Source: Kribbella sindirgiensis
GTDB lineage: Bacteria; Actinomycetota; Actinomycetes; Propionibacteriales; Kribbellaceae
Reading direction: 5' to 3'
Assembly (NCBI RefSeq): GCF_004331435.1
Contig: NZ_SJKA01000001.1
Location: 682,001-746,000, forward strand
Length of the DNA stretch: 64,000 bases
The translations under genes and the position numbers were made by a program. The stretch's first letter is position 1. Every line of letters begins with the position of its first letter. A model generated the notes under the pieces. That model did not search any database. It was not told where the DNA came from and was given only the letters and a program-made list of their open reading frames with translations. This document shows, one piece after another, positions 1 to 64,000 of this stretch.

Positions 1-1
1 C

Positions 2-253
2 ATCGAATCAGCCACGACTCCTGACGGCACAGTCGCCCCAGCGCACGGGTGGACCGACCTCATCCTCGGTCCGGACCGCCCGCCGTACGTCGTCGACGGC
101 CTGATCACCGGCTGGCACGCACCCGAGGCCTCGCACCTGCTCCTCCTCGAGTCCGTAGCCGGCCCCGCCCAGGTCCAACGCGCCTACGACGCTGCCGTCG
201 AGCACCGCTACCTGTGGCACGAGTTCGGCGACAGCTGCCTCATCCTGCGGTGA
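2..253 (+). CDS. C-terminal part of a protein of unknown function (5' truncated)
   Basis: An open frame runs from the window edge to a TGA at 251-253 and gives about 83 residues with coding-like composition. The protein ends GDSCLILR and contains the segment WTDLILGPDRPPYVVDGLI. The start lies outside the window. No domain is recognised. The charged and hydrophobic residues are well mixed, with codon third positions rich in G/C, so I read this as the end of a real gene rather than chance. Confidence 0.5.
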   Translation: MESATTPDGTVAPAHGWTDLILGPDRPPYVVDGLITGWHAPEASHLLLLESVAGPAQVQRAYDAAVEHRYLWHEFGDSCLILR

Positions 254-262
254 CCGGCCGTG

Positions 263-415
263 TCAGGAGGCCTTGGCCTGCTGCTGCTTCTGCTGGGAGA
301 TGCGGTTGGTGGTCTGCAGCGCGGTGACCGCGCTCGGCGATTCCGGTGCGGCAGGCCGTACGACCTGATGTTCGTTGCCGGGGCGGGCTCGTTTGTCCAC
401 TGCGCGTGGGCTCAT
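263..415 (-). CDS. Small hypothetical protein, 50 aa
   Basis: The frame starts at ATG (complement of 413-415), with an AGGAC element about 8 nt upstream. It encodes MSPRAVDKRARPGNEHQ... and ends QQQAKAS. The product is basic, Gln-rich at its C-terminus and has no signal peptide or membrane segment. It converges on the truncated gene to its left with a 9-nt gap. Ribosome-binding site and composition support translation, but the size makes this uncertain; no function can be assigned. Confidence 0.35.
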   Translation of the reverse strand: MSPRAVDKRARPGNEHQVVRPAAPESPSAVTALQTTNRISQQKQQQAKAS

Positions 416-555
416 GACGCTGTCCTAACCAGTCGGTCCCCCGTCGGGACGTCACTTGATTAGACGAGTCCGCCACCCCGGTTGTCACCAGCTTTTATCC
501 AACTGAGCAGATTTTGTGGCCTAGGCCGCTTGCCGCTAGCGACCGACGTACGAGG

Positions 556-1074
556 TCAGCGGCTGGGGCGGTCGAAGATCAGCTCCAGGCCGTCCTCGTC
601 GTCCCACTGCTCGCCGTTCGCGACGAAGCCGAAGCCGGCGATGGTGGCCAGCGACGCCTCGTTGGTGGGGCTGATCGTGGCCCGCACGGTCCGTACGTCG
701 GGTTGGGCCGCCGCACGCTCCAGGAGCGCGGCGACGATCGCCTTCGCGAAACCCTGACGCCGGAACGGCGGGTCGACCGTGTAGCCGATCTCCACCATGC
801 CGTTCTCATCGGGCGGACCGTGGAAACCGGCGTACCCGACCACGATCCCGTCGGCTACCACAAGCTTGACGAGCCACCCGAAGGCACTGGGATCCCGAGC
901 CAGCTGATCGAGCCGGTACTGCCACAGCCACTTGGCCCGGTCAGTCAGAAACTCATCGCCGAGCACAAACCCAAGCTCGGCCTGCGCCGCAGCCCGATCG
1001 TCGGCGAGCAACGCGCTCATCGCGCCACTGGTCATCTCAACAAAGCGAACGGCGCGGGGCGAGGTAGTAGTCAT
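556..1074 (-). CDS. GNAT family N-acetyltransferase
   Basis: Predicted 172-aa acyl-CoA-dependent N-acetyltransferase. The central block VEIGYTVDPPFRRQGFAKAI contains the Q/R-x-x-G-x-A-type acetyl-CoA pyrophosphate-binding motif (RRQGFA), followed by the 'SPTNEASLATIAGFGF' stretch typical of GNAT motif B. The organisation resembles RimJ/RimL-like acetyltransferases that modify small molecules or protein N-termini; the substrate is unknown. I chose the ATG at 1072-1074 (MTTTSPRAVRF), because the longer frame runs back through an inverted repeat at 1126-1203 whose translation looks non-coding. The gene stands alone, downstream of the rhomboid gene on the same strand. Confidence 0.85.
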   Translation of the reverse strand: MTTTSPRAVRFVEMTSGAMSALLADDRAAAQAELGFVLGDEFLTDRAKWLWQYRLDQLARDPSAFGWLVKLVVADGIVVGYAGFHGPPDENGMVEIGYTVDPPFRRQGFAKAIVAALLERAAAQPDVRTVRATISPTNEASLATIAGFGFVANGEQWDDEDGLELIFDRPSR

Positions 1075-1125
1075 CGCCCACATCCTCATCCCCAACGCCC
1101 CACAAGACGAACGATTTACCCCGCC

Positions 1126-1203
1126 GTGAACTGGGAACACCCCCTGGGAACTGACGACAGGCAATACCTTGTGCTCAGTCCCCGGGGGGTGTTCCCAGTT
1201 CAC
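1126..1203. repeat. 29-nt-arm inverted repeat between rhomboid and GNAT genes
   Basis: Arms at 1126-1154 and 1175-1203 begin and end with GTGAACTGGGAACACC and its complement. They match at 27 of 29 positions around a 20-nt loop. The element lies 28 nt beyond the rhomboid stop and 51 nt before the GNAT start (both on the minus strand). It could be a terminator for the rhomboid transcript, but the arms are unusually long and there is no T-run, so a mobile palindromic element is also possible. Confidence 0.7.
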
Positions 1204-1231
1204 CCGCGCCGGTGTCAGCAGGCGGGGTGGT

Positions 1232-1975
1232 TCAGGTTCGGGCGGTGTTTCGGCGGTTGTTGGAGAGTTTTAGGTAGATCCAGGCGACTGCGGCGCCGAC
1301 TACGAAGCCGCCGAGGTGGCCTTGCCAGGAGACGTTGGGGATGGCGAAGGAGAGGAAGGCGGTGACGGCGACGTACATGATGATCCAGGTGATGTCCAAG
1401 CCGCGGGCGCGGCTGATCACCAGGAGGGCGCCGACCAGGCCGAGGACGGCACCGGAGGCGCCGAGAGTTGCTCCGCCGGGGGACGACAGGAACCAGACCG
1501 CGACGCTGCCGCCCAGGGCGGACAGCAGGTAGAGGACCGTGAAGCGGAGCCGGCCGAGCATCTGTTCCAGTGGCGGACCGAGCTGCCAGAGCATGAACAG
1601 GTTCGAGAAGATGTGGAAGAACTGCACGTGCGTGAACGCCGACGTGAGCAGTCGCCACGGCTCGCTCTCGGTCAGCACCGGGACCATCACCAGGTCGCTG
1701 AGGAGCTGGGGACTACCGGCGCGGACCGCGATGAAAACGAACACGTTCAGCGCCAGCAGCGTGTAGGTGACGACCTGCTGGCTGCCGGCGCGCTGGATGC
1801 CGCCGAGTGAGGTCCGGGTCTTCGGGATCGAGCGGACGCCCTCGTTGAAGCAGTTCGGGCATTGGAAGCCGACGGCGGCGCTGTTCATACAGTCCGGGCA
1901 GATCGGCCGGTCGCAGCGCTGGCAGCGCACCCCGGCCGGCCGATCCGGGTGCCGGTAGCAGACGGTCTCGGTCAC
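1232..1975 (-). CDS. Rhomboid family intramembrane serine protease with N-terminal zinc-binding region
   Basis: A 247-aa membrane protease that cleaves substrates within the bilayer. Residues 6-42 carry Cys/His pairs (CYRHP, CQRCDRPICPDC, CPNC) like a B-box-type zinc finger. Six or more membrane segments follow. The catalytic Ser174 lies in GASGA and the catalytic His220 in WQGHLGG; HxxxN is also present in TM2 (HIFSN). This N-terminal zinc region fused to rhomboid is common in actinobacteria. The start is GTG at 1973-1975, with GGAGGG upstream. The cyclophilin gene lies 61 nt upstream on the same strand, so they may be co-transcribed. Confidence 0.92.
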   Translation of the reverse strand: MTETVCYRHPDRPAGVRCQRCDRPICPDCMNSAAVGFQCPNCFNEGVRSIPKTRTSLGGIQRAGSQQVVTYTLLALNVFVFIAVRAGSPQLLSDLVMVPVLTESEPWRLLTSAFTHVQFFHIFSNLFMLWQLGPPLEQMLGRLRFTVLYLLSALGGSVAVWFLSSPGGATLGASGAVLGLVGALLVISRARGLDITWIIMYVAVTAFLSFAIPNVSWQGHLGGFVVGAAVAWIYLKLSNNRRNTART

Positions 1976-2036
1976 GCGGGTTGGGTCCCTCCCTGGAAGA
2001 GCGGGACCGGGTGCGACCCGGCCCCGCCCCGAAAAA

Positions 2037-2579
2037 TCAGGCGTTCTTGCGCTCGACGACGACCTTGTTGATCACGATCGGCTCGAGCGGCCGGTCGCCG
2101 GGCGCGGTGTCCGCGGTGGCGATCGCGTCCACGACCTTCTTCGAGTCGTCGTCGACGACCTCACCGAAGATCGTGTGCTTGCGGTTCAGGTGCGGCGTCG
2201 GGACCACGGTCACGAAGAACTGCGAACCGTTGGTGCCGTGGCCGAACTGGATGCCGGCGTTCGCCATCGCGAGCAGGTACGGACGGTCGAACTGGAGCTC
2301 CGGGTGGATCTCGTCGTCGAACTGGTACCCGGGCGTGCCGGTGCCGGTGCCGAGCGGGCAACCGCCCTGGATCATGAACCCGTCGATCACCCGGTGGAAG
2401 CCGAGGCCGTCGTAGAACGGCCGCTTGACCGGCTGCCCGGTCTCGGTGTCGGTCCACTCCTTGGTGCCCTCGGCCAGGCCGACGAAGTTTTCCACCGTTT
2501 TCGGCGCGTGGTTCGGGAACAACCTGATGACGACGTCGCCCTTGTTCGTCTGCAGGGTCGCGTACAGCTCTTCGGCCAC
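2037..2579 (-). CDS. ppiA: Cyclophilin-type peptidyl-prolyl cis-trans isomerase
   Basis: A 180-aa cytoplasmic cyclophilin that catalyses proline cis/trans isomerisation in protein folding. It shows the family signature FHRVIDGFMIQGGCP, NTNGSQFFVT-type block (GTNGSQFFVTVVPTPHL) and HTIFGEV. There is no signal peptide. Two GTG starts are possible; I chose the inner one at 2577-2579 because it has AGGAG eight nt upstream, whereas the outer GTG (2588) sits directly on that Shine-Dalgarno. ppiA near the pknB/crgA block matches mycobacterial gene order (ppiA then crgA), although here about 25 kb of accessory genes separate them. Confidence 0.93.
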   Translation of the reverse strand: MAEELYATLQTNKGDVVIRLFPNHAPKTVENFVGLAEGTKEWTDTETGQPVKRPFYDGLGFHRVIDGFMIQGGCPLGTGTGTPGYQFDDEIHPELQFDRPYLLAMANAGIQFGHGTNGSQFFVTVVPTPHLNRKHTIFGEVVDDDSKKVVDAIATADTAPGDRPLEPIVINKVVVERKNA

Positions 2580-2818
2580 GGGAGTCACTCCTAGTCGGAA
2601 TACAACACTGACAAGCTCGATCCTGTCATGTCACTCCAAGAACCCCGGCATCGACGCGGATGTGTACGGAGAGTGCGGTGGGGGCACCGGGTAATCGGCT
2701 GGGAACGACGTACGATGCAGATGAAGCCGGGTTTGTCCAGAGTCGTCACCGAAAAGAGCCCATGTCGCCGATGGGCGGGAGAGCTGTCCGCGGGGCGGGC
2801 GGCACCGAGGAGGGAACC

Positions 2819-3694
2819 GTGGGTTTGAGGAAGTCCAAGGGCCGGGTCGAGGTCGCCAAGGACCGGGTCAGGCCACTCGCCGAGTCGGCGTCGGAGAGGT
2901 TCGGACCGGCCGTCGGCCAGGTCCGCGACCACCTCGGGCCGGCTGTGGGCACCGCACGGGAGAAGGTGTCGCCGTACGCCGAGAAGGCTGTCGAGCGGGG
3001 CGCGCACCTGGCTCACCAGGCGGTGGAGAAGGCCGGTCCGGTGCTCGACGACGCGCTCGCCAAGGTCGGTCCGGCCACCGAGCACGCGGCCGAGAAGGCC
3101 CGCGAGCGACTGAACGACGACGTACTGCCGAAGGTGACCGCCGCGCTGGCGACCCTGGCAGCCGCCGCCGAACCGGTCGTCGAGGAGACCGCCCGCCGGG
3201 GCAAGGCCACCAAGGCCGCGCTGAAGGGTGAGCTCGACGTGCCGAAGAAGAGCCACAAGCTCCGCAACGTGGTGCTGTTCCTGGGCCTCGGCGCGCTGGC
3301 CGCGGCAGCGGTGAAGAAGCTGCTGACGCCGCCGGAGCCGGCCTGGCAGTCCACGCCGACCAGCGGTCGCGACTACAGCTCCGCCCCGGCGGGTACGTCG
3401 TCGCGCCCGACCGACACCCCGTCGTCCAACGGCAAGACCGACGCCAAGCCGGAGGCCGACACCGCGAAGACCGAGACCGCGAAGGCGGACGACCCGATGC
3501 CCGACGGACCCAAGACCGACGGTTCCAAGGCCGAGGGTTCGAGGGCCGAGGGTTCGAAGGCCGAGGCGCCGAAGGCGGAGGCCAAGCCGGAAGCGGCCAA
3601 GGACGAGGTGAAGGCCGCCTCGAACGGAGCCACCAAGAGGACCACGACCAGGAAGTCGACGGGCTCGGGAGAGTCCAAGCCCAGCGACTCCTGA
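2819..3694 (+). CDS. Membrane-anchored Ala/Lys/Glu-rich helical protein
   Basis: A 291-aa protein with no enzymatic motif. Residues 1-145 are amphipathic helix repeats of the type 'AEKARERL/AVEKAGPVLDDAL'. One membrane segment follows (NVVLFLGLGALAAAAVKKLL), then a low-complexity tail of KAEGS/KTDGS/KAEAP repeats. This architecture resembles actinobacterial proteins of the DUF5324 type; the assignment is by resemblance only. Start: GTG at 2819 preceded by GAGGAGGGAACC. An upstream in-frame ATG (2660) was rejected because the intervening translation looks random. A strong terminator follows at 3710. Confidence 0.75.
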   Translation: MGLRKSKGRVEVAKDRVRPLAESASERFGPAVGQVRDHLGPAVGTAREKVSPYAEKAVERGAHLAHQAVEKAGPVLDDALAKVGPATEHAAEKARERLNDDVLPKVTAALATLAAAAEPVVEETARRGKATKAALKGELDVPKKSHKLRNVVLFLGLGALAAAAVKKLLTPPEPAWQSTPTSGRDYSSAPAGTSSRPTDTPSSNGKTDAKPEADTAKTETAKADDPMPDGPKTDGSKAEGSRAEGSKAEAPKAEAKPEAAKDEVKAASNGATKRTTTRKSTGSGESKPSDS

Positions 3695-3709
3695 CACCAC
3701 CGCAACGGC

Positions 3710-3745
3710 GAAGGTCCCGAACCCCGGCTGGGGTTCGGGACCTTC
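3710..3745. terminator. Bidirectional hairpin terminator
   Basis: Perfect 16-nt arms GAAGGTCCCGAACCCC (3710-3725) and complement (3730-3745) enclose a 4-nt loop. It lies between two convergent genes (stops at 3694 and 3778), so it can end both transcripts. Confidence 0.85.
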
Positions 3746-3777
3746 GTCTGTCCGGACGTCGCCTTGCGCGAACGACG

Positions 3778-4092
3778 TCAGTTGACCTGAGGCTCCGGGT
3801 CGTCGGACTTCGCGATCGTGTAGCGGCCTGCGGACAGCAACTGGGTGGCGTACCGGTGCGTGATGCACGGATAGGTGCCGCCGCAGCTCAGGCAGACCGC
3901 GTCGTTGCGGTGCAGCCAGGGGACGACCTTGAGCCGTTTGGTCCAGGTCAACGGCTCGCGGTCCGGAGCGTGCATCTTGAGCGCCGCGCGGGCGGCGTCC
4001 TGGATCTCGGGGGCAGACCATTCCTCGGCGCTCTTGTTCATCAACGCACTGAGGTCGGGGTGGTGGTGGTCGGTGGTGCGGGCTTTGTTCAT
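3778..4092 (-). CDS. Hypothetical protein, 104 aa, with paired cysteines
   Basis: A small cytoplasmic protein of unknown function. An N-terminal helical part (residues 10-45) precedes PWLHRNDAVCLSCGGTYPC, where CxxC plus a third Cys and nearby His could bind a metal. Start ATG at 4090-4092 with GGAAG upstream. There is no membrane segment. The motif resembles small actinobacterial proteins annotated only as hypothetical. It lies between the terminator at 3710 and ogt, with a 140-nt gap to the latter in which I see no gene. Confidence 0.7.
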   Translation of the reverse strand: MNKARTTDHHHPDLSALMNKSAEEWSAPEIQDAARAALKMHAPDREPLTWTKRLKVVPWLHRNDAVCLSCGGTYPCITHRYATQLLSAGRYTIAKSDDPEPQVN

Positions 4093-4232
4093 TTATGTGT
4101 CTTCCAAGGCAGGTGGGAGGACGCCTTAACAACTCTGAATCACTCGCTTCAAACGTTAGTGCCCCAGGCTGGTCACCGCGCCCCGATCCGGCCCTGCCGA
4201 GTGTCAGATCTTCGTCAGGTCTGCCCGGACGG

Positions 4233-4706
4233 TCAGGTCCACAAGGTCTCGAACCTCACCCGGGCCTCGAGTTCGAGCAGATGGCGCTTGGTCGGGATCC
4301 CGCCGCCGAAGCCGACCATCCTGCCGCCGGCGCCCACCACGCGGTGGCAGGGCACGACGATCGCGATCGGGTTCCGGTTGCACGCCGTGCCGACCGCGCG
4401 GGCGGCGCCGGCGTCACCGACGATCTTCGCGACATCGCCGTACGTCTGCATCTCGCCGTACGGGATCCGGGTGAGCTGGGTCCAGACCGCGCGCTCGAAA
4501 TCGGAGCCGTTGCGGACCGAGAGCGGCAGCGTGAAGTCCTGGAGCTCGCCGGCGAAGTAGGCCTTCAGTTGCTCGGCGGTCTCGGTCAGCAGCGGATGAC
4601 TGCCGAGCGGCCGGTCGGTCGCCCCGAAGTGCAGCCGGCAGAGCCCGGTCTCGTCGACCGCGAGCGTGAGGTCGCCGATCGGCGAGTCGACCACGGACCA
4701 GTCCAT
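4233..4706 (-). CDS. ogt: Methylated-DNA--[protein]-cysteine S-methyltransferase
   Basis: A 157-aa suicide DNA repair protein that transfers the methyl group from O6-methylguanine to its own cysteine. The active-site motif PCHRV is present (Cys120), preceded by the helix-turn-helix region AVGTACNRNPIAIVV and followed by GFGGGIPTKRHLLELE. Length is normal for Ogt/MGMT. The start at 4704-4706 (MDWSVV) has GGAGGATGAACGT before it; the longer frame adds residues not seen in the family. It diverges from the DUF4328 gene at 4816. Confidence 0.95.
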   Translation of the reverse strand: MDWSVVDSPIGDLTLAVDETGLCRLHFGATDRPLGSHPLLTETAEQLKAYFAGELQDFTLPLSVRNGSDFERAVWTQLTRIPYGEMQTYGDVAKIVGDAGAARAVGTACNRNPIAIVVPCHRVVGAGGRMVGFGGGIPTKRHLLELEARVRFETLWT

Positions 4707-4815
4707 ACGTTCATCCTCCCCGCCCGCACCGACACTTTCTGGCAAGAATGCGCCACGGAGCAGCCGCAACGTGATGTTCTCGCTCGGTCACGCCCTGTTG
4801 TGCTATGCCTGATCC

Positions 4816-5532
4816 ATGCCGAGCGAGGTGCCGCTGAACCGATGGTTCAGTTCCGAGCGGGCGATGGGGATCGCGGCCTCTGTGCTGATCGGACTGGTCA
4901 CCGTCACCACGTGGTCGACCGCGTGGTCGGACTGGAACCTGTACCGGACCCGCAAGGTGTACGGCGAGGACCCGGACAAACTGGCCGAGGCGGACCTGAT
5001 CTCCGGGTCGCTCGGGATCGTCGCCGCGCTGGCGCTGCTCGGGGCGGCCGTGGTGTTCATCGTCTGGTTGTGGCGGGTCCGGTGGAACGCGGAGATGTTC
5101 TGCCGCGGCGAGCACCGGTTCACCCGCGGCTGGGTGTTCGGGTGCTGGCTGGTTCCGGTGGTGAACCTCTGGTACCCGAAGCAGGTCGTCGACGACATCG
5201 TCGCGGCCAGCGACCCGCGGACCGATCCGCTGACCCCGGTCCTCAAGGACGTTCCGGGCACACACCTGGTCTGGGCCTGGTGGCTGACCTGGGTGGCCGG
5301 CCTGGTCACCGGGAACATCGTGCAAAGAGGCGTTCTCGTCGGCGCGTCGCAACTGGGAGACCTCCGGACGAACGTCATACTGTCCTCCGTCTCGGCGCTG
5401 TTCACCACCGGCGCGGCCGTGCTCGCAGTCATCCTGATCCAGCGGATCGACGAGCTCCAGAGCATGCGTCCGTGGGTGCCGTGGTGGGCGGTCGGGACAT
5501 CGCAGAGCGGCTTCCAACCGCCTGCTCGGTAA
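4816..5532 (+). CDS. DUF4328 domain membrane protein
   Basis: A 238-aa integral membrane protein. It has about five hydrophobic segments. The family hallmarks are visible: WLWRVRWNAEMF, then VPVVNLWYPKQVVDDI with an AS-DPR continuation, and the C-terminal LIQRIDELQSMR. No biochemical function is established for DUF4328. A second, larger member begins 209 nt downstream on the same strand and shares these motifs, so the two are probably a tandem duplication that diverged. No clear Shine-Dalgarno is seen before the ATG. Confidence 0.85.
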   Translation: MPSEVPLNRWFSSERAMGIAASVLIGLVTVTTWSTAWSDWNLYRTRKVYGEDPDKLAEADLISGSLGIVAALALLGAAVVFIVWLWRVRWNAEMFCRGEHRFTRGWVFGCWLVPVVNLWYPKQVVDDIVAASDPRTDPLTPVLKDVPGTHLVWAWWLTWVAGLVTGNIVQRGVLVGASQLGDLRTNVILSSVSALFTTGAAVLAVILIQRIDELQSMRPWVPWWAVGTSQSGFQPPAR

Positions 5533-5740
5533 ACCAAACCGTCACGCGCCGTCGTCTCCCTCGTTACCACTGGTGATGGGCGTACGAAAAGAACACGTTA
5601 AGTCGACACCCTCCGTGCTGGGGTCGACTGCCCTGGCATACCTACTTCGTGGTATCAATGTGGCTCGGTCACGCGGGGGCAGGGCCAGGCAGAGACGCCG
5701 AACAGACGACGGAGTTCCAGCAACGCGAGGGACGCGAGAC

Positions 5741-7870
5741 GTGAGCCACCCGCAGGCATTGATGACTGCTGTCGAGGAACAGGAAGAGTGGCAGCCGCAC
5801 GCGGCTGAGGAGTTCCAGCAGGTCGGGACGGTCGGGAAGATCGCCATCGGACTGCTCGGGGCGTCGACGATCACACACCTGTTGTCCACTTGGTCCGACT
5901 GGAACACGTACTCCGTTGTGCACCGCTATCTCGGCGGGATGCCGAACGTCGACGACGCGGATCTGAACCGCGCCGACGCGATCGCCAAGGTCACCGCGAT
6001 CCCGAACGTGATCATCTCGGTCGCCGCCGCGGTCGTCTTCGTCATCTGGCTCTGGCGCGCCCGGGTCAACTCCGAGGTGTTCTGCCAGGCCGACCACCGC
6101 CGCAGCCACGGCTGGGTGCTGGCGAGCTGGTTCTGCCCCGGTCCGAACCTCTGGTACCCGAAACAGATCGTCGACGACGTCTGGCTCGCCAGCGACCCGA
6201 AGACCCCCGTGTACAGCGACGACCTGCGCCGGTTCAGGACGCCGACCCTCACCTCCGTGTGGTGGGTCGCCTGGATCGGCGCTCTCGCGTTCGACGTGGT
6301 GGTTCGCCGGTTCCTGATGTGGATGGAAGCCACGGTCGGCTCGCTGCGCGGTATCGCCCTGGCCGGTACGGCGTCCCTCGTGCTGACAGTGGTCTCCGCG
6401 GTCGCCGCGACGATGGTGATCCGCAAGATCAACCACATGCAGACCACGCGCCAGTGGGTGCCGTGGTGGGACCAGGGCCCGAAGCTCAGCGCCGTCCCGT
6501 CGTACGAGGTCACGCAGGTGCCGTCGTACGCGAACGACGACACCGACGAGCAGCCCGCGATCTCCGAGCCGATCGCCACCGGGCCCGCACTGGGTCTGGT
6601 CCGCGAGCCGCAACTGGAGATGGCCGGCGGCCCGCAGCTGGGCAGCCCGTTCGCCCCGGCGCCGGCACCGCAAGCCCCGGCCGCCTACGCGCCGGCTCCC
6701 CAAGCTCCCGCGCCTTACGCGCCGGCCCCGCAGGCTCCGGCGCCGTACGCTCCGGCTGCCGAGCAGGCGCCCGTACAGAGCCCGTTCGCGCCGCAGAGCT
6801 TCCCGGGTGACGGCGCCGCCGCCCCGGCCGCGTTCGCCGGCGGTCCGTCGGGTGACGAGCCGCCGAAGTGGAGCCCGTTCGCCCCGGTCGCCCAGAGCTG
6901 GCAGGACGACGAGGCCGGTCCCGCGACCGAGCAGTTCAGCCCGATCGAGTCCTGGCGGGACGAGAAGCCGGCCGAGGAGACGACGTACGAGGCGCCGCAG
7001 CAGAGCTGGGAGGACTACCGGAGCTCGCTCACCGCGGACGTGCTCGGTACGACGAGCAGTTGGCGTGACGAGGCCGCCCCGATGACTGTGGTTCAGCCCG
7101 ACCCGTACGCCTACCAGCCCGAGCCGGAACCGCAGCCGCAGCCCGCCGAGGAGCCGTGGGCGGCGCGCTACTCCGAGCCGTACTCGTACGAGTCCGACTA
7201 CCTCACCTCGACGGCCTCCCCTGTGGAGGCGCAGACCGCACCCGAGCCTGAGCCCGCGCCTGTTGCGCGCGCCGGCCGCCGGGCCGCTCGGGTCGCGGTC
7301 GACAGCCCGTCGGCGATCCAGCCGGCGGTGCCGAGCCACTCGACGCACACCTCCCAGGAAGAGACGTACTCGTCGTACTCGGACCACAACGTCTACGGGC
7401 AGTCCGAGCACACGCAGCCGTCGTCGCACGTGTCCGCCTCGTCCGGGTACTACGAGCCGGCGCCGGCCCCGAGCCACCAGGAGCAGGACGACTTCCTGAC
7501 CCCGTCGAAGCCGCTCCCGCCGGTGCCGTCGTACGGCCCGGAGCCGACGTACTCCTCCGGTGACAGCTACTCGAGCCAGGAGACGTCGTACACCTCGGAC
7601 TACTCGTCCTCGTACAACTCCGAGTCCTACAGCTCGAGCAACTACGAGTACGACGCGTACAGCAGCAACGGTGGCTCGGAGTACACCAGCACCGAGTCCT
7701 ACGAGACCTACAGCCCTAACTACGCCACTGAGTCGTACGGGTCGCAGTACTCGCCGGAGCCGGAGCAGACCGAGTACCAGCAGCAGCCGTACTCGTACGA
7801 GCAGCAGCCGACCGAGCCCGAACAGCCGACCAGCCCGCGGACCCAACCCCGCCGTGGCCGCTGGGTCTGA
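5741..7870 (+). CDS. DUF4328 membrane protein with long Pro/Ala and Tyr/Ser-rich tail
   Basis: A 709-aa protein. The first ~230 residues are a DUF4328 module (GPNLWYPKQIVDDVWLASDP, IRKINHMQTTRQWVPWW). The remaining ~470 residues are disordered. First comes an APAPQAP(A/)PYAP repeat block near 6650-6770, then repeated E-x-W-x-D-E/SW-x-D segments, and finally a Tyr/Ser-rich region with SYSS and TESYE-type repeats. I chose GTG at 5741 because GAGG lies 10 nt before it and the upstream in-frame part (from 5573) looks non-coding. The tail may be a scaffold or phosphorylation platform; that is speculation. Confidence 0.8.
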   Translation: MSHPQALMTAVEEQEEWQPHAAEEFQQVGTVGKIAIGLLGASTITHLLSTWSDWNTYSVVHRYLGGMPNVDDADLNRADAIAKVTAIPNVIISVAAAVVFVIWLWRARVNSEVFCQADHRRSHGWVLASWFCPGPNLWYPKQIVDDVWLASDPKTPVYSDDLRRFRTPTLTSVWWVAWIGALAFDVVVRRFLMWMEATVGSLRGIALAGTASLVLTVVSAVAATMVIRKINHMQTTRQWVPWWDQGPKLSAVPSYEVTQVPSYANDDTDEQPAISEPIATGPALGLVREPQLEMAGGPQLGSPFAPAPAPQAPAAYAPAPQAPAPYAPAPQAPAPYAPAAEQAPVQSPFAPQSFPGDGAAAPAAFAGGPSGDEPPKWSPFAPVAQSWQDDEAGPATEQFSPIESWRDEKPAEETTYEAPQQSWEDYRSSLTADVLGTTSSWRDEAAPMTVVQPDPYAYQPEPEPQPQPAEEPWAARYSEPYSYESDYLTSTASPVEAQTAPEPEPAPVARAGRRAARVAVDSPSAIQPAVPSHSTHTSQEETYSSYSDHNVYGQSEHTQPSSHVSASSGYYEPAPAPSHQEQDDFLTPSKPLPPVPSYGPEPTYSSGDSYSSQETSYTSDYSSSYNSESYSSSNYEYDAYSSNGGSEYTSTESYETYSPNYATESYGSQYSPEPEQTEYQQQPYSYEQQPTEPEQPTSPRTQPRRGRWV

Positions 7871-7883
7871 TCAGATAGGTCTT

Positions 7884-8666
7884 ATGCGCTTAGGTTTCGC
7901 CACCCTCGGTTGTCCCGGAGCTGCACTCGACGACGTCCTGGAACTTGCCCAGGGCAACAACTTCACCGGTCTGGAGCTGCGGGCCGCGCCGGACGAGTTC
8001 ACGAACACCGGTCTGTCGGCCACGCAGCGCCGTGAGCTGCGGACCCGGATCGAGGACGCCGGCCTGGAGATCTTCGCGGTGAGCAGCTACGTGAAGCTCT
8101 GTGCGGTCGAGGAGCAGCCGCTCGAGGGGCACCTCGAACTCGCCGCGGACCTCGGCGCCCGCGGCGTCCGTGTCTTTCCCGGCGACGATCCCGCCGACGG
8201 TACGCCGGACGGCCCGAGTGCCGGTGAGATCCGCGCGCTCGATCGCGTGACGACCGCACCGAAGGACGTCCCGATCCTGCTGGAGACCCACGACTCGCAC
8301 TCGACCGCCCGGCAGGTCGCCGCGTTCTGTGCGCTGCTCGACACCGACGTCCCCGGCCACAACGTGAAGGCGCTCTGGGACACGTCGCACACCTGGTCGC
8401 ACGGCGAGACGCTGCCCGAGGCGTACGCCCTGCTGCGGCCGTGGCTCGAGTTGGTCCAGTTCAAGCAGGCCGACTCGCAGCAGGACTACCGCCCGGTCGC
8501 GATCGACGCCGGCGACTTCCCGATCGACGAGCTGCTGACAGTGCTCGACGGCACCGACTACCCGCTCTCACTCGAGTGGGAGCTCAAGTGGCACCCGCAA
8601 CTGCCGTCGCTGGCTGAGACGCTGCCGGCTGTTCACACGTGGCTGGGATCCGGCGCGGTCAAGTAA
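7884..8666 (+). CDS. Sugar phosphate isomerase/epimerase-like TIM barrel protein
   Basis: A 260-aa soluble protein of the xylose-isomerase-like TIM barrel (AP endonuclease 2) superfamily. Characteristic strands and metal-ligand positions are visible: GLELRA near residue 33, ETHDSHST, LWDTSHTW and the C-terminal LSLEWELKWHP. Such enzymes isomerise or epimerise sugars or sugar acids with a divalent metal; the substrate is not evident here. The start is ATG 7884, with GATAGG upstream, 13 nt after the DUF4328 stop. Its 3' end overlaps the convergent tetR gene by 34 nt. Confidence 0.82.
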   Translation: MRLGFATLGCPGAALDDVLELAQGNNFTGLELRAAPDEFTNTGLSATQRRELRTRIEDAGLEIFAVSSYVKLCAVEEQPLEGHLELAADLGARGVRVFPGDDPADGTPDGPSAGEIRALDRVTTAPKDVPILLETHDSHSTARQVAAFCALLDTDVPGHNVKALWDTSHTWSHGETLPEAYALLRPWLELVQFKQADSQQDYRPVAIDAGDFPIDELLTVLDGTDYPLSLEWELKWHPQLPSLAETLPAVHTWLGSGAVK

Positions 8667-9193
8667 CGCGTGATGGTCGGACCCAGCCACGCGACCGCGC
8701 GGTCTGTGGACAGGGTCGCGATCGGCTCGAACACGAGGATGTAGCGGCACAGCGCGAACCCGAGCGCCTGCGTGGCGATCAGCCCCGCCCGTACGGCCGG
8801 CTGGTCCACCGCGGCGCGCTCGAACGCGGGCGTGAGCTGCCCGATGAACACCTGGCGCATGCGCTCGGCGGCGCTCTCGTTGGTCACGGCCGTCCGGAGC
8901 AGTACGCGGAGTGTGTCGTCCTCCTCCCACCGCTCGACCAGGTGCCGGACCAGGACCTCTCCCGCCTGCTCGCGCGGTACGCCGCTCAGATCCGGCAGCC
9001 GTACGTCGAACTCCGCTGCCGCCGCGAACAGCTTCTCCTTGCTGCCGTAGTACCGCATCACCATCGCCGGGTCGATCGCCGCGTCCGCCGCGATCGCCCG
9101 GATCGTCGCCCGCTCGTACCCGTCCGCGCCGAACCGCTCCCGCGCCGCCGCGAGGATCGCCGCCCGGGTCCGATCGGACTTCTTCTCCGCCAT
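8633..9193 (-). CDS. TetR/AcrR family transcriptional regulator
   Basis: A 186-aa repressor. The N-terminal helix-turn-helix is RTRAAILAAARERFGADGYE followed by TIRAIAADAAIDPAMVMRYY, and the C-terminal domain is a ligand-binding helical bundle of TetR_C type. Start ATG at 9191-9193 (MAEKKSDR). It is divergent from the FAD monooxygenase gene, and two near-identical palindromes lie between the two genes (9207-9222 and 9251-9266). The likely role is repression of the monooxygenase and itself, relieved by the monooxygenase substrate or product. The gene's end overlaps the convergent isomerase gene. Confidence 0.9.
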   Translation of the reverse strand: MAEKKSDRTRAAILAAARERFGADGYERATIRAIAADAAIDPAMVMRYYGSKEKLFAAAAEFDVRLPDLSGVPREQAGEVLVRHLVERWEEDDTLRVLLRTAVTNESAAERMRQVFIGQLTPAFERAAVDQPAVRAGLIATQALGFALCRYILVFEPIATLSTDRAVAWLGPTITRYLTAPDPSHV

Positions 9194-9206
9194 ACCCAGA
9201 GCATAT

Positions 9207-9222
9207 GCCAACACTTGTTGAC
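9207..9222. promoter_or_regulatory. Predicted TetR operator O1
   Basis: GCCAACACTTGTTGAC is an imperfect palindrome of the same type as O2 at 9251 (shared pattern G-C-AAC-...-GTTGAC). It covers the start-proximal region of tetR and overlaps the -35 of the monooxygenase promoter. The two centres are 44 bp apart, about four helical turns. Confidence 0.65.
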
Positions 9223-9246
9223 TTTTCGAGTCGACCGCTCTAGCGT
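9218..9246 (+). promoter_or_regulatory. Promoter of the FAD monooxygenase gene
   Basis: TTGACT (9218-9223) and TAGCGT (9241-9246) are separated by 17 nt, fitting a sigma-70-type promoter. The operators O1 and O2 flank or overlap it, so TetR binding would block RNA polymerase. Confidence 0.6.
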
Positions 9247-9250
9247 AAAA

Positions 9251-9266
9251 GTCAACAGGCGTTGAC
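9251..9266. promoter_or_regulatory. Predicted TetR operator O2
   Basis: GTCAACAGGCGTTGAC has perfect 6-nt arms and lies just downstream of the -10 element, 13 nt before the monooxygenase start. It pairs in sequence with O1. Confidence 0.65.
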
Positions 9267-9279
9267 AAGAGGAGCGACG

Positions 9280-10422
9280 ATGATTCCGGAGCAGGCAGAG
9301 GTTGTGGTGGTGGGTGCGGGTCCGGTCGGGCTCGCGGTGGCGGTCGGGCTGCGGCTGCAGGGGCACGACGTGGTGGTTGTCGACCAGCAGGCCGCCGGGG
9401 CGAACACGTCGCGGGCCTGTGTAATCCACCCGCGGACGCTGGAGGTGCTGGAGCAACTCGGCGTCACGAAGCGGCTCGTCGACCTCGGCCTGGAGCTCGA
9501 GGACTTCGCGATCCGCGCCGGCGACCGGCGGCTGATCCCGGTCGGCTTCGCGGACCTTCCGACCGAGTACCCGTTCGTGACGATGATCCCCCAGCCGGTC
9601 ACCGAGCAGGTGCTGCTCGAACGCCTCGAGGAGCTCGGCGGCTCGGTACTCCGTCCGTACGCCGCGACCGGCCTGACCCAGACCGCTGACGGCGCCGAGG
9701 TCACGCTCGACAGCGGCGACGTGATCAAGACGCAGTACGTCGTGGCCGCCGACGGCATGAACAGCACGATCCGCGAACTGGCAGGCCTCCGGATGCCGGG
9801 GAACACGCTGCAGATCTCGTGCAGCCTGGTCGACGTCCGGGTGGACGGCGGCCTACCGGTCGACGAGGTCGCGCTGTACTTCGCCTCGGCCGGACTGCTC
9901 GTGGTGGCGCCGTTGCCGGACGGGAGCTTTCGGCTGGTCGCGGAGATGCCCGACGCACCGGAGCACCCCGATATTGCCTACGCGCAGCGGTTGCTGGCCG
10001 ATCGCGGGCCGCGAGAGGCGCACCCGAAGGTCACCGAGGTCGTGTGGGGTTCGCGGTTCCGGATCCACGAGCGGGTGGCTGACAAGTACCGCGCGGGCCG
10101 CGTGCTGCTCGCCGGCGACGCCGCCCACACGCACAGCCCGGCCGGTGGGCAGGGCATGAACCTCGGGCTGCGCGACGCGGTCACGCTGGCGGACGCGCTG
10201 TCGACCGCGCTGGCCGGCGACGACACCGGCCTCGACGCGTACGCCGAGAACAGCCGGGAGGAAGCCGTTCGGGTGATCGGCCTGGCCCACCGCCTGACCC
10301 GGCTCGCGAACGTACCGCGCGCCATCCGCCCGGTGCGCAACGCCGTACTCACCCTGGTCGGCCGCGTCAGCAAGACCCAGAACGGTCTCGCGAAGCAACT
10401 AGCCGGCTTCCCGGAGCGCTAG
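9280..10422 (+). CDS. FAD-dependent monooxygenase (aromatic hydroxylase type)
   Basis: A 380-aa flavoprotein of the PHBH/RebC-like FAD-binding family (PF01494), which hydroxylates aromatic or polycyclic substrates with NAD(P)H and O2. The Rossmann motif VVVGAGPVGLAVAVGLRLQG is at the N-terminus. A mid-protein VVAADGMNSTIRE corresponds to the DG motif, and GDAAHTHSPAGGQGMNLGLR is the GD motif for FAD ribityl binding. ATG 9280 follows GAGGAGCGACG. No C-terminal thioredoxin-like domain is present, so it is shorter than RdmE-like members. The divergent TetR and shared operators suggest induction by an aromatic compound or antibiotic. Confidence 0.92.
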   Translation: MIPEQAEVVVVGAGPVGLAVAVGLRLQGHDVVVVDQQAAGANTSRACVIHPRTLEVLEQLGVTKRLVDLGLELEDFAIRAGDRRLIPVGFADLPTEYPFVTMIPQPVTEQVLLERLEELGGSVLRPYAATGLTQTADGAEVTLDSGDVIKTQYVVAADGMNSTIRELAGLRMPGNTLQISCSLVDVRVDGGLPVDEVALYFASAGLLVVAPLPDGSFRLVAEMPDAPEHPDIAYAQRLLADRGPREAHPKVTEVVWGSRFRIHERVADKYRAGRVLLAGDAAHTHSPAGGQGMNLGLRDAVTLADALSTALAGDDTGLDAYAENSREEAVRVIGLAHRLTRLANVPRAIRPVRNAVLTLVGRVSKTQNGLAKQLAGFPER

Positions 10423-11417
10423 CCGCCGGTCGACTCGCGGATTTCCAGGGTGTACGGGACGGTGAGGTCGCGGTGGGTGGAGCCGCCGTTTCCGGCGATG
10501 CGGTCGAGGAGGAGGGCGACCGCGTTGTCGGCCAGCCACTCCTTGTCCGGTGAGACCGTGGTCAGCGACGGCGAGTGGTAGCGACCGTCCTCGATGTCGT
10601 CGAAACCCACCACGGCGACATCGTCCGGCACCCGCAGGCCCGCGTCGGCCAGCGTCCGGAGCGCGCCCAGGGCGAGTAGATCGTTGAAGCAGAACACCGC
10701 GTCCGGCGGCTCCGGCAGCGCGAGCAACTCTCGCATCGACGCGGCTCCGTCGAGCCGGTGGTACCCGGTCCCGGCGAGCTCGAGCACAGGATCGTGCGCC
10801 ATACCGGCCGCCTTGAGCGCCTTCCGGTACCCCTTCCGCCGGACCGCGCCGGTACCTGTCCCGCCGACGCCGATCGCCGCGATCCGGTGCCGGCCCAGTG
10901 AGATCAAATGCGTGGTGGCGTCGTACGACGCCTGCACCGAGTCGACTGCGACGCGATCGAACTGACCGCCGGCCGGTCGTTCACCGAGCAGGACCAGCGG
11001 CTTCCCGGTGTCCGCCGAGGTGAGCTTGGCCGGGGCGGTGGCGAGCGGGGAGAAGATGATGCCGTCGATCAACTGGCCGCGCATGCCGTCCAGGACGAAC
11101 CGCTCGGCGGCGGACTCGCCCTCGGTCTGGTCGATCAGCACGGTGATGCCGCGCCGCTTGGCGGCCCGGCTGATCGCCGCTCCGAGCTCGGCGAAGTACG
11201 GCGAACCCATCTCCGGGATGGCCAGGGCGATGAAGTCCGAGCGGCCCTTGCGCAGCGACCGGGCGCTGACGTTCGGCTTGTAGTCCAGGGCGGCGATCGC
11301 GGCCTCGACCTTGGCCCGGGTGCGCGCGGTGATGTGCGGATAGTCGTTGATCACGTTCGAGACGGTCTTCACCGACACACCGGCCCGCGCGGCCACGTCA
11401 CTGAGCCTGGTCGCCAT
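10419..11417 (-). CDS. LacI family transcriptional regulator
   Basis: A 332-aa repressor. It has an N-terminal LacI helix-turn-helix (TRLSDVAARAGVSVKTVSNV), a hinge with LDYKPNVSARSLRKG, and a periplasmic-binding-protein-like sugar domain. Start ATG at 11415-11417 with AGGAGG upstream. It is divergent from a GH51 arabinofuranosidase gene, and the 119-nt gap between them holds a 27-bp palindrome at 11470-11496. The likely job is repression of the arabinan-degrading operon in the absence of an arabinose-type inducer. Its stop overlaps the convergent monooxygenase stop by 4 nt. Confidence 0.92.
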   Translation of the reverse strand: MATRLSDVAARAGVSVKTVSNVINDYPHITARTRAKVEAAIAALDYKPNVSARSLRKGRSDFIALAIPEMGSPYFAELGAAISRAAKRRGITVLIDQTEGESAAERFVLDGMRGQLIDGIIFSPLATAPAKLTSADTGKPLVLLGERPAGGQFDRVAVDSVQASYDATTHLISLGRHRIAAIGVGGTGTGAVRRKGYRKALKAAGMAHDPVLELAGTGYHRLDGAASMRELLALPEPPDAVFCFNDLLALGALRTLADAGLRVPDDVAVVGFDDIEDGRYHSPSLTTVSPDKEWLADNAVALLLDRIAGNGGSTHRDLTVPYTLEIRESTGG

Positions 11418-11469
11418 CGGAGAACCTCCTGTCGCCGTCCCGTCGCCCGAGTGTGCCATTGCTCAGCCC

Positions 11470-11512
11470 TTTACACCGATTGTCAATCGTTGTAGACATC
11501 CACGTTAAACGT
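11470..11512. promoter_or_regulatory. Predicted LacI operator region
   Basis: A 27-bp near-perfect palindrome spans 11470-11496, with core CGATTGTCAATCG and flanking TACA/TGTA. A second 11-bp palindrome ACGTTAAACGT sits at 11502-11512. Both lie between the divergent lacI and GH51 genes, the latter starting 25 nt downstream. LacI-family operators typically have a central CG-containing palindrome, which fits. Confidence 0.6.
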
Positions 11513-11536
11513 TGTAAACCGTCCCCGGGAGGGATC

Positions 11537-13024
11537 GTGGCGCGACTGGTGGTGGATCCGGCGTTCGTGGTCGGTGGGCTGGACCGCCGGCTGTTCGGCT
11601 CGTTCGTCGAGCACATGGGGCGCTGCGTCTACACCGGGATCTACGAGCCGGGACATCCCACCGCCGACGCGGACGGGTTCCGGCAGGATGTGCTCGCGCT
11701 GGTGCGGGAGCTGGGCGTGACCGCGATCCGCTACCCCGGCGGCAACTTCGTCTCGAACTACGACTGGGAGGACGGCGTCGGCCCGAAGGACGAGCGGCCG
11801 CGGCGGCTCGACCTGGCCTGGCGGGCGATCGAGCCGAACCAGTTCGGCACCGACGAGTTCGTCGCCTGGTCGCGCAAGGCCGGCGTACAGCCCATCTGGG
11901 CGGTCAATCTCGGTACCCGCGGGATCCGCGAGGCCGTCGACCTGCTGGAGTACTGCAACCTGCCGGCCGGCACTTCGCTCGGCGACCGCCGGGTCGCGAA
12001 CGGCAGCCCGGAGCCGCACGACATCCGGATCTGGTGCCTGGGCAACGAGATGGACGGCCCCTGGCAGATCGGCCACAAGACCGCCGAGGAGTACGCGCGG
12101 CTCGCCGAGGAGACCGCGAACGCGATGCGCCGCGTGGATCCCGGCCTCGAACTGGTCGCCTGCGGATCGAGCAACGCCGGGATGCCGACGTTCGGCGACT
12201 GGGAGCGCACCGTCCTCGAGCGCACCTACGACCTGGTCGACCACATCAGCCTGCACGCGTACTACGAGCCGCGCGACGGCGACCAGGCGAGTTTCCTGGC
12301 GGCCGCCGAGGAGATGGACCGGATGATCTCCGCGGTGATCGCGACCGCCGACCACGTGAAGGCGCTCAAGCGCAGCGACAAGGAACTGACGCTGTCCTTC
12401 GACGAGTGGAACGTCTGGTACCAGCAGAACTTCCCGGGCGAGCTCGGCCTGCCGATCCGTGAGGTCGGTCCGCTGATCGAGGACACCTACACGGTCGACG
12501 ACGCGGTGGTGGTCGGCAGCCTGCTGATCACGCTCCTGCGGCACGCCGACCGGGTGAAGATCGCTTGCCTCGCGCAACTGGTGAACGTGATCGGCCCGAT
12601 CCGCACCGAGCCCGGCGGGCACGCGTGGCGGCAGACGATCTTCTACCCGTTCGCCCTGACCGCGCGGTACGCCGGTCCGACCGTACTGCGGACCGCGATC
12701 ACCGGAGGCCCCGAGCTCGACACCGCCGCCTTCGGCCGCATCCCGGCCCTGTGGAGCACAGCGACGTACGACGAGAACACCGGGGAGACCGCGATCTTCG
12801 TGGTGAACCGGAGCGAGACCGACAAGATCGACCTGGAAATCCCGGTGACCGGGCACGTGGCCCGGCACCTTGCCCTGTACGACGAGGACCGCTCGGCCGT
12901 GAACACGGCGGACGATCCGGACCGGGTCCAGCCCCGGACCGTCGACGCCACCGAGGTCGTCGACGGTGTCTGTCGTGCCACGCTGCCGCCCGCATCGTGG
13001 CACCTGATCCAGCTCAGCAGTTGA
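11537..13024 (+). CDS. Alpha-N-arabinofuranosidase, glycoside hydrolase family 51
   Basis: A 495-aa cytoplasmic enzyme that releases terminal arabinofuranosyl residues from arabino-oligosaccharides. GH51 hallmarks are present: the acid/base glutamate in IWCLGNEMDGPWQIG and the nucleophile glutamate in LSFDEWNVWYQQN, plus RYPGGNFVSNYDWEDG near the N-terminus. No signal peptide. The start is GTG 11537 after GGGAGG. Eighteen nt separate it from the secreted GH43 gene, so the three glycosidase genes form an operon under the divergent LacI. No transporter gene is adjacent. Confidence 0.95.
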   Translation: MARLVVDPAFVVGGLDRRLFGSFVEHMGRCVYTGIYEPGHPTADADGFRQDVLALVRELGVTAIRYPGGNFVSNYDWEDGVGPKDERPRRLDLAWRAIEPNQFGTDEFVAWSRKAGVQPIWAVNLGTRGIREAVDLLEYCNLPAGTSLGDRRVANGSPEPHDIRIWCLGNEMDGPWQIGHKTAEEYARLAEETANAMRRVDPGLELVACGSSNAGMPTFGDWERTVLERTYDLVDHISLHAYYEPRDGDQASFLAAAEEMDRMISAVIATADHVKALKRSDKELTLSFDEWNVWYQQNFPGELGLPIREVGPLIEDTYTVDDAVVVGSLLITLLRHADRVKIACLAQLVNVIGPIRTEPGGHAWRQTIFYPFALTARYAGPTVLRTAITGGPELDTAAFGRIPALWSTATYDENTGETAIFVVNRSETDKIDLEIPVTGHVARHLALYDEDRSAVNTADDPDRVQPRTVDATEVVDGVCRATLPPASWHLIQLSS

Positions 13025-13042
13025 TCGAGAGGGGACCCGCCC

Positions 13043-15253
13043 GTGCCTTCGAAACGACTCCTTGCCGCAGTCCTGACGGTGGTCGCCGTCGCGGCCGGTA
13101 CGTCGGCCGCGACCGCCGCACCTGTGGTGACAACGACCAATGCCATCAGTTCCAGCTTCGCCGACACCTTCGCCGACCCGTCGATCATCCAGGGCCGTGA
13201 CGGCTACTGGTACGCGTACGCCACCTCCGACCCGTTGGTGGCCAACGGTCCGTTCGGCCTGATGCACATGGCCCGGACCAAGGACTTCAGCTCCTGGGAG
13301 TACCTCGGCACGGTGTTCAACGACGAGACCAAGCCGGCCTGGGCCGCGCCGGGATCCTTCTTCTGGGCGCCGGACATCCGGTACTTCGACGGTCAATACG
13401 TCATGTATTTCACCGTCACCGACACCGCGGCCAACCCCGGTGGCGATCCCGCGATCGGTGTGGCCACAGCCCCGACCCCAGCGGGACCGTGGACCGCTAC
13501 CGGCGGCCCGGTCGTCGCCCCGAAACCGGACGGCAACGGCGGCTACTTCGGCACCATCGACCCGGCGATGCTGACCGCCGCGGACGGCAAGCGGTACCTG
13601 TACTACGGCGGCTTCTACGGCGGCATCTCCGTCACCGAACTGAGCGCCGACGGTATGCACGCGGTCGGTGAGCCGACCCAGGTCACGATCGGCGACCGCT
13701 ACGAGGGCTCGTACGTCGTGTATCGCGACGGCTGGTACTACTTCATGGGCTCGTCGATGAACTGCTGCGCCGGCCCGACCACCGGATACTCGGTGTTCGC
13801 CGGCCGCTCGCGCTCTCCCCGCGGTCCGTTCCTGGATGCCGACGGTGCCGCGCTGACCGGCTCCCGGGTCGGCGGCACGACGGTCATCACGCAGAACGGC
13901 AACAAGTGGATCGGTCCCGGTCATCACGCGTTCATCACCGACGCGGCCGGTCAGGACCACATCGTCTACCACGCGATCGATCGCGGGACGCCGTGGCTGA
14001 CGAACCCGTTCGGGATCAACCGGCGGCCGATGCTGATCGACAAGATCGACTGGATCAACGGCTGGCCCCGGACCCGCGCCGGCGCCGGCCCGTCCGAGGG
14101 CCCGGTCCCCGCACCGACCACCGGATCGTCGCTCGGCATCGACTCCACGGACCCGGCCGCTGGTCTCCAGGGCGCCACCAAGCAACCAGGTGATTCTCTC
14201 GGCGGCCCCACAGCCACCATCAACGGCGCAGCCCGAACCCGCGCGGCCGCCCCCGCCGGTTCCCTTCGCGTAGAAGCGGATGTTCGGCTGGGCACGTCCT
14301 TCACCACGGTTCTCGGCAATCAGGTGGTGGCGACGGTCGCGAACAATCGCGTGACGCTGACAGTCGGCCGACGTACGGCGTCCGCGAATCTGCCCGCCGA
14401 CTTCGACCGCACGCAGTGGAACAAGCTGTCCGTCCAGGTGTCCGGATCGTCCGTGACGGCACGACTGAACGACGCGGGCCTCGGAGACGTCTACGCAGAG
14501 GCGCAGGTGACTGTGCCCGGGTTGAAGCTCGGGTCGGCGCCGGTGGGGTGGTTCGGATCGGCCGAGGTGGACAACCTCACGGTGCGCCCGGTAGCGCGGC
14601 CGGTGACGAGGTTGGCCGACGTACCGCGGACCGGGGACCTCTTGAGCGGTGACGACTTCAACGGGCCGCTCGGTGCGGACTGGTCGTGGGTTCGTCAGGA
14701 CGCCAAGGCGACAGTTGCCGACGGCAAGCTGTCGTGGCCGTTGGAGAACGCCGACATGACCGGCTCGTCGAACAACGCCGGGCTGCTGTTCCACACGGCA
14801 CCGGCCGGGAAGAGCTGGATCGCCGAGACCAAGCTGCACCTCGACACCGGGCAAGGCGACGTCCGCAACTACCAGCAGGCCGGCATGATCGCGTACCTGA
14901 ACGACAGCGACTTCGCCCGGCTCGGCAGCGTGGCGATCTGGAAGACCCGCCAGACGGAGTACGGGCGGGAGCTCGTGGCACGGCCGTCGGACGGCGCGAC
15001 GTCGTACGGCGCGGCGGCGATCGGGCGGTCGGCGCCGACACTGTGGATGCGGCTCGCGTACCACCAGAACGCCGCCGGTGAGCATGTCTACCAGGCCGGT
15101 ACGTCGGTGGACGGGAAGAACTGGACCTGGGGCGCGTCCTGGGTGCTGCCGTCCGCGGCTCGCATCGGTCTCTATGCACACGGTGAGTTCACCGGTGCGA
15201 ACCCGCCGCCGGTCGCCACCTTCGACTACCTGAAGTTCTACGAAAGCAAGTGA
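13043..15253 (+). CDS. Secreted glycoside hydrolase family 43 protein with C-terminal laminin-G/DUF1349-like region
   Basis: A 736-aa exported enzyme. It has a Sec signal peptide (residues 1-26, ending ATAA). The five-bladed beta-propeller spans about 38-340, with the general base Asp45 in FADPS, the pKa-modulating Asp in GTIDPAML and the acid Glu in YEGSYVV. Two beta-sandwich regions follow, from about residue 365 and from about 535. The latter (DDFNGPLGADWSWVR... to the end) resembles beta-xylosidase C-terminal concanavalin-like domains. It probably attacks arabinan or arabinoxylan side chains outside the cell. GTG 13043 follows AGGGG. It lies in the operon with the GH51 and second GH43 genes. 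Confidence 0.92.
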   Translation: MPSKRLLAAVLTVVAVAAGTSAATAAPVVTTTNAISSSFADTFADPSIIQGRDGYWYAYATSDPLVANGPFGLMHMARTKDFSSWEYLGTVFNDETKPAWAAPGSFFWAPDIRYFDGQYVMYFTVTDTAANPGGDPAIGVATAPTPAGPWTATGGPVVAPKPDGNGGYFGTIDPAMLTAADGKRYLYYGGFYGGISVTELSADGMHAVGEPTQVTIGDRYEGSYVVYRDGWYYFMGSSMNCCAGPTTGYSVFAGRSRSPRGPFLDADGAALTGSRVGGTTVITQNGNKWIGPGHHAFITDAAGQDHIVYHAIDRGTPWLTNPFGINRRPMLIDKIDWINGWPRTRAGAGPSEGPVPAPTTGSSLGIDSTDPAAGLQGATKQPGDSLGGPTATINGAARTRAAAPAGSLRVEADVRLGTSFTTVLGNQVVATVANNRVTLTVGRRTASANLPADFDRTQWNKLSVQVSGSSVTARLNDAGLGDVYAEAQVTVPGLKLGSAPVGWFGSAEVDNLTVRPVARPVTRLADVPRTGDLLSGDDFNGPLGADWSWVRQDAKATVADGKLSWPLENADMTGSSNNAGLLFHTAPAGKSWIAETKLHLDTGQGDVRNYQQAGMIAYLNDSDFARLGSVAIWKTRQTEYGRELVARPSDGATSYGAAAIGRSAPTLWMRLAYHQNAAGEHVYQAGTSVDGKNWTWGASWVLPSAARIGLYAHGEFTGANPPPVATFDYLKFYESK

Positions 15254-16123
15254 ATGAAGGTCTACGACGGCAGCTTCGCCGATCCGCAGATCATTGCGGT
15301 AGGCAACGAGTACTACGCCTTCGCGACGAACGGGCCGCTGGGCAATGTGCAGACGCTGACCTCCCGCGACCTCGTGTCGTGGGAGGCGGTCGGCGACGCG
15401 TTGCCGTCGTTACCGGGCTGGACGGCGCCCGGCAGGGTGTGGGCGCCGGAGGTCGCCGTGCACGCACCCGACCGGTACGTCATGTACTACACGTCCCGCG
15501 ACGTCGTCGCCGATCGGCAGGCGGTCGGCGTCGCGGTGGCGTCCACCCCCACTGGTCCATATGTCGACAAATCGATGAAGCCGCTGGTCAGCCAGGCCGG
15601 CGAGGGCGGCTCGATCGACGCGTCACCGTTCCAGGACTCGACCGGCCGGCGCTGGCTGTACTGGAAGAACGACGGCAACGCGATCGACGTCGACACCTGG
15701 ATCTACGTCTCCGAACTCTCCGCTGACGGTCTGACGCTGACCGGTCCGGTGCATCGACTGATCAAGCAGGATCTGCCCTGGGAGGGCAACCTGGTCGAGG
15801 CGCCGTACATGGTCGAACGGAACGGGAAGTTCCATCTGTTCTACTCCGGCAACGCGTTCGACAAGGCGACGTACGCCGTCGGCCACGCGCTGTGCGAGTC
15901 GCCGATCGGCCCGTGCGTGAAGACCGGCGACCCGATCCTGAAGTCGAGCCCGGACGCCGCTGGGCCCGGACACAACATGGTCCTCGGCGACTGGTTCGTC
16001 TACCACGCGTGGGACCCTGCACAGGTCGGCACCGACCCGAAGGGCCGCACGATGTGGCTGTCCCGGCTGACCTGGGACGGCGACCGCCCGGTCGTCGAGC
16101 AACCGCGCCCCGGGAATCCATAA
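15254..16123 (+). CDS. Glycoside hydrolase family 43 protein, no signal peptide
   Basis: A 289-aa single-propeller GH43 enzyme. Catalytic positions: Asp in SFADPQII, Asp in GSIDASPF and Glu in NLVEAPYM. The ATG follows the preceding stop codon directly (TGA then ATG), implying translational coupling. No export signal is seen, so it would act on oligosaccharides inside the cell, alongside the GH51 enzyme. Specificity (alpha-L-arabinofuranosidase or beta-xylosidase) cannot be decided from sequence. It is the last gene of the operon. Confidence 0.92.
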   Translation: MKVYDGSFADPQIIAVGNEYYAFATNGPLGNVQTLTSRDLVSWEAVGDALPSLPGWTAPGRVWAPEVAVHAPDRYVMYYTSRDVVADRQAVGVAVASTPTGPYVDKSMKPLVSQAGEGGSIDASPFQDSTGRRWLYWKNDGNAIDVDTWIYVSELSADGLTLTGPVHRLIKQDLPWEGNLVEAPYMVERNGKFHLFYSGNAFDKATYAVGHALCESPIGPCVKTGDPILKSSPDAAGPGHNMVLGDWFVYHAWDPAQVGTDPKGRTMWLSRLTWDGDRPVVEQPRPGNP

Positions 16124-16179
16124 CTTGTCCGGTCCCTCCTGCATCAAGGTCTGTGGAAGACCGAGATCCGGGAGAGATG

Positions 16180-17076
16180 ATGAAACGACGCAACACCTTT
16201 GCCTGTTTGGCCGGGACGGTCGCGCTGACCGCGGCGGCCTTCGTACCGGCAGCTCACGCCGCACCGCAGGCCGCGACCGAGGCCTGCACCGTGGGGCTCG
16301 GGGCGGTCGACGCCGCCGGCGCCCAGACCTCGACCGGCGTGACCGCCGGCACGCCGCCGACGATGAAGGGGCCCGTAGCGGTCGACGAGCCTGTCTTCCC
16401 ACCCGGCAAGGTCCGGTTGAGTTCCGTGTGGGAGGTCGAACCCAACGTCGCCGGCTTCGACCGGTCCGGCTACGTCGTGCAGGGCGATGCGCTGTACCGC
16501 TATTTCTACAACCGCAATGTCGGCGAGGACATCGTCAAGCGGATCGGCGGCGGCTGGTCGAACTTCACCGCGTTCGAGGTCGCCCACTTCGAGGACCCCA
16601 AAACCCATGTCTCGCACTTCATGGCGTACGGGCTGCGCAGCGACGGCACGCTGTTCCGCTGGAACGGCGGGTTCGGCAGGGCCGCCCAGTCGGCGCCCGG
16701 GTTCTCGTCGGTGAAGTCGATGGCGCTGATCAGCAAGACGCCGACGTACGACACCTTCCTCGCGAACACCCGCGGCGGTGCCCTCTACACGATCCGGATC
16801 CCGATCACGTCGCCGCTGAAGCCGATCGTGACACGGGTGCGGACGAGCACCTGGCAGGGTTTCGAGGCGCTGGTCGCGGACAAGTGCGGCAACTACGGAA
16901 CGCTGCTGCTCGGCATCGACAAGGACACCAAGAGCGGCTACTTGTACGCCGTCGGCCACGCGAACGGCACGGCCACGGTGATCAACGCCCTCGGCAAGGT
17001 CAACAAGCCCATGCCGGATGCCCCCTACTACCGCTGGGGCGTCGTCTTCTACCTCGATCCGCTGAACGGCGACTGA
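16180..17076 (+). CDS. Secreted protein of unknown function, paralogue A
   Basis: A 298-aa protein with a signal peptide ending AAHA. The mature part contains one Cys in EACTVGLGA and one in ADKCGNYG, which may form a disulfide. Blocks such as YGLRSDGTLFRWNGGFG, VKSMALISKTPTYDTFLANT, GGALYTIRIP and AVGHANGTATVINALG suggest a beta-propeller- or lectin-like (tachylectin-style) repeat, but no family is recognised. It ends DPLNGD. The next gene encodes a paralogue. Two adjacent ATGs occur; the second (16180) has better spacing to GGAG. It lies 56 nt after the GH43 stop. Confidence 0.8.
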   Translation: MKRRNTFACLAGTVALTAAAFVPAAHAAPQAATEACTVGLGAVDAAGAQTSTGVTAGTPPTMKGPVAVDEPVFPPGKVRLSSVWEVEPNVAGFDRSGYVVQGDALYRYFYNRNVGEDIVKRIGGGWSNFTAFEVAHFEDPKTHVSHFMAYGLRSDGTLFRWNGGFGRAAQSAPGFSSVKSMALISKTPTYDTFLANTRGGALYTIRIPITSPLKPIVTRVRTSTWQGFEALVADKCGNYGTLLLGIDKDTKSGYLYAVGHANGTATVINALGKVNKPMPDAPYYRWGVVFYLDPLNGD

Positions 17077-17078
17077 CA

Positions 17079-17939
17079 ATGAAGCGCTGGGCAGTGCTGC
17101 CGGCTGCGGTGTTGGTGCTCGCCAGTGCAGGTGTCGATCCGGCGAACGCGACCGGCACGACCGCACAGCGAGAGTCGGCAACCTGTGACGTCGCGCTGAG
17201 TTCCTTCGGCCCTGAGGGCGACCCGACGACCGGTCTCGGCCCGGTCCGGTTGGCGTCGACCTCGACCCAGGTGCCGAACGGGTACGGTCTGGACGTCGCC
17301 GGCTGGGCGATCTCGGGCGACAAGGCCTACAACTGGTACTACTCGCTCACCAACGAGGCCGAGATCGATCCGGGCCTGCCGCGCGGCTCCCAGCCCGTCG
17401 GTTCCGGGTGGTCGACGTACAAGGCGCTGGAGGTGTCGCAGTTCGCGGCGAAGGGTGCGACCGCACGCAACACGGCGTACGGACTGGCCGGCGACGGGAC
17501 GCTGCGGCGGTGGAGCTTCGACGTCGACATCCCGCACCGGTTCAAGGCGACCGGGTCGGCGCCGGGGTTCGCCGCGGTGAAGTCGATGGCGTTGATCAGC
17601 AAGACCGCGACGTACGACACCTTCCTGGCCAACACCCGCGGCGGCGCCCTCTACACGATTCGTATCCCGGTCGGCTCGCCGATGAAGCCGGTCGTGAGGC
17701 CGGTCCGGACCCGTACGTGGCAAGGGTTCGAGAAGCTCGTCGCGACCAAGTGCGGCCAGTACGGCACGTTCCTGGTCGGAATCGACTTCGACACCCGGAC
17801 CGCGTATCAGTACGCCGTCGGTCACACCAACGGCACGGCCACGGTGATCAACGGCCTCGGCCGCCGTAGTGGCACGTTCCCGCCGCGTGCGTACTTCCGG
17901 TGGGCCACCAGTCCCTACGAGCCGCTCAACGGCGACTGA
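17079..17939 (+). CDS. Secreted protein of unknown function, paralogue B
   Basis: A 286-aa exported protein, tandem paralogue of the preceding gene. Near-identical blocks are shared: VKSMALISKTATYDTFLANT, GGALYTIRIPVGSP, YAVGHTNGTATVINGLG and the final PLNGD. It has a signal peptide ending ANA and the same two-cysteine pattern (ATCDVAL, ATKCGQYG). It starts 2 nt after the upstream stop, so it is translationally linked. Function is unknown; position behind an arabinan operon would fit a carbohydrate-binding role, but the spacing before paralogue A could equally hold a separate promoter. The end overlaps the convergent MocR pseudogene by 14 nt. Confidence 0.8.
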   Translation: MKRWAVLPAAVLVLASAGVDPANATGTTAQRESATCDVALSSFGPEGDPTTGLGPVRLASTSTQVPNGYGLDVAGWAISGDKAYNWYYSLTNEAEIDPGLPRGSQPVGSGWSTYKALEVSQFAAKGATARNTAYGLAGDGTLRRWSFDVDIPHRFKATGSAPGFAAVKSMALISKTATYDTFLANTRGGALYTIRIPVGSPMKPVVRPVRTRTWQGFEKLVATKCGQYGTFLVGIDFDTRTAYQYAVGHTNGTATVINGLGRRSGTFPPRAYFRWATSPYEPLNGD

Positions 17940-19289
17940 GGATTTCGGTCAGGATCGTCAGGGCTCGGTGCAGGTCGGACGTCGACGGTGTCGCGTAGCC
18001 GATCACGAGCCCTGGCGGTCCCGGCACGCTCCGGCGGTACTCGGACAGCGGCGCGACCACGACGCCGGCCTCACGGGCCGCGGCCGCGATCCGTAGGTCG
18101 TCGGCGTCGTCGGGCAGGAGCAGCGTGATGTGCAGCCCTGCGTCCTGGCCGACGACCTGGCCGTACGGCGACAGCACCGCGCAGGTGTGGGTACGCCGGT
18201 CCGCGTACAGCCGGCGTCCGCGGCGGACGGCCTGGTCGAGGTACCGTCGCGGAGCATGGCGAGCATCGCGGCCTGCATCGGCCAGCCGGGCCAGTCGCCC
18301 GAGTTCTCCCGGAACGTGGCGAGCCGATCGACCATCGCCTCGGATGCGACCAGCCAGCCGAGGCGGAGCGCGGGACTCAGCGTCTTCGACAGTGTCCCGA
18401 GGTGGACGACCCGCTCCAGGTCCAGCTGGGCGAGCGCGGGCAGCGGCGCGACGTCGTACCGGAATTCGCTGTCGTAGTCGTCCTCGATCAGCAGGCTCCC
18501 GGTGCGGCGTGCCCAGCGGACCAGCTCGTTGCGGCGGGCAACGGGCAGCCGGCCGCCGAGCGGGTACTGGTGCGACGGGGTGACATAAACAGCGGATGCG
18601 TCCGTCAGCGCGTCGACCCGCAGCCCGTCCTCGTCGACCGGGACGTCGACGATCTCGAGCCGGTGATCGCGGGCGGCGACGACCGCGTTCAGGTAGCCGG
18701 GGTCCTCGATGGCGATCCGGTCGCCGGGTTGCCGCGTGACCGTGAGCAGCAGCCGCAACCCGTGGACAGTGCCGTTCGTGACGAGGACGTTCTCCGGGCC
18801 GCAGGCGATTCCGCGGACCCGGGCGACGTGGTCCGCGAGGGCCGCCCGCAGCGCGGGAAGCCCGGCCGCGTCGTCGTACCCGCCCGGCGGTGACTGGGTG
18901 GAAACCTCACGCCATGCCCGCCGCCAGCCCGGGTCGGGCGTCGGGGAGATGTACGGGATGCCGGGACGCAGCGTCAGGAGCTTCGCGTCGGCATCGGGCC
19001 GATGCTGTGTACGTCGTCGTACGGCGGGCTGCAACGGGACGACGTCGGTGACGAAGGTGCCGGCGCCGGTCCGCCCTTCGATCCAGCCCTCGGCATGCAG
19101 TTGGTCGTACGCCGCCTGCGTCACGGACCGCGAGACGCCGAGCTCCCGCGCGAGGTCGCGCGTCGACGGCAGCCGATGACCGGCCTGGAGCCGACCGTCC
19201 AGCACGGCCGCCCGGAACTGTTCCGCGAGCTGCAGGTGCAACGGCAGTCCGGCGTCCCGGTCGATCGTCAGCGGCAGCGAAGTCTGCAC
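17926..19289 (-). pseudogene. MocR/PdxR-type GntR-aminotransferase regulator, frameshifted
   Basis: The fusion regulator has a GntR winged helix (residues 17-80, STRDLARELGVSRSVTQAAY) and a class I aminotransferase-like domain. The PLP-binding region reads VHLGTLSKTLSPALRLGW, with the expected Lys. Reading frame one continues to 18003 with a nonsense-like tail (TSTRPSAADAG...). The true C-terminus (YLDQAVRRGRRLYADRR..., ending LTILTEILSRR, stop 17926-17928) is in another frame. The two join if one base is restored in the Gly codon at about 18244-18245. Either the gene is broken or the assembly has a single-base error. MocR proteins usually control PLP, GABA or amine metabolism. It is divergent from the sigma factor gene. 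Confidence 0.85.
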
Positions 19290-19306
19290 CTTATTAGGAT
19301 CGCAGT

Positions 19307-20251
19307 ATGACGATGACCGCGGAGGACGTGTCCCGGTTCGAGGGATCCAGGGGCCGGCTCGAGGCCATCGCGTACCGTCTGCTCGGCTCGGCGAGCGAGG
19401 CCGAGGACGCCGTCCAGGAGACGTTCCTGCGCTGGCAGGCCACGGATATCGCCCGGATCGAGGTCCCCGAGGCGTGGCTGACGAAGGTGCTCACCAACCT
19501 CTGCCTCAACCAGCTCGCCTCCGCCCGCGCGCGGCGCGAGACGTACGTCGGCCAGTGGCTGCCCGAGCCGCTGCTCGACGGCGACCCCATGCTCGGCCCG
19601 GCGGACACCGCGGAGCAGCGCGAGTCGGTGTCGTACGCCGTACTCACGCTGATGGAGCGCCTGTCGCCGAACGAGCGGGCGGTCTACGTCCTGCGGGAGG
19701 CGTTCGACTACCCGCACCGGGAGATCGCCGAGATCCTCGAGATCAGCGAATCCTCCAGCCAGCAGATCTTCCGGCGGGCCAAGCAGCACCTCGCAGACGG
19801 CCGCGCGCGGACCGAGGTCGACGAGGCCACGGCGCGGCGGATCGTGGACGAGTTCCTCGCCGCGGCGATCAGCGGGCAGACCGATTCGATCGTGCGGCTG
19901 CTGACCGCCGACGCCGTCTCGGTCGGCGACGGCGGCGGCAAGGTCCCGGCCCGGACCACCGCGGTCGAGGGCGCGCTCGCGGTCGCCCGCTTCCTGCGCG
20001 GCCTGTTCAAACCGTCCGAGGCGAAGCGCGTGTACGTCGGCGGTACGGCGGACATCTACGCCTGGCCGGCCAACAGCGAACCCGCGCTCGTGGTGGTCGC
20101 GAACGGCGAGGTCATCGGTGTCATGTGCCTCGAGGTCGGCGCCGACGGCGTGACCGCCGTACGCACCCAGGCGAACCCGGACAAGCTGGCCCGCGCGACC
20201 GAGCTGTTCGCCGCCTCCGATCACGGGGAGCCGCTGACAACCATTCTGTGA
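19307..20251 (+). CDS. ECF41-type RNA polymerase sigma factor with SnoaL-like C-terminal extension
   Basis: A 314-aa sigma factor. Region 2 (AYRLLGSASEAEDAVQETFLRW) and region 4 (LSPNERAVYVLREAFDYPHREIAEILEIS) are clear. The linker has YVGQWLPEP, and the C-terminal extension of about 110 residues has DGGGK and NPDKL, which are the known hallmarks of group ECF41. In that group the extension both activates and restrains the sigma factor, with no anti-sigma protein, and the gene usually neighbours a COE-type enzyme (carboxymuconolactone decarboxylase, oxidoreductase or epimerase). Here a flavin oxidoreductase gene follows 82 nt downstream, matching that rule. Confidence 0.93.
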   Translation: MTMTAEDVSRFEGSRGRLEAIAYRLLGSASEAEDAVQETFLRWQATDIARIEVPEAWLTKVLTNLCLNQLASARARRETYVGQWLPEPLLDGDPMLGPADTAEQRESVSYAVLTLMERLSPNERAVYVLREAFDYPHREIAEILEISESSSQQIFRRAKQHLADGRARTEVDEATARRIVDEFLAAAISGQTDSIVRLLTADAVSVGDGGGKVPARTTAVEGALAVARFLRGLFKPSEAKRVYVGGTADIYAWPANSEPALVVVANGEVIGVMCLEVGADGVTAVRTQANPDKLARATELFAASDHGEPLTTIL

Positions 20252-20271
20252 CCTGCTTCACATCGCCGACC

Positions 20272-20298
20272 TGTCATGAAACGCCGGCCTACCCGGTT
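20272..20298 (+). promoter_or_regulatory. Possible ECF41-dependent promoter of the oxidoreductase gene
   Basis: TGTCATG at 20272-20278 resembles the ECF41 -35 element (TGTCACA), and GGTT/CGGTT about 15-16 nt downstream (20294-20298) is a poor match to the -10 CGTC. It lies 36 nt before the oxidoreductase start. The match is partial. Confidence 0.25.
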
Positions 20299-20333
20299 CA
20301 AGGGTGGACACCGCATCAGACAGGAGTACGAAT

Positions 20334-21518
20334 ATGAAGCACCGCATCGTAGTTCTCGGCGCCGGGTACTCCGGAGCCGTCGCCGCCGGCCGTCTCGCCG
20401 CCCGGCTGCACCGCGACGAGGTCAGCATCACGGTCGTGAACGCCGAGACCGACTTCGTCGAGCGGGTCCGGATGCACGAGGTGGCCACCGGGCGGGACCT
20501 GAAACTGCGTCCGTTCGAGCAGATCTACGCCGGGACCGGGATCGACCTGAAGTTCGCGAAGGTCACCGGGGTGGACGTCGACCGCAAGACGGTCGCGCTC
20601 GACTCGGCTGAGCTGGATTCGGAGGGGCTGGAGTACGACACCCTCGTGTACGCGCTCGGCAGCCGCTGGAACCCGCAGGGCGTTCCGGGTGTCGCGGAGC
20701 ACGCCTACGAGATCGCAAGTCGCCCTGGTGCGCTTCGGCTGCGTGAGCGCCTGGCGTCGTTGACCGCCGGACAGACCGTGACGGTTGTCGGCGGAGGCCT
20801 CACCGGCGTCGAGTTCGTGACCGAGCTCGCCGAGTCGCGGCCGGATCTCCACGTCGCGTTCGCCGTCCGCGGTGAGCTGGGCGACTGGCTGTCGCCCAAG
20901 GGACGCCGGCACCTTCGGAAGGTGGTCGACCGGCTCGGCATCACCGTGCACGAGAACGCCGCGGTGACGCGCGTCGACGCGGACCAGCTGACGACTGCCG
21001 ACGGCAGCACGATCCCGGCCGCGGTCACGGTGTGGACGGCCGGGTTCGCCGTGAACCCGATCGTGCAGGCGACCGCGCTGGAGGCCACCGACACCGGGCG
21101 GATCGTTGTCGACGGCACCATGCGGTCCGTCTCGCACCCGGACGTCTACGCCATCGGCGACGCGGCGTACGCGATGGGCTCGAAGAACAAGCCGCTGCGG
21201 ATGTCCTGCGCCTCGGGTCAGCCGATGGCGTGGCAGGCCGCAGACTCCATCGCGGCCCGGTTGACCGGCGGCAAGCTCCCGCACGCGCCGCTGTTCTACT
21301 TCAACCAGTGCATCTCGCTGGGGCGCAAGGACGGGCTGGTCCAGTACGTCACCACGGACGACCGCGCGGTCAACGCGGCGCTGACGGGCCGGGTGGCCGC
21401 CGTCTACAAGGAGTTCATCTGCAAGGGCGCCGCCTGGAGTGTGGAAAACCCGATGGTGGGCATGCCGACCCGCCGCCGCCACGTGACTCAGACCGCGCCG
21501 CTGGTCGCAGTGGACTAG
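20334..21518 (+). CDS. NAD(P)/FAD-dependent oxidoreductase (NDH-2-like), ECF41 partner
   Basis: A 394-aa flavoprotein of the pyridine nucleotide-disulfide oxidoreductase type. The FAD-binding motif is VVLGAGYSGAVAAGRLAARL at the N-terminus. The NAD(P) motif VTVVGGGLTGVEFVTELAE is central, and the second FAD contact VYAIGDAAYAMG is near residue 275. It resembles membrane-associated type II NADH dehydrogenases but shows no obvious membrane anchor. ATG 20334 follows ACAGGAGTACGAAT; the longer frame (20304) was rejected. As the gene next to an ECF41 sigma factor, it is the expected 'O' of the COE set and the likely main target. Confidence 0.9.
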   Translation: MKHRIVVLGAGYSGAVAAGRLAARLHRDEVSITVVNAETDFVERVRMHEVATGRDLKLRPFEQIYAGTGIDLKFAKVTGVDVDRKTVALDSAELDSEGLEYDTLVYALGSRWNPQGVPGVAEHAYEIASRPGALRLRERLASLTAGQTVTVVGGGLTGVEFVTELAESRPDLHVAFAVRGELGDWLSPKGRRHLRKVVDRLGITVHENAAVTRVDADQLTTADGSTIPAAVTVWTAGFAVNPIVQATALEATDTGRIVVDGTMRSVSHPDVYAIGDAAYAMGSKNKPLRMSCASGQPMAWQAADSIAARLTGGKLPHAPLFYFNQCISLGRKDGLVQYVTTDDRAVNAALTGRVAAVYKEFICKGAAWSVENPMVGMPTRRRHVTQTAPLVAVD

Positions 21519-21575
21519 CTGATTCGAGCCGGAATGGCCCGTGCCGCCAGTCCACTCGCGGGTGAACCTAGTTAC

Positions 21576-22256
21576 ATGACCACTACGCCGTTGCAGCCGA
21601 CCGCCCGGACCTCGTTGCGTCGCTCGAAGGAACGTGCCGCCACCGAGCGGCAGGTGCTGTACGACGTACTGCTCGACGGCATGTTCTGCCACCTCGGCGT
21701 CGTGGTCGACGGCGATCCGCTCGTCCTGCCGACGGCGTACGGCGTGGATCTGGACCGTGGACCGGACGGGGAGCTGTACCTGCACGGCTCGGTCGCGGCC
21801 AGGAGCGTGGTCGCGGCCCCGCAGCAGACCGTGTGCGTGACCGTCACGCACACCGACGGCCTGGTACTGGCCCGGTCCGCGTTCCACCACTCGGTCAACT
21901 ACCGGTCCGCGGTCATCTTCGGCGTACCACGGCTGATCACCGATCCGGACGAGAAGCTGCACGCTCTCAACCGGATCGTCGACCACCTCGTCCCCGGCCG
22001 GTCGGCCGCCGTACGCCCGCCGAACCGCAAGGAGCTGGCGAAGACGTCGGTCCTGGCGCTCTCCCTCACCGAGGCCTCGGTGAAGACCCGCTCCGGACCT
22101 GCCAACGACGACGAGGAGGACCTCGACCTGCCCTACTGGACAGGCGTGGTCCCCCTCCAAGTCGTCGCCGGCGCCCCGCAGAACAACCCCGACTGCGACC
22201 TGCTGGTCCCCGCCCACGTCCGCACCCGCGCGAACGTCCTGGGCGCACCCGCCTAG
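21576..22256 (+). CDS. Pyridoxamine 5'-phosphate oxidase family protein (split-barrel flavin-binding)
   Basis: A 226-aa protein with the PNPOx-like FMN split-barrel pattern of the NimA/Pnp_ox_2 type. Blocks include RQVLYDVLLDGMFCHLGVVVDGDPLVLPT, LYLHGSVAARS and VNYRSAVIFG. Such proteins bind FMN or F420/haem and reduce varied small molecules. I chose ATG 21576 (MTTTPLQPT); the upstream in-frame ATG (21534) lies in the intergenic gap. It may be co-transcribed with the upstream oxidoreductase (57-nt spacing), but a redox partnership is speculative. Confidence 0.85.
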   Translation: MTTTPLQPTARTSLRRSKERAATERQVLYDVLLDGMFCHLGVVVDGDPLVLPTAYGVDLDRGPDGELYLHGSVAARSVVAAPQQTVCVTVTHTDGLVLARSAFHHSVNYRSAVIFGVPRLITDPDEKLHALNRIVDHLVPGRSAAVRPPNRKELAKTSVLALSLTEASVKTRSGPANDDEEDLDLPYWTGVVPLQVVAGAPQNNPDCDLLVPAHVRTRANVLGAPA

Positions 22257-22465
22257 TGTCCCGCCCTCGGAGTTCCCGCCAGAAGTCCTGAGTGGGTTGA
22301 TGGTCCGCTCGGAAATGAGGGTGGAGGCGTTGTGGGGAGTCCAACTGTCCCGATTTGGGCAGTAGCACTCCCCGGTCGGCGTCGAGAGTCTCCCCAAACC
22401 GGTTTGGGGAGACCGCAGGACGAACCGTGGTCATTGACCACCACGTGGGACCGTGCACCCCCTAC

Positions 22466-22503
22466 GGGGGCTTTGAACAGTAAATAACCTGTTCAAAGCC
22501 CCC
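22466..22503. terminator. Strong hairpin, candidate bidirectional terminator
   Basis: Perfect 15-nt arms GGGGGCTTTGAACAG (22466-22480) and complement (22489-22503) enclose the AT-only-rich loop TAAATAAC. It is well placed to end the PNPOx and the ABC transporter transcripts, although it is more than 170 nt from either stop. Confidence 0.5.
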
Positions 22504-22592
22504 ACCGCCCGCGCCAACCCCCCACTCCAGGCCAGCGCCACGCTGACGGCTCCGCGCAGTCCCTTCGCCAACCACGCCGACCCAGCCCTGGC

Positions 22593-22655
22593 CATCTTTG
22601 AGAACCTGCCAACCATCTTCGAGCCGCCCAGATGGTTGATGGGCGCTCAAAGATG
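22593..22655. repeat. Nested inverted repeat near the ABC permease stop
   Basis: Outer arms CATCTTTGAG (22593-22602) and complement (22646-22655) enclose inner arms AACCATCT (22611-22618) and complement (22630-22637). The layout allows a two-tier stem 22 nt downstream of the permease stop on the minus strand, fitting a terminator or structured 3' end. Confidence 0.55.
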
Positions 22656-22676
22656 ACCCTGGGCAGTAGCGTTGTG

Positions 22677-23485
22677 CTAGGCCACGGTCCCCTTGTTGTA
22701 GCTGGACTGGGCCCAGAAATATCCGATCACCGCGATCGCGAGACACCAGCCACCGGCGAGCCAGCCGCTGCTGCTGTCCATCGGCGTACCCAGCAGGAGA
22801 TGGCGCAGGCTGTCGATGATCGGGGTGAACGGCTGGTACTCGGCGAACCAGCGGATGCCGCTCGGCATCGCCTCCAGCGGGATGAACGTGTTGCTCAGGA
22901 ACGGCAGCAGCAGGCTGATCGGCAGGACGACGTTGCTCGCGCCCTCCGGCGTCTTACTGGTCAGCCCCAGCGCGATAGCGAACCAGGTCAGGCCGATGGT
23001 CAGTCCGATCAGCAGGACGGCCGCCAGCAGCCAGTCCCCCACCGACGCGTTCGGGCGGAACCCGATCAGGACCGCGAAGCCGACCACCAGGGCCAGGCTG
23101 ACGATCGTCACGATCACGTTGCCCAGCACGTGTCCGGTGAGCACGGCCGGCCGGAAGATCGCCATCGTCCGGAACCTGGAGACGATGCCCTCCGACATGT
23201 CCATACAGACCGCGACCGCGGGCGACATCGTCCCGGACGCGATCGACATCAGCAGGATGCCCGGGGTCAGGAAGTCGATGTAGTCGAACCCTCCCGCGCC
23301 GCCGCCGAGCCCGGCCGAGAAGGTGTCGCCGAAGACCAGACCGAACAGCAGGATCATGATCACCGGCATCCCGAGGGCGCCGAGCGACAGGCCGGGGTAC
23401 CGCTGGGCGTGCCGCAGGTTGCGGCGCAGCATGGTGCCGATGTCGGCCATCGGGCGGATCGTCGTGGTGGTCGTGGTGGTGGTAC

Positions 23486-23489
<4 letters not shown>
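22677..23489 (-). CDS. ABC-2 type transporter permease (DrrB-like)
   Basis: A 270-aa membrane component with six predicted transmembrane helices. It follows a Thr-rich N-terminus (MSTTTTTTTTIRPM). The signature region near the end, NTFIPLEAMPSGIRWFAEYQPFTPIIDSLR, is typical of daunorubicin-resistance-type DrrB permeases. Its ATG overlaps the stop of the ATPase gene by 4 nt. With the ATPase it should form an exporter for a hydrophobic compound; the substrate is unknown. Confidence 0.92.
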
Positions 23490-24427
<938 letters not shown>

Positions 24428-24512
24428 GAGGGATCCTTGGGGTTTTCGGGCAGGGTGAACCTGACCCGGGGTGGTTGACGGGTCTGCTGGAGGAGGATTT
24501 GGGCGTGCCTCA

Positions 24513-24528
24513 CCGGCCGAGCGGCCGG
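24513..24528. terminator. GC hairpin in the EXLDI-ATPase spacer
   Basis: CCGGCCG (24513-24519) and CGGCCGG (24522-24528) can pair around a 2-nt loop, with further GC pairing outside. There is no T-run. It may attenuate transcription from the EXLDI gene into the ABC genes. Confidence 0.3.
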
Positions 24529-24562
24529 CTGCCGGCGCGCGCGGTGGTGGTGCGTGGTTCAG

Positions 24563-25087
24563 TTAGATGTCGAGGTCCTCGACCGCGGGCTGATCAGCGG
24601 CCTCCTCGACGAGTTGATAGAGGTCGTCCGGGATCAGGGCGCGGAGTTCCTCGACCGTGTCCACGACGTGCAGCGTGGCCTCGCCCTGCGCCATGCTCCA
24701 GGACTGGTCCGAGCTCCAGTTGCCGACCCAGGAACGCCACCCGGTCAGATAGCGCTCGTCGTCGGCGTTCTGCTTGAACTGGCTGCGGCGGTCTGCGTGC
24801 AGGACGAACTTCCCGGTCCGGCTGCGGTAGACCTTGAAGGCCTCGTACCCGGAACTGCTCGACCGGCCGCCTTCCGCGAGCAGTACGCCGGAGAATCGTT
24901 GCTTGCGGCCGGTGCCCCGGCCCACCCGCACGGTGATCTCGTCGTACCCCTCGAACCGGCCTTCCTCCATCTCGACGTACTTGCGCAGTGCGATCGAGAT
25001 CGCCGAGGACAGGTTCCCGGCCAGCTCCTGGGCCCGCTTGTACAGCGGCAGGTCGTCGTCGGACACGTAGATCGTCTTGTTCGGCAT
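24563..25087 (-). CDS. EXLDI family protein with N-terminal ribbon-helix-helix DNA-binding region
   Basis: A 174-aa protein ending VEDLDI, which matches the C-terminal E-x-L-D-I signature of the EXLDI family (NCBIfam-type family, function undefined). Residues 3-42 (KTIYVSDDDLPLYKRAQELA...ISIALRKYVEMEE) look like a CopG/Arc ribbon-helix-helix: a short beta strand then two helices. The middle (residues 50-130) is a predicted beta-rich domain. ATG at 25085-25087 follows AGGAGGAGACAAGCG. TACGTA palindromes begin 14 nt upstream of the start. I infer an autoregulator that also controls the downstream ABC exporter; the RHH assignment is by eye. Confidence 0.8.
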   Translation of the reverse strand: MPNKTIYVSDDDLPLYKRAQELAGNLSSAISIALRKYVEMEEGRFEGYDEITVRVGRGTGRKQRFSGVLLAEGGRSSSSGYEAFKVYRSRTGKFVLHADRRSQFKQNADDERYLTGWRSWVGNWSSDQSWSMAQGEATLHVVDTVEELRALIPDDLYQLVEEAADQPAVEDLDI

Positions 25088-25100
25088 CGCTTGTCTCCTC

Positions 25101-25156
25101 CTACGTAGAACTATACGCACATGTGTGCGCGGATGTCTACGTATAGCTCTACGTAG
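25101..25156. promoter_or_regulatory. Compound palindromic operator upstream of the EXLDI gene
   Basis: Outer 17-nt arms (25101-25117 and 25140-25156) match at 16 of 17 positions; each holds CTACGTAG plus TATACG/CGTATA. A perfect 14-bp palindrome CGCACATGTGTGCG sits between them (25116-25129). The region overlaps where the promoter of the minus-strand EXLDI gene must be, which fits a multi-dimer repressor site. Confidence 0.7.
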
Positions 25157-25207
25157 AAGTGGAGACGGCCGCGACGGGGTTCCGTCGCGGCCGCCTCGGG
25201 TGGCTGA

Positions 25208-25816
25208 CTACCTCGGTGAGTACAGCCAGGGGTGCTCGAGGTCGTAGAACGCCGGCGGGCCGGAGGCGAGACTGTTCATCTCGTCCATCTCCGCCTGCAG
25301 TTCCGGCGGCACCTCTTTCCGCTCGCCTTCGCGGGCCTCGGCCTCGGAGGTGAAGTACATCGCCATCGTGTACTCGCCGCCGCCGTACATGGCGACCTCA
25401 CTTCCGAGGACATCGGGCCGGAACGCGGCCCATTCGTCCCGGTGCTGACCCATCAGCTCACGCGCGCGCTCCGGGTCGCTGCCGGCGCCCTGCATCACCT
25501 GGACGAAACCGGCGGCGTCCGGGTCGCCGTGCGTGTCGATCACCACGTCCTCCGTGTCGTGGAAGGTGGCCCCGTCGCTGAGCAGCGACGAGAACTCGTG
25601 CCACCACTTGTCCTGCGCCGGGCTGTCGCTGTTCCGCCGTGCAGCGTCGGCGGAGTCGAAACGAGCCAGCGCGATGAACTTGCCGTCCGACGTGACCCCG
25701 GCCGTGGTCCCCAGCCAGCCGGACGCCTCGGGCGCCAGTTCCTCCATCCACCGATCCATCGCCGCATGCGCCTGCTCGGCGTCGGTGACCTTCCCCTGAA
25801 TGACCTGAACGAACAT
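25208..25816 (-). CDS. Hypothetical protein with duplicated dimeric alpha/beta-barrel-like domain
   Basis: A 202-aa soluble protein. The two halves align: residues 1-95 begin FVQVIQGKVTDAEQAHAAMDRW and residues 101-202 begin FVQVMQGAGSDPERARELMGQH. Each then has a beta strand plus a helix of the ABM/stress-responsive ferredoxin-like fold. Internal duplication is therefore visible in the sequence. The end reads AFYDLEHPWLYSPR. Function unknown; relatives include putative heme-degrading or small-molecule-binding proteins. Start ATG 25816 has GGGAGGG upstream. Confidence 0.75.
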   Translation of the reverse strand: MFVQVIQGKVTDAEQAHAAMDRWMEELAPEASGWLGTTAGVTSDGKFIALARFDSADAARRNSDSPAQDKWWHEFSSLLSDGATFHDTEDVVIDTHGDPDAAGFVQVMQGAGSDPERARELMGQHRDEWAAFRPDVLGSEVAMYGGGEYTMAMYFTSEAEAREGERKEVPPELQAEMDEMNSLASGPPAFYDLEHPWLYSPR

Positions 25817-25835
25817 GTGAGACCCTCCCCGTCTC

Positions 25836-26429
25836 TCAGGCCGCTAGTCGGCATTTCGAAAGTACGCCTGCCTGCCGCGCCCGGGCCAGCATCAGCAGAC
25901 TCGCGAGCACCCCGGTGGCCCCGAGCGTCACCAGGCGTACGTCGCCCTTCCACAGACCGAACACGAACCAGCAGGCCAGCTCCCCGAACACCAGCCGCCA
26001 GGTACCGACCGAGATCCCTGTGGGCCGATCGGTCCGGTACGCCGTCCACAACGACGGCGTCACCTGGATGATGGAGGCCGCGGCGAGCAGCGAGCCCAAC
26101 CCGACCCGCCCGCCGACCACGGCAGCCACCATCAGCAGAACGGCCCACCCGGCGATCCACCCAATAGCGCGGCGGTTCAGCGCACCGCGGCGTACCAGCA
26201 GGACCGAGACAGTGCCGGCCAGTACGGCTGCGGCCGTCGACGGGAGGCTCGCGGTCCAGTAGCCGGAAGCCATGAAGTAGGCGAACCAGGCCGCGTTGTT
26301 GATGCTCGTCAGTGTCGCCCAGGACCACGAGACGCCTGCCGTGTCGCCCGTTCGGCGGAGCTTGAAGATCTGCGGGAGGTACTGCGGGATGCCGAAGCAG
26401 GCGGCGGTGATGGGCAGGAAGTCGAGCAT
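25836..26429 (-). CDS. PQ-loop repeat (SWEET/SemiSWEET-like) membrane protein
   Basis: A 197-aa protein with six to seven membrane helices. It carries one clear PQ-loop block (IPQYLPQIFKLRRTGDTAGV) and a second, degenerate one (QVTPSLWTAYRTDRPTGISV), so it looks like a fused pair of triple-helix bundles. Homologues move sugars or amino acids. The divergent neighbour is an Lrp/AsnC regulator, an arrangement common for amino-acid exporters, which makes an amino-acid substrate the better guess. Start ATG 26427-26429 lacks a strong Shine-Dalgarno. Confidence 0.75.
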   Translation of the reverse strand: MLDFLPITAACFGIPQYLPQIFKLRRTGDTAGVSWSWATLTSINNAAWFAYFMASGYWTASLPSTAAAVLAGTVSVLLVRRGALNRRAIGWIAGWAVLLMVAAVVGGRVGLGSLLAAASIIQVTPSLWTAYRTDRPTGISVGTWRLVFGELACWFVFGLWKGDVRLVTLGATGVLASLLMLARARQAGVLSKCRLAA

Positions 26430-26432
26430 GGC

Positions 26433-26539
26433 GCAAGATTACTGCTGAAACCGGGACGGATTCTTGCAACCTCATGCTCAACGGCGGTGGATACGGATAG
26501 GATCTTTGCCGTGGATGCCATTGATCGCAAGATTCTTGC
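26433..26539. promoter_or_regulatory. Candidate Lrp/AsnC operator sites
   Basis: Inverted half-sites GCAAGA (26433-26438) and TCTTGC (26462-26467) lie in the divergent promoter gap. A perfect 13-bp palindrome GCAAGATTCTTGC is at 26527-26539 inside the first codons of the regulator gene. Site centres are about 83 bp apart, near eight helical turns, as expected for octameric Lrp-type proteins. Confidence 0.5.
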
Positions 26540-26957
26540 TGTGCTCCAGGAAGACGGCCGGCTGACGGTCACTGAGCTCGCGCAGCGGGTCGGGCTGAGT
26601 GCGGCGCCGTGTCATCGGCGGTTGCGGGAGCTCGAGCGGGCCGGGGTGATTCGCGGATACCGCGCGGTGGTCGACGGGGCGGCGGTCGGGCACGGGTTCG
26701 AGGTGCTGCTCTCGGTGACGATGGACCGAGAGGAGTCGGTCGCCGGCTTCGAAGCCGGCCTGGCCGAGATCGCCGAGGTGGTGCAGGCGGAACGGCTGTT
26801 CGGAGAGCCGGACTACTTCGTCAGAGTCGTCACCGCGGACATCGCCGCCTTCCAGAAGTTGCGCGACGAACGGCTGGCGCGACTCCCCGGCGTCCAGCGC
26901 CTCACATCCACCATCGTCATGAAGAAGGTCGTGGACAACCGCCCACTCCCGACATGA
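26511..26957 (+). CDS. Lrp/AsnC family transcriptional regulator
   Basis: A 148-aa regulator. Its N-terminal helix-turn-helix (AIDRKILAVLQEDGRLTVTELAQRVGLS...CHRRLRELERAGVI) precedes a RAM effector domain (VLLSVTMDRE..., GEPDYFVRVVTADI). I chose GTG 26511 because AGGATC is correctly spaced and family members start at this point; ATG 26487 upstream is an alternative. It is divergent from the PQ-loop gene and probably controls it in response to an amino acid. Confidence 0.9.
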   Translation: MDAIDRKILAVLQEDGRLTVTELAQRVGLSAAPCHRRLRELERAGVIRGYRAVVDGAAVGHGFEVLLSVTMDREESVAGFEAGLAEIAEVVQAERLFGEPDYFVRVVTADIAAFQKLRDERLARLPGVQRLTSTIVMKKVVDNRPLPT

Positions 26958-26961
26958 ACGG

Positions 26962-27100
26962 TGTGGAAACTGGCCCCCTCAAACCTGAGTTATCCACAGA
27001 TTTGAACGAGTTTCCGTCGCTTTCAGTGGAGAAGTGCACCTCGAGCTGGGGATAACTTCGCCGAATCGGTGTGCACAACTGGGGATACGGATGTGGATAA
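26962..27100. other. Cluster of DnaA-box-like sequences between the Lrp gene and crgA
   Basis: Within 139 nt there are two perfect TTATCCACA boxes: 26990-26998 on the plus strand and 27092-27100 on the minus strand. Single-mismatch boxes are TTATCCCCA (27047-27055, minus) and TTGTGCACA (27070-27078, minus). Weaker ones are at 26962-26970 and 27080-27088. No dnaA, dnaN or AT-rich unwinding region is in the window, so I do not call it oriC. Confidence 0.6.
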
Positions 27101-27105
27101 CTTGG

Positions 27106-27366
27106 TCAGACCCACTGGGTGGAGACGACGAAGCCGACTGCGATCAGGCCCATGCCGATCAGTAGGTTCCAGTTGTTGAGGTCCTTCATCACCGGGATGT
27201 CCTGGCCGGCCACGTAGAAGACGACCAGCCAGGCGAGTCCGAGGAGCCAGCAGGCCAGCATCAGCGGCGCGACCCACACGCGACTGCTGGTACGTGGCTT
27301 CTTCGGGGTCTTCTCGGCCTTGACCTTCTCGGTCTTCTTCTTGTTGCGACTGCTCGACTCGGGCAC
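27106..27366 (-). CDS. crgA: Cell division protein CrgA
   Basis: An 86-aa membrane protein that coordinates septum formation with growth; in actinobacteria it interacts with FtsZ, FtsQ and penicillin-binding proteins. A Lys-rich cytoplasmic N-terminus (residues 1-30) precedes two transmembrane helices (WVAPLMLACWLLGLAWLVVF and NLLIGMGLIAVGFVVSTQW) joined by the conserved loop around DLNNWN. Length and layout match the family. GTG start with GGAG upstream. It diverges from the DUF881 gene, as in Streptomyces and Mycobacterium. Confidence 0.96.
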   Translation of the reverse strand: MPESSSRNKKKTEKVKAEKTPKKPRTSSRVWVAPLMLACWLLGLAWLVVFYVAGQDIPVMKDLNNWNLLIGMGLIAVGFVVSTQWV

Positions 27367-27467
27367 GACTGAACTCCTTGTAAGGACGCATAAGCTGACC
27401 GCAGCAGGACCATGTTTCGGGTCCGGTCCGGGTTAGCGTAGTGCAGAGAGCAATATGGAGATCACGG

Positions 27468-28238
27468 GTGCGTAGGTTGAGGCGGATTTCGCTGTGGCGC
27501 GCGGGTGCGCCGCTGGCGTTGCTGTGCGCCGGACTGCTGTTCGCGACCAGCGCCACCAACGCCCGGGGCACCGACCTCAGGCCCAGCCGTAACACTACGC
27601 TCGCGGGCCTCGTCGAGGAACAGAGCCGGCGCAGCGCCAGCCTGGTCCGGCAGCACGCGGCGCTCACCCAGGACATCGAGAAGCTCCAGGCGCAGCAGGG
27701 GTCGATCGACCCGGTGCTGTCCAAGCAGCTCAAGGACCTGTCCGACGCGGTCGGCACCACGCCGGTCACCGGGCCGGGGCTAACCGTGACGCTGAAGGAC
27801 GCGCCGTCCCAGGTCGTCAAGGACAACCCGGATGTCGACGCCGACTGGCTGGTGATCCACCAGCAGGACATCCAGGCAGTGGTGAACGCGCTCTGGGCCG
27901 GCGGCGCGGACGCGATCTCGATCCAGAACCACCGCGTCATCTCGACGACCGGGATCAAGTGCGTCGGCAACTCCGTCGTACTGCACGGCGTTCCGTACCT
28001 CCCGCCGTACAAGATCACCGCGATCGGGGACCGGCGGAAGCTGCAGAAGGCGCTCGACGACTCGCAGTACATCGAGAACCTGCAGGACTACGTGGTGAAG
28101 TTCCAGCTCGGGTACGACGTGAAGAACGAGTCGTCGATCGCGATGCCGGCGTACGAGGGCACCCTGGACCTGCAGAGCGCGACGGTTCCGGGCTTCCCGC
28201 GGACTCCCTCGACAAGCCCGACCGCCAGCGGGCGATAA
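27468..28238 (+). CDS. DUF881 family protein
   Basis: A 256-aa (or 265-aa) protein with one N-terminal membrane helix (residues ~14-30 APLALLCAGLLFATSA). A coiled region with LVEEQSRRSASLVRQHAALT follows, then the DUF881 domain with VVNALWAGGADAISIQNHRV and GYDVKNESSIAMPAYEG. The gene sits between crgA and the pabA-type gene in many actinobacteria, but its biochemical role is unknown. Start: ATG 27441 or GTG 27468; neither has a convincing Shine-Dalgarno, and GTG gives the usual family length. Confidence 0.85.
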   Translation: MRRLRRISLWRAGAPLALLCAGLLFATSATNARGTDLRPSRNTTLAGLVEEQSRRSASLVRQHAALTQDIEKLQAQQGSIDPVLSKQLKDLSDAVGTTPVTGPGLTVTLKDAPSQVVKDNPDVDADWLVIHQQDIQAVVNALWAGGADAISIQNHRVISTTGIKCVGNSVVLHGVPYLPPYKITAIGDRRKLQKALDDSQYIENLQDYVVKFQLGYDVKNESSIAMPAYEGTLDLQSATVPGFPRTPSTSPTASGR

Positions 28239-28864
28239 TGGACCGCATGCCGCGGATCCTTGTCGTCGACAACTACGACTCCTTCGTCTACAACCTGGTG
28301 CAGTACCTGCAGCAACTGCAGGCCGACACCACCGTCCTGCGCAACGACGAGGTCACCCCTGACGAGGCCGCCGAGTACGACGGCGTTCTGCTCTCCCCCG
28401 GCCCTGGTACGCCGGAAGAGGCCGGTGCCTGCGTCGACATCGTGAAGGAGAAGGGCCGCGAGGTCCCGATCTTCGGAGTGTGCCTCGGCCTGCAGGCGAT
28501 CGGCGTCGCGTACGGCGGGGTTGTGGGCCGTGCGGACGAGCTGCTGCACGGGAAGACCAGCCAGGTGTTCCACGAGGGCGCCGGCGTCCTGTCCGGGCTG
28601 CCGTCGCCGTTCACCGCGACCCGGTACCACTCGCTGGCGATCGCGCAGGACACCGTGCCCGACGAGCTCCAGGTGACCGCACGGACCGAGGCCGGCGTGA
28701 TCATGGCGGCCCGGCACCGGGACTTCCCGGTCGAGGGCGTGCAGTTCCACCCGGAGTCGGTGCTGACCGAGGGCGGCCACCGGATGCTCGCGAACTGGCT
28801 CGAGATCTGCGGCGACCCGGACGCGGTCGCCCGCTCGGTCGGCCTGGCGCCGGTCGTCAGCTGA
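28238..28864 (+). CDS. pabA: Anthranilate/para-aminobenzoate synthase glutamine amidotransferase component
   Basis: A 208-aa class I glutamine amidotransferase that supplies ammonia for chorismate amination. The nucleophile is Cys82 in FGVCLGLQAIG; the His171 and Glu173 of FHPES complete the triad. DNYDSFVYNLVQYL at the N-terminus and LSPGPGTPEEAG are family signatures. The ATG overlaps the DUF881 stop (TAATG). Position between DUF881 and pknB is conserved. Whether it serves folate or tryptophan synthesis cannot be read from the sequence, and no partner trpE/pabB is in the window. Confidence 0.93.
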   Translation: MDRMPRILVVDNYDSFVYNLVQYLQQLQADTTVLRNDEVTPDEAAEYDGVLLSPGPGTPEEAGACVDIVKEKGREVPIFGVCLGLQAIGVAYGGVVGRADELLHGKTSQVFHEGAGVLSGLPSPFTATRYHSLAIAQDTVPDELQVTARTEAGVIMAARHRDFPVEGVQFHPESVLTEGGHRMLANWLEICGDPDAVARSVGLAPVVS

Positions 28865-28879
28865 TCCGTAGAACGGAAG

Positions 28880-28907
28880 AACCCCCGGAGCGAGTGCTCC
28901 GGGGGTT
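28880..28907. terminator. Bidirectional terminator between pabA and pknB
   Basis: Arms AACCCCCGGAGC (28880-28891) and complement (28896-28907) enclose the loop GAGT; TT follows on each strand. It lies between convergent stops at 28864 and 28916. Confidence 0.85.
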
Positions 28908-28915
28908 CCGTCGTC

Positions 28916-30766
28916 TCAGCCGCCTGGGATCGTGATCGGCGGTGTCGTCGGGTCGCTCGACGGGGTTTCCGACGGCGTCGTCGAGGACGGCGGCGGGGTC
29001 GGCTGCTCCTGGTGGTTGTTGATCGTCAGCGTGATCAGCGTGCCCTTCGGCGCCTTGGTGCCGCCCTTCACGCTCTGCTGGAGAACGGTCTGGTCCGGCG
29101 CGTCCGGATTGTCGGCCGAGGCGTACCCGACCCGGAAGCCGAGGTCCTTCAGCGTCTTCGTCGCGTCGTCCTGGGTCTGCGTGACGACGTTCGGTACGTC
29201 GACGTTCACGACGCCGTTGGACACGGTCAGGGTGAACTCGGTCCCGGACGCGTACGAGCCGTTCGGGTCCGGGCTGATCGCGATCACGGTGCCCTTCTTC
29301 TGATCGCTGTCCGCTTCCTTGACGTCGTCGTTGACCTTGAACTTGCCGCTGGACTCCTTGAGCGCCTGCTTCGCCTTCGACTCCGTCATACCGATCACGT
29401 TCGGCACCGGGAACGCGCTCCGGCCGGACGAGAACACCACGGTGACGGTCGAGCCCTGCTCGGCCTCGGTGCCCGGCGCCGGGGTCTGCCGGATGGCGGA
29501 ACCGCGGCCGACCGTGTCGCTGGCCTCCGACGGTCCCTGCGCGAACTTCAGGCCCTGCGCGGACAGCAACGCCGTCGCGTCGGCGACGGACTTGCCGCTG
29601 ACGTCCGGTACGGCGACCTTGGCCGGCGGTGTGGCCGTCGTACCGCCGCCGGCCTTGTTGTCGTCGTTCATGTTCGAGAACAGCGCGTACGCGCCGACCG
29701 CGACCGCGACGATCGCGAGGCCGAGCAGGAAGTAGGCCAGGCCGCGGTTGCGGCGGGACCGTGCGTCCTGCGCCTCGTCCAGGTCGTCGCCGCCGGGTGG
29801 CAGCAGGTCGTTCGCCGAGGTCTGGTGGTACTGCTGGGTCGCGGCCGTCGGCGCCACCGCGGTCGGCGCCATCGACCGGGTCTCCGCGACCGCCGCCATC
29901 GGAGCGGTCACCTGCTGGCCGGCCAGCACCCGGTGGATGTCGGCGCGCATCTCGGACGCGCTCTGGTACCGCTCCTCGCGGCTCTTCGCCAGCGCCTTCA
30001 GGACGACCGCGTCGACCTCCGGCGGGATGTCCGGGTCGAACGAGGACGGCGGCAGCGGCTGCTCCCGGACGTGCTGGTACGCCACCGACACCGGCGATTC
30101 GCCGACGAACGGCGGGCGTCCGGTGAGCAGTTCGTACAGCAGGCATCCGGTCGAGTACAGGTCGGAACGGGCATCCACGGTCTCGCCGCGGGCCTGTTCC
30201 GGGGACAGGTACTGCGCGGTGCCGATCACCGCCGCGGTCTGGGTCATCGTGGAGGACGTGTCGGCGACCGCGCGGGCGATGCCGAAGTCCATCACCTTGA
30301 CCTGGCCCTGCGGGGTCAGCATCACGTTTCCGGGCTTGATATCGCGGTGCACGATGCCGGCCCGGTGGCTGTAGTCGAGCGCCTCGAGGACGCCGGAGGT
30401 GATCTCCAGCGCCCGCTCGGGCATGATCTTGCGACCCTCCCGGATCAGGTCCCGCAGCGTCTTACCGGTCACCAGCTCCATCACGATGTACGGAATGGTG
30501 ACGCCGGAGCCGTTCGGGTCCGGCTCCTCGCCGGTGTCGTACACGGAGACGATCGTCGGGTGGTTCAGCGACGCGGCCGACTGGGCCTCGCGCCGGAACC
30601 GTGCCTGGAAGGTCGCGTCACTGGCCAGGTCGACCCGCAGCCGTTTGATCGCGACCGACCGGCCGAGCCGGTTGTCCACGCCTCTGCGCACCTCGGCCAT
30701 GCCGCCGCGGCCGAGCGGTTCGCCTTCTTCGTACCGGCCGCCGACGAGACGTGCCTGCGATGTCAT
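28916..30766 (-). CDS. pknB: Serine/threonine protein kinase PknB with PASTA domains
   Basis: A 616-aa transmembrane kinase. The kinase domain covers residues ~12-275: glycine loop LGRGGMAEV, Lys41 (VAIK), Glu60, catalytic Asp142 in HRDIKPGN, Asp160 in DFG and the activation segment with TMTQTAAVIGTAQYLSPE. A single membrane helix (LAYFLLGLAIVAVAVGAYALF) precedes three extracellular PASTA domains, then a Pro/Thr-rich end. It senses peptidoglycan fragments and phosphorylates growth and division targets. Start ATG 30764-30766. It is the last gene of the fhaA-fhaB-pstP-rodA-pbpA-pknB run and has a 125-nt gap before it. No adjacent pknA is present. Confidence 0.97.
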   Translation of the reverse strand: MTSQARLVGGRYEEGEPLGRGGMAEVRRGVDNRLGRSVAIKRLRVDLASDATFQARFRREAQSAASLNHPTIVSVYDTGEEPDPNGSGVTIPYIVMELVTGKTLRDLIREGRKIMPERALEITSGVLEALDYSHRAGIVHRDIKPGNVMLTPQGQVKVMDFGIARAVADTSSTMTQTAAVIGTAQYLSPEQARGETVDARSDLYSTGCLLYELLTGRPPFVGESPVSVAYQHVREQPLPPSSFDPDIPPEVDAVVLKALAKSREERYQSASEMRADIHRVLAGQQVTAPMAAVAETRSMAPTAVAPTAATQQYHQTSANDLLPPGGDDLDEAQDARSRRNRGLAYFLLGLAIVAVAVGAYALFSNMNDDNKAGGGTTATPPAKVAVPDVSGKSVADATALLSAQGLKFAQGPSEASDTVGRGSAIRQTPAPGTEAEQGSTVTVVFSSGRSAFPVPNVIGMTESKAKQALKESSGKFKVNDDVKEADSDQKKGTVIAISPDPNGSYASGTEFTLTVSNGVVNVDVPNVVTQTQDDATKTLKDLGFRVGYASADNPDAPDQTVLQQSVKGGTKAPKGTLITLTINNHQEQPTPPPSSTTPSETPSSDPTTPPITIPGG

Positions 30767-30891
30767 GACCTCAGCCTTCCAACCTGTCCGGAAACACACT
30801 CAACTTGCCCACGGTAGCGGCAGCCACACGCGGATCCCCGTTGGAAAGACGCTCTGTCATCGCATCATTCCGTATGGTGCTCATCGGCCGT

Positions 30892-32346
30892 TCATTGGCC
30901 CAGCACCGCCTCCATCACCTTCTTGGCGATCGGCGCCGCCAAGGTTCCGCCCGCGATGTCGTTGCGCGGGATGTTCGCGTCCTCGATGAGCACCGCCACG
31001 GCCACCTTCGGGTCGTCGGCCGGCGCGAACGCGGTGAACCACGCGAACGGCGGCCGTTCCCTCGAGGTCTGCGCCGTACCCGTCTTGCCGGCCACCTGGA
31101 CGCCGGAGATCCGGCCCGGCCTGCCGGTGCCGTTGTTGACGACGTCGACCATCATCGCGGTCAGCTGCGCGGCGACCTGCGGGGTGACCGCCTGGTGCAG
31201 CGACTCCGGCTTGGTCTCCGACACCGTCTTCAGGTCCGGGGTCTTCACGTTCTGGACCAGGTACGGCTTCATCACCTCGCCCTTGTTCGCGATCCCGGCC
31301 GCCACCATCGCCATCTGCAGCGGGGTGGCGCGGACGTCGAACTGGCCGATCGCGGACTGCGCGGTCTGCGGCTCGTTCGGGTCGCCGGGGAACTGGCTGG
31401 TGGCCACGGCGGGCAGCTCGGTCAGCGGCTTGGCGCCGAAGCCGAACTTCGCGGCCTGCTCGTTCAGCGCGTCCGCGCCGAGCGCCATGCCGACGGTGCC
31501 GAACGCGGTGTTGCACGAGTAGCGCAACGCGATCGTCAGGGTCGCGTTGTTGCTGCCGCCGCAGTTCTTGCCGTCCTCGTTCACCAGCGGGACGGTGGTC
31601 TGCGGGAGCGGCAGCTCGGCCGGCGAGGCCACCTTGGTCTCCGGCGTGTACTTGCCGCTGGACAGCGCGGCCGCCGCGGTGACCAGCTTGAACGTCGACC
31701 CGGGCGGGTACAGCTCCTGCACGGCGCGGTTCGACAGCGGCTTGTTCTTGTCGGCGTTCAGGCTCTTCCAGGCCGCGCCGACCTTCTCGGTGTCGTGCGA
31801 CGCGAGCTGGTTCGGGTCGTACGACGGCCGGCTGGCCATCGCCAGGATCCGCCCGGTCTTCGGCTCGATCGCGACGACCGCACCGGTCTTCCCGGCCAGG
31901 CCGTTGTACGCCGCCTGCTGCGCCGCGGCGTTCAGCGTCAGGGTCACGCTGCCGCCCTGCTGCGGCCGGTTGCTGATCACGTCGATGATTCGGCGGAACG
32001 CCATCGACGGGTCCGAGCCGTTCAGCTCGGCGTTCATCGTCAGCTCGATACCGCCGCGGCCGAACAGGTACGAGTAGAACCCGGTCACGGGTGCGTACAC
32101 CATGCCGTTGGCGTAGGTCCGCTGGTACTTGAACCGGTCGTCGGACTCCTTGCTCTGCGCGACCGGCGTACTGCCGATCAGGATCGGGCCGCGGTTCACC
32201 GAGAACTGCGAGTCGCGGACCCGGTTGTTGTCGTTGCGGCCGTTGATCTCGTTCGCCCGGAAGGCCTGCAGGTACGTCGAGTTCGCCATCAGCGCGAGCA
32301 TCAGGACGATCGCCGCCACGGCCAGTCGCCGGATCGCTGAGTTCAT
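30892..32346 (-). CDS. pbpA: Penicillin-binding protein PbpA (class B transpeptidase)
   Basis: A 484-aa peptidoglycan D,D-transpeptidase with one N-terminal membrane anchor (residues ~8-22). Catalytic motifs are all present: STFK (Ser217), SCN (Ser277) and KTGTAQ (Lys421). The N-terminal dimerisation domain includes NRGPILIGSTPVAQS, typical of actinobacterial PbpA. It works with RodA in the neighbouring gene as a glycosyltransferase/transpeptidase pair; the ATG overlaps the rodA stop by 4 nt. Confidence 0.96.
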   Translation of the reverse strand: MNSAIRRLAVAAIVLMLALMANSTYLQAFRANEINGRNDNNRVRDSQFSVNRGPILIGSTPVAQSKESDDRFKYQRTYANGMVYAPVTGFYSYLFGRGGIELTMNAELNGSDPSMAFRRIIDVISNRPQQGGSVTLTLNAAAQQAAYNGLAGKTGAVVAIEPKTGRILAMASRPSYDPNQLASHDTEKVGAAWKSLNADKNKPLSNRAVQELYPPGSTFKLVTAAAALSSGKYTPETKVASPAELPLPQTTVPLVNEDGKNCGGSNNATLTIALRYSCNTAFGTVGMALGADALNEQAAKFGFGAKPLTELPAVATSQFPGDPNEPQTAQSAIGQFDVRATPLQMAMVAAGIANKGEVMKPYLVQNVKTPDLKTVSETKPESLHQAVTPQVAAQLTAMMVDVVNNGTGRPGRISGVQVAGKTGTAQTSRERPPFAWFTAFAPADDPKVAVAVLIEDANIPRNDIAGGTLAAPIAKKVMEAVLGQ

Positions 32347-33740
32347 GCCTTCTGCACCGCCATCGCGATCGTGTCGTCGGAAACCGGAGCGGCCGGGGTC
32401 TGCGGCCGCCGGGCCTGGTCGCTGATCCGCAGCAGCAGCGCGATGATCGCCCAGTTCGCGACCAGCGACGTACCGCCGAGCGCCATGAACGGGGTGGCCA
32501 GACCGGTCAGCGGGATCAGGCCGGTGACGCCGCCGACGATCACGAACACCTGCAGCGCGAACGACATCGCCAGGCCGGTCGCGATCAGCTTGCCGAAGAT
32601 GTCCCGGCAGCCGAGCGCGGTCCGCAGGCCGCGCTCGATGATGAGGGTGTAGACCAGCAGGATCGCGATCAGCCCGGTCAGCCCGAGCTCCTCGGCGAAC
32701 GACGAGATGATCATGTCGCTCTGTGCGTAGAGCGTGGCCTCCGGGTGCCCCTGGCCGAGACCGCGGCCGAGGATGCCGCCCCAGGACTGGCCCATCAGCC
32801 CGAGCTTCACCTGGCCGCCGTCGATCGCCCACGGATCCAGCCAGTCGGTGACGCGGCGGTGCACGTGCCCGAAGGTCGTGTACGCGAAGAACGCGCCGCC
32901 GGCGAACAGCAGGCCACCGATGATCAGCCACCCGGCCCGCTCGGTGGACACGTACAGCAGGAACAGGAACAGGCCGAAGAACAGCAGCGACGACCCGAGG
33001 TCGCTCTCGAACACCAGGACGCCCAGGCTGACCACCCAGGCGATCCCGATCGGGCCGAGGTCGCGGGCCCGCGGCAGGTCGAGTCCGAGGAAGCGGTGCC
33101 CGGCCAGCGTCAGGACGTCGCGTTTCACCACCAGGTAGCCGGCGAAGAACACGACCAGGCAGATCTTCGCGAACTCACCCGGCTGGAAGGACATCCCCGC
33201 CAGCCGGATCCAGATCCGGGCACCGTTCAGGTTCACGCCGAGGCCGGGGATCAACGGCAGCACGAGCAGCAGCAGACCGGCCAGGCCGGCGGTGTAGGTG
33301 AGCGCCTGCAGCCGGCGGTGATCTCTGATCACGAGGATGACGACCAGGAACAGCACCACGCCGACCGCGGTCCAGGTGATCTGCTGCGGCGCCGCGGGCC
33401 CCTTCGGGACCTTTCCCCTCGCCTCGGCGACGATGGCCAGGCCGAGGTCGATCCGGTGGATCATCGCGACGCCCAGACCGTTCAGCAGCACCGCGCAGGG
33501 CAGCAGCACCGGGTCGGCGTACGGCGCCCGGTAGCGGAGCGCGAGGTGTGCGATCAGGGCGAGCAGCCCGATCCCGGCCGCGTAGTACCCGGTGCTGGCC
33601 GGTACGGCGTTCTGCACGGTGACGCCGATGTTCACGTAGGCGGCGACCGAGACCGCGATCGCGATCACGAGCAGCAGCAACTCCACCCCACGCCGGGTCC
33701 GCGGGATGATCTGGATGACGGACGTGGACGCGATGCTCAT
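32343..33740 (-). CDS. rodA: FtsW/RodA/SpoVE family peptidoglycan glycosyltransferase
   Basis: A 465-aa polytopic SEDS protein with about 12 membrane helices that polymerises lipid II. Signatures include ARIWIRLAGMSFQPGEFAKI, the LVFESDLGSSLLFFGLF segment containing the catalytic-type Asp, and the C-terminal LIPLTGLATPFMALGGTSL, which corresponds to the conserved FtsW/RodA signature. The start overlaps the pstP stop by 4 nt. Adjacent pbpA supplies the transpeptidase partner. Confidence 0.96.
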   Translation of the reverse strand: MSIASTSVIQIIPRTRRGVELLLLVIAIAVSVAAYVNIGVTVQNAVPASTGYYAAGIGLLALIAHLALRYRAPYADPVLLPCAVLLNGLGVAMIHRIDLGLAIVAEARGKVPKGPAAPQQITWTAVGVVLFLVVILVIRDHRRLQALTYTAGLAGLLLLVLPLIPGLGVNLNGARIWIRLAGMSFQPGEFAKICLVVFFAGYLVVKRDVLTLAGHRFLGLDLPRARDLGPIGIAWVVSLGVLVFESDLGSSLLFFGLFLFLLYVSTERAGWLIIGGLLFAGGAFFAYTTFGHVHRRVTDWLDPWAIDGGQVKLGLMGQSWGGILGRGLGQGHPEATLYAQSDMIISSFAEELGLTGLIAILLVYTLIIERGLRTALGCRDIFGKLIATGLAMSFALQVFVIVGGVTGLIPLTGLATPFMALGGTSLVANWAIIALLLRISDQARRPQTPAAPVSDDTIAMAVQKA

Positions 33741-35134
33741 CGGACCCCGTCGCAGTCGTCGGGGTCGACCGGCGTACTCGGCGACGCCGAACCGGTCGGG
33801 GCCGTCGACGGGGGCGGCGTCGAAACGGGCGCGGTCGTGACCGGTGGCTTGGATGCGGGCGGCTTGGACGACGGCACTGGCGTGGACGGCTTGGGGGTCG
33901 GGGTCGGCTTGGCGGCGCACTCGGCAGCGGTGTGCTGCAGTTCGGCGACGATCGAGCGGGCACCGGCCAGGTCGTCGGCCTGGATGTTGCTCTCGACCTG
34001 CTCCCGGCTGTACGTCGGCAGCTTGTCGACCTGCAGCGTCTGGCGCTCGTACACCTTCGACAACGACAGACCCGGGAGATCCGCCTCGATGCCCTTGAAG
34101 ATCGCCACGTAGTCGCCGTCGGTGCCGACGTAGTACTGCTTCTGGGTCCAGCTGTACGCGAACCAGCCGCCTCCGCCGATCAGGCCGAGAACGACGACCA
34201 GTACGGCGATCCGCCGCAGCCACGCGAAGCGCTTCGGCGGGCGCGGCGCGTACCGCAGCTCTTCGGGGTCGACCGCACCGCCGTGACCACCGCCGCCGTG
34301 ACCCTCACCACCGCTGGTGCGGATCGCGACCGTCGGCTCGCCGCGCCCGGTGCTGCCCTGGGCCAGCTCGGCGGCGGCTCCGACGAGCTGCGGCTGGATG
34401 CCACTCGCGGGCTCGGTCTCGACGACGTCTGCGACGAGGACGGTGACGTTGTCGTTGGAGCCCGCCTCGAGCGCGTGCGTGATCAGGTCGACGACGACCG
34501 AGTCCGGCGTACCGGAGGCCATCGAGGCCGCGATCACCTCGTCGCTCACGTAGTCGGGCAGGCCGTCGCTGCACAGCATCAGCCGGTCGCCGGCCTGGAC
34601 GTCGAGCATCTCCAGGTCCGGGTCGGAGTCGGGGCGGCCGTCGAGGACGCGCAGGATCAGGTTGCGGTGCGGGTGGGTGAAGGCCTCTTCCTGGGAGATC
34701 CGGCCCTCGTCGACCAGCGACTGTACGAAGGTGTGGTCGTGGCTCAGCTGGTACAGCTGGCCGTCCCGCAGCCGGTACGCGCGGGAGTCGCCCAGGTGCG
34801 CGAGGCCGAGCTGCTTGCCGTCGAACATCAGCGCGGTGACCGTCGACCCCATGCCCTCGCGCTCGGGGTCCTCCTCGACCAGCTCGGACAGGCGCTCGTT
34901 GGCTCGGTGCACCGCTCCGGCCAGCGCCTCGATCATGTCCTCGCCGCTGATCTCGGCGGTGTCCAGCCGCCGGATCACCTGGACCGCCGCCGCGCTGGCC
35001 ACCTCACCGGCTGCCGCCCCGCCCATTCCGTCGGCGAGCAGCAGCAGGTGCGGACCGGCGTACGCCGAGTCCTCGTTGTTGCGGCGTACCCGTCCGACGT
35101 CGGAGAGGGTTGCGTAGTCGAGCGACAGGGTCAT
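33737..35134 (-). CDS. pstP: PP2C-type serine/threonine phosphatase
   Basis: A 465-aa membrane phosphatase that reverses PknB phosphorylation. The cytoplasmic PP2C domain (residues 1-240) shows metal-binding RRNNEDSAYAG, LLADGMGGAAAGEVAS, AHLGDSRAYRLRDG and LMLCSDGLPDYVSD, plus SNDNVTVLVADV. A membrane helix (IAVLVVVLGLIGGGGWFAYSW) follows around residue 310, then an extracellular region and a Pro/Thr/Ser-rich C-terminus. It begins 10 nt after fhaB on the same strand. Confidence 0.96.
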   Translation of the reverse strand: MTLSLDYATLSDVGRVRRNNEDSAYAGPHLLLLADGMGGAAAGEVASAAAVQVIRRLDTAEISGEDMIEALAGAVHRANERLSELVEEDPEREGMGSTVTALMFDGKQLGLAHLGDSRAYRLRDGQLYQLSHDHTFVQSLVDEGRISQEEAFTHPHRNLILRVLDGRPDSDPDLEMLDVQAGDRLMLCSDGLPDYVSDEVIAASMASGTPDSVVVDLITHALEAGSNDNVTVLVADVVETEPASGIQPQLVGAAAELAQGSTGRGEPTVAIRTSGGEGHGGGGHGGAVDPEELRYAPRPPKRFAWLRRIAVLVVVLGLIGGGGWFAYSWTQKQYYVGTDGDYVAIFKGIEADLPGLSLSKVYERQTLQVDKLPTYSREQVESNIQADDLAGARSIVAELQHTAAECAAKPTPTPKPSTPVPSSKPPASKPPVTTAPVSTPPPSTAPTGSASPSTPVDPDDCDGVR

Positions 35135-35144
35135 CGAGGCAGGC

Positions 35145-35627
35145 CTACTTCGCGATGTTCAGCGTCGTCCGGCCGATCCGGATCGAACCGCCGATTTCGG
35201 CCGGGACCGGGCGGGTGACCCGCTGGCCGTCCAGGTACGTGCCGTTGGTGGAGCCGAGATCCTCGACCCACCACTGGCCCTCGGACAGGAACAACCGGGC
35301 GTGCCGGGTGGAGGAGTAGTCGTCGTCGAGCCGGATCTGGCAGTCCGACCCGCGGCCGATGATCACCGGCTCATCGCCGAGCGACGCACCGACCCCGGCC
35401 TGCGGACCGTCCGCGATCGTCACCGACCCGGGCAGGCCCTTGCGCTTCTTCACCGGCTTCGCGGCTTTCGGCGTACGGGAGTTCTGCGGGACGGTGGCAG
35501 CCGCGGCGCGGCTGTCCACCTTCGCGCCGAACAGGTCGGACCTGATCACGGACAGCACCGCGAGGACGAACATCCACAACAGGGCCAGGAACCCCAGTTT
35601 GATCAGGGTCAGGGTCAGTTCCGACAT
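35145..35627 (-). CDS. fhaB: FHA domain protein FhaB (FipA)
   Basis: A 160-aa protein. An N-terminal membrane helix (residues 6-28) is followed by a short linker and a forkhead-associated domain that binds phosphothreonine: VIIGRGSDCQIRLDDDYSSTRHARL and DLGSTNGTYLDGQRV. In actinobacteria this protein bridges the kinase pathway to FtsZ/FtsQ and peptidoglycan synthesis. It lies between pstP and fhaA with 10-nt spacers. Confidence 0.95.
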   Translation of the reverse strand: MSELTLTLIKLGFLALLWMFVLAVLSVIRSDLFGAKVDSRAAAATVPQNSRTPKAAKPVKKRKGLPGSVTIADGPQAGVGASLGDEPVIIGRGSDCQIRLDDDYSSTRHARLFLSEGQWWVEDLGSTNGTYLDGQRVTRPVPAEIGGSIRIGRTTLNIAK

Positions 35628-35637
35628 GGAAGGTCAG

Positions 35638-36486
35638 TCACCACCCGCTGCTCGGCGGCTGGGCCATCGGCTCGTCCGCGAGACGCAGCGTCATGGTGGT
35701 GTTGCCGATCCGGACCGTCGAGCCGTCCACCAGCTCGGCCTCGGTGGTCCGGCGGCCGTTCACCAGCGTGCCGTTGGTGGAGCCGAGGTCGACCATCACG
35801 ACCCGGATACCGCCCGGGCCCTCCGGCATCAGCCGGATCTCGGCGTGCCGCCGGGAGACACCGGGGTCGTTGATCTGGATGTCCGCGTCGGTGCCGCGGC
35901 CGAGCACCACGCCGGGCGGGTTCACCGGGCGCCGGCGGCCGTTCACCTCGAGCATCACCTGCGGGTGCCCGCGGCGCGGTACCTGCTGCTGCGGCGGCGG
36001 GGGCTGCTGGAACTGCTGCGGTGGCGGCGGCGGGGTCTGCACGACCGGCTCGTTCGGCGGCACGTAGGGCTCCTGCTGGTAGGGCTGGGGCTCGTAGGAC
36101 GGGCGCCGCTGGGGCGTCCCGACCGTGGCGCTGACCACCCGGAACTTACCGGTCGGGAGATCATCCTGCTGGACCAGCTCGATGTCGATGGGCCCGGAGA
36201 ACGTGTACCGCTGGATGTCGGCGTGGTCCCGCAGTTCGTTGGCGAGCTCGTGGTTCAGGGTCCGGCCGTAGGCGTTCAGCCGCTCGAAGTCGTCCGGACC
36301 CAGCTCGATGGTGAAGCTGTTCGGCACCAGCCGGCGGTCCCGGGACAGGATCCGCGCGGTGTTGTCGATCTCACGCTTGAGGGCGGCGGCCAGTTCGATC
36401 GGCTCGACGTCACCCTTGAAAGCGCGCGCGAAGACACCGCTCACAATGCCTTCCAGGCGTCGCTCGAAGCGCTGTAGCGGTCGCAC
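35638..36486 (-). CDS. fhaA: FHA domain protein FhaA
   Basis: A 282-aa protein. The N-terminal DUF3662-type domain (residues 1-125, ERRLEGIVSGVFARAFKGDV) is followed by a Pro/Gln-rich linker (about 135-185) and a C-terminal FHA domain with GRGTDADIQINDPGVSRRHA and VDLGSTNGTLVNGRR. FhaA is a substrate and partner of PknB and MviN in cell-wall control. The GTG start at 36484-36486 follows GGAGGAGGAGGC and is the first gene of the operon. The longer ATG frame was rejected. Confidence 0.95.
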   Translation of the reverse strand: MRPLQRFERRLEGIVSGVFARAFKGDVEPIELAAALKREIDNTARILSRDRRLVPNSFTIELGPDDFERLNAYGRTLNHELANELRDHADIQRYTFSGPIDIELVQQDDLPTGKFRVVSATVGTPQRRPSYEPQPYQQEPYVPPNEPVVQTPPPPPQQFQQPPPPQQQVPRRGHPQVMLEVNGRRRPVNPPGVVLGRGTDADIQINDPGVSRRHAEIRLMPEGPGGIRVVMVDLGSTNGTLVNGRRTTEAELVDGSTVRIGNTTMTLRLADEPMAQPPSSGW

Positions 36487-36655
36487 GCCTCCTCCTCCAC
36501 GGTCGGTACGCCAACAGATGTCCACCGGTCAGGCGGACACACCGGGTACGACGATCGATCGTATCGGGAGGTTCGACCGAACCCGCAATGTGAAGCACCG
36601 GCAGAACCCGTGCTACTGTTCCTTCTCGTCGCCAAGAGATGTATCAGGCGGCTGC

Positions 36656-36739
36656 GCGCGGGTGGCGGAATAGGCAGACGCGCACGGTTCAGGTCCGTGT
36701 GCCCGAAAGGGCGTGGGGGTTCAACTCCCCCCTCGCGCA
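36656..36739 (+). tRNA. tRNA-Leu, anticodon CAG
   Basis: The acceptor stem GCGCGGG (36656-36662) pairs with CTCGCGC (36732-36738), with one G-U pair, followed by discriminator A. The anticodon stem CACGG/CCGTG encloses loop TTCAGGT, giving anticodon CAG (36690-36692) for CUG codons. The long variable arm (TGCCCGAAAGGGCG) is the class II feature of tRNA-Leu, and the T-loop is GGTTCAACTCC. No CCA is encoded. Confidence 0.96.
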
Positions 36740-36744
36740 CAACG

Positions 36745-36771
36745 AAGTCCCGGTCGAATCGACCGGGACTT
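36745..36771 (+). terminator. Terminator of the tRNA-Leu gene
   Basis: Perfect 13-nt arms AAGTCCCGGTCGA (36745-36757) and complement (36759-36771) with a single-base loop, followed by TTTGCG. It lies 5 nt after the tRNA. Confidence 0.85.
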
Positions 36772-36934
36772 TTGCGTTGCCCGGAACTTTTCGTCCTTTC
36801 GGATGATCCTGCCGGACAGAAATTGCCCGAGCCGCACCTGAGCCGCCCCTGGACCGCTCAGCCGATCAGCTGACGGGGGCGGTCCACCGTCAGGGTGACG
36901 CGGTCGCACGGCGCTCGGTGGCAGGGTTCCTCGC

Positions 36935-37690
36935 ATGGAGGAAGCGCTGGAGTTGGTGGGGCTCACCAAGGTGTTCGGGGAGCAGCGGGCGGTGGACGAT
37001 CTCAGCCTGACGGTGCCGGCCAGGTCGTTCTTCGGGGTGCTGGGGCCGAACGGGGCCGGGAAGACGACGTCGTTGTCGATGGCGGTCGGGCTGTTGCGGC
37101 CGGACGGGGGTACGGCGCGGATCTTCGGGGTGGATGTCTGGCGGGACCCGACGCGGGCCAAGGCGCTGGTGGGGGTACTGCCGGACGGGCTCGGGATGCC
37201 GGAGCGGCTGACCGGGCGCGAGGTGCTGACGTACCTCGGTCTGTTGCGCGGGCTGCCCGAGGACGAGGTCGCGCGGCGGGCCGCCGAGCTGCTCGAGGTG
37301 CTGGAGCTCGACCACGAGGACGACAAACAGGTGATCGGCTACTCGACCGGTATGCGGAAGAAGCTCGGGCTCGCGGTGGCGCTGCTGCACGCGCCCCGGC
37401 TGCTGGTCCTGGACGAGCCGTTCGAGGCTGTCGACCCGGTGTCGGCGGCCACCATCCGGACCATCCTGCACCGGTTCATCGCGGGCGGCGGGTCGGTGGT
37501 GATGTCGAGCCACGTGATGGCGCTGGTCGAGCAGTTGTGTGACCGGGTCGCGGTGGTCGCGGACGGGAAGGTCGTTGCCGCGGGCACCGTTGCGGAGGTG
37601 CAGGCCGGCGGCAGTCTGGAGGACGCGTTCGTGTCGCTGGTCGGTGCGTCGACCCGTGGCGCCGAGGGGCTGACGTGGCTCTCGCACTGA
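36935..37690 (+). CDS. ABC transporter ATP-binding protein
   Basis: A 251-aa ATPase. Walker A LGPNGAGKTT, signature YSTGMRKKLGLA, Walker B LLVLDEPFEA and switch His in MSSHVM are all present. The short C-terminus lacks the DrrA extension. The last codons overlap the start of the membrane gene (37675), so the two are co-translated and form one ABC-2-type exporter. The substrate is unknown. Upstream spacing to the tRNA terminator is 163 nt without an obvious gene. Confidence 0.93.
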   Translation: MEEALELVGLTKVFGEQRAVDDLSLTVPARSFFGVLGPNGAGKTTSLSMAVGLLRPDGGTARIFGVDVWRDPTRAKALVGVLPDGLGMPERLTGREVLTYLGLLRGLPEDEVARRAAELLEVLELDHEDDKQVIGYSTGMRKKLGLAVALLHAPRLLVLDEPFEAVDPVSAATIRTILHRFIAGGGSVVMSSHVMALVEQLCDRVAVVADGKVVAAGTVAEVQAGGSLEDAFVSLVGASTRGAEGLTWLSH

Positions 37691-39510
37691 CGTACGCGAC
37701 GTCGCGCACGCTGGTCCGGATGCGGCTGGCCGCGTTCCGGCACGGGCTGGACGACCAGTTCCGGCGGTCGTGGATCGTCACGGGCGGATTCGTCGGGCTG
37801 GCGCTCGCGGGCGGCACGCTCTGGCTCGCGGGGCGGGGCGATCACGACGTACTGGCCGTCGTACTCGCGGTCTGGATGCTGGGCTGGGTGGTCGGGCCGC
37901 TGTTCGCGGGTGGTGGCGACGAGACGCTGAAGCCCGAGTACTTCACGATGCTGCCGCTACCGCCGCGCACGCTCTCGGCCGGACTGCTGGTGGCCGCGCT
38001 GGCCGGTGTGGCACCTGTCATCAGCCTGATCGCGTTGCTCAGCCTGGTCGTCGTGAGCGGAGGTGTCGCCGCTGCCCTTGTTGCGGTGCCCGCACTGTTG
38101 CTGCAGCTGCTCTGCTTCCTCCTCGCGTCCCGGCTCGCAGTAGCGGTGTACGGCGTACTGCTGCAGGTGCGGGCCGGTGCCGTGATCGCAGCGCTGGTCA
38201 ACGCGTTCATCCTGGCGTTCACCGCACAGGGGTGGGCGTTGATCGTCGCGTTCGTGTCCACCGACGTACAGGGTGCATTCGCGACCGGTGCGCGGATCGC
38301 CCCGTCGGGATGGGGTCTGGTCGCGGTAGAGGCTGCTGGCCGCGGCGAATGGCTCGAAGTTCTTGCTGCGTTGGCAGGGCTTGTGGTGCTCGCTGTCGTG
38401 ATGCTCCTGGCCTGGAGTGCCTTGTTGGTACGGCGCACCACGGGTAGTCGGACCGGTGGGACGGTCAGGCGGCAACTGTCTGCGAGGACCGGGGCGGGTG
38501 CTGCGGGAGCCAAGGAGCTCCGGTCATGGACACGCGACCTGCTGTACGGCCACCGCGCTGTGTTCGCCGTAGCCTACGGGTTGTTCTTCTGCATGATGCC
38601 GTTGGCGATCGGGATGAAGTCGATGCTGCCGTGGGCCGGTCCGGCCGCTGTGGTGATGGCGGGCTCGATGACCGCCAACCTGTACGGCGCGGACGGTACG
38701 GCGTTCTGGACCACCCTGATGACACCTGGCTCCAGCCGGGCGGACGTGCGGGCGCGCCAGCGTGCGTTCCTGCTGGTCTTCGGTCCGTCGACGCTGCTGA
38801 TCACCCTGCTGCTCACCTGGTGGTCCGGCGACACCAGGGCCTGGCCGCTGGTGCTGAGCGCGCTGCCCGCGCTGCTCGGTGGTGCAGCGGGTCTGGTGGT
38901 CGCCTGCTCGGTGTACGCCGCCGTACCGACGACTGATGCGCACAAGCGGTCCGGGAACCCGCTCAACTCGGGTGAGAACGAAGGCGAGACCATGGGCATC
39001 GTCTACGTGATGCTCGTGCTGGTCGCGGCGACCTGTGCCCCGGCACTGATCCTGGCGCTCTACACCGGCTGGTGGGGCGTGCCGGTCGGCGTACTGTCCG
39101 GTGTGCTCGCCTGGTGGTACTTCGGTCGCGTGGCGGCCCGGCGTCTCGACGCACGGGGTCCTGAGCTCCTCACGTTGCTCAGGCATGGGCGATCGCCCGC
39201 GGAGCAGGCCAAGAAGACCGCGGGTTTCGATGCACTCCCCAAGTGGCGGCGTACGTTGGCCGGGTTCTGCCTCGGGTTCGGGGCGATCCCGTTGTTCCCG
39301 CAGGCCGTCGTACCGGCGATCTTCAAGCTCACCGGCAATCACGACACCAAGTCATGGTTCCTGGCCCTCTACCAGGACGGCCCGTGGCAATGGATCGTGA
39401 TCGTGCTGATGGCCGTGCTCGGGTTGTCGATGTACGCCTACGGCGGGCTTACCTACTACTACGCGAAGAAGAACGCTCCGGATGGGTCGGTCGCGGTAGC
39501 CGCAGGGTAG
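37675..39510 (+). CDS. ABC-2 type membrane subunit
   Basis: A 611-aa integral membrane protein with about 12-14 hydrophobic segments in two halves (residues 30-290 and 310-600). No catalytic motif. It begins with GTG at 37675, 16 nt inside the ATPase gene, and is probably the permease of the same exporter. The central Arg/Gly-rich loop around residue 255 separates the halves. Relatives are annotated only as ABC transporter permeases. Confidence 0.82.
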   Translation: MALALTYATSRTLVRMRLAAFRHGLDDQFRRSWIVTGGFVGLALAGGTLWLAGRGDHDVLAVVLAVWMLGWVVGPLFAGGGDETLKPEYFTMLPLPPRTLSAGLLVAALAGVAPVISLIALLSLVVVSGGVAAALVAVPALLLQLLCFLLASRLAVAVYGVLLQVRAGAVIAALVNAFILAFTAQGWALIVAFVSTDVQGAFATGARIAPSGWGLVAVEAAGRGEWLEVLAALAGLVVLAVVMLLAWSALLVRRTTGSRTGGTVRRQLSARTGAGAAGAKELRSWTRDLLYGHRAVFAVAYGLFFCMMPLAIGMKSMLPWAGPAAVVMAGSMTANLYGADGTAFWTTLMTPGSSRADVRARQRAFLLVFGPSTLLITLLLTWWSGDTRAWPLVLSALPALLGGAAGLVVACSVYAAVPTTDAHKRSGNPLNSGENEGETMGIVYVMLVLVAATCAPALILALYTGWWGVPVGVLSGVLAWWYFGRVAARRLDARGPELLTLLRHGRSPAEQAKKTAGFDALPKWRRTLAGFCLGFGAIPLFPQAVVPAIFKLTGNHDTKSWFLALYQDGPWQWIVIVLMAVLGLSMYAYGGLTYYYAKKNAPDGSVAVAAG

Positions 39511-39628
39511 GCGCGCCGCGATGTCTGGCCGTGGGGGCCACGGTGCGGTGGTTGCGGAGCATCCAGATCGCGACGGCGGCCGCGGCGATCAGGCCGGCGA
39601 TGCCGGCGTAGTCGGTCAAGCTCATCAT
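39449..39628 (-). CDS. Small membrane protein, 59 aa
   Basis: MMSLTDYAGIAGLIAAAAVAI begins a single membrane helix (residues 6-23). A basic tail with several Arg/Ser follows. GAGAAG lies upstream of the start. It overlaps the 3' end of the ABC membrane gene on the opposite strand by 62 nt, so part of its frame is constrained by another gene. Translation is uncertain. Confidence 0.35.
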   Translation of the reverse strand: MMSLTDYAGIAGLIAAAAVAIWMLRNHRTVAPTARHRGAPTLRLPRPTHPERSSSRSSR

Positions 39629-39814
39629 GGCGTCTCTTCTCCAGGGCGGTGGTACTGGGCGGCTGGCGAGTTCCGCGGGCTTCTGACCGGAAAGTGACGG
39701 TCCCTCAGCACAGCCGTGATGACACAAACGAGACACGGCTCAACAGTGCCAATGGGAAAGCGCTCGCTTCCCGATCGAAATTCCTGGTTAGGTGGTGCCC
39801 GGGAGGTGGGGCCG

Positions 39815-40792
39815 ATGCCGGATGGTCCGTTGCTGGACGAGCGGGAAGAGCACGCCTACCGGCTGCTCGTCGGCCTGTCGGCCGCCAAGTCCGGTGACCT
39901 TGCCGAGGTCGCCAGGTTGCCGCAGCCGGAGGCCGACGAAGTGCTGCAGCGGTTGCAGGCCAAGGGCCTCGTCACGGCGCAGCCGGCCGACGATCCGGTG
40001 TTCCGGCCGTTGCCGCCGGACGTCGCCTTCGGTACGACGCTGCTGCGCCGCCAGGAGTCGCTCGAGGCGGCTCGCAAGACGGTGAGCGCGCTCAGCGAAG
40101 AGTTCCGGGCCAGCGTGAGCCGGCGGGACGCGCACCACCTGGTCGAGGTGATCGTCGGCGCCGCCACGCTCAGAGAGCGCCTGCGCGACCTGCAGAACGC
40201 GGCCCGCGAGGAGATCCTCTGGTTCTGCCGCGCGAACCCGCTGGCGATGCAGGGCGCCGAGAACACCGAGGAGTACGGCGCCTTGTCCCGCGGCGTCCGG
40301 TACCGCGCCATTTACGAGCGCGCACTGATCGAGACACCCGGAGAGCTGGACTCGATCGCCGAAGGCGTCAGCTGGGGCGAGGAGGCGCGGGTGGTGCCGA
40401 CGCTGCCGGTCCGGATCGCGATCGTGGACCGGTCGACGGCCATCTGCCCGCTGGTCCGTGACGACGAGCAGAGCATCGGTGAGCCGTCGGCCGCGATCAT
40501 CAGCCGCGGCCAGCTCCTGGACGCGCTGCTGGCGCTCTTCGAGAGCTACTGGGAGCTGGCGACGCCAGTACGCCTGCAATCCGACGAGCCGGCGGAGCCC
40601 GAGGGCCTCGACGACTCCGAGCGGCTCCTGCTCTCCCTGCTCGTAGGCGGCGTACCGGACAAGTCGATCGCCAACCAGCTGGGCATCAGCCGCCGCACCG
40701 TCCAACGCCGCCTGGACCGCCTGATGGCCTTAGCCGGCGTAGACACCCGCACCGGCCTAGCCTTCCAAGCCGCGAAACGCGACTGGCTCTGA
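39815..40792 (+). CDS. Transcriptional regulator with TrmB-like N-terminus and LuxR-type C-terminal HTH
   Basis: A 325-aa DNA-binding protein. The N-terminal winged helix (LLVGLSAAKSGDLAEVARLPQ...LQAKGLVTAQ) resembles TrmB/MarR-type sugar regulators. A central ligand-like domain follows (residues ~95-250). The C-terminal helix-turn-helix LLVGGVPDKSIANQLGISRR with TVQRRLDRLM is LuxR/GerE-like. Start ATG 39815 follows GGGAGG. It converges on the S8 protease gene with a perfect hairpin between. Two HTH modules on one chain are common in actinobacterial regulators near secreted proteases, but the target is unknown. Confidence 0.85.
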   Translation: MPDGPLLDEREEHAYRLLVGLSAAKSGDLAEVARLPQPEADEVLQRLQAKGLVTAQPADDPVFRPLPPDVAFGTTLLRRQESLEAARKTVSALSEEFRASVSRRDAHHLVEVIVGAATLRERLRDLQNAAREEILWFCRANPLAMQGAENTEEYGALSRGVRYRAIYERALIETPGELDSIAEGVSWGEEARVVPTLPVRIAIVDRSTAICPLVRDDEQSIGEPSAAIISRGQLLDALLALFESYWELATPVRLQSDEPAEPEGLDDSERLLLSLLVGGVPDKSIANQLGISRRTVQRRLDRLMALAGVDTRTGLAFQAAKRDWL

Positions 40793-40805
40793 TCAACCAC
40801 ACCCG

Positions 40806-40853
40806 TTACGTCCGAAGAACTGGCGGTACGTATCGCCAGTTCTTCGGACGTAA
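40806..40853. terminator. Perfect 20-nt-arm hairpin, bidirectional terminator
   Basis: Arms TTACGTCCGAAGAACTGGCG (40806-40825) and complement (40834-40853) are perfect around an 8-nt loop. The element lies between convergent stops (40792 and 40859). Confidence 0.85.
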
Positions 40854-40858
40854 GCGAG

Positions 40859-43800
40859 TTACTTGACGCCGTACGCGCGGATCACCGTCTGGGTGATCTT
40901 TGAGCCGTTCGGGCCGGTGGCTGCGACCTTGAGGGAGACCGTGTCGTGGGCGTTCGGGACGACGGCCAGGAAGTGGCCGAGGGCACCGATGACTACGAGG
41001 CGCTGCCAGGTCTTGCCCTCGTCGAAGGACGACCAGGCCTGCAGGGACGACGCACGGGGTGACTCGAAGCCGACCACGTGCGTGCGGGCGCTCACCCGGC
41101 CGGTCAGGTCGACCGGAACCGTGTAGGCGACCTGCTGCAGGGCGAGCGGCGTTGCCTTGTCGTCCGCCTGCTTCGCCGAGCGGAACTCCCAGGAGGTCTC
41201 AGTACGCGTCCCCCAGTTCCACTCGCCTTCCTCGTCGATGCGCTCGGTGGACAGGTCGAGCTTGTACGCCGCGTTGTCGCTGGAGGTGATCACGTCCTCC
41301 CACGCGTCCGGAAGCTCGGCCACGACCTGACCGTTGCGGGACAGCGTCGCCGAGTCCTTCGTGGCCTCACCGATCGTGTAATGCCCGCCCGCGTCCACGA
41401 AGGACGGGATGCGAAGCGAGAGCCGGTCACCGGTCCGCGTGGACTGGATGCCGGGCGCAGCCGCGGGCCGTACGACCGGACCGAACCAGGTCTCGTCCGA
41501 CGAACCGCTCCGGTAGCTGCGCGGTACGGACGTCATACCGCTGCCCAGCGGGTTCATGGTGTCCCACGTGTACAGGTGGGACACCCGGTGCTGCCAAAGC
41601 GAGTCGCCCGACGTCACCCACTCCTCGCGGACCTTCGGCGTCTCGACGAACCGCTGGGAGTCGTTCCACGAGTACTCCTGCCACGGACGCCACCCGAACC
41701 GCTGCTCCTTGGCCCAGTTGAACCCGCCGTTGTCGGCGTACCGCGTGGTGATGCGCGCGCTGTTCGCCGCCGTCACCCTGTAGACGATCTGCGCCGGGAT
41801 GAACCCGGTCGAGACCTGCTGTACGTCGTACAGGTACGGGCTGGACGTGGTGAGCGTGAGGTCGATCGTCGCCTTGCCGCGCCGTACCCGGTCCACGAGC
41901 TTCTGGCCGTCCTTGAACGTGGTCACCATCGCCGGGATCGGCTCCCGGTCACCGACCGGTCGCCAGACCGTCCACGCACCCCAGTCGGCCGGCCGGACCA
42001 GGATGACCGCCGCTGCGCCGGCTGCCGCGGCCGCCTTGATCTGCTCGTCCTCGTCGTCGGAGTCGAGCACCACCAGGGCGCCCTTCGCGTCCTCCAGCGA
42101 GGTCACGAGCCGGAAGCGCTTCTTGCCTTCGTACGACGGGGATCGGTGCAGCAGGTTGATGTCGAGCGGACCGGACACACCGGGGATCGACGCCTGCACC
42201 AGCGGGGCAACCAGCTGCCAGCGGGACGAGAACTCGAAGCTGCCGTCCTTGACCGGCTTGGTCGGTGTCACGTTGACCTGCTGGACCGTGCTGAAGTGCA
42301 TGACGCCGTGGCTGATGGACCGGCCGTTGCCGTACTCCCGGTGCACGTAGTAGCTCAGCACCGCCTGCTGCTCCGACGGCTTCGGCGTCTCGATCTTGAT
42401 CGGGACCGCCTTCCGCGCGTCGATGACGATCTCGCTGTCCTTGCTGACCACGATGTTCGGGTCGGTGAACAGGCTGACCTGCTCGTTCTGCGGATCGTTG
42501 TTCTCGACCAGCGAGTGCAGCAGGTAGGTGCCCTCCTCGACCTCGGCGGTGTACGTCGCACCGTTCGGGATCCACGCCAGTACGTCGGAACGCGAGTTGT
42601 CGCCGAACAGCGAGATCACCGGGACGCCGGTGGGCTGACCGTCCAGCCCGACCGCACGCAGCGTGACCTTGTGCTTCGGGCCGGACCGGAGCGCGCCGAC
42701 CGCGGTGTGGGTGATGACGCCGTCGGGGCCGGTGGCAACGATCCAGCCGCTGTACTGGCCGCGGCCGAGCTTGGCCGGGTCCAGTGTCAGCGGTACGTCG
42801 GCGGTGCCGTTGGCCGGGACCGTCACGGTCGCCGGCAGGCCGAAGCCGTCGGTCTCCGGCTGCTTGTCGTCGAGGTTCGTCACCTGGACGGACAGGTTCA
42901 GCGTGACCGGGCTGCCGGAGTCGTTCCGGTAGGTGATGGTCCGGGTGCCCGCCTCCGCGGTCTGGACGCCGAAGTCCGCGACGCCGCTGGCGGTCACCTT
43001 CTGCGCGACGGCGCGGGTGAGGTCGACCCGGCCGGCACCCTGCTGATAGACGGTCTGCTGAGCCTGGGTCTTCGCGGTGCTGACCAGCGCGTTCTTCAGC
43101 TGGTCGGCCTTCCAGTCCGGGTGCTGCTGCGCGAGCAGGGCCGCCGCACCGGCGACGTGCGGCGTCGCCATCGACGTACCGGAGGCGGCGGTGTAGAGCT
43201 CGTCCACCGGGTCACCCATGTCGGTGCCGGTCGCGCGGGCGGCGATGATGCCGACGCCTGGGGCGGTGATCTCCGGCTTCAGGCCCGCGTCACCGAGCCG
43301 CGGTCCGCGACTGGAGAAGTCGGCGAGCTTGTCCTCGCGGTCCACGGCGCCGACCGTCAGCGCGGACGCCGCGGCGCCCGGCGTACCGACGGTCTCGTCC
43401 TGGCCCTCGTTGCCGGCCGCAACCACGAACAGGGTGCCGGTCTGCGCGGTGATGTCGTTGACCGCCTGGCTGAGCGGGTCGGTGCCGTCGGTGGCCTCGC
43501 CGCCGAGGCTCATGTTCACGACCTTCGCGCCCTCGGACGCGGCCCACTCCATGCCGGCGATGATCCAGGAGTCGTAGCCGTACCCGTCGTCGCCGAGCAC
43601 CTTGCCGACCAGCAGGTCGGCCTTCGGCGCGACGCCCTTCCGGGTGCCGCCGGCACCCGCGCCGGTCCCGGCGATGGTCGCGGCGACATGCGTACCGTGG
43701 CCGAAGTGGTCCTCGGTGCCGGTCGGGCTGCCGGAGAAGTCCTGGCTCTGTTTGACCTTGCCGTCCAGGTCCGGGTGCGTCGCGTCGACACCGGTGTCCA

Positions 43801-44461
43801 GTACGGCGACCTGCACGCCGGAGCCTTCGTGCCCGGCCTTCCAGGCGTCCGGCGCGCCGATCTGCGGGACGCTCTTGTCGAGCACCGGACGGACCTTGCC
43901 GTCCAGCCAGATCTTGGTCACGCCGCTGTTCAGCGAGCGGGCGCCGGCACCCGGATTCAGCGATCTCCACAGCTCTGGCAGCTGGTCATTCGCCGCGGTC
44001 AGGGCGCGACCGCCGATCGACGGGAGCTGTCGCGTCGTCGTCGTACCGGCGAGGTTCTGCGCGGTCCGGGCGCCGGGGGTGTCCTTCACGATCAGCGGGA
44101 GGCTCGCGGCCTCGCCGTACCCGTCGGCGATCAGCTCGTCGACGTCGAACAGGTCCACGTCCAGGACGCCGTTCGCGACGAACGGTACGGCGTCGCTCGG
44201 CAGCACGCGGAGTCCGCCGTCGGCCTCGATCGTGTGGAACGAGACGCCTTCGCGGCCGGCCGCCGGGCGGACGGTGGCGGCCTTCTTGCCGGCACCGGCG
44301 TCGGTCAGTTCGACGACGTCACCGGTGATCAGCGTGACCGAGGACGACTTGATCACGGTGGATCCGGTCGGAGGGGCCGCGGCGGACGGGATCACCGTCG
44401 CCGCGCCGAGAGCAAGTACCGCCGCGGTGGTGAGCGCGGCGGCACGTCGGGGGGAGGACAT
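40859..44461 (-). CDS. Secreted S8 family serine protease (subtilase), large
   Basis: A 1,200-aa exported subtilisin-like protease. A signal peptide (residues 1-~28) and propeptide precede the catalytic domain (about 195-475): Asp222 in VAVLDTGVD, His255 in GHGTHVA, Asn351 in VAAGNEG and Ser430 in GTSMATPHVAG. The ~720-residue C-terminal part contains beta-sandwich regions and a PA-like segment (EDEQIKAAAAAGAAAVILVRP, about 640). Start: the ATG at 44459-44461 (MSSPRRAAAL) has AAGGAG 10 nt upstream, better than the ATG 9 nt before it. It probably degrades extracellular protein. Confidence 0.92.
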   Translation of the reverse strand: MSSPRRAAALTTAAVLALGAATVIPSAAAPPTGSTVIKSSSVTLITGDVVELTDAGAGKKAATVRPAAGREGVSFHTIEADGGLRVLPSDAVPFVANGVLDVDLFDVDELIADGYGEAASLPLIVKDTPGARTAQNLAGTTTTRQLPSIGGRALTAANDQLPELWRSLNPGAGARSLNSGVTKIWLDGKVRPVLDKSVPQIGAPDAWKAGHEGSGVQVAVLDTGVDATHPDLDGKVKQSQDFSGSPTGTEDHFGHGTHVAATIAGTGAGAGGTRKGVAPKADLLVGKVLGDDGYGYDSWIIAGMEWAASEGAKVVNMSLGGEATDGTDPLSQAVNDITAQTGTLFVVAAGNEGQDETVGTPGAAASALTVGAVDREDKLADFSSRGPRLGDAGLKPEITAPGVGIIAARATGTDMGDPVDELYTAASGTSMATPHVAGAAALLAQQHPDWKADQLKNALVSTAKTQAQQTVYQQGAGRVDLTRAVAQKVTASGVADFGVQTAEAGTRTITYRNDSGSPVTLNLSVQVTNLDDKQPETDGFGLPATVTVPANGTADVPLTLDPAKLGRGQYSGWIVATGPDGVITHTAVGALRSGPKHKVTLRAVGLDGQPTGVPVISLFGDNSRSDVLAWIPNGATYTAEVEEGTYLLHSLVENNDPQNEQVSLFTDPNIVVSKDSEIVIDARKAVPIKIETPKPSEQQAVLSYYVHREYGNGRSISHGVMHFSTVQQVNVTPTKPVKDGSFEFSSRWQLVAPLVQASIPGVSGPLDINLLHRSPSYEGKKRFRLVTSLEDAKGALVVLDSDDEDEQIKAAAAAGAAAVILVRPADWGAWTVWRPVGDREPIPAMVTTFKDGQKLVDRVRRGKATIDLTLTTSSPYLYDVQQVSTGFIPAQIVYRVTAANSARITTRYADNGGFNWAKEQRFGWRPWQEYSWNDSQRFVETPKVREEWVTSGDSLWQHRVSHLYTWDTMNPLGSGMTSVPRSYRSGSSDETWFGPVVRPAAAPGIQSTRTGDRLSLRIPSFVDAGGHYTIGEATKDSATLSRNGQVVAELPDAWEDVITSSDNAAYKLDLSTERIDEEGEWNWGTRTETSWEFRSAKQADDKATPLALQQVAYTVPVDLTGRVSARTHVVGFESPRASSLQAWSSFDEGKTWQRLVVIGALGHFLAVVPNAHDTVSLKVAATGPNGSKITQTVIRAYGVK

Positions 44462-44609
44462 AGGCGGCATTCTCCTTCGAGAGGTTTGGGGCAGGCACAC
44501 CTCTTCTTCCGACCGAGTTTGCAATCACGTCACAGGAATCCGCCCTGTCCATCACTGCCGTCCCTGCGACATGGCGCAACCACGCCATGAACCTGGCACC
44601 ATCTGAGGC

Positions 44610-45430
44610 ATGAGCGCGAAGGCGGTACGCAGGTGGGGATGGCTCGGAACCTTCGTGATCGGCGGCGCGCTGTACCTCGCCGTCCTGGCCGTGCTGACCG
44701 ACACCGGGAACCCGAATCTCTTCCCGACGATGATCCTGCTCGGCGCGCTCGTCGTCCCGCTGACCTTCGTGACGTTCGCCGCCGGGCGGTCCGGGCGCTG
44801 GCTGATCGACGGGCCGACGCTGGGCGGTTGCCTGCTGTTCGGCGGGGTGGTCGGGGTGGTCGTCGCGGGCCTGCTCGAGTACGACGCGATGCGGCGGCTC
44901 GGGACGTTGCCGATGGTCGGGGTGGGGCTGATCGAGGAGGCGGCCAAGCTCGTCGTACCGGCGATCCTCGTGGTGTTCTTCGGGCACCGGTACCGGACGT
45001 CGATCGGGCGCGGGATCGTCATCGGGGTCGCGGTCGGCACCGGGTTCGCCGTCCTGGAGACGATGGGCTACGCGTTCGTCGCGCTGCTGCAGTCCGACGG
45101 GAACGTCGGCGCGGCCGAGCAGACCCTGTTCATCCGCGGCCTGCTCTCCCCGGCCGGTCACGCGGCCTGGGCTGTGCCATTCGCAAACCCACCCCACCAG
45201 CCCGATCTGGCCTGACCTGCTGGGGTCTGTGGCGGTTCGTTCTCGAGCCGACGGGCAAACGGTTCGCCGGCTTCCTCGGCATGTACGCGCTGGCCGTCGC
45301 TCTGCACTCCACCTGGGACGGTATCGGCGGCCGCATCACGTACGCCGTCGTCGGAGCGATCTCGATCGGCCTGCTGCTCTACGGCCTCAAGCGCGCGCAG
45401 CGGTCGGACAATGTCGTCGTACCGGCCTGA
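44610..45430 (+). pseudogene. prsW: PrsW family intramembrane metalloprotease, disrupted by an internal frameshift
   Basis: The intact first part (201 codons) shows PrsW motifs: GVGLIEEAAKLVVP (motif 1), GTGFAVLETMGYAF (motif 2) and LSPAGHAAW (motif 3). After W at 45168-45170 the frame runs through 38 unexpected bases (45171-45208) to a stop at 45213-45215. The expected continuation (GLTCWGLWRF..., then AVALHSTWDG with the motif-4 His) resumes at 45209 in another frame and ends at 45430. Removing the 38 nt joins them in frame. The truncated product lacks the motif-4 His and the last helices, so it should be inactive unless the sequence is wrong. Confidence 0.8.
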
Positions 45431-45435
45431 CGAAA

Positions 45436-46893
45436 TCAGCCGAGGCGGGTCCAGGTCGGGCCGTCGGCGGTGTCGGTGACCTGAATGCCCAGCTCGGTCA
45501 GCTCCGCACGAAGCGCGTCGGCGCGGGCCCAATCGCGCGCGACCCGAGCCGCCTCGCGGTCCGCGACCAGCTGCTCGACTGCGGCCTCATCCACCTCTGG
45601 TAGATCAGATGCCTGCTCGAGGTCCGCCGGTGTGAGCTGACCGAACGGCAGCCCGAGTACGGCGGCACACGCGGCGACAACGGCTCGCTGCCCCGCTTCG
45701 GACAGCGTCTGATCACGCAGCGAGTCCTGCAGCAACGCGAGGACGCGCGGTGTGTTGAGGTCGGCGCTGATCGCGTCGTCGATCTGGTCGATCACCGCGA
45801 CAGCCGCGGCATCGTCACCGGCCGCCGCGCGGGCCTCGTCCGCGGTGGTCACCAGCGGCAGCTCGCCGAGTGCCGACGTACGGCGGACCAGCCGGCGCAG
45901 CGTGGACTGGGCGCTGTCGAGTCCGGCCAGGGTGAACTCCAGCTGCGCACGGTAGTGACCGCCGAGCAGGAAGAGCCGGTACGCGAGCGGATGGAACCCC
46001 TGCTTCGCCAGATCGCTGACGGTCAAGATGTGCCCCGAAGACTTCGAGATCTTCGCCGACCCGAGCTGCAGGAACTCGTTGTGCAGCCAGAACTTGACCC
46101 ACGGCTGCCCGTCACCGAGGTACGCCTCGCTCTGCGCGATCTCGTTGACGTGGTGCAACTGCCGGTGGTCCACCCCGCCGGTGTGGATGTCGAAGTGCTC
46201 ACCGAGCAGCAGCATGCTCATCACCGAGCACTCCAGGTGCCAGCCCGGTGCTCCCCAACCCCACGGCGAGTTCCAGCGCATCGCCCGCAGCTGCCCCGGA
46301 GCCTCCGCCCGCCACAGCGCGAAGTCGGTCTTGGCCTGCCGCCCGGGGACCTCCTCGACGCGGGCGCCCTCGAGCTGACCGCTCACGTCGATCAGTCCGA
46401 GCTGCCCGTACGTCGGGTCCTTCGACGTGTCGAAGTACAGCCCGGACTCGATCTCGTACGTGAAGCCGCGCTCGACCAGGCGCTCGGCGAACGCGATCAT
46501 CTGCTCGACGTACTGCGTGGCGCGCGGATAGTGGTGAGCGGGCAGGATGTTCAGCGAGGCCAGGTCCGTGAAGAACGCCTCGGTGTACATCGCCGCGATC
46601 TCCTCGACCGAACGGCGTTCCCGGGCGGCCGCGACCTCGAGCTTGTCCTCGCCGAGCTCGGCCTCCGCGACCGCGTGGCCGACGTCGGTGATGTTGATGA
46701 CGTGCTCGACCCGCAGGCCTTTCCAGAGCAGAGCCCGGCGCAGGGTGTCCGCGAACGTGTACGCGCGCAGGTTGCCGATGTGCGCGTAGCTGTAGACCGT
46801 CGGCCCACAGCTGTACAGCCGCACGACACCGTCCGTGGCCGGCGTGAAGTCCTCCACGCGGCGTCCGAGCGAGTTGAAGAGCCGCAAGGTCAC
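45436..46893 (-). CDS. cysS: Cysteinyl-tRNA synthetase
   Basis: A 485-aa class I aminoacyl-tRNA synthetase that charges tRNA-Cys. The zinc Cys29 lies in SCGPTVYSYAHIGNLR, which includes the HIGN version of the HIGH motif. WHLECS, HTGGVDHRQLHHVNEIAQ (zinc and substrate contacts) and KISKSSGH (KMSKS) are present, with a C-terminal anticodon-binding helical domain. No MshC-type adenylation motif (HMGHA) is seen. The GTG at 46891-46893 (VTLRLFNSLG) fits the family start; a longer ATG start at 46947 is possible because there is no clear Shine-Dalgarno. It may be a second CysS copy. Confidence 0.9.
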   Translation of the reverse strand: MTLRLFNSLGRRVEDFTPATDGVVRLYSCGPTVYSYAHIGNLRAYTFADTLRRALLWKGLRVEHVINITDVGHAVAEAELGEDKLEVAAARERRSVEEIAAMYTEAFFTDLASLNILPAHHYPRATQYVEQMIAFAERLVERGFTYEIESGLYFDTSKDPTYGQLGLIDVSGQLEGARVEEVPGRQAKTDFALWRAEAPGQLRAMRWNSPWGWGAPGWHLECSVMSMLLLGEHFDIHTGGVDHRQLHHVNEIAQSEAYLGDGQPWVKFWLHNEFLQLGSAKISKSSGHILTVSDLAKQGFHPLAYRLFLLGGHYRAQLEFTLAGLDSAQSTLRRLVRRTSALGELPLVTTADEARAAAGDDAAAVAVIDQIDDAISADLNTPRVLALLQDSLRDQTLSEAGQRAVVAACAAVLGLPFGQLTPADLEQASDLPEVDEAAVEQLVADREAARVARDWARADALRAELTELGIQVTDTADGPTWTRLG

Positions 46894-47228
46894 CCGCTGG
46901 ATGCTACCGGTCTGGAGAGTGAGATGGCGTCCGCGAGGCATGGACAACGCGTGCTGGAATGAGTACGGTCCGTAAACGGCGTCCGCACCACGCCGACCTC
47001 GACGGTGAGGTGCTGCCCGCCAGTAGCGCCTCGCTGGTGTGTGGGCAGAGCGGGCTGCGGCTGTGCGCTTCGGCCTGATGGGGGCCCATTCACCCAGGTG
47101 GGGTGGTGAACGGCACTCACTCGTTCACCGCCCCACCGGTTCAACTCTTCACCTGCAGTTTGTTAGGTGGCCCGGCAACCGGGGCAGACTGACCTGCGTC
47201 CGGTCCCCAACCGCCCCTGGGAGTAGCC
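46894..47228. other. 335-nt divergent intergenic region, hairpin at 47097-47137
   Basis: No convincing gene lies between cysS (-) and the endonuclease gene (+). Its main structure is a hairpin with arms GGTGGGGTGGTGAACG (47097-47112) and complement (47122-47137), matching at 15 of 16 positions plus a wobble. A 39-codon frame (46959-47078) is present but has no good ribosome site. The hairpin lies 92 nt before the endonuclease start and could regulate it. Confidence 0.5.
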
Positions 47229-48347
47229 GTGTCCCGACTCTTCCGTCCGGCGCTGCTCGTCACCGCCGTTCTCGCACTGCTCGGCTTCGGCATTACGCCG
47301 TCGAACGCCGCCACCTCGATCACGGTCGCCACGGCGATCGGCCGCCAAGACGGTTCGACCGCATCCGTCACCGGGTACGTCGTCGGCCAGCCGACCGCGA
47401 CCACCACGGTTGTCCGCAGCAACTTCCCGAACGACTACGCGCTGGCACTCGCCGACTCGGCGTCCCAGACCAGTACGTCGGCGATGCTCTACGTGCAGAT
47501 CCCGACCGCGTTCCGCGCGTCGTACGGACTGCAGAGCAACCCGAGCCTGCTCGGCAAGCAGATCACTGTCACCGGCACGCTGACGGCGTACTTCTCGCAC
47601 CCCGGCCTGAAGAACGCGACCGCCTTCACCGGCGGCGGCGGCACGGACCCGGGGCCGGATCCGGGTGACTACTACGCCGGCGCCGAGGGCAAGACCGGCG
47701 CGGCGCTGAAGTCCGCGCTGCACACGATCATCTCGAGCCAGACCAAGCTCAGCTACGACCAGGTCTGGGACGCGCTGAAGGTCACCGACCAGGACCCGAG
47801 CAACAGCAGCAACGTCATCGAGATCTACTCCGGCCGCTCGATCAGCAAGACCCTCAACGGCGGCGACGCCGACGACTGGAACCGTGAACACGTCTGGGCG
47901 AAATCGCACGGCGACTTCGGCACCGCGACCGGCCCGGGCACCGACATCCACCACCTCCGCCCCGAGGACGTGACGGTGAACTCGGCCCGCGGCAACCTCG
48001 ACTTCGACAACGGCGGTACGGCGGTCGCCCAGTGCTCCGGCTGTACGGCGGACTCGGACTCGTTCGCGCCCCGGGCAGCGGTCCGCGGTGACGTGGCCCG
48101 GATGATCTTCTACATGGCCGTGCGCTACGAGGGCGACGACGGGTTCGCGAACCTCGAGCTGAACAACTCGGTCGGCAACGGCACCGCGCCGTACATCGGC
48201 AAGCTCACGGTGCTGAAGGCCTGGGCCGCGGCCGACCCGCCGGACGCGTTCGAGAAGAACCGCAACGAGGTCATCTACAGCCAGTTCCAGCACAACCGGA
48301 ACCCGTTCATCGACCACCCGGAGTGGATCGCGTCGATCTGGCCGTAA
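47229..48347 (+). CDS. Secreted endonuclease I (EndA/NucM-type) with N-terminal OB-like domain
   Basis: A 372-aa exported nuclease. The signal peptide covers residues 1-27 (ends NAA). An OB-fold-like domain of DUF6359/YhcR type follows (residues ~30-135, ATAIGRQDGSTASVTGYVVG). A Gly/Pro linker (GGGGTDPGPDPGD) leads to the endonuclease I domain, with DWNREHVWAKSHG (catalytic His), DIHHLRPEDVTVN and GNLDFDN metal-binding parts. It degrades extracellular DNA for nutrients or phosphate. The start is GTG 47229. Confidence 0.92.
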   Translation: MSRLFRPALLVTAVLALLGFGITPSNAATSITVATAIGRQDGSTASVTGYVVGQPTATTTVVRSNFPNDYALALADSASQTSTSAMLYVQIPTAFRASYGLQSNPSLLGKQITVTGTLTAYFSHPGLKNATAFTGGGGTDPGPDPGDYYAGAEGKTGAALKSALHTIISSQTKLSYDQVWDALKVTDQDPSNSSNVIEIYSGRSISKTLNGGDADDWNREHVWAKSHGDFGTATGPGTDIHHLRPEDVTVNSARGNLDFDNGGTAVAQCSGCTADSDSFAPRAAVRGDVARMIFYMAVRYEGDDGFANLELNNSVGNGTAPYIGKLTVLKAWAAADPPDAFEKNRNEVIYSQFQHNRNPFIDHPEWIASIWP

Positions 48348-48362
48348 GAGGGCCTCGGAGGC

Positions 48363-50969
48363 TCAGCGGTTCTGCTGCACGTCCTGTTTGGCGCCGAGGG
48401 CGGGCCGGTGTTCTCCGGCCCGCCCTCCGGTCGTCGTGAGCTGCGCGTGCGGCCTGGCCGGTGCGGCGATGCCGGACAGTGCGGTGGCTGTGCCGAGCCG
48501 GGTCTGTACCCAGTCCTGGAAGCCTGGGTCGGTGACGTGGATCCGGAAGTCGGTCCGGGTCAGCAGGCCACGGGAGATCAGTGCCTTGGACGCGTCGTCG
48601 AGGTCCCAGCGATCCGGGCCCGCGGTCCGGGTCGGGATGGGCACCCCATGGGAACCGTGCGCCGCGGTTTTCGCGAGCAACGCCATCTCGTGGTTCGAGC
48701 AGTTTCTCCAGGCAGCGGCGTACAGCGACTGGGACCGGGTGTTCAGCCGGGAGGCCGCGGTCGCGGCGACCTCGGCGGTGATGGTGTTCTCGCCGGGCGG
48801 AACGAGCTCGAGGGCCGCGCCGGCGAGCATCCGCAACCTGCTCGGGTGACCTTGGGCGTCCTCCATCAGCTTGTCCACAGCACCCGGCTCGCACTGGTAA
48901 CCGGCCTTGGCCAGCGGCGTGACGAGTGCCTTGCGCATCTCGGCGGCGTTCATCGGCACCAGTGCGCGGACGTCGAGCTTCAGCTCGGTCTCCGTCCCGG
49001 AGGCGCCACCTGAGGCCGACAGCAGCCGGGACTCCATCTGGTTGCCGCCCGCCGCGATCAGGAACGCCGGTTTCCGGTTCTCGTGCAGGGTGGCCGACAG
49101 CCCGACCAGGGCGACCAGGTCGTCGCGCGACGCGCCGTCGCGCGACGCGGCGTCCAGGTTGTCGACCATCAGCACGATCGGCTCGCGCCGCGGCCCGGCC
49201 ATCTTGCCGAGCTGCTCGCCGAGCTCACTCAAGGTCCGGCCGACCGAGTCCTTCGTGACGCCTTCCCAGGCCGTGTGGACGCCGATCTTCGGTCCGGGCG
49301 CGAGGCCGGCCCGGATCTGCGCGGTGTTCATCGAGTTCTTGGTCCGGACCGCCATCCGGTTCAGGATCTCTTTCAGTTCCTTGACCTGGTCGGCCGGGTA
49401 CCGCCGCTTGAAGGTGTCCATCTCGTCCTGGACGGCGCGAATGATCCTGGCCTCCACCGACTCGCGTCGGGAGGCGCTGAACCGGATCGTGATCCAGCCC
49501 TCCTGGTCGGCCAGCGCCTTGGCCCGGTTCAGCTCCTGGCTGGTGCCGATGCCGGGAGGTCCGGTGAACAACACCGTGGTGCCGATCGGGAGTCGCTGGT
49601 CCAGTGAGATCGGCCGGCCGTCCTTGTCCTTGCGGTCGATCGGCTCGACGAGCTGATCGGACGTGCCGAACACCTTGGTGACCGCGGCCCGGTCCCCCGC
49701 AAGGTGGACCGGTGCCAGGTTGGCGGCCGGCCGGCCGACTTCCGGCCCGTGGGGCGGTGCCGGTGTCTGGTCGAGGTGCTGGTTGAGCCAGTCCCGGAAT
49801 CCCTTGTCGGGGATCGTCACGAGTTGGCCGTCGTGCTCCCGGAGCATTCCGCGGGCGACCAGCTCCTGGCGCGCCTTGTCGACCTGCTGCCACTGGTCCG
49901 ACTGGTCCGTACGGGTCTCGGCCGGCATGTACAGGCCGTTCGTCCCCTGCGCCGCGACCTTGGCGAGCAGATCCTTCTGGGCGTGGGTGGTCTCCGGCTG
50001 GTCCCACCTGCTCTGGTAGCTGTGTTCCGAGTCCCTCCAGACCCTGGCTGTCGCGGCTTCCGCAGCCGCCGCCGTGATCCCGCGCTCCGGGTCCCGCATC
50101 GCGACAGCGGCCAGCGCGAACTTCCGCAACTGGCTCGGGTTGCCGTTGGCGGCGCGGACCAGGACGTCGATCCCGGCGTACTCGTACGGGATCTGCTCGT
50201 CGTCGAGCGGCTCGGTCAGGGACACGGCCAGGTCCTCGTCGGACAGCGGCTCGAGCTCGCGGACACTGAACTGGTTGGTGATCGTGGTGGCGATACCGGA
50301 CATCCGCCGGGACGCGTGCATCAGCGAACTCGTCGACTTGGTGCCGCCGGCGATGACCAGCCAGACCGGGCGATCCATTTCCTCGAGATGGATCGCGAGG
50401 TCGTTCACGCCCGCCTGGTCGTGCTCCGACGCCGCGTCGATCTTGTCGATCAGCAGCAGGATCGGCTCGTTCTCGTGGCCGGCGATCCGGCCGAGCTCGT
50501 CGGCGAAATCGTTCAGCGTGGTGCCGAGCTTGTCGTGTGCGGTGGTGTCCTTCTCGTGCTTACCGACGAACTCGACCGGGACCGGGCCGCCCCCGAGCCG
50601 CGCTTCCCAGCCCCACCGGGTGTTGCGGCCGCTCGCGGTCAGGTCGCGGACCGTCTTGCTGAGGTCGCGGACCTGGCGCTTGCCGAACCTGTCCCGCAGG
50701 TCGTCGAGCTTCTGCCGGAACGCGGTGGTCAGGTGGTGCTCGAGCGGGATGTTCTCGGACGCGGTCACCCGGATCGTGGTCCAGCCGTGGACCTCGGCCA
50801 GATCTTCCACCCGGTTGAGTTCGGTGGTCTTGCCCATACCGGGCGCGCCCTGGAAGAGGATCGCCTTGCTCTCCGGAAGTACGCCGCTCAACGAGAGCGG
50901 TGCACCGAGCTGGTCCCTGCGCGTGATCAGGTACGCCGGGTGCCCGTCTGCTCCGAAGACCTGGCTCAT
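48363..50969 (-). CDS. Large tandem-duplicated STAND-like NTPase, unknown function
   Basis: An 868-aa soluble protein built of two homologous modules of about 430 residues. Module 1 has Walker A GAPGMGKT (41-48) and Walker B ILLLID (Asp175). Module 2 has GPPGIGTS (470-477), where the Walker A Lys is replaced, and VLMVD (Asp603). After each NTPase domain a helical region and a winged-helix end follow: GFRDWLNQHL (~390-399) and GFQDWVQTRL near the end. Modules share ELNRA/V, HGWTTIRVTA/GWITIRFSA, and GGT/GGN sensor segments. There are no membrane or signal segments. STAND-type ATPases act as switches in signalling or defence; the exact role is unknown. Encoded alone, convergent on the endonuclease gene. 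Confidence 0.8.
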   Translation of the reverse strand: MSQVFGADGHPAYLITRRDQLGAPLSLSGVLPESKAILFQGAPGMGKTTELNRVEDLAEVHGWTTIRVTASENIPLEHHLTTAFRQKLDDLRDRFGKRQVRDLSKTVRDLTASGRNTRWGWEARLGGGPVPVEFVGKHEKDTTAHDKLGTTLNDFADELGRIAGHENEPILLLIDKIDAASEHDQAGVNDLAIHLEEMDRPVWLVIAGGTKSTSSLMHASRRMSGIATTITNQFSVRELEPLSDEDLAVSLTEPLDDEQIPYEYAGIDVLVRAANGNPSQLRKFALAAVAMRDPERGITAAAAEAATARVWRDSEHSYQSRWDQPETTHAQKDLLAKVAAQGTNGLYMPAETRTDQSDQWQQVDKARQELVARGMLREHDGQLVTIPDKGFRDWLNQHLDQTPAPPHGPEVGRPAANLAPVHLAGDRAAVTKVFGTSDQLVEPIDRKDKDGRPISLDQRLPIGTTVLFTGPPGIGTSQELNRAKALADQEGWITIRFSASRRESVEARIIRAVQDEMDTFKRRYPADQVKELKEILNRMAVRTKNSMNTAQIRAGLAPGPKIGVHTAWEGVTKDSVGRTLSELGEQLGKMAGPRREPIVLMVDNLDAASRDGASRDDLVALVGLSATLHENRKPAFLIAAGGNQMESRLLSASGGASGTETELKLDVRALVPMNAAEMRKALVTPLAKAGYQCEPGAVDKLMEDAQGHPSRLRMLAGAALELVPPGENTITAEVAATAASRLNTRSQSLYAAAWRNCSNHEMALLAKTAAHGSHGVPIPTRTAGPDRWDLDDASKALISRGLLTRTDFRIHVTDPGFQDWVQTRLGTATALSGIAAPARPHAQLTTTGGRAGEHRPALGAKQDVQQNR

Positions 50970-51150
50970 GGGGACAGCGTGCGGACCGTAGCCGTCGCCG
51001 ACACGGTCGGTGAGTTACTTACCGGTTAACAGTCGGCTCCCGGAAGTTGAACCACGGGCTCGTGGCAACCGGTCTACACACCGCGACCCGATCGCGCATA
51101 CCTGGGCCGAAATGCTTGGAAGCGGCCTGTACCGCTGTCACCCTCAGTGC

Positions 51151-52188
51151 ATGAGAATCGGACGAGTGCTCGCGGCGCTACTCGCCGTACCCCTGGCCGG
51201 CCTGCTGCCGGTCGGTTCTGCGCAGGCCGACCCGGATCCGGACCTGACGATCTCTCAGGTCGTCCTGGACCGCACCTCGGTCGCGGTCTCCGGGCTGAAC
51301 ACCTACCCGATCAACGTCACCGTCAAGGGCGGCTACTCCGGCGAGGACACCAGCGTCGTGCTGAACGTCGTCCTGAAGCGCACCGGCGGCACCGGACCGC
51401 GCGACAGCATCGTGTCCGCCGATCTCAAGCTGACCGCCGGGACGGTCCAGAACGGTACCTGGACCGGCCGGCTCAACGTCGCGTCCACCGCGAACGGCAC
51501 GTTCAAGGTGACCGGCGTGATGACCGGTCCGTACGGCGCTCCGGACCCGGGGACCCCGGTCGACCCGACGCCGTACTCGGGCCAGACGATCACGGTGAAG
51601 GGCACGAACCTGCCGAAGATCACCGCCTCGGTGAATCCGAAGGTGGTGCCGTGGGACAAGCCGTACTCGATCACCTGGGCGGTCACGAACACCGCGACCG
51701 GCAAGCCGTACGGCACCCAGATCCCGATCGGGCTCGGTGTCGACACGCCGTGCGCCGAGGGCGGCAGCCCGATGTACAAGACCGGGACGAACGGCCTGAT
51801 CACCAAGTCGTACACCGCGTACGACGGCGGCGCGATGAACTGCGCGCACATCTACGCCGACCCGTACTACATCGTCGGCCAGTGGCTGTTCGTCGCGCAC
51901 CCGGCGATCGTGTCGGCGGTCCCGTCGAAGACCAGTGCGCCGGTCGGGACCGTTGTCCCGGTCAACGGTTCGGTCTACCGCGTGGGTAGTTGCTCTGTGC
52001 ATCTGCAGCGGCTGTACGGCGCCTCGCAGTGGCGGACCGTCAGTTCGGCATCGGTGCGGCAGTCCGGGCGGTTCACGGTCAACGCGCAACCGTCGTACCA
52101 GGGCCTGATTCCGTACCGGGTCTACTTCCCGACCTGCTACAACATCGCCGCGGGCGTCAGCAAGACGTTCTACATCCGAGGAACCTGA
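51151..52188 (+). CDS. Secreted beta-sandwich protein, family copy 1
   Basis: A 345-aa exported protein with a signal peptide (residues 1-25, ending SAQA). Three regions recur in all four copies of this window's family. An N-terminal Ig-like part has VAVSGLNTYPINVTVKG. A middle block reads PKITASVNPKVVPWDKPYSI and is followed by TWAVTNTATGKPYG. The C-terminal block has APVGTVVPVNGSV, HLQRLYGASQWRTVSSASV and GRFTVNAQPSYQGLIPYRVY, then YIRGT. Cys pairs are conserved. The last block resembles the beta-sandwich repeats common at the ends of actinobacterial secreted proteins. Function unknown. Stop overlaps the next start (TGATG). Confidence 0.85.
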   Translation: MRIGRVLAALLAVPLAGLLPVGSAQADPDPDLTISQVVLDRTSVAVSGLNTYPINVTVKGGYSGEDTSVVLNVVLKRTGGTGPRDSIVSADLKLTAGTVQNGTWTGRLNVASTANGTFKVTGVMTGPYGAPDPGTPVDPTPYSGQTITVKGTNLPKITASVNPKVVPWDKPYSITWAVTNTATGKPYGTQIPIGLGVDTPCAEGGSPMYKTGTNGLITKSYTAYDGGAMNCAHIYADPYYIVGQWLFVAHPAIVSAVPSKTSAPVGTVVPVNGSVYRVGSCSVHLQRLYGASQWRTVSSASVRQSGRFTVNAQPSYQGLIPYRVYFPTCYNIAAGVSKTFYIRGT

Positions 52189-53237
52189 TGAAGCGAAACC
52201 GAGTTCTCGCTGCGCTGCTCGCGGCACCGCTGCTGCTGGCCCTCTTCCCGGCCGCGGCCCAGGCCGCCCCTGATCCCGACCTCAAGATCGACTCGATCAC
52301 GCTGAACAAGACCAGCGTCGCCGTCAGCGGGCTCAACACCGCGCCGGTCACGGTGACGGTCAAGGGCGTCTTCGACACCGGCTCGTCGACCGACGAGAAG
52401 GTCCCGGTGAACGTGCTCCTCGAACGGACCGGCGGCACCGGCCGGCAGCGGGTCCTCTGGTCCACGAACCTGGTTCGCAACACGGCGGCCGGCACCTGGA
52501 CCGGACCGCTGAACGTCCCGTCGACGGCGAACGGCACGTTCAAGGTGACCGGCGTGATGACCGGCCCGTTCTTCCCGGGCAGCGGGAGCATGACGGACCC
52601 GACGCCGTACTCCGGCCCGTCGCTCGCGGTCACCGGGACGCATCAGCCGAAGATCACCGCGTCGGTGTCCCCGAAGGTGGTGCCGTTCGGCTCCGGGTTC
52701 AAGATCACCTGGGCGGTGACCGACGCGCAGACCGGCAAGCCGTACGGCAGCAAGGTCCGCGTCGTCCTCGGCACCGACAACATCTGCGCCGAGAACTTCG
52801 GTCCCGGCTACACGCACCTGACCAGCACCAGCGGCGTGGTCACCAAGTCCTACGCGGCGTCGGACGCCGAATGGGTCAACTGCCTCATCCTGCCCGGAAA
52901 CCCGGCGTCGATCGACGGTCAGGGACTCGTCGTCGCGCGGCCCGGCATCGTGACCGCGACACCGTCGAAGACCAGCGCACCGGTCGGCACGATCGTGCCG
53001 GTGAACGGCGTCGTCGCAGGAGCACCGTCCGCGTGCAAGGTGTACCTGCAGCGGCTGTACGGCGCCACGCAGTGGAAGACGGTCAGCCCCGCGGGCAACA
53101 TCCGGTCGTACAGCGGAAAGTTCACGCTCAACGCGCAGCCGGCGTACAAGGGTCTGATCCCGTACCGCGTCTACTTCCCGAAGTGCTACAACTACCAGGC
53201 CGGCGTCAGCAAGGCCTTCTACATCAAGGGGACCTGA
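52188..53237 (+). CDS. Secreted beta-sandwich protein, family copy 2
   Basis: A 349-aa paralogue of the preceding gene with a signal peptide (LFPAAAQAA). Shared blocks: VAVSGLNTAPVTVTVKGVF, VPSTANGTFKVTGVMTGPFF, PKITASVSPKVVPFGSGFKI and VYLQRLYGATQWKTVSP. It differs mainly in the middle loop (residues ~125-140, GSGSMTDPTPY) and around NICAENFGP. It starts 1 nt before the upstream stop ends, and the third copy begins 3 nt after its own stop, so copies 1-3 form one transcription unit. Confidence 0.85.
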   Translation: MKRNRVLAALLAAPLLLALFPAAAQAAPDPDLKIDSITLNKTSVAVSGLNTAPVTVTVKGVFDTGSSTDEKVPVNVLLERTGGTGRQRVLWSTNLVRNTAAGTWTGPLNVPSTANGTFKVTGVMTGPFFPGSGSMTDPTPYSGPSLAVTGTHQPKITASVSPKVVPFGSGFKITWAVTDAQTGKPYGSKVRVVLGTDNICAENFGPGYTHLTSTSGVVTKSYAASDAEWVNCLILPGNPASIDGQGLVVARPGIVTATPSKTSAPVGTIVPVNGVVAGAPSACKVYLQRLYGATQWKTVSPAGNIRSYSGKFTLNAQPAYKGLIPYRVYFPKCYNYQAGVSKAFYIKGT

Positions 53238-53240
53238 CCC

Positions 53241-54260
53241 ATGCGACGCGTGCTGGCCGCCCTGCTCGCGACACCTCTGATGGCCTCACCGCTGGTCGCG
53301 CAGGCCGCGCCGGATCCTGATCTGCACATCGAGTCCGTGACCTTGAACAAGACCAGCGTCGCCGTCAGCGGACTGAACACGGCCCCGATCATGGTGACGG
53401 TCAAGGGAAAGTACGACGCCAACGCGAACACCCCGGTGAACGTGATCCTCGAACGTACCGGCGGCTCCGGCCAACTGTCGCAGATGCTGTCCACCAATCT
53501 GGTGCGCAACGAGGCGGCGGGCACCTGGAGCGGACCGCTGAACGTCCCGTCGACGGCGAACGGCACATTCAAGGTCATCGGGCTGGTCACGGGGCCTTTC
53601 TTCCCGCCCAGCCCGCCGATCTACGACGTGACGCCGTACGCCGGCCCGTCCATCGCGGTGACCGGGACGCACCAACCCAAGATCACCGCCGTGGTCACGC
53701 CGAAGGTCGTGCCGTTCAACCAGCCGTACTCGATCAAGTGGGCAGTCAGCGACGCGCAGACCGGCAAGCCCTACGGCACCCGGGTCCGGGTGTTCCTCGG
53801 CACGAACAGCAGTTGCGTCGAGTACTTCGGTCCGCGCTCCACGAACCTGACCGACACCAACGGCGTCGTGACGAAGGCGTACCCAGGTGTGTCGATGGCA
53901 CCCATCACCTGCCTGCTGCTCCCGGGCACTCCGGACGCGATCGGGTGGCTCTCGTTCGTCCCGGCCCGTCCGGGCATCGTGTCCGCGGCTCCGTCGAAGC
54001 CCAGCGCACCGGTCGGCACGCTCGTTCCGGTCAACGGGTCGGTCCAGGGCCCGCCCTACAGCTGCCCGGTGCACCTCCAGCGGCTGTACGGCGCCACTCA
54101 ATGGCGGACCGTCAACTCCGCGACGGTGCGGCAGTCCGGCCGGTTCACGGTCAACGCGCAACCGGCGTACAAGGGGACCATCCCGTACCGGGTCTCCTTC
54201 CCCAGGTGCCGCAACTACCAGGCCGGCGTCAGCAAGGTGCTCTACGTCCGCGGGACCTGA
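53241..54260 (+). CDS. Secreted beta-sandwich protein, family copy 3
   Basis: A 339-aa paralogue with a signal peptide (residues 1-23, ending VAQA). The N-terminal block VAVSGLNTAPIMVTVKGKYD, middle PKITAVVTPKVVPFNQPYSI and C-terminal VHLQRLYGATQWRTVNSATV are close to copies 1 and 2. The Cys pattern is retained (SSCVEYFGP, PITCLLLPG, SCPVHLQ, PRCRNYQ). It is the last gene of the tandem set; the downstream gap holds an iron box for the next gene. Confidence 0.85.
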   Translation: MRRVLAALLATPLMASPLVAQAAPDPDLHIESVTLNKTSVAVSGLNTAPIMVTVKGKYDANANTPVNVILERTGGSGQLSQMLSTNLVRNEAAGTWSGPLNVPSTANGTFKVIGLVTGPFFPPSPPIYDVTPYAGPSIAVTGTHQPKITAVVTPKVVPFNQPYSIKWAVSDAQTGKPYGTRVRVFLGTNSSCVEYFGPRSTNLTDTNGVVTKAYPGVSMAPITCLLLPGTPDAIGWLSFVPARPGIVSAAPSKPSAPVGTLVPVNGSVQGPPYSCPVHLQRLYGATQWRTVNSATVRQSGRFTVNAQPAYKGTIPYRVSFPRCRNYQAGVSKVLYVRGT

Positions 54261-54276
54261 GCCTTGGGGCGGGTGG

Positions 54277-54302
54277 GTTAGGCTTACTTAGGTTCACCTA
54301 AC
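54277..54302. promoter_or_regulatory. DtxR/IdeR-type iron box
   Basis: TTAGGTTCACCTAA (54288-54301) has perfect 6-nt arms; an outer pair GTTAGG (54277-54282) and CCTAAC (54297-54302) extends the pattern. This matches iron boxes bound by IdeR/DmdR in actinobacteria (TTAGG...CCTAA). It lies 28 nt before the siderophore-interacting protein start, so the gene should be repressed by iron. Confidence 0.8.
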
Positions 54303-54329
54303 TTACCCGCCCGAGAGGACCGTGGTCGC

Positions 54330-55151
54330 GTGACCAGCCCCGCACCCCGCCGTAATCGCGTCTGCAAGCGCGCCGTCGTCCTGAGGACCGAGCGGATCAC
54401 CCCGCACATGATCCGGGTCGTGCTCAGCTCCGACGACTTCGCCGACAACGGCTTCACCGACCATTACGTGAAGCTGCTGTTCTGCAAGGACGGCGTCGAG
54501 TACCCGGAGCCGCTGGACATGGGCGTGGTGCGGGAGACGTACCCGGCCGAGCACTGGCCGACCATGCGGACCTACACCGTCCGCAGTTGGGACGAGGCGA
54601 CGCGGGAGCTGACCATCGACTTCGTCCACCACGGTGACGAGGGCGTCGCGGGTCCGTGGGCGGCGTCCGCGCAACCGGGTGACGTGCTGTGGTTCAACGG
54701 CCCCGGCGGTGCGTACTCGCCGGACGAGGCGGCCGACTGGCACCTGCTCGTGGGTGACGAGAGCGCACTGCCGGCCATCGGCGCCGCGGTCGAGCAGTTG
54801 CCGCCGGGTGCGCGCGCGACGGTTCTGGTCGAGGTGGCGGACGAGACCGAGGAGCAGAAGTTCGGCGGCTCGGGCGAGACCGACGTACGGTGGTTCCACC
54901 GCGCGACCGCTGACGGCGAGCGCGGTGACGGACTGGTCGCGGCCGTCGAGGCCCTCGACTTCCCGGACGGTACGCCGCACGTGTTCGTGCACGGCGAGGC
55001 CGGATTCGTCTTCCGGATCCGCAAGAACCTGTTCCAGGACCGTGGACTCGGCCGGGACCGCGTTTCGTTGTCCGGCTACTGGCGGCTCGGCAAGAACGAG
55101 GACGGCTGGCAGGCGGAGAAGGCTGAGACCGCCCGCCAGCAGTCTTCCTAG
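54330..55151 (+). CDS. Siderophore-interacting protein (FAD-dependent ferric reductase)
   Basis: A 273-aa flavoprotein of the SIP/ViuB family that reduces ferric siderophores in the cytoplasm to release iron. The FAD-binding beta-barrel covers residues ~1-125 (RTYTVRSWDEATRELTIDFVHH, with RxYTxR). The NAD(P)H domain has LLVGDESALPAIGAAVEQLP and VFVHGEAGFVFRIRKNL. The C-terminus reads SGYWRLGKNEDGWQAEK, a family signature. GTG 54330 is preceded by GAGAGGACC. The iron box immediately upstream supports iron control. Its stop overlaps the convergent copy-4 gene by 4 nt. Confidence 0.93.
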   Translation: MTSPAPRRNRVCKRAVVLRTERITPHMIRVVLSSDDFADNGFTDHYVKLLFCKDGVEYPEPLDMGVVRETYPAEHWPTMRTYTVRSWDEATRELTIDFVHHGDEGVAGPWAASAQPGDVLWFNGPGGAYSPDEAADWHLLVGDESALPAIGAAVEQLPPGARATVLVEVADETEEQKFGGSGETDVRWFHRATADGERGDGLVAAVEALDFPDGTPHVFVHGEAGFVFRIRKNLFQDRGLGRDRVSLSGYWRLGKNEDGWQAEKAETARQQSS

Positions 55152-56200
55152 AGCCCTCGGATGTAGAACACCCGGCTGACACCGGCCAGGTAGCGGTTGC
55201 ACTTCGGGAAGTAGACGCGGTACGGGATCAGACCCTTGTACGCCGGTTGCGCGGACACCGTGAAGCGTCCGCTCTGGCGCGTCTTCGCGGTGCTGACACC
55301 GCGCCACTGCGAGGCGCCGTACAGCCGCTGGAGGACGACCGGGCAGAAGGCCGCCGGGCCGAGCACGCTGCCGTTGACCGGCACGATCGTGCCGACGGGC
55401 GCGCTCGTCTTCGACGGCACGGCCGACACGACGCCGGGCCGGATGACGGCGAGACCGAGACCGGTGATGTCGAGCGGGGTGCTCTTGATCCGCAGGCAGT
55501 TGATCGACTCGCCGGCACTGGACGGGTACGAGTAGGAGATCAGGCCGCCGGTCGTCGTCAGCACGTTGATCCCGCCGGCTTCCTCGGCGCACTGGTTGTC
55601 GACGCCGAGCATGGCCCGGAGGCGGGTGCCGTACGGCTTGCCGGTCGTGCGGTCGGTGATCGCCCAGGTGATCGTGTAGTTCGGGCCGAACGGCACCACC
55701 GGCGGCGTCACCTTGGCGGTGATCTTCGGCTGGTGCGTGCCGGTGATGGTCAGCGTCGGACCGTCGACCGGGGTCGGGTCAGGCAGCATCCCGCCCGCCT
55801 GCCAGGTGAAGAACGGGCCGTACGAGACGCCGTACACCTTGTAGGTCCCGTTCGCTGTCGACGGGATGTACACCGGGCCGGACCAGACGCCGTTCTGCAC
55901 CGTGCCCGAGGTTCGTGGCAGATCTGTCGACAGGAGCTCGGTCATCGGGCCGGTCCCGCTGATCCGCTTGATGTAGACGAGCAGGACCAGATTCTCGTCG
56001 TCCGGGCTCGTCGTGTTGTATTTCGCGGCGACGGTCAACTTCACCGGGACGGTGTTCAGCCCGGATACCGCGATCGTCGTTCGGTCAGCTGTCACGCTCG
56101 TGACCGTCAATTTTGGGTCCACCGCAGCTTCAGCTGCTGTGATCCCAGTCCCCACCACTGCCGACGCCAGAAGCGCCGCAACCACTCTGTGCCCCCACAT
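55148..56200 (-). CDS. Secreted beta-sandwich protein, family copy 4 (opposite strand)
   Basis: A 350-aa paralogue of the three-gene set, on the other strand and separated from it by the iron-regulated SIP gene. Signal peptide ends AEAA. Shared blocks: IAVSGLNTVPVKLTVAAKYN, PKITAKVTPPVVPFGPNYTI, ITDRTTGKPYGTRL and VVLQRLYGASQWRGVSTAKT, ending FYIRGL. It is the most divergent copy (fewer identities in the N-terminal third). Start ATG at 56198-56200. Confidence 0.85.
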   Translation of the reverse strand: MWGHRVVAALLASAVVGTGITAAEAAVDPKLTVTSVTADRTTIAVSGLNTVPVKLTVAAKYNTTSPDDENLVLLVYIKRISGTGPMTELLSTDLPRTSGTVQNGVWSGPVYIPSTANGTYKVYGVSYGPFFTWQAGGMLPDPTPVDGPTLTITGTHQPKITAKVTPPVVPFGPNYTITWAITDRTTGKPYGTRLRAMLGVDNQCAEEAGGINVLTTTGGLISYSYPSSAGESINCLRIKSTPLDITGLGLAVIRPGVVSAVPSKTSAPVGTIVPVNGSVLGPAAFCPVVLQRLYGASQWRGVSTAKTRQSGRFTVSAQPAYKGLIPYRVYFPKCNRYLAGVSRVFYIRGL

Positions 56201-56239
56201 ATCAGCAGAGTGACACCCGGCGACGTACCTGCCTAGACC

Positions 56240-56947
56240 TCAACCACCGCGGCGCTCGGTCAGTACGTCGATCAGCGTGCCGGCCTGGTTGGTGGGGAGG
56301 ACCCAGTCCTCGCCGTTCGCCTGCAGAATCACGGCCGGGCCCTGGCTGGCGACCGCATGCGTCACGGCGATCGGGAACTTCAGCCGCTCCGAACCGGAGA
56401 GCGAGAACTCGTACGTGCCGGTGATCGCGGTCAGTGGATACGTGCGGAACTGATGATCGGCGCGCGGCACCGGGTGCGACTGGACGGTGACCGAGTCCGC
56501 CCCGACAAGGACAGCGGCGAGCGGGATGCCACGGAGCCGGAAGACCAGTTCGTACGGCGTACCCGCGAGCTCGGGCACGAACGGGACCAGCAGCGCACGG
56601 TCGGCCGCCCGCGCCAGCGCCAGTCCCCCGATGATCCCGAGGATCAGACCGGGCAGCGCAAGAATCGCCGGCCACCAGACCCCGACCGCCAACGGAAACA
56701 GCGTCACCATCAGCCCGGTCAGACCGCCGAACAACCCAGCAACGCCGAGCCACCACCGCGGCTGATGCCGATGCCGCCGCCGCAACACGAACCCGGTCAC
56801 CAGCATCGCGACCGGCACGACACACCCGATCCACGCCGCCGGCGAGCCGGTCACCGCGATCAACGCGACCACCACCAGCAGCGCTACCGGGATCCCGAGG
56901 TAAATCGCCGTCACGATCCGCTGAACCCGCCGAAGCCTGCTCTCCAC
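56240..56947 (-). CDS. Membrane protein of unknown function
   Basis: A 235-aa protein with four membrane helices in residues ~10-115 (IYLGIPVALLVVVALIAV, GCVVPVAMLVTGFVL, GLFGGLTGLMVTLFPLAV, ILALPGLILGIIGGLALA). A soluble C-terminal domain follows (VFRLRGIPLAAVLVGADSVT to the end). No motif is recognised. The start is uncertain: GTG 56947 gives this product, but a longer TTG frame to 56965 exists. A 183-nt gap without a gene separates it from the disrupted antitoxin; it holds GC-rich inverted stretches near 57010-57060. Confidence 0.65.
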   Translation of the reverse strand: MESRLRRVQRIVTAIYLGIPVALLVVVALIAVTGSPAAWIGCVVPVAMLVTGFVLRRRHRHQPRWWLGVAGLFGGLTGLMVTLFPLAVGVWWPAILALPGLILGIIGGLALARAADRALLVPFVPELAGTPYELVFRLRGIPLAAVLVGADSVTVQSHPVPRADHQFRTYPLTAITGTYEFSLSGSERLKFPIAVTHAVASQGPAVILQANGEDWVLPTNQAGTLIDVLTERRGG

Positions 56948-57130
56948 GGCAGAACCCAAGCACAACTCTGGCGAAGCGCCTACTGGCGACCCGTCCTCAG
57001 CCCAGCTCGGGAGACTGCCCGGGGCGCCCCCGGGACGAGCTCCCGCGCCGGGCAGCGGTGCTGCTTCCCGGTTGGGTGGTCCGGGTCGGCGCCTCGCTCG
57101 GATCGAGCCCGGCGACCCGGCGGGCCTCCT

Positions 57131-57349
57131 TCAACTCCGGCGAGCGGCGGCGTGGGCTCGGCGGAGGTACTCGTCATCATCGATCAGGCCGCGGGCGCGG
57201 TCGACGAGGTTCTCGACGTCCGCTCGGTTCGGTTCCCAGCCTTCGTGCCAGATGTTCGCGAGTGATTGCACGACGGCACGTCACTGGTTGTCGTCGAGCG
57301 GGGCGAACAGCTCGGGCCAGCGCTGCTCGATGTCCAGTTCGTCGGCCAT
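57131..57349 (-). pseudogene. VbhA-like antitoxin gene interrupted by an in-frame TGA
   Basis: Reading from ATG (57347-57349) gives MADELDIEQRWPELFAPLDDNQ, then TGA at 57281-57283, then RAVVQSLANIWHEGWEPN and VDRARGLIDDDEYLRRAHAAA to a stop at 57131-57133, all in one frame. The second part resembles the antitoxin VbhA/Fic-antitoxin motif. In family members the position is normally Arg, and TGA is one base from CGA, so a nonsense mutation is the simple reading. A downstream GTG could allow translation of the second part. No Fic toxin gene is adjacent. Confidence 0.6.
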
Positions 57350-57406
57350 GCCGCCAGTCTACGAAAATCGGGGCGCATCGAGCTCGAATCACCTACTGTG
57401 CCGAGG

Positions 57407-58297
57407 GTGATCGAGATTCCCGCGAAGCTTGTCCGGAATCACAAGGAGAGTGCGCCCGACTGGCTGGCCGGGCTGCCCGGGGCGGTCGAGCGGTACGTCG
57501 ACGAGTGGCAGCTGACCGTTTCCGGGGACCCGTTGAGCGGTGAGGCTTCGCTCATCCTCCCCGTCGTACGGCGGGACGGGACCGCGGCGATGCTCAAACT
57601 GCAGAGCGTCAACGACGAGTCCGAGAGCGAGGCGCTCGCGCTGCGGACCTGGAACCACGACGACGTCGTCGAGGTGTACGAGGACGACCCGGAGACGTCG
57701 ACGCTGCTGCTGGAACGCCTCGAGCCCCGGACCCTCGACGATCTGCCGGACGACGTCGAGGCGACCCGGATCCTCGCCGAGCTGCTGACCCACCTGATGG
57801 TCGTCCCCGCCCCGCCCGGCATCCGCCACCTCTCCGACATCGCCGCCGGAATGATCGAGGACGCACCGCGGCTGATCCCTCGCCTGTCCGATCCGGCCGA
57901 GCAGGCGCTGGCCTGGCGGTTCGTCGCGCAGGTGACCGAGCTGCTGCCGGAACCCGGGGACCGCCTCCTGCACTGGGACCTGCACTACTACAACGTGATG
58001 GCTGCCAGGCGGCAGCCGTGGTTGGTGATCGACCCGAAGCCGCTGGCCGGTGACCCGGCCTTCGAACTCATGCCGGCGGTGTGGAACCGCTGGGACGACC
58101 TGGTGGCGACCGGCGACCTCTCGCAAGCGATCCGCGACCGGTTCGACCTGATGCTCGAGGTGACCGGCATCGACCGGGATCGTGCGCTCGGCTGGACGGC
58201 GGGGCGGATCCTGCAGAACGTGCTGTGGTTCACCGCAGACGGCGATACCCGGATCGAGGACGAACTCGCGGCGGTGTCCGCGGCCCTGTTCGTGTGA
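57407..58297 (+). CDS. APH(6)/hydroxyurea phosphotransferase-family kinase
   Basis: A 296-aa kinase-like protein of the aminoglycoside/streptomycin 6-phosphotransferase family. The catalytic loop is LLHWDLHYYNVMAA (HxDxxxxN), and the metal-binding aspartate follows in VIDPKPLAGDP. The N-terminal lobe has MLKLQSVNDESESEALAL, containing the ATP-contact Lys and the helix Glu. Real substrates are often unknown; resistance to an aminoglycoside is possible but not shown. Start GTG 57407 gives MIEIPAKLV, the usual family start. The ribosome site is weak and a second GTG lies 9 nt upstream. Confidence 0.85.
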   Translation: MIEIPAKLVRNHKESAPDWLAGLPGAVERYVDEWQLTVSGDPLSGEASLILPVVRRDGTAAMLKLQSVNDESESEALALRTWNHDDVVEVYEDDPETSTLLLERLEPRTLDDLPDDVEATRILAELLTHLMVVPAPPGIRHLSDIAAGMIEDAPRLIPRLSDPAEQALAWRFVAQVTELLPEPGDRLLHWDLHYYNVMAARRQPWLVIDPKPLAGDPAFELMPAVWNRWDDLVATGDLSQAIRDRFDLMLEVTGIDRDRALGWTAGRILQNVLWFTADGDTRIEDELAAVSAALFV

Positions 58298-58309
58298 TTA
58301 CATGATTAC

Positions 58310-58768
58310 GTGACTACTCCGACGTTGTACGAGTGGGCCGGCGGGCACGAGGCGCTGCGCCGGCTGACCGAGGTGTTCTACCACCGAGTGCTCGAGGACC
58401 CGATCCTCGCACCCGTCTTCGCGCACATGAGCGAGAACCACCGCGAGCACGTGGCGATCTGGCTCGGCGAGGTGTTCCGCGGCCACAGCCGGTACACCGA
58501 CGAGCTCGGCGGCTACCCGGCGATGCTGTCGCACCACCTGAACCTGAAGCTGACCGAGGAACAGCGGTCGCGCTGGGCCGCCCTGATCGCGAGCAGCGCC
58601 GACCCCGCCGGCCTTCCGGACGACCCCGAGTTCCGGTCCGCGTTCGTCGCGTACGTCGAGTGGGGCACGCGCATCGCGCTGGCGAACTCCCAGGCCGGTG
58701 CGACCCCGCCGCCGAAGGCCCCTGTTCCGCACTGGGGCTGGGGCGAGGCGCCGCCGTACCAGCCCTGA
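58310..58768 (+). CDS. glbO: Group II truncated haemoglobin
   Basis: A 152-aa haem protein (HbO-type) involved in oxygen or NO handling. The family pattern is present: YEWAGGHEALRRLTEVFY, DPILAPVF, the proximal-His region EVFRGHSRYTDELGGY and the block MLSHHLNLKLTEEQRSRW. It has a Pro-rich tail (PPPKAPVPHWGWG) that is normal for actinobacterial group II. Start GTG 58310. It follows the kinase gene by 12 nt. Confidence 0.93.
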   Translation: MTTPTLYEWAGGHEALRRLTEVFYHRVLEDPILAPVFAHMSENHREHVAIWLGEVFRGHSRYTDELGGYPAMLSHHLNLKLTEEQRSRWAALIASSADPAGLPDDPEFRSAFVAYVEWGTRIALANSQAGATPPPKAPVPHWGWGEAPPYQP

Positions 58769-58796
58769 GGCCGGCCCCTTGGATCAGCCCTTTGGA

Positions 58797-59450
58797 TCAG
58801 TTCCGCGCTGCCCAGGTCCGGCGGACGTGACGGACGACGAGCAGTACGACGAGTGCTAGGGCGGCGAGGCCCGTGACGAGCCCCACGACGAGCGACACCA
58901 CGAGTGCGCTGCCCAGCGCCCCGGCTACGATCCCCGCCAGGGCGCCCACCAGAACGGCGACGATCACGCTCACGAGCAGTGCGATGCTCGACAGGTACTG
59001 CGTGGCCGGGACCCGCGTCCGCCGGGCGCCGTACGTCCGCATCACTCCGGCGATGTCCTCCCCGTGCCCGGTGACGAAGTACTTCTCGAGCTCGGGCGCG
59101 ATGTCCAGGTAGCCGCGCCGGAGCCGGTTCATCCCGGCCACCACCTCGACGTCCTCGGCGTTGAGCTGGACGAGCCGGATCACCGTCGCGATCCCGATGA
59201 TCACCAGCACCGGGATGATCAGCAGCGCGAAGACCCGGAAGCCGGCCCCGAAGTCGGTGCTGTCCGCGACGAGTGCGAGGGCGACAACCGCCGCCGAAAC
59301 TACCGTGACGAACCAGCTGGCACGGCTGAAGCTCTCACTCCACGCCAGACTCCGGGTGGCCAGCAGGCTCCAGTGCTCCGTGGACAGGATCTGTGCGCGC
59401 ACACCAGGCGGAGTGGGCTCGTCGGGCTTCGTGGTCTCCTCGTCGGGCAT
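58797..59450 (-). CDS. Membrane protein of unknown function
   Basis: A 217-aa protein with four membrane helices. Two lie in residues ~45-95 (FVTVVSAAVVALALVA, FALLIIPVLVIIGIATVI) and two in ~150-210 (SIALLVSVIVAVLVGALAGI, LVVGLVTGLAALALVVLLVV). The soluble segments are a charged N-terminus and a loop (VAGMNRLRRGYLDIAPELEKY). No domain is recognised. It converges on the haemoglobin gene. Start ATG 59448-59450; GAGGAGGC lies upstream, fitting translation. Confidence 0.75.
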   Translation of the reverse strand: MPDEETTKPDEPTPPGVRAQILSTEHWSLLATRSLAWSESFSRASWFVTVVSAAVVALALVADSTDFGAGFRVFALLIIPVLVIIGIATVIRLVQLNAEDVEVVAGMNRLRRGYLDIAPELEKYFVTGHGEDIAGVMRTYGARRTRVPATQYLSSIALLVSVIVAVLVGALAGIVAGALGSALVVSLVVGLVTGLAALALVVLLVVRHVRRTWAARN

Positions 59451-59570
59451 ATCAGCCTCCTCGCGATCCGTCTGGTCAGTCTTGCGGACGGTAGGGGCTT
59501 CGGCGAACTGGAGGTTGGGTAGAGTCCCGGTTCACGTTGTGTCTGCCAGCGGGGATGCGAGGGTTTACAA

Positions 59571-60626
59571 GTGACCGCTCAGCTCGAATACCCCGACATC
59601 CAGGATTCTGACGCGCTGCTGTCCGTGCAGGGCCTGTGGAAAGTGTTCGGACCGAAGGCCCAGCGGGTCCCGCACCGGCCGGAGCTTGCGGGGCTCGACC
59701 GGGCGGACCTGTACGCGAAGACCGGCTGTACGGCGGCTGTTCGCGATCTGAGCTTCGACGTCGCACCCGGTGAGGTGTTCGTCGTGATGGGGCTGTCCGG
59801 TTCGGGGAAGTCCACGCTGGTCCGGTGCCTGACGCGGCTGATCGAGCCGACAGCGGGGCGGCTGGTGTTCGAGGGCGAGGACCTGCGCGCGGCCGACGAG
59901 AAGCGGCTGCGCGCACTGCGGCGGAGCAAGTTCTCGATGGTGTTCCAGCACTTCGGGCTGCTCCCGCACCGCAAGGTGATCGACAACGTCTCGTACGGCC
60001 TGGAGATCCGCGGCGAGAGCAAACCGGACCGGCGGCGCCGTGCCCAGGAGGTCATCGATCTGGTCGGTCTGGCCGGCAACGAGCACCTGTACCCCGAGCA
60101 GCTGTCCGGCGGCATGCAGCAGCGCGTCGGCCTGGCGCGGGCGCTCGCCAACGATCCCGACGTACTGCTCTTCGACGAGCCGTTCTCCGCGCTCGACCCG
60201 CTGATCCGGCGTGAGATGCAGACCGAGGTGGTGCGGCTGCATCGCGAGGTCGGCAAGACGATGGTGTTCATCACCCACGACCTGTCCGAGGCCCTGAAGC
60301 TGGGCGACCGGATCCTGTTGATGCGGGACGGCGCCGCGGTCCAGCTCGGCACCGGCGACGAGCTGGTCGGGGCGCCGGCCGACGACTACGTGCGCGAGTT
60401 CGTCCGCGACGTCCAGCGCGCCGACGTACTCACCCTGCGCTGGATCGCCCGGCGGCCGCGCGACGGCGAGCCGCTGGACGGACCCGAGCTCGGTCCGGAC
60501 GTTCTGGTCCGCGAGGCGACCCGCCTGGTGCTGGAGGCCGACCGGCCGGTCAAGGTCGTCTCGAACGGCACGCTGCTCGGTGTGATCGGTGACGAGGAGA
60601 TCCTCGCCGTCGTCGCGGACAACTGA
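59571..60626 (+). CDS. proV: Glycine betaine/proline ABC transporter ATP-binding protein
   Basis: A 351-aa ATPase of the ProV/OpuAA family. Walker A is GLSGSGKST, signature [15 protein letters not shown], Walker [13 protein letters not shown] and H-loop ITHDLSEAL. The C-terminus ([20 protein letters not shown]) is a partial CBS-type region that senses ionic strength. GTG start. It overlaps the permease start by 1 nt (TGATGG). With the downstream permease and binding protein it imports compatible solutes under osmotic stress. Confidence 0.96.
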
Positions 60627-62587
60627 TGGCCGCCATCACGAGTGACCTGGAAGTCGAGGTACGCCGGCCTCGGCGGAGCGTGGTCGTCGGCGTACTGCTC
60701 GTCGTGTGGGTCGCGGCGTACTTCGTCCTGCGCGGGATCGACACGCTCGTCCTCGGCGGGCAGGAGACCACCTCGCTGCATCGCTGGCTGACCGAGCACC
60801 GCGACGACGTCGGCCAGGGCAACGCGTTCTTCGATGCGATCCGGATCGTCGTCGACCACTTCGTCGTCCTGCTGCAGAACCTCATCTCGCAACCGTCGTT
60901 CGACCGTCCGGTCCCGGTGATCGGGTGGCTCGGCGTGGTCGCGATCGCGGCGTACTGCGCGTGGGCGTTCGGCAACTGGAAGGTCGCCGTACTGACGGCC
61001 GCCGGGCTCGGCTTCGTCGGGTTGCAGGGGTTGTGGCAGGAGAGCATGGACACGCTCGCGCTGACCGTCGCGGCTGTGCTGCTGTCGTTGCTGGTCGCGA
61101 TCCCGCTCGGTATCTGGGCCGGCCTGTCGAACCGGGCGTTCCGGGTCGCGACGCTGGCGCTCGACCTGATGCAGACGCTGCCCACGTTCGTGTACCTCGC
61201 GCCGCTCACGCTGTTCTTCGCGATCGGCCCGGCCGCGGCGACGATCGCCACCTTGATCTACGCGGCGCCGCCCGCGGTCCGGCTGACTGCGCACGCGATC
61301 CGCTCGGTGCCGCCGGAGAGTGTCGAGGCCGCGCGCTCGCTCGGCTCGACCCGCGGCCAGACCTTGCTGAAGGTCCTGCTGCCGATGTCCCGGTCGACCG
61401 TTGTCGTCGGCATCAACCAGACCATCATGGCGGCGCTGTCGATGGTGACCGTGGCCGCGCTGATCGACGCGCCCGGCCTCGGCCAGACCGTGCTGAAGGC
61501 GCTGCAGACGCTCGACGTCGGCGTCGCATTCAACGCCGGGCTCGCGATCGTGGTGATCGCGATCGTCCTCGACCGTGTGACGACCGCAGCGGGCGACCGG
61601 CCGTGGCGTACGGCGAGCGTGCGGCGCAAGGTGCTCCTCGGCGCGGGTGCCGTCGCGGTGCTCGTGGCGGTCTGGTTCTCGCGCACGTACGTGTGGGCGG
61701 CCGAGTTCCCCTCGGACGTGAACGTCGGTTCGCGGATCGCCGTGGTCGCGTCCGACGTGACCGCGTGGGTGCAGGACGTGTTCGGCGGGTTCACGTACGG
61801 CGTGCGGGACGCGGTCACCATCGGCCTCCTGAACCCGCTCGAAGGGCTCCTGACCGGGTCGCCCTGGTGGCTCGTCAGCGCGGTCGTCGTCGCGCTGGCT
61901 TTTCTGCTCGGCGGCTGGCGAGGTGCCGTGCCGGCGGCGGTCTGCCTGGGGTTGCTGGTCGCGACCGGCGTGTGGCAGGACAGCATGGTCACGCTGGCGT
62001 CGACGTTGCTCGCGACCGTCGTGGTCGTGGCCGTCGGCCTCGCGCTCGGTGTGTGGGCCGGGCGGAACCACCGGGTCGACATCTGGATCCGGCCGGTGCT
62101 CGACGCGGGGCAGACGATGCCGCCGTTCGTGTACCTGGTGCCGTTCCTGGCGTTGTTCGGGACCAGCCGGTTCACCGCGATCGCGGCCGCGGTGGTGTTC
62201 GCCGTACCGGTGACCACCAAGATCGTTGCGGACGGCATCAAGGCGGTGCCGGTCGTGACTGTGGAGGCGGCGAACTCGGTCGGGTCGAGCACCTGGCAGG
62301 TGATCAGCAAGGTGCAGCTGCCGGTGGCGCGGCGGGCGATCACGCTCGCGGTGAACCAAGGGCTGATCTACGTGTTGTCGATGGTGGTCTGTGGTGGCTT
62401 GGTCGGTGCGGGCGCTCTCGGGTACGACGTGGTCGCGGGCTTCGCGCAGAGCGAGCTGTACGGCAAGGGGCTGGCCGCCGGGCTCGCTATCGTCCTGCTG
62501 GGCGTCATGCTCGACCGCATCACGCAGGCAGCTGCCCGGCGTACTCAGAATTTCCAGGGTGTCCAAGGTAGAGGAGACAAGCGGTGA
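60626..62587 (+). CDS. proW: Glycine betaine ABC transporter permease, two permease domains fused
   Basis: A 653-aa protein with two binding-protein-dependent permease domains. Domain 1 (about 140-320) has GIWAGLSNRAFRVATLALDL and the EAA-type loop SVEAARSLGSTRGQTLLKVL. Domain 2 (about 460-640) has GVWAGRNHRVDIWIRPVLD and TVEAANSVGSSTWQVISKVQ. The two domains align along their length, so this is a duplication-fusion rather than a frameshift. Most ProW proteins have one domain that dimerises; here one chain could supply both halves. The start overlaps the proV stop, and the end overlaps the binding-protein start by 4 nt. Confidence 0.93.
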   Translation: MAAITSDLEVEVRRPRRSVVVGVLLVVWVAAYFVLRGIDTLVLGGQETTSLHRWLTEHRDDVGQGNAFFDAIRIVVDHFVVLLQNLISQPSFDRPVPVIGWLGVVAIAAYCAWAFGNWKVAVLTAAGLGFVGLQGLWQESMDTLALTVAAVLLSLLVAIPLGIWAGLSNRAFRVATLALDLMQTLPTFVYLAPLTLFFAIGPAAATIATLIYAAPPAVRLTAHAIRSVPPESVEAARSLGSTRGQTLLKVLLPMSRSTVVVGINQTIMAALSMVTVAALIDAPGLGQTVLKALQTLDVGVAFNAGLAIVVIAIVLDRVTTAAGDRPWRTASVRRKVLLGAGAVAVLVAVWFSRTYVWAAEFPSDVNVGSRIAVVASDVTAWVQDVFGGFTYGVRDAVTIGLLNPLEGLLTGSPWWLVSAVVVALAFLLGGWRGAVPAAVCLGLLVATGVWQDSMVTLASTLLATVVVVAVGLALGVWAGRNHRVDIWIRPVLDAGQTMPPFVYLVPFLALFGTSRFTAIAAAVVFAVPVTTKIVADGIKAVPVVTVEAANSVGSSTWQVISKVQLPVARRAITLAVNQGLIYVLSMVVCGGLVGAGALGYDVVAGFAQSELYGKGLAAGLAIVLLGVMLDRITQAAARRTQNFQGVQGRGDKR

Positions 62588-63540
62588 AGAAGCTCCGGTA
62601 CGCCGGTGTGCTGACGGCGGTCGCGCTCGCGGTCGCAGGGTGCGGCGGCGAGAAGGTCGGCTCACAGCCGCAGCCGAGCGCCGGTAAGGAGTGCGGCACC
62701 TTCAACCTGACCGTGAGCCCGTGGGTCGGGTACGAGGCGAACGCCGCCGTGGTCGCGTACGTCGCGACCAAGGACCTCGGCTGCAAGGTGGTGAAGAAGA
62801 ACCTCAAGGAGGAGATCGCCTGGCAGGGGTTCGCCACCGGCGAGGTGGACGTGAACCTGGAGAACTGGGGCCACGAGGACCTGAAGAAGAAGTACATCGA
62901 GACCGACAAGGTCGCGGTCGAGGCCGGGTCCACCGGGGTCAAGGGCGTGATCGGCTGGTACGTGCCGCCGTGGATGGCCGCCAAGTACCCGGACATCACC
63001 GACTACAAGAACCTCAACAAGTACGCCGCGCTCTTCAAGACGTCGGAGTCCGGCGGCAAGGGGCAGCTGCTCGACGGCGACCCGTCGTACGTGACGAACG
63101 ACGAGGCGCTGGTGAAGAACCTGGCGCTGAACTACAAGGTCGTGCAGAGCGGCAGCGAGACCGCGCTGATCCAGGCGTTCCGCGACGCGGAGAAGAACAA
63201 GCGGCCGTTGCTCGCGTACTTCTACGAGCCGCAGTGGTTCTTCAACGAGATCAAGCTCGTGAAGGTCAACCTGCCCGCATACAAGGCCGGCTGCGACGCG
63301 GTCCCGGCGAAGATCGCCTGCGACTACCCGCCGTACGACCTCGACAAAATTGTCTCGAAGAAGTTCGCCGACTCCGGCAGCCCGGCGTACGACCTGGTCA
63401 AGAACTTCCAGTGGACCAACGAAGACCAGAACGCCGTGGCCCGGATGATCGCCGTCGACAAACTGACCCCCGACCAGGCCGCCGAGAAGTGGGTCAAGTC
63501 CAACGAGTCAAAGGTCAACACCTGGCTCGGCAGATCGTAA
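62584..63540 (+). CDS. Glycine betaine ABC transporter substrate-binding lipoprotein
   Basis: A 318-aa protein with a lipoprotein signal peptide and lipobox LAVAGC (Cys20), anchored outside the membrane. It belongs to the OpuAC family: NLTVSPWVGYEANAAVVAYV, NLENWGHEDLKKKYIE, and GVIGWYVPPWMAAKYP contain the aromatic residues that form the betaine-binding box. The GTG start overlaps the permease stop by 4 nt. The operon ends here, followed by an 87-nt gap with palindromic sites. Confidence 0.93.
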   Translation: MKKLRYAGVLTAVALAVAGCGGEKVGSQPQPSAGKECGTFNLTVSPWVGYEANAAVVAYVATKDLGCKVVKKNLKEEIAWQGFATGEVDVNLENWGHEDLKKKYIETDKVAVEAGSTGVKGVIGWYVPPWMAAKYPDITDYKNLNKYAALFKTSESGGKGQLLDGDPSYVTNDEALVKNLALNYKVVQSGSETALIQAFRDAEKNKRPLLAYFYEPQWFFNEIKLVKVNLPAYKAGCDAVPAKIACDYPPYDLDKIVSKKFADSGSPAYDLVKNFQWTNEDQNAVARMIAVDKLTPDQAAEKWVKSNESKVNTWLGRS

Positions 63541-63570
63541 CCAGATGTAGTGGGACTCTCACTAGAACGA

Positions 63571-63607
63571 TAGTACAAGCTGGTTGTGATACAACTAATT
63601 TGTACTA
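63571..63607. promoter_or_regulatory. Nested palindromic regulatory site before the ATPase gene
   Basis: Outer arms TAGTACAA (63571-63578) and TTGTACTA (63600-63607) enclose inner arms GTTGT (63583-63587) and ACAAC (63591-63595). The region is AT-rich against a GC-rich background and lies 20 nt before the downstream GTG. It fits an operator or promoter for the next gene. Confidence 0.5.
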
Positions 63608-63627
63608 CGAAGATCTAGGGAGATGCA

Positions 63628-64000
63628 GTGGACGCCATCGTGGGTCGCCGCGCCGAGCTGGGCGAACTGGAACGCGCCTGGAACCGGGCTCGGCGCGGCG
63701 AACCTCAACTGGTGGCGCTGTGGGGCAGGCGCCGGGTGGGCAAGACCTACCTGCTGACACATTTCGCCGACGGCAAGCGCACGGTGTACTTCACAGCGAC
63801 CCGGCAGGACAGCGAGGAGCGGCAGGTCGCACGGTTCGCCGCCGCCGTCGGCGAGCAGTTGGGCGAGGACACGGCGGATCTGATGGGCGGCGGCTTCACC
63901 GACTGGGAGGCCGCCCTTCGCTTCGTGCTTCGGATCTCGGTCGACGACCCGTTGCTGGTGGTACTCGACGAGGTCCCGCGGTTGCTTGCCGGGCGTCCCG
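63628..64000 (+). CDS. Archaeal-type P-loop ATPase (DUF234/COG1672 group), 3' truncated
   Basis: The first 124 codons are in the window. The start is GTG 63628 after GGGAG. The translation begins VDAIVGRRAELGELERAW, then Walker A GRRRVGKTYLL, and the Walker B region VVLDEVPRLL (DE pair). This matches predicted AAA+-like ATPases of COG1672, which commonly pair with a restriction-endonuclease-like DUF234 domain at their C-terminus; that part is outside the window. The role is unknown, and the group is often linked to mobile or defence-type loci. Confidence 0.85.
   Translation, partial: MDAIVGRRAELGELERAWNRARRGEPQLVALWGRRRVGKTYLLTHFADGKRTVYFTATRQDSEERQVARFAAAVGEQLGEDTADLMGGGFTDWEAALRFVLRISVDDPLLVVLDEVPRLLAGRP

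Follow-up and report, generated by a model that had tools for sequence, protein, structure and literature searches.

The locus lies in a 64,000-nucleotide stretch of Kribbella sindirgiensis DNA, which we call the window. It comprises four homologous full-length open reading frames, located where a preliminary description of the DNA had placed them, with three (A, B and C) in tandem and the fourth (D) inverted beyond a gene for a siderophore-interacting FAD reductase (SIP). The features are as follows.

48363 to 50969, reverse strand: double AAA/nSTAND-type ATPase gene, divergent, bordering the locus
51071 to 51077, forward strand: GGTCTAC element, 80 nt upstream of the A start
51136 to 51141, forward strand: TGTCAC element, 15 nt upstream of the A start, with no Shine-Dalgarno-like match
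51151 to 52188, forward strand: family gene A, 345 aa, with a signal peptide and three predicted Ig-like domains
52188 to 53237, forward strand: family gene B, 349 aa, overlapping the A stop by 1 nt (TGATG)
53241 to 54260, forward strand: family gene C, 339 aa, after a 3-nt gap from B; structure modelled
54288 to 54301, forward strand: IdeR/DtxR-type box TTAGGTTCACCTAA of SIP (consensus from PMC8464063)
54330 to 55151, forward strand: SIP, siderophore-interacting FAD reductase, a neighbour found with or without the family
55148 to 56200, reverse strand: family gene D, 350 aa, inverted beyond SIP, which it overlaps by 4 nt at the 3' ends
56210 to 56215, reverse strand: TGTCAC element, 15 nt upstream of the D start
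56233 to 56239, reverse strand: GGTCTAG element, 39 nt upstream of the D start

The packing of A, B and C is operon-like, and their 1-nt overlap and 3-nt gap agree with the 1 to 3 nt reported earlier. Tight packing extends to the Kribbella family genes at large, 38 of 45 same-strand neighbour pairs lying at -4 to +3 nt. Codon usage, taken as a sign of high expression, did not differ clearly between the family genes and their neighbours. The Pfam matches that identify SIP (SIP, 9.4e-35; FAD_binding_9, 6e-36) concern this neighbour gene only. GGTCTA(G/C) occurs at -38/-39 or at -79 to -81 in 27 of the 45 family genes that begin a unit, and anywhere in the 100 nt upstream in 2 of the 39 abutting ones; an element held at a fixed distance suggests common regulation of the family. 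A genome-wide pattern for the element matches only D in this genome and, since reversed-pattern controls give 3 and 5 matches, a genome-wide -35/-10 reading of the GGTCTA element is unsupported.

The sequence similarity of A to D is far above chance: identity to A is 60% for B, 58% for C and 56% for D, and a profile search of their own genome returned the four at E values of 7.4e-186 or better, together with one weak single-domain match. The conserved blocks singled out in the preliminary description were recovered, PKITA, TGKPYG and LQRLYGA being invariant in A to D and VAVSGLNT differing only in D, where Ile takes the first position; among 30 aligned members, LQRLYGA has the variants LQRLSGA (two members), LQRLYGR (three) and LQRLYGS (one). 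The cysteines that it had called conserved form two disulfide-compatible pairs, one in the second domain (D2) and one in the third (D3): in gene C numbering, C192/C224 is kept in 82 of 84 members and C275/C323 in 83 of 84, the exceptional member having neither cysteine of the latter pair. Over the 84 members, mean identity is 0.49 for the first domain (D1), 0.45 for D2 and 0.63 for D3, which is thus the most conserved. We found no sequence relation among D1, D2 and D3, and they are therefore three different domains.

As the preliminary description had supposed, no described family was matched. No Pfam or NCBIfam model covers the family, none of the four window proteins scored above the curated cut-off for the Pfam Big/E-set (bacterial Ig-like) families, and a Pfam search of the 30 aligned members gave nothing better than E 0.05. 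There was no credible match to an enzyme family in Pfam, NCBIfam or PDB sequence searches; a weak PDB sequence match to Ika4 (E 0.0011, 53 residues) is probably due to chance. In the Kribbella literature (open-licence PubMed Central text, judged by title), no paper on the family was found. Carriage by plasmids or phages was considered and set aside, neither collection containing a match.

Each of A to D has a signal peptide, and the secreted proteins are of about 33 kDa. None has a lipobox cysteine, all four cysteines per protein being in D2 and D3, or a C-terminal hydrophobic tail or sorting motif, the C termini reading by eye as FYIRGT-like strands. In the predicted structure of C (pLDDT 87.5, pTM 0.77), the three domains are modelled as Ig-like beta-sandwiches, so that the secreted beta-sandwich family proposed at the outset is upheld at the level of prediction. 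Foldseek/VIA-align matches, whose listing does not exclude families absent from it, were mostly to Ig-like modules, including the FdeC adhesin (E 1.1e-8), intimin D0, PirB and macroglobulin domains. Residues 244-339 superposed on PorU 1055-1156 with Z 9.3 and rmsd 2.5 over 92 residues, and residues 145-339 on PirB with Z 10.3, but with an rmsd of 10.4 across two domains. The fold matches also include portions of glycosidases (9bey and 5t99, for instance), and we count these against a non-catalytic reading.

With a pI of at least 8.8, each of the 84 mature proteins is basic, and the two secreted controls in the window are acidic (endonuclease, pI 5.1; OpuAC protein, 6.0). Median net charge is +13 for the mature proteins and -1, +2 and +11 for D1, D2 and D3, respectively. 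In D3, 10 positions are Lys or Arg in 80% or more of the 84 members, and there are no conserved acidic positions.

Full-length members, 84 genes in all, are found in 25 of 38 Kribbella genomes, in arrays of 1 to 14 genes directly upstream of SIP, with a few members elsewhere; 7 of the 25 loci hold a single copy. The family is dispensable, since 13 of the 38 genomes have no full-length member. In 22 of 34 stretches, the vicinity of the locus includes a gene for endonuclease I. Coevolution with the ATPase as a requirement was rejected: two genomes (G004 and G027) bear the family without a close ATPase homologue, and 8 family-less genomes have the ATPase. Our analysis adds, for a soil actinobacterium, a secreted family that has no Pfam or NCBIfam model and whose copy number at one conserved place in the chromosome ranges from 0 to 14.

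The positions in the array are, on the evidence of the tree, old and stable slots, because the orthologue groups are supported in it: groups A, C and D strongly, at 100/100 each, and group B at 100/98 for a five-row core and 81/48 with two more rows. Branches between paralogues were faster after duplication (omega of 0.23 versus 0.10 by likelihood, LRT 36), although still well below 1. Faster paralogue divergence followed by constancy suggests that the paralogues work as a fixed set of unlike parts, not as a variable antigen repertoire. Gene conversion as the source of D3 similarity was rejected, synonymous divergence in D3 being similar to that in D1 and D2. Candidate conversion tracts, defined by over 90% identity to a same-genome paralogue and identity above that to any orthologue, were detected in 2 of the 25 genes for which a grouped paralogue was available, namely B of the window and C of genome G033.

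The reading that we tentatively prefer, and would put slightly short of an even chance, is that A to D are secreted proteins without catalytic activity that serve in binding or structure, with D3 holding them on anionic surfaces and D1-D2 specific to each slot. After export, the basic D3 would dock on anionic polymers, for which the glycopolymers of the cell's own wall are the likeliest candidates and another extracellular polyanion the alternative, and D1-D2 would offer a slot-specific contact surface to a binding partner or to neighbouring subunits. The paralogues would have specialised soon after duplication and then been held constant.

The proteins could instead be subunits of one extracellular assembly, such as a sheath, fibre or surface coat, in which A, B and C would be translated together and assemble with one another on a common D2-D3 scaffold. 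Tight gene packing, stable slots, a basic D3 common to all and a predicted chain of Ig-like domains, like those of adhesins and of a surface-layer protein, are consistent with this notion; however, the single-copy loci mean that a heteromer cannot be general, and we regard the assembly as a minority possibility. Rather doubtful is a reading in which a kit of basic three-Ig-domain paralogues with fixed slots, expanded in one genus to as many as 14 genes per array, coats or builds an extracellular layer on the anionic Kribbella wall under a dedicated GGTCTA-type element.

It is conceivable, if very unlikely, that the proteins are extracellular inhibitors or immunity-like decoys, for example against proteases or competitors' toxins, with several specificities per genome. 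They are small and secreted, with two predicted disulfides and slot-specific D1-D2, their distribution is patchy, and the endonuclease I gene is often close by; however, Pfam and PDB sequence searches revealed no inhibitor family, and none of the array's direct neighbour genes resembles a target.

A role in iron uptake, in which the exported proteins would bind haem or ferric siderophores and SIP would reduce these inside the cell, is suggested by the neighbourhood, since SIP adjoins the array in all 25 array-bearing genomes, 60 to 118 nt away. The preliminary description had called the reductase iron-regulated, and SIP does have an IdeR-type box: the exact TTAGGNNNNCCTAA at 54288-54301 is the only site in the window when 1 mismatch is allowed (0.08 expected), and an exact box lies within 120 nt before SIP in 34 of 38 genomes (23 of 25 loci with the family and 11 of 13 without). 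No family gene (0 of 84) has the box within 200 nt upstream, and iron control of the family was rejected. Because it stands before SIP whether the family is there or not, and before none of the family genes, the IdeR/DtxR box, by its placement, belongs to SIP, and the family's link with iron is positional. In 8 of the 13 family-less genomes SIP adjoins the ATPase gene. We consider the iron-uptake role very unlikely.

The preliminary description had proposed diversifying surface or secreted binding proteins, whose loops would vary specificity under positive selection. Several observations seem to favour this: paralogues differ more in D1 and D2 than in D3, loops are looser than strands, arrays reach 14 copies, and crude NG86 estimates among the window paralogues exceed a dN/dS of 1 in 2 of 18 paralogue-by-domain comparisons (A-D, 0.48/0.25; B-D, 0.43/0.40; both in D2), although NG86 ignores the extreme codon bias (third-position A+T of about 8%). 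However, in tests made between species, omega was 0.091, 0.103, 0.126 and 0.091 in the four orthologue groups (SIP control, 0.055), and M2a gave no gain over M1a in any of the four (LRT 0.00). The comparison of dN/dS by region that had been proposed revealed purifying selection in every region tested, but not uniformly, loops (omega of 0.11 to 0.14) being 1.5 to 2 times looser than strands (0.055 to 0.094); the highest 15-codon window reached 0.55 in D and 0.28 to 0.30 in A, B and C. On the site models and the omegas by region, diversifying selection was rejected, and the stable slots, the low omega between paralogues and the scarcity of conversion tracts also count against the proposal, which is largely refuted between species and retains a very slim chance overall. 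Here, plainly, "variable loops" among tandem paralogues do not signify diversifying selection.

Equally remote is a GlcNAc/chitin regulon under a DasR-type regulator, which would make the proteins chitin- or fungal-wall-binding: the fixed-distance sites favour it, and GGTCTAG forms the centre of A(G/C)TGGTCTAGACCA(G/C)T, the DasR box as given in an excerpt of PMC4398421, but a fixed distance to the start suits a promoter element equally, and comparison with the 16-bp dre shows the GGTCTA core kept and the right half not (9 to 12 of the 16 positions match, and the search pattern had itself fixed six of these). Allowing up to 3 mismatches, TGGTCTAGACCA occurs 31 times in the window against an expected 17, neither leader site among them, and the exact full box is absent from the genome.

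We compared the family with known systems. SIP belongs to the described SIP family and A to D do not, SIP being conserved at the locus independently of them. FdeC, the best Foldseek match (TM 0.31), intimin D0 and Big-type proteins are likewise exported chains of Ig-like beta-sandwiches; in contrast to these, identity to FdeC is 12%, no Pfam Big model fits and no anchor is seen in A to D. The likeness to FdeC-type adhesins is one of domain fold only, because whole-chain superposition is loose (rmsd 17 to 19).

Among the matches listed, a few further actinobacteria have distant relatives with three domains, where the order search scored at most 7 candidates per genome and the class search at most 5, so that relatives may be missed. 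These proteins, from other actinobacterial families (G450, G307, G367 and G336, with a frame-broken one in G385), have the signal peptide and D1-D2-D3 order in common with A to D, and their profile matches span nearly the whole length (best, 7.9e-52); they differ in their neighbours and in being found as one or two genes per case. Four of six such relatives have a pI of 6.3 to 6.6 and two of 10.5 to 10.8; since basic charge is not universal beyond Kribbella, polyanion docking is not a trait of the whole wider family. D3 is homologous by sequence to the Ig-like domain at the C terminus of a subtilase secreted by Kribbella (G000:C9, L080; E 1.6e-10) and to that of short secreted proteins from other genera of the order (L081 and L082; E 1.1e-11 and 2.7e-11). 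Because a D3-like domain also ends the subtilase, D3 may be a module of general use in folding or stability; if it is instead a wall-docking module, it would explain the retention of anchor-free actinobacterial proteins. In those other proteins the D3-like domain is attached to a protease or has another domain after it, whereas the stand-alone D1-D2-D3 chain is the arrangement of the Kribbella family.

The four homologous genes A to D encode a real, well-defined and uncharacterised family of secreted Ig-domain proteins with lineage-specific tandem expansion. In the window they surround a siderophore-interacting FAD reductase gene (SIP), arranged as follows.

48363-50969, minus strand: divergent double-AAA/nSTAND ATPase, at the border of the locus
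51071-51077, plus strand: GGTCTA(G/C) element, at -80 before the family start of A
51151-52188, plus strand: gene A, overlapping B by 1 nt
52188-53237, plus strand: gene B, separated from C by 3 nt
53241-54260, plus strand: gene C, ending the array 69 nt before SIP
54330-55151, plus strand: SIP
55148-56200, minus strand: gene D, inverted relative to A-C and sharing 4 nt with the 3' end of SIP
56233-56239, minus strand: GGTCTA(G/C) element, at -39 before the family start of D

A family profile search of this genome, whose nearest named relatives are K. soli and Kribbella sp. VKM Ac-2569 (92% identity over the best segment of protein A), found A-D as its only full-length members. Identity to protein A is 60% for B, 58% for C and 56% for D. 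The mature proteins are ~33.5 kDa each, and all four N termini, read by eye, are typical export signals (basic residues, a hydrophobic run and AxA). Pfam and NCBIfam searches of the family proteins gave no fitting model. The protein C model, built on a 30-row alignment (mean pLDDT, 87.5; residues 1-22, <50), matched mostly Ig-like modules in structure searches, some rows being parts of glycosidases; since the best chains scored Z 8-10, near the 7 to 8 that the search tool calls typical of models without a clear match, our claim is limited to the domain fold. The three Ig-like domains, D1 to D3 from N to C terminus, are mutually unrelated by profile comparison. The cysteine pair C192/C224 in D2 (protein C numbering) occurs in 82 of 84 members and C275/C323 in D3 in 83 of 84, the single exception, a G030 protein with only two cysteines (L070 7396-8457), having neither of the D3 pair; these pairs are consistent with two predicted intradomain disulfides.

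Among 38 Kribbella genomes, 35 have some family match and 25 have full-length members, 84 genes in total. Directly before SIP the array holds 1 to 14 copies (14 in G001, 9 in G004 and 6 in G020); six genomes have a D-type copy beyond SIP, and six isolated copies lie elsewhere in five genomes (two in G001; one each in G004, G013, G020 and G021). A decayed isolated copy was also seen (L075 7296-7713; G035:C19), as two short pieces, one match containing a stop. K. pratensis VKM Ac-2574 has a reduced array, in which an intact B-type gene precedes a start-less C-terminal fragment of another copy (L057 7346-8014, equal to L012 8959-9627).

The other 10 matching Kribbella genomes have partial matches only, mostly within frames of ~950-1170 aa. 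One such long frame, in G000, is a secreted subtilase (Peptidase_S8, Big_5) with a D3-like domain at its end (L080 3666-6548, minus strand); frames as long with partial family matches recur across Kribbella genomes. An order-level search of 293 genomes, scoring at most 7 candidates per genome, placed all full-length matches among those listed in Kribbella, while other genera contributed partial matches, mostly to D3. G259, from another family of the order, has three tandem genes (L081 1963-4673, minus strand) for secreted proteins of 268-296 aa with a D3-like domain and then a different C-terminal domain; two were matched in the search, and the third is similar by eye. At class level (394 genomes, 30-sequence profile, 1e-9, at most 5 candidates scored per genome), at least 11 genomes matched, the window's own included. 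Loci were read in five of the others: G450, G307, G367 and G336 encode distant relatives with all three domains, and the relative in G385 is frame-broken. Thus, the family extends somewhat beyond Kribbella; a large expansion of it was seen in that genus only.

The array lies 60-118 nt before SIP, by coordinates, in 25/25 family-bearing genomes. Upstream, most genomes carry a divergent AAA/nSTAND-type ATPase gene, although no close homologue was found in G004 and G027, where the family is present. This gene directly adjoins SIP in 8 of 13 family-less genomes, and the other five are without a close homologue. Shorter forms, open frames of ~450-530 aa, occupy the ATPase site in other species. Of the 34 stretches compared, 22 have an Endonuclease I family protein with DUF6359 close to the locus (47193-48347, plus strand, in the window). 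On the SIP tree, which has good support on just 9 of 35 inner branches, family presence requires 4 changes against a shuffled mean of 11 (0/500 shuffles as low), indicating inheritance in blocks.

In the family tree (85 rows, one gene entering twice from two overlapping stretches), groups A, C and D (12, 6 and 6 rows) are each supported at 100/100; in B, a core of five rows reaches 100/98, falling to 81/48 once two further rows join. The preliminary description had read the variable loops as a sign of diversification, but M2a, the site model with positive selection, equalled M1a, the model without it, in every set run with our own codon-model scripts. Gene-wide omega (dN/dS) was 0.091 for A (12 sequences), 0.103 for B (7), 0.126 for C (6), 0.091 for D (6) and 0.055 for SIP (13). 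With the synonymous rate fixed at its gene-wide value, omega was 0.055-0.094 in strands and 0.110-0.140 in loops; the loosest region in A, B and C was the signal peptide (0.19-0.29), and the peak 15-codon window (0.55) fell in D2 of protein D. A two-omega branch fit, approximate because branch lengths were only scaled, gave 0.23 between paralogues versus 0.10 within groups (LRT 36).

The 14-bp IdeR consensus, TTAGGNNNNCCTAA (PMC8464063), occurs in that exact form before SIP in 23/25 family loci and 11/13 loci without the family, and before 0/84 family genes. Family genes that start a unit often have no Shine-Dalgarno-like match. Of these 45 genes, 27 carry GGTCTA(G/C) at -38/-39 or between -79 and -81, a count that includes non-independent orthologues, with one further case at -98 before a doubtful start; among abutting genes, 2 of 39 have it anywhere within 100 nt. 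It is also present upstream of members that are not orthologues of one another, namely D-type genes, first genes, array-internal leaders and isolated copies, against a background of ~0.012 per 100 nt per strand over all loci analysed. GGTCTAG is rare in the window, with 1 occurrence (at gene D) versus 3.8 expected. The fixed spacing to the start (-80 or -39) holds across the genus. A DasR-type regulator is a possible, though unlikely, candidate for reading the element; the GGTCTA core of the DasR box is kept, its right half is not (9-12 of 16 positions match). TG(T/C)CAC at -15 or -16 is common to 14 first genes and 6/6 D-type genes.

Cut uniformly after residue 28, all 84 proteins exceed pI 8.5, with a minimum of 8.79 and a median of 9.67, and their net charge runs from +4 to +19. 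By domain, over 85 rows with one gene represented twice, D3 carries +8 to +13, D1 -8 to +3 and D2 -2 to +6; D3 has ten positions that are Lys/Arg in at least 80% of members and no conserved acidic position. Because the basic charge is concentrated in D3, we propose that this domain may bind polyanions. Overall basic pI is found in two of six distant relatives and is absent from four. As exported Ig-like modules, the parts of these proteins are ordinary in kind; the features that deserve experiment are the stable orthologous slots, the polarised charge and the common upstream element.
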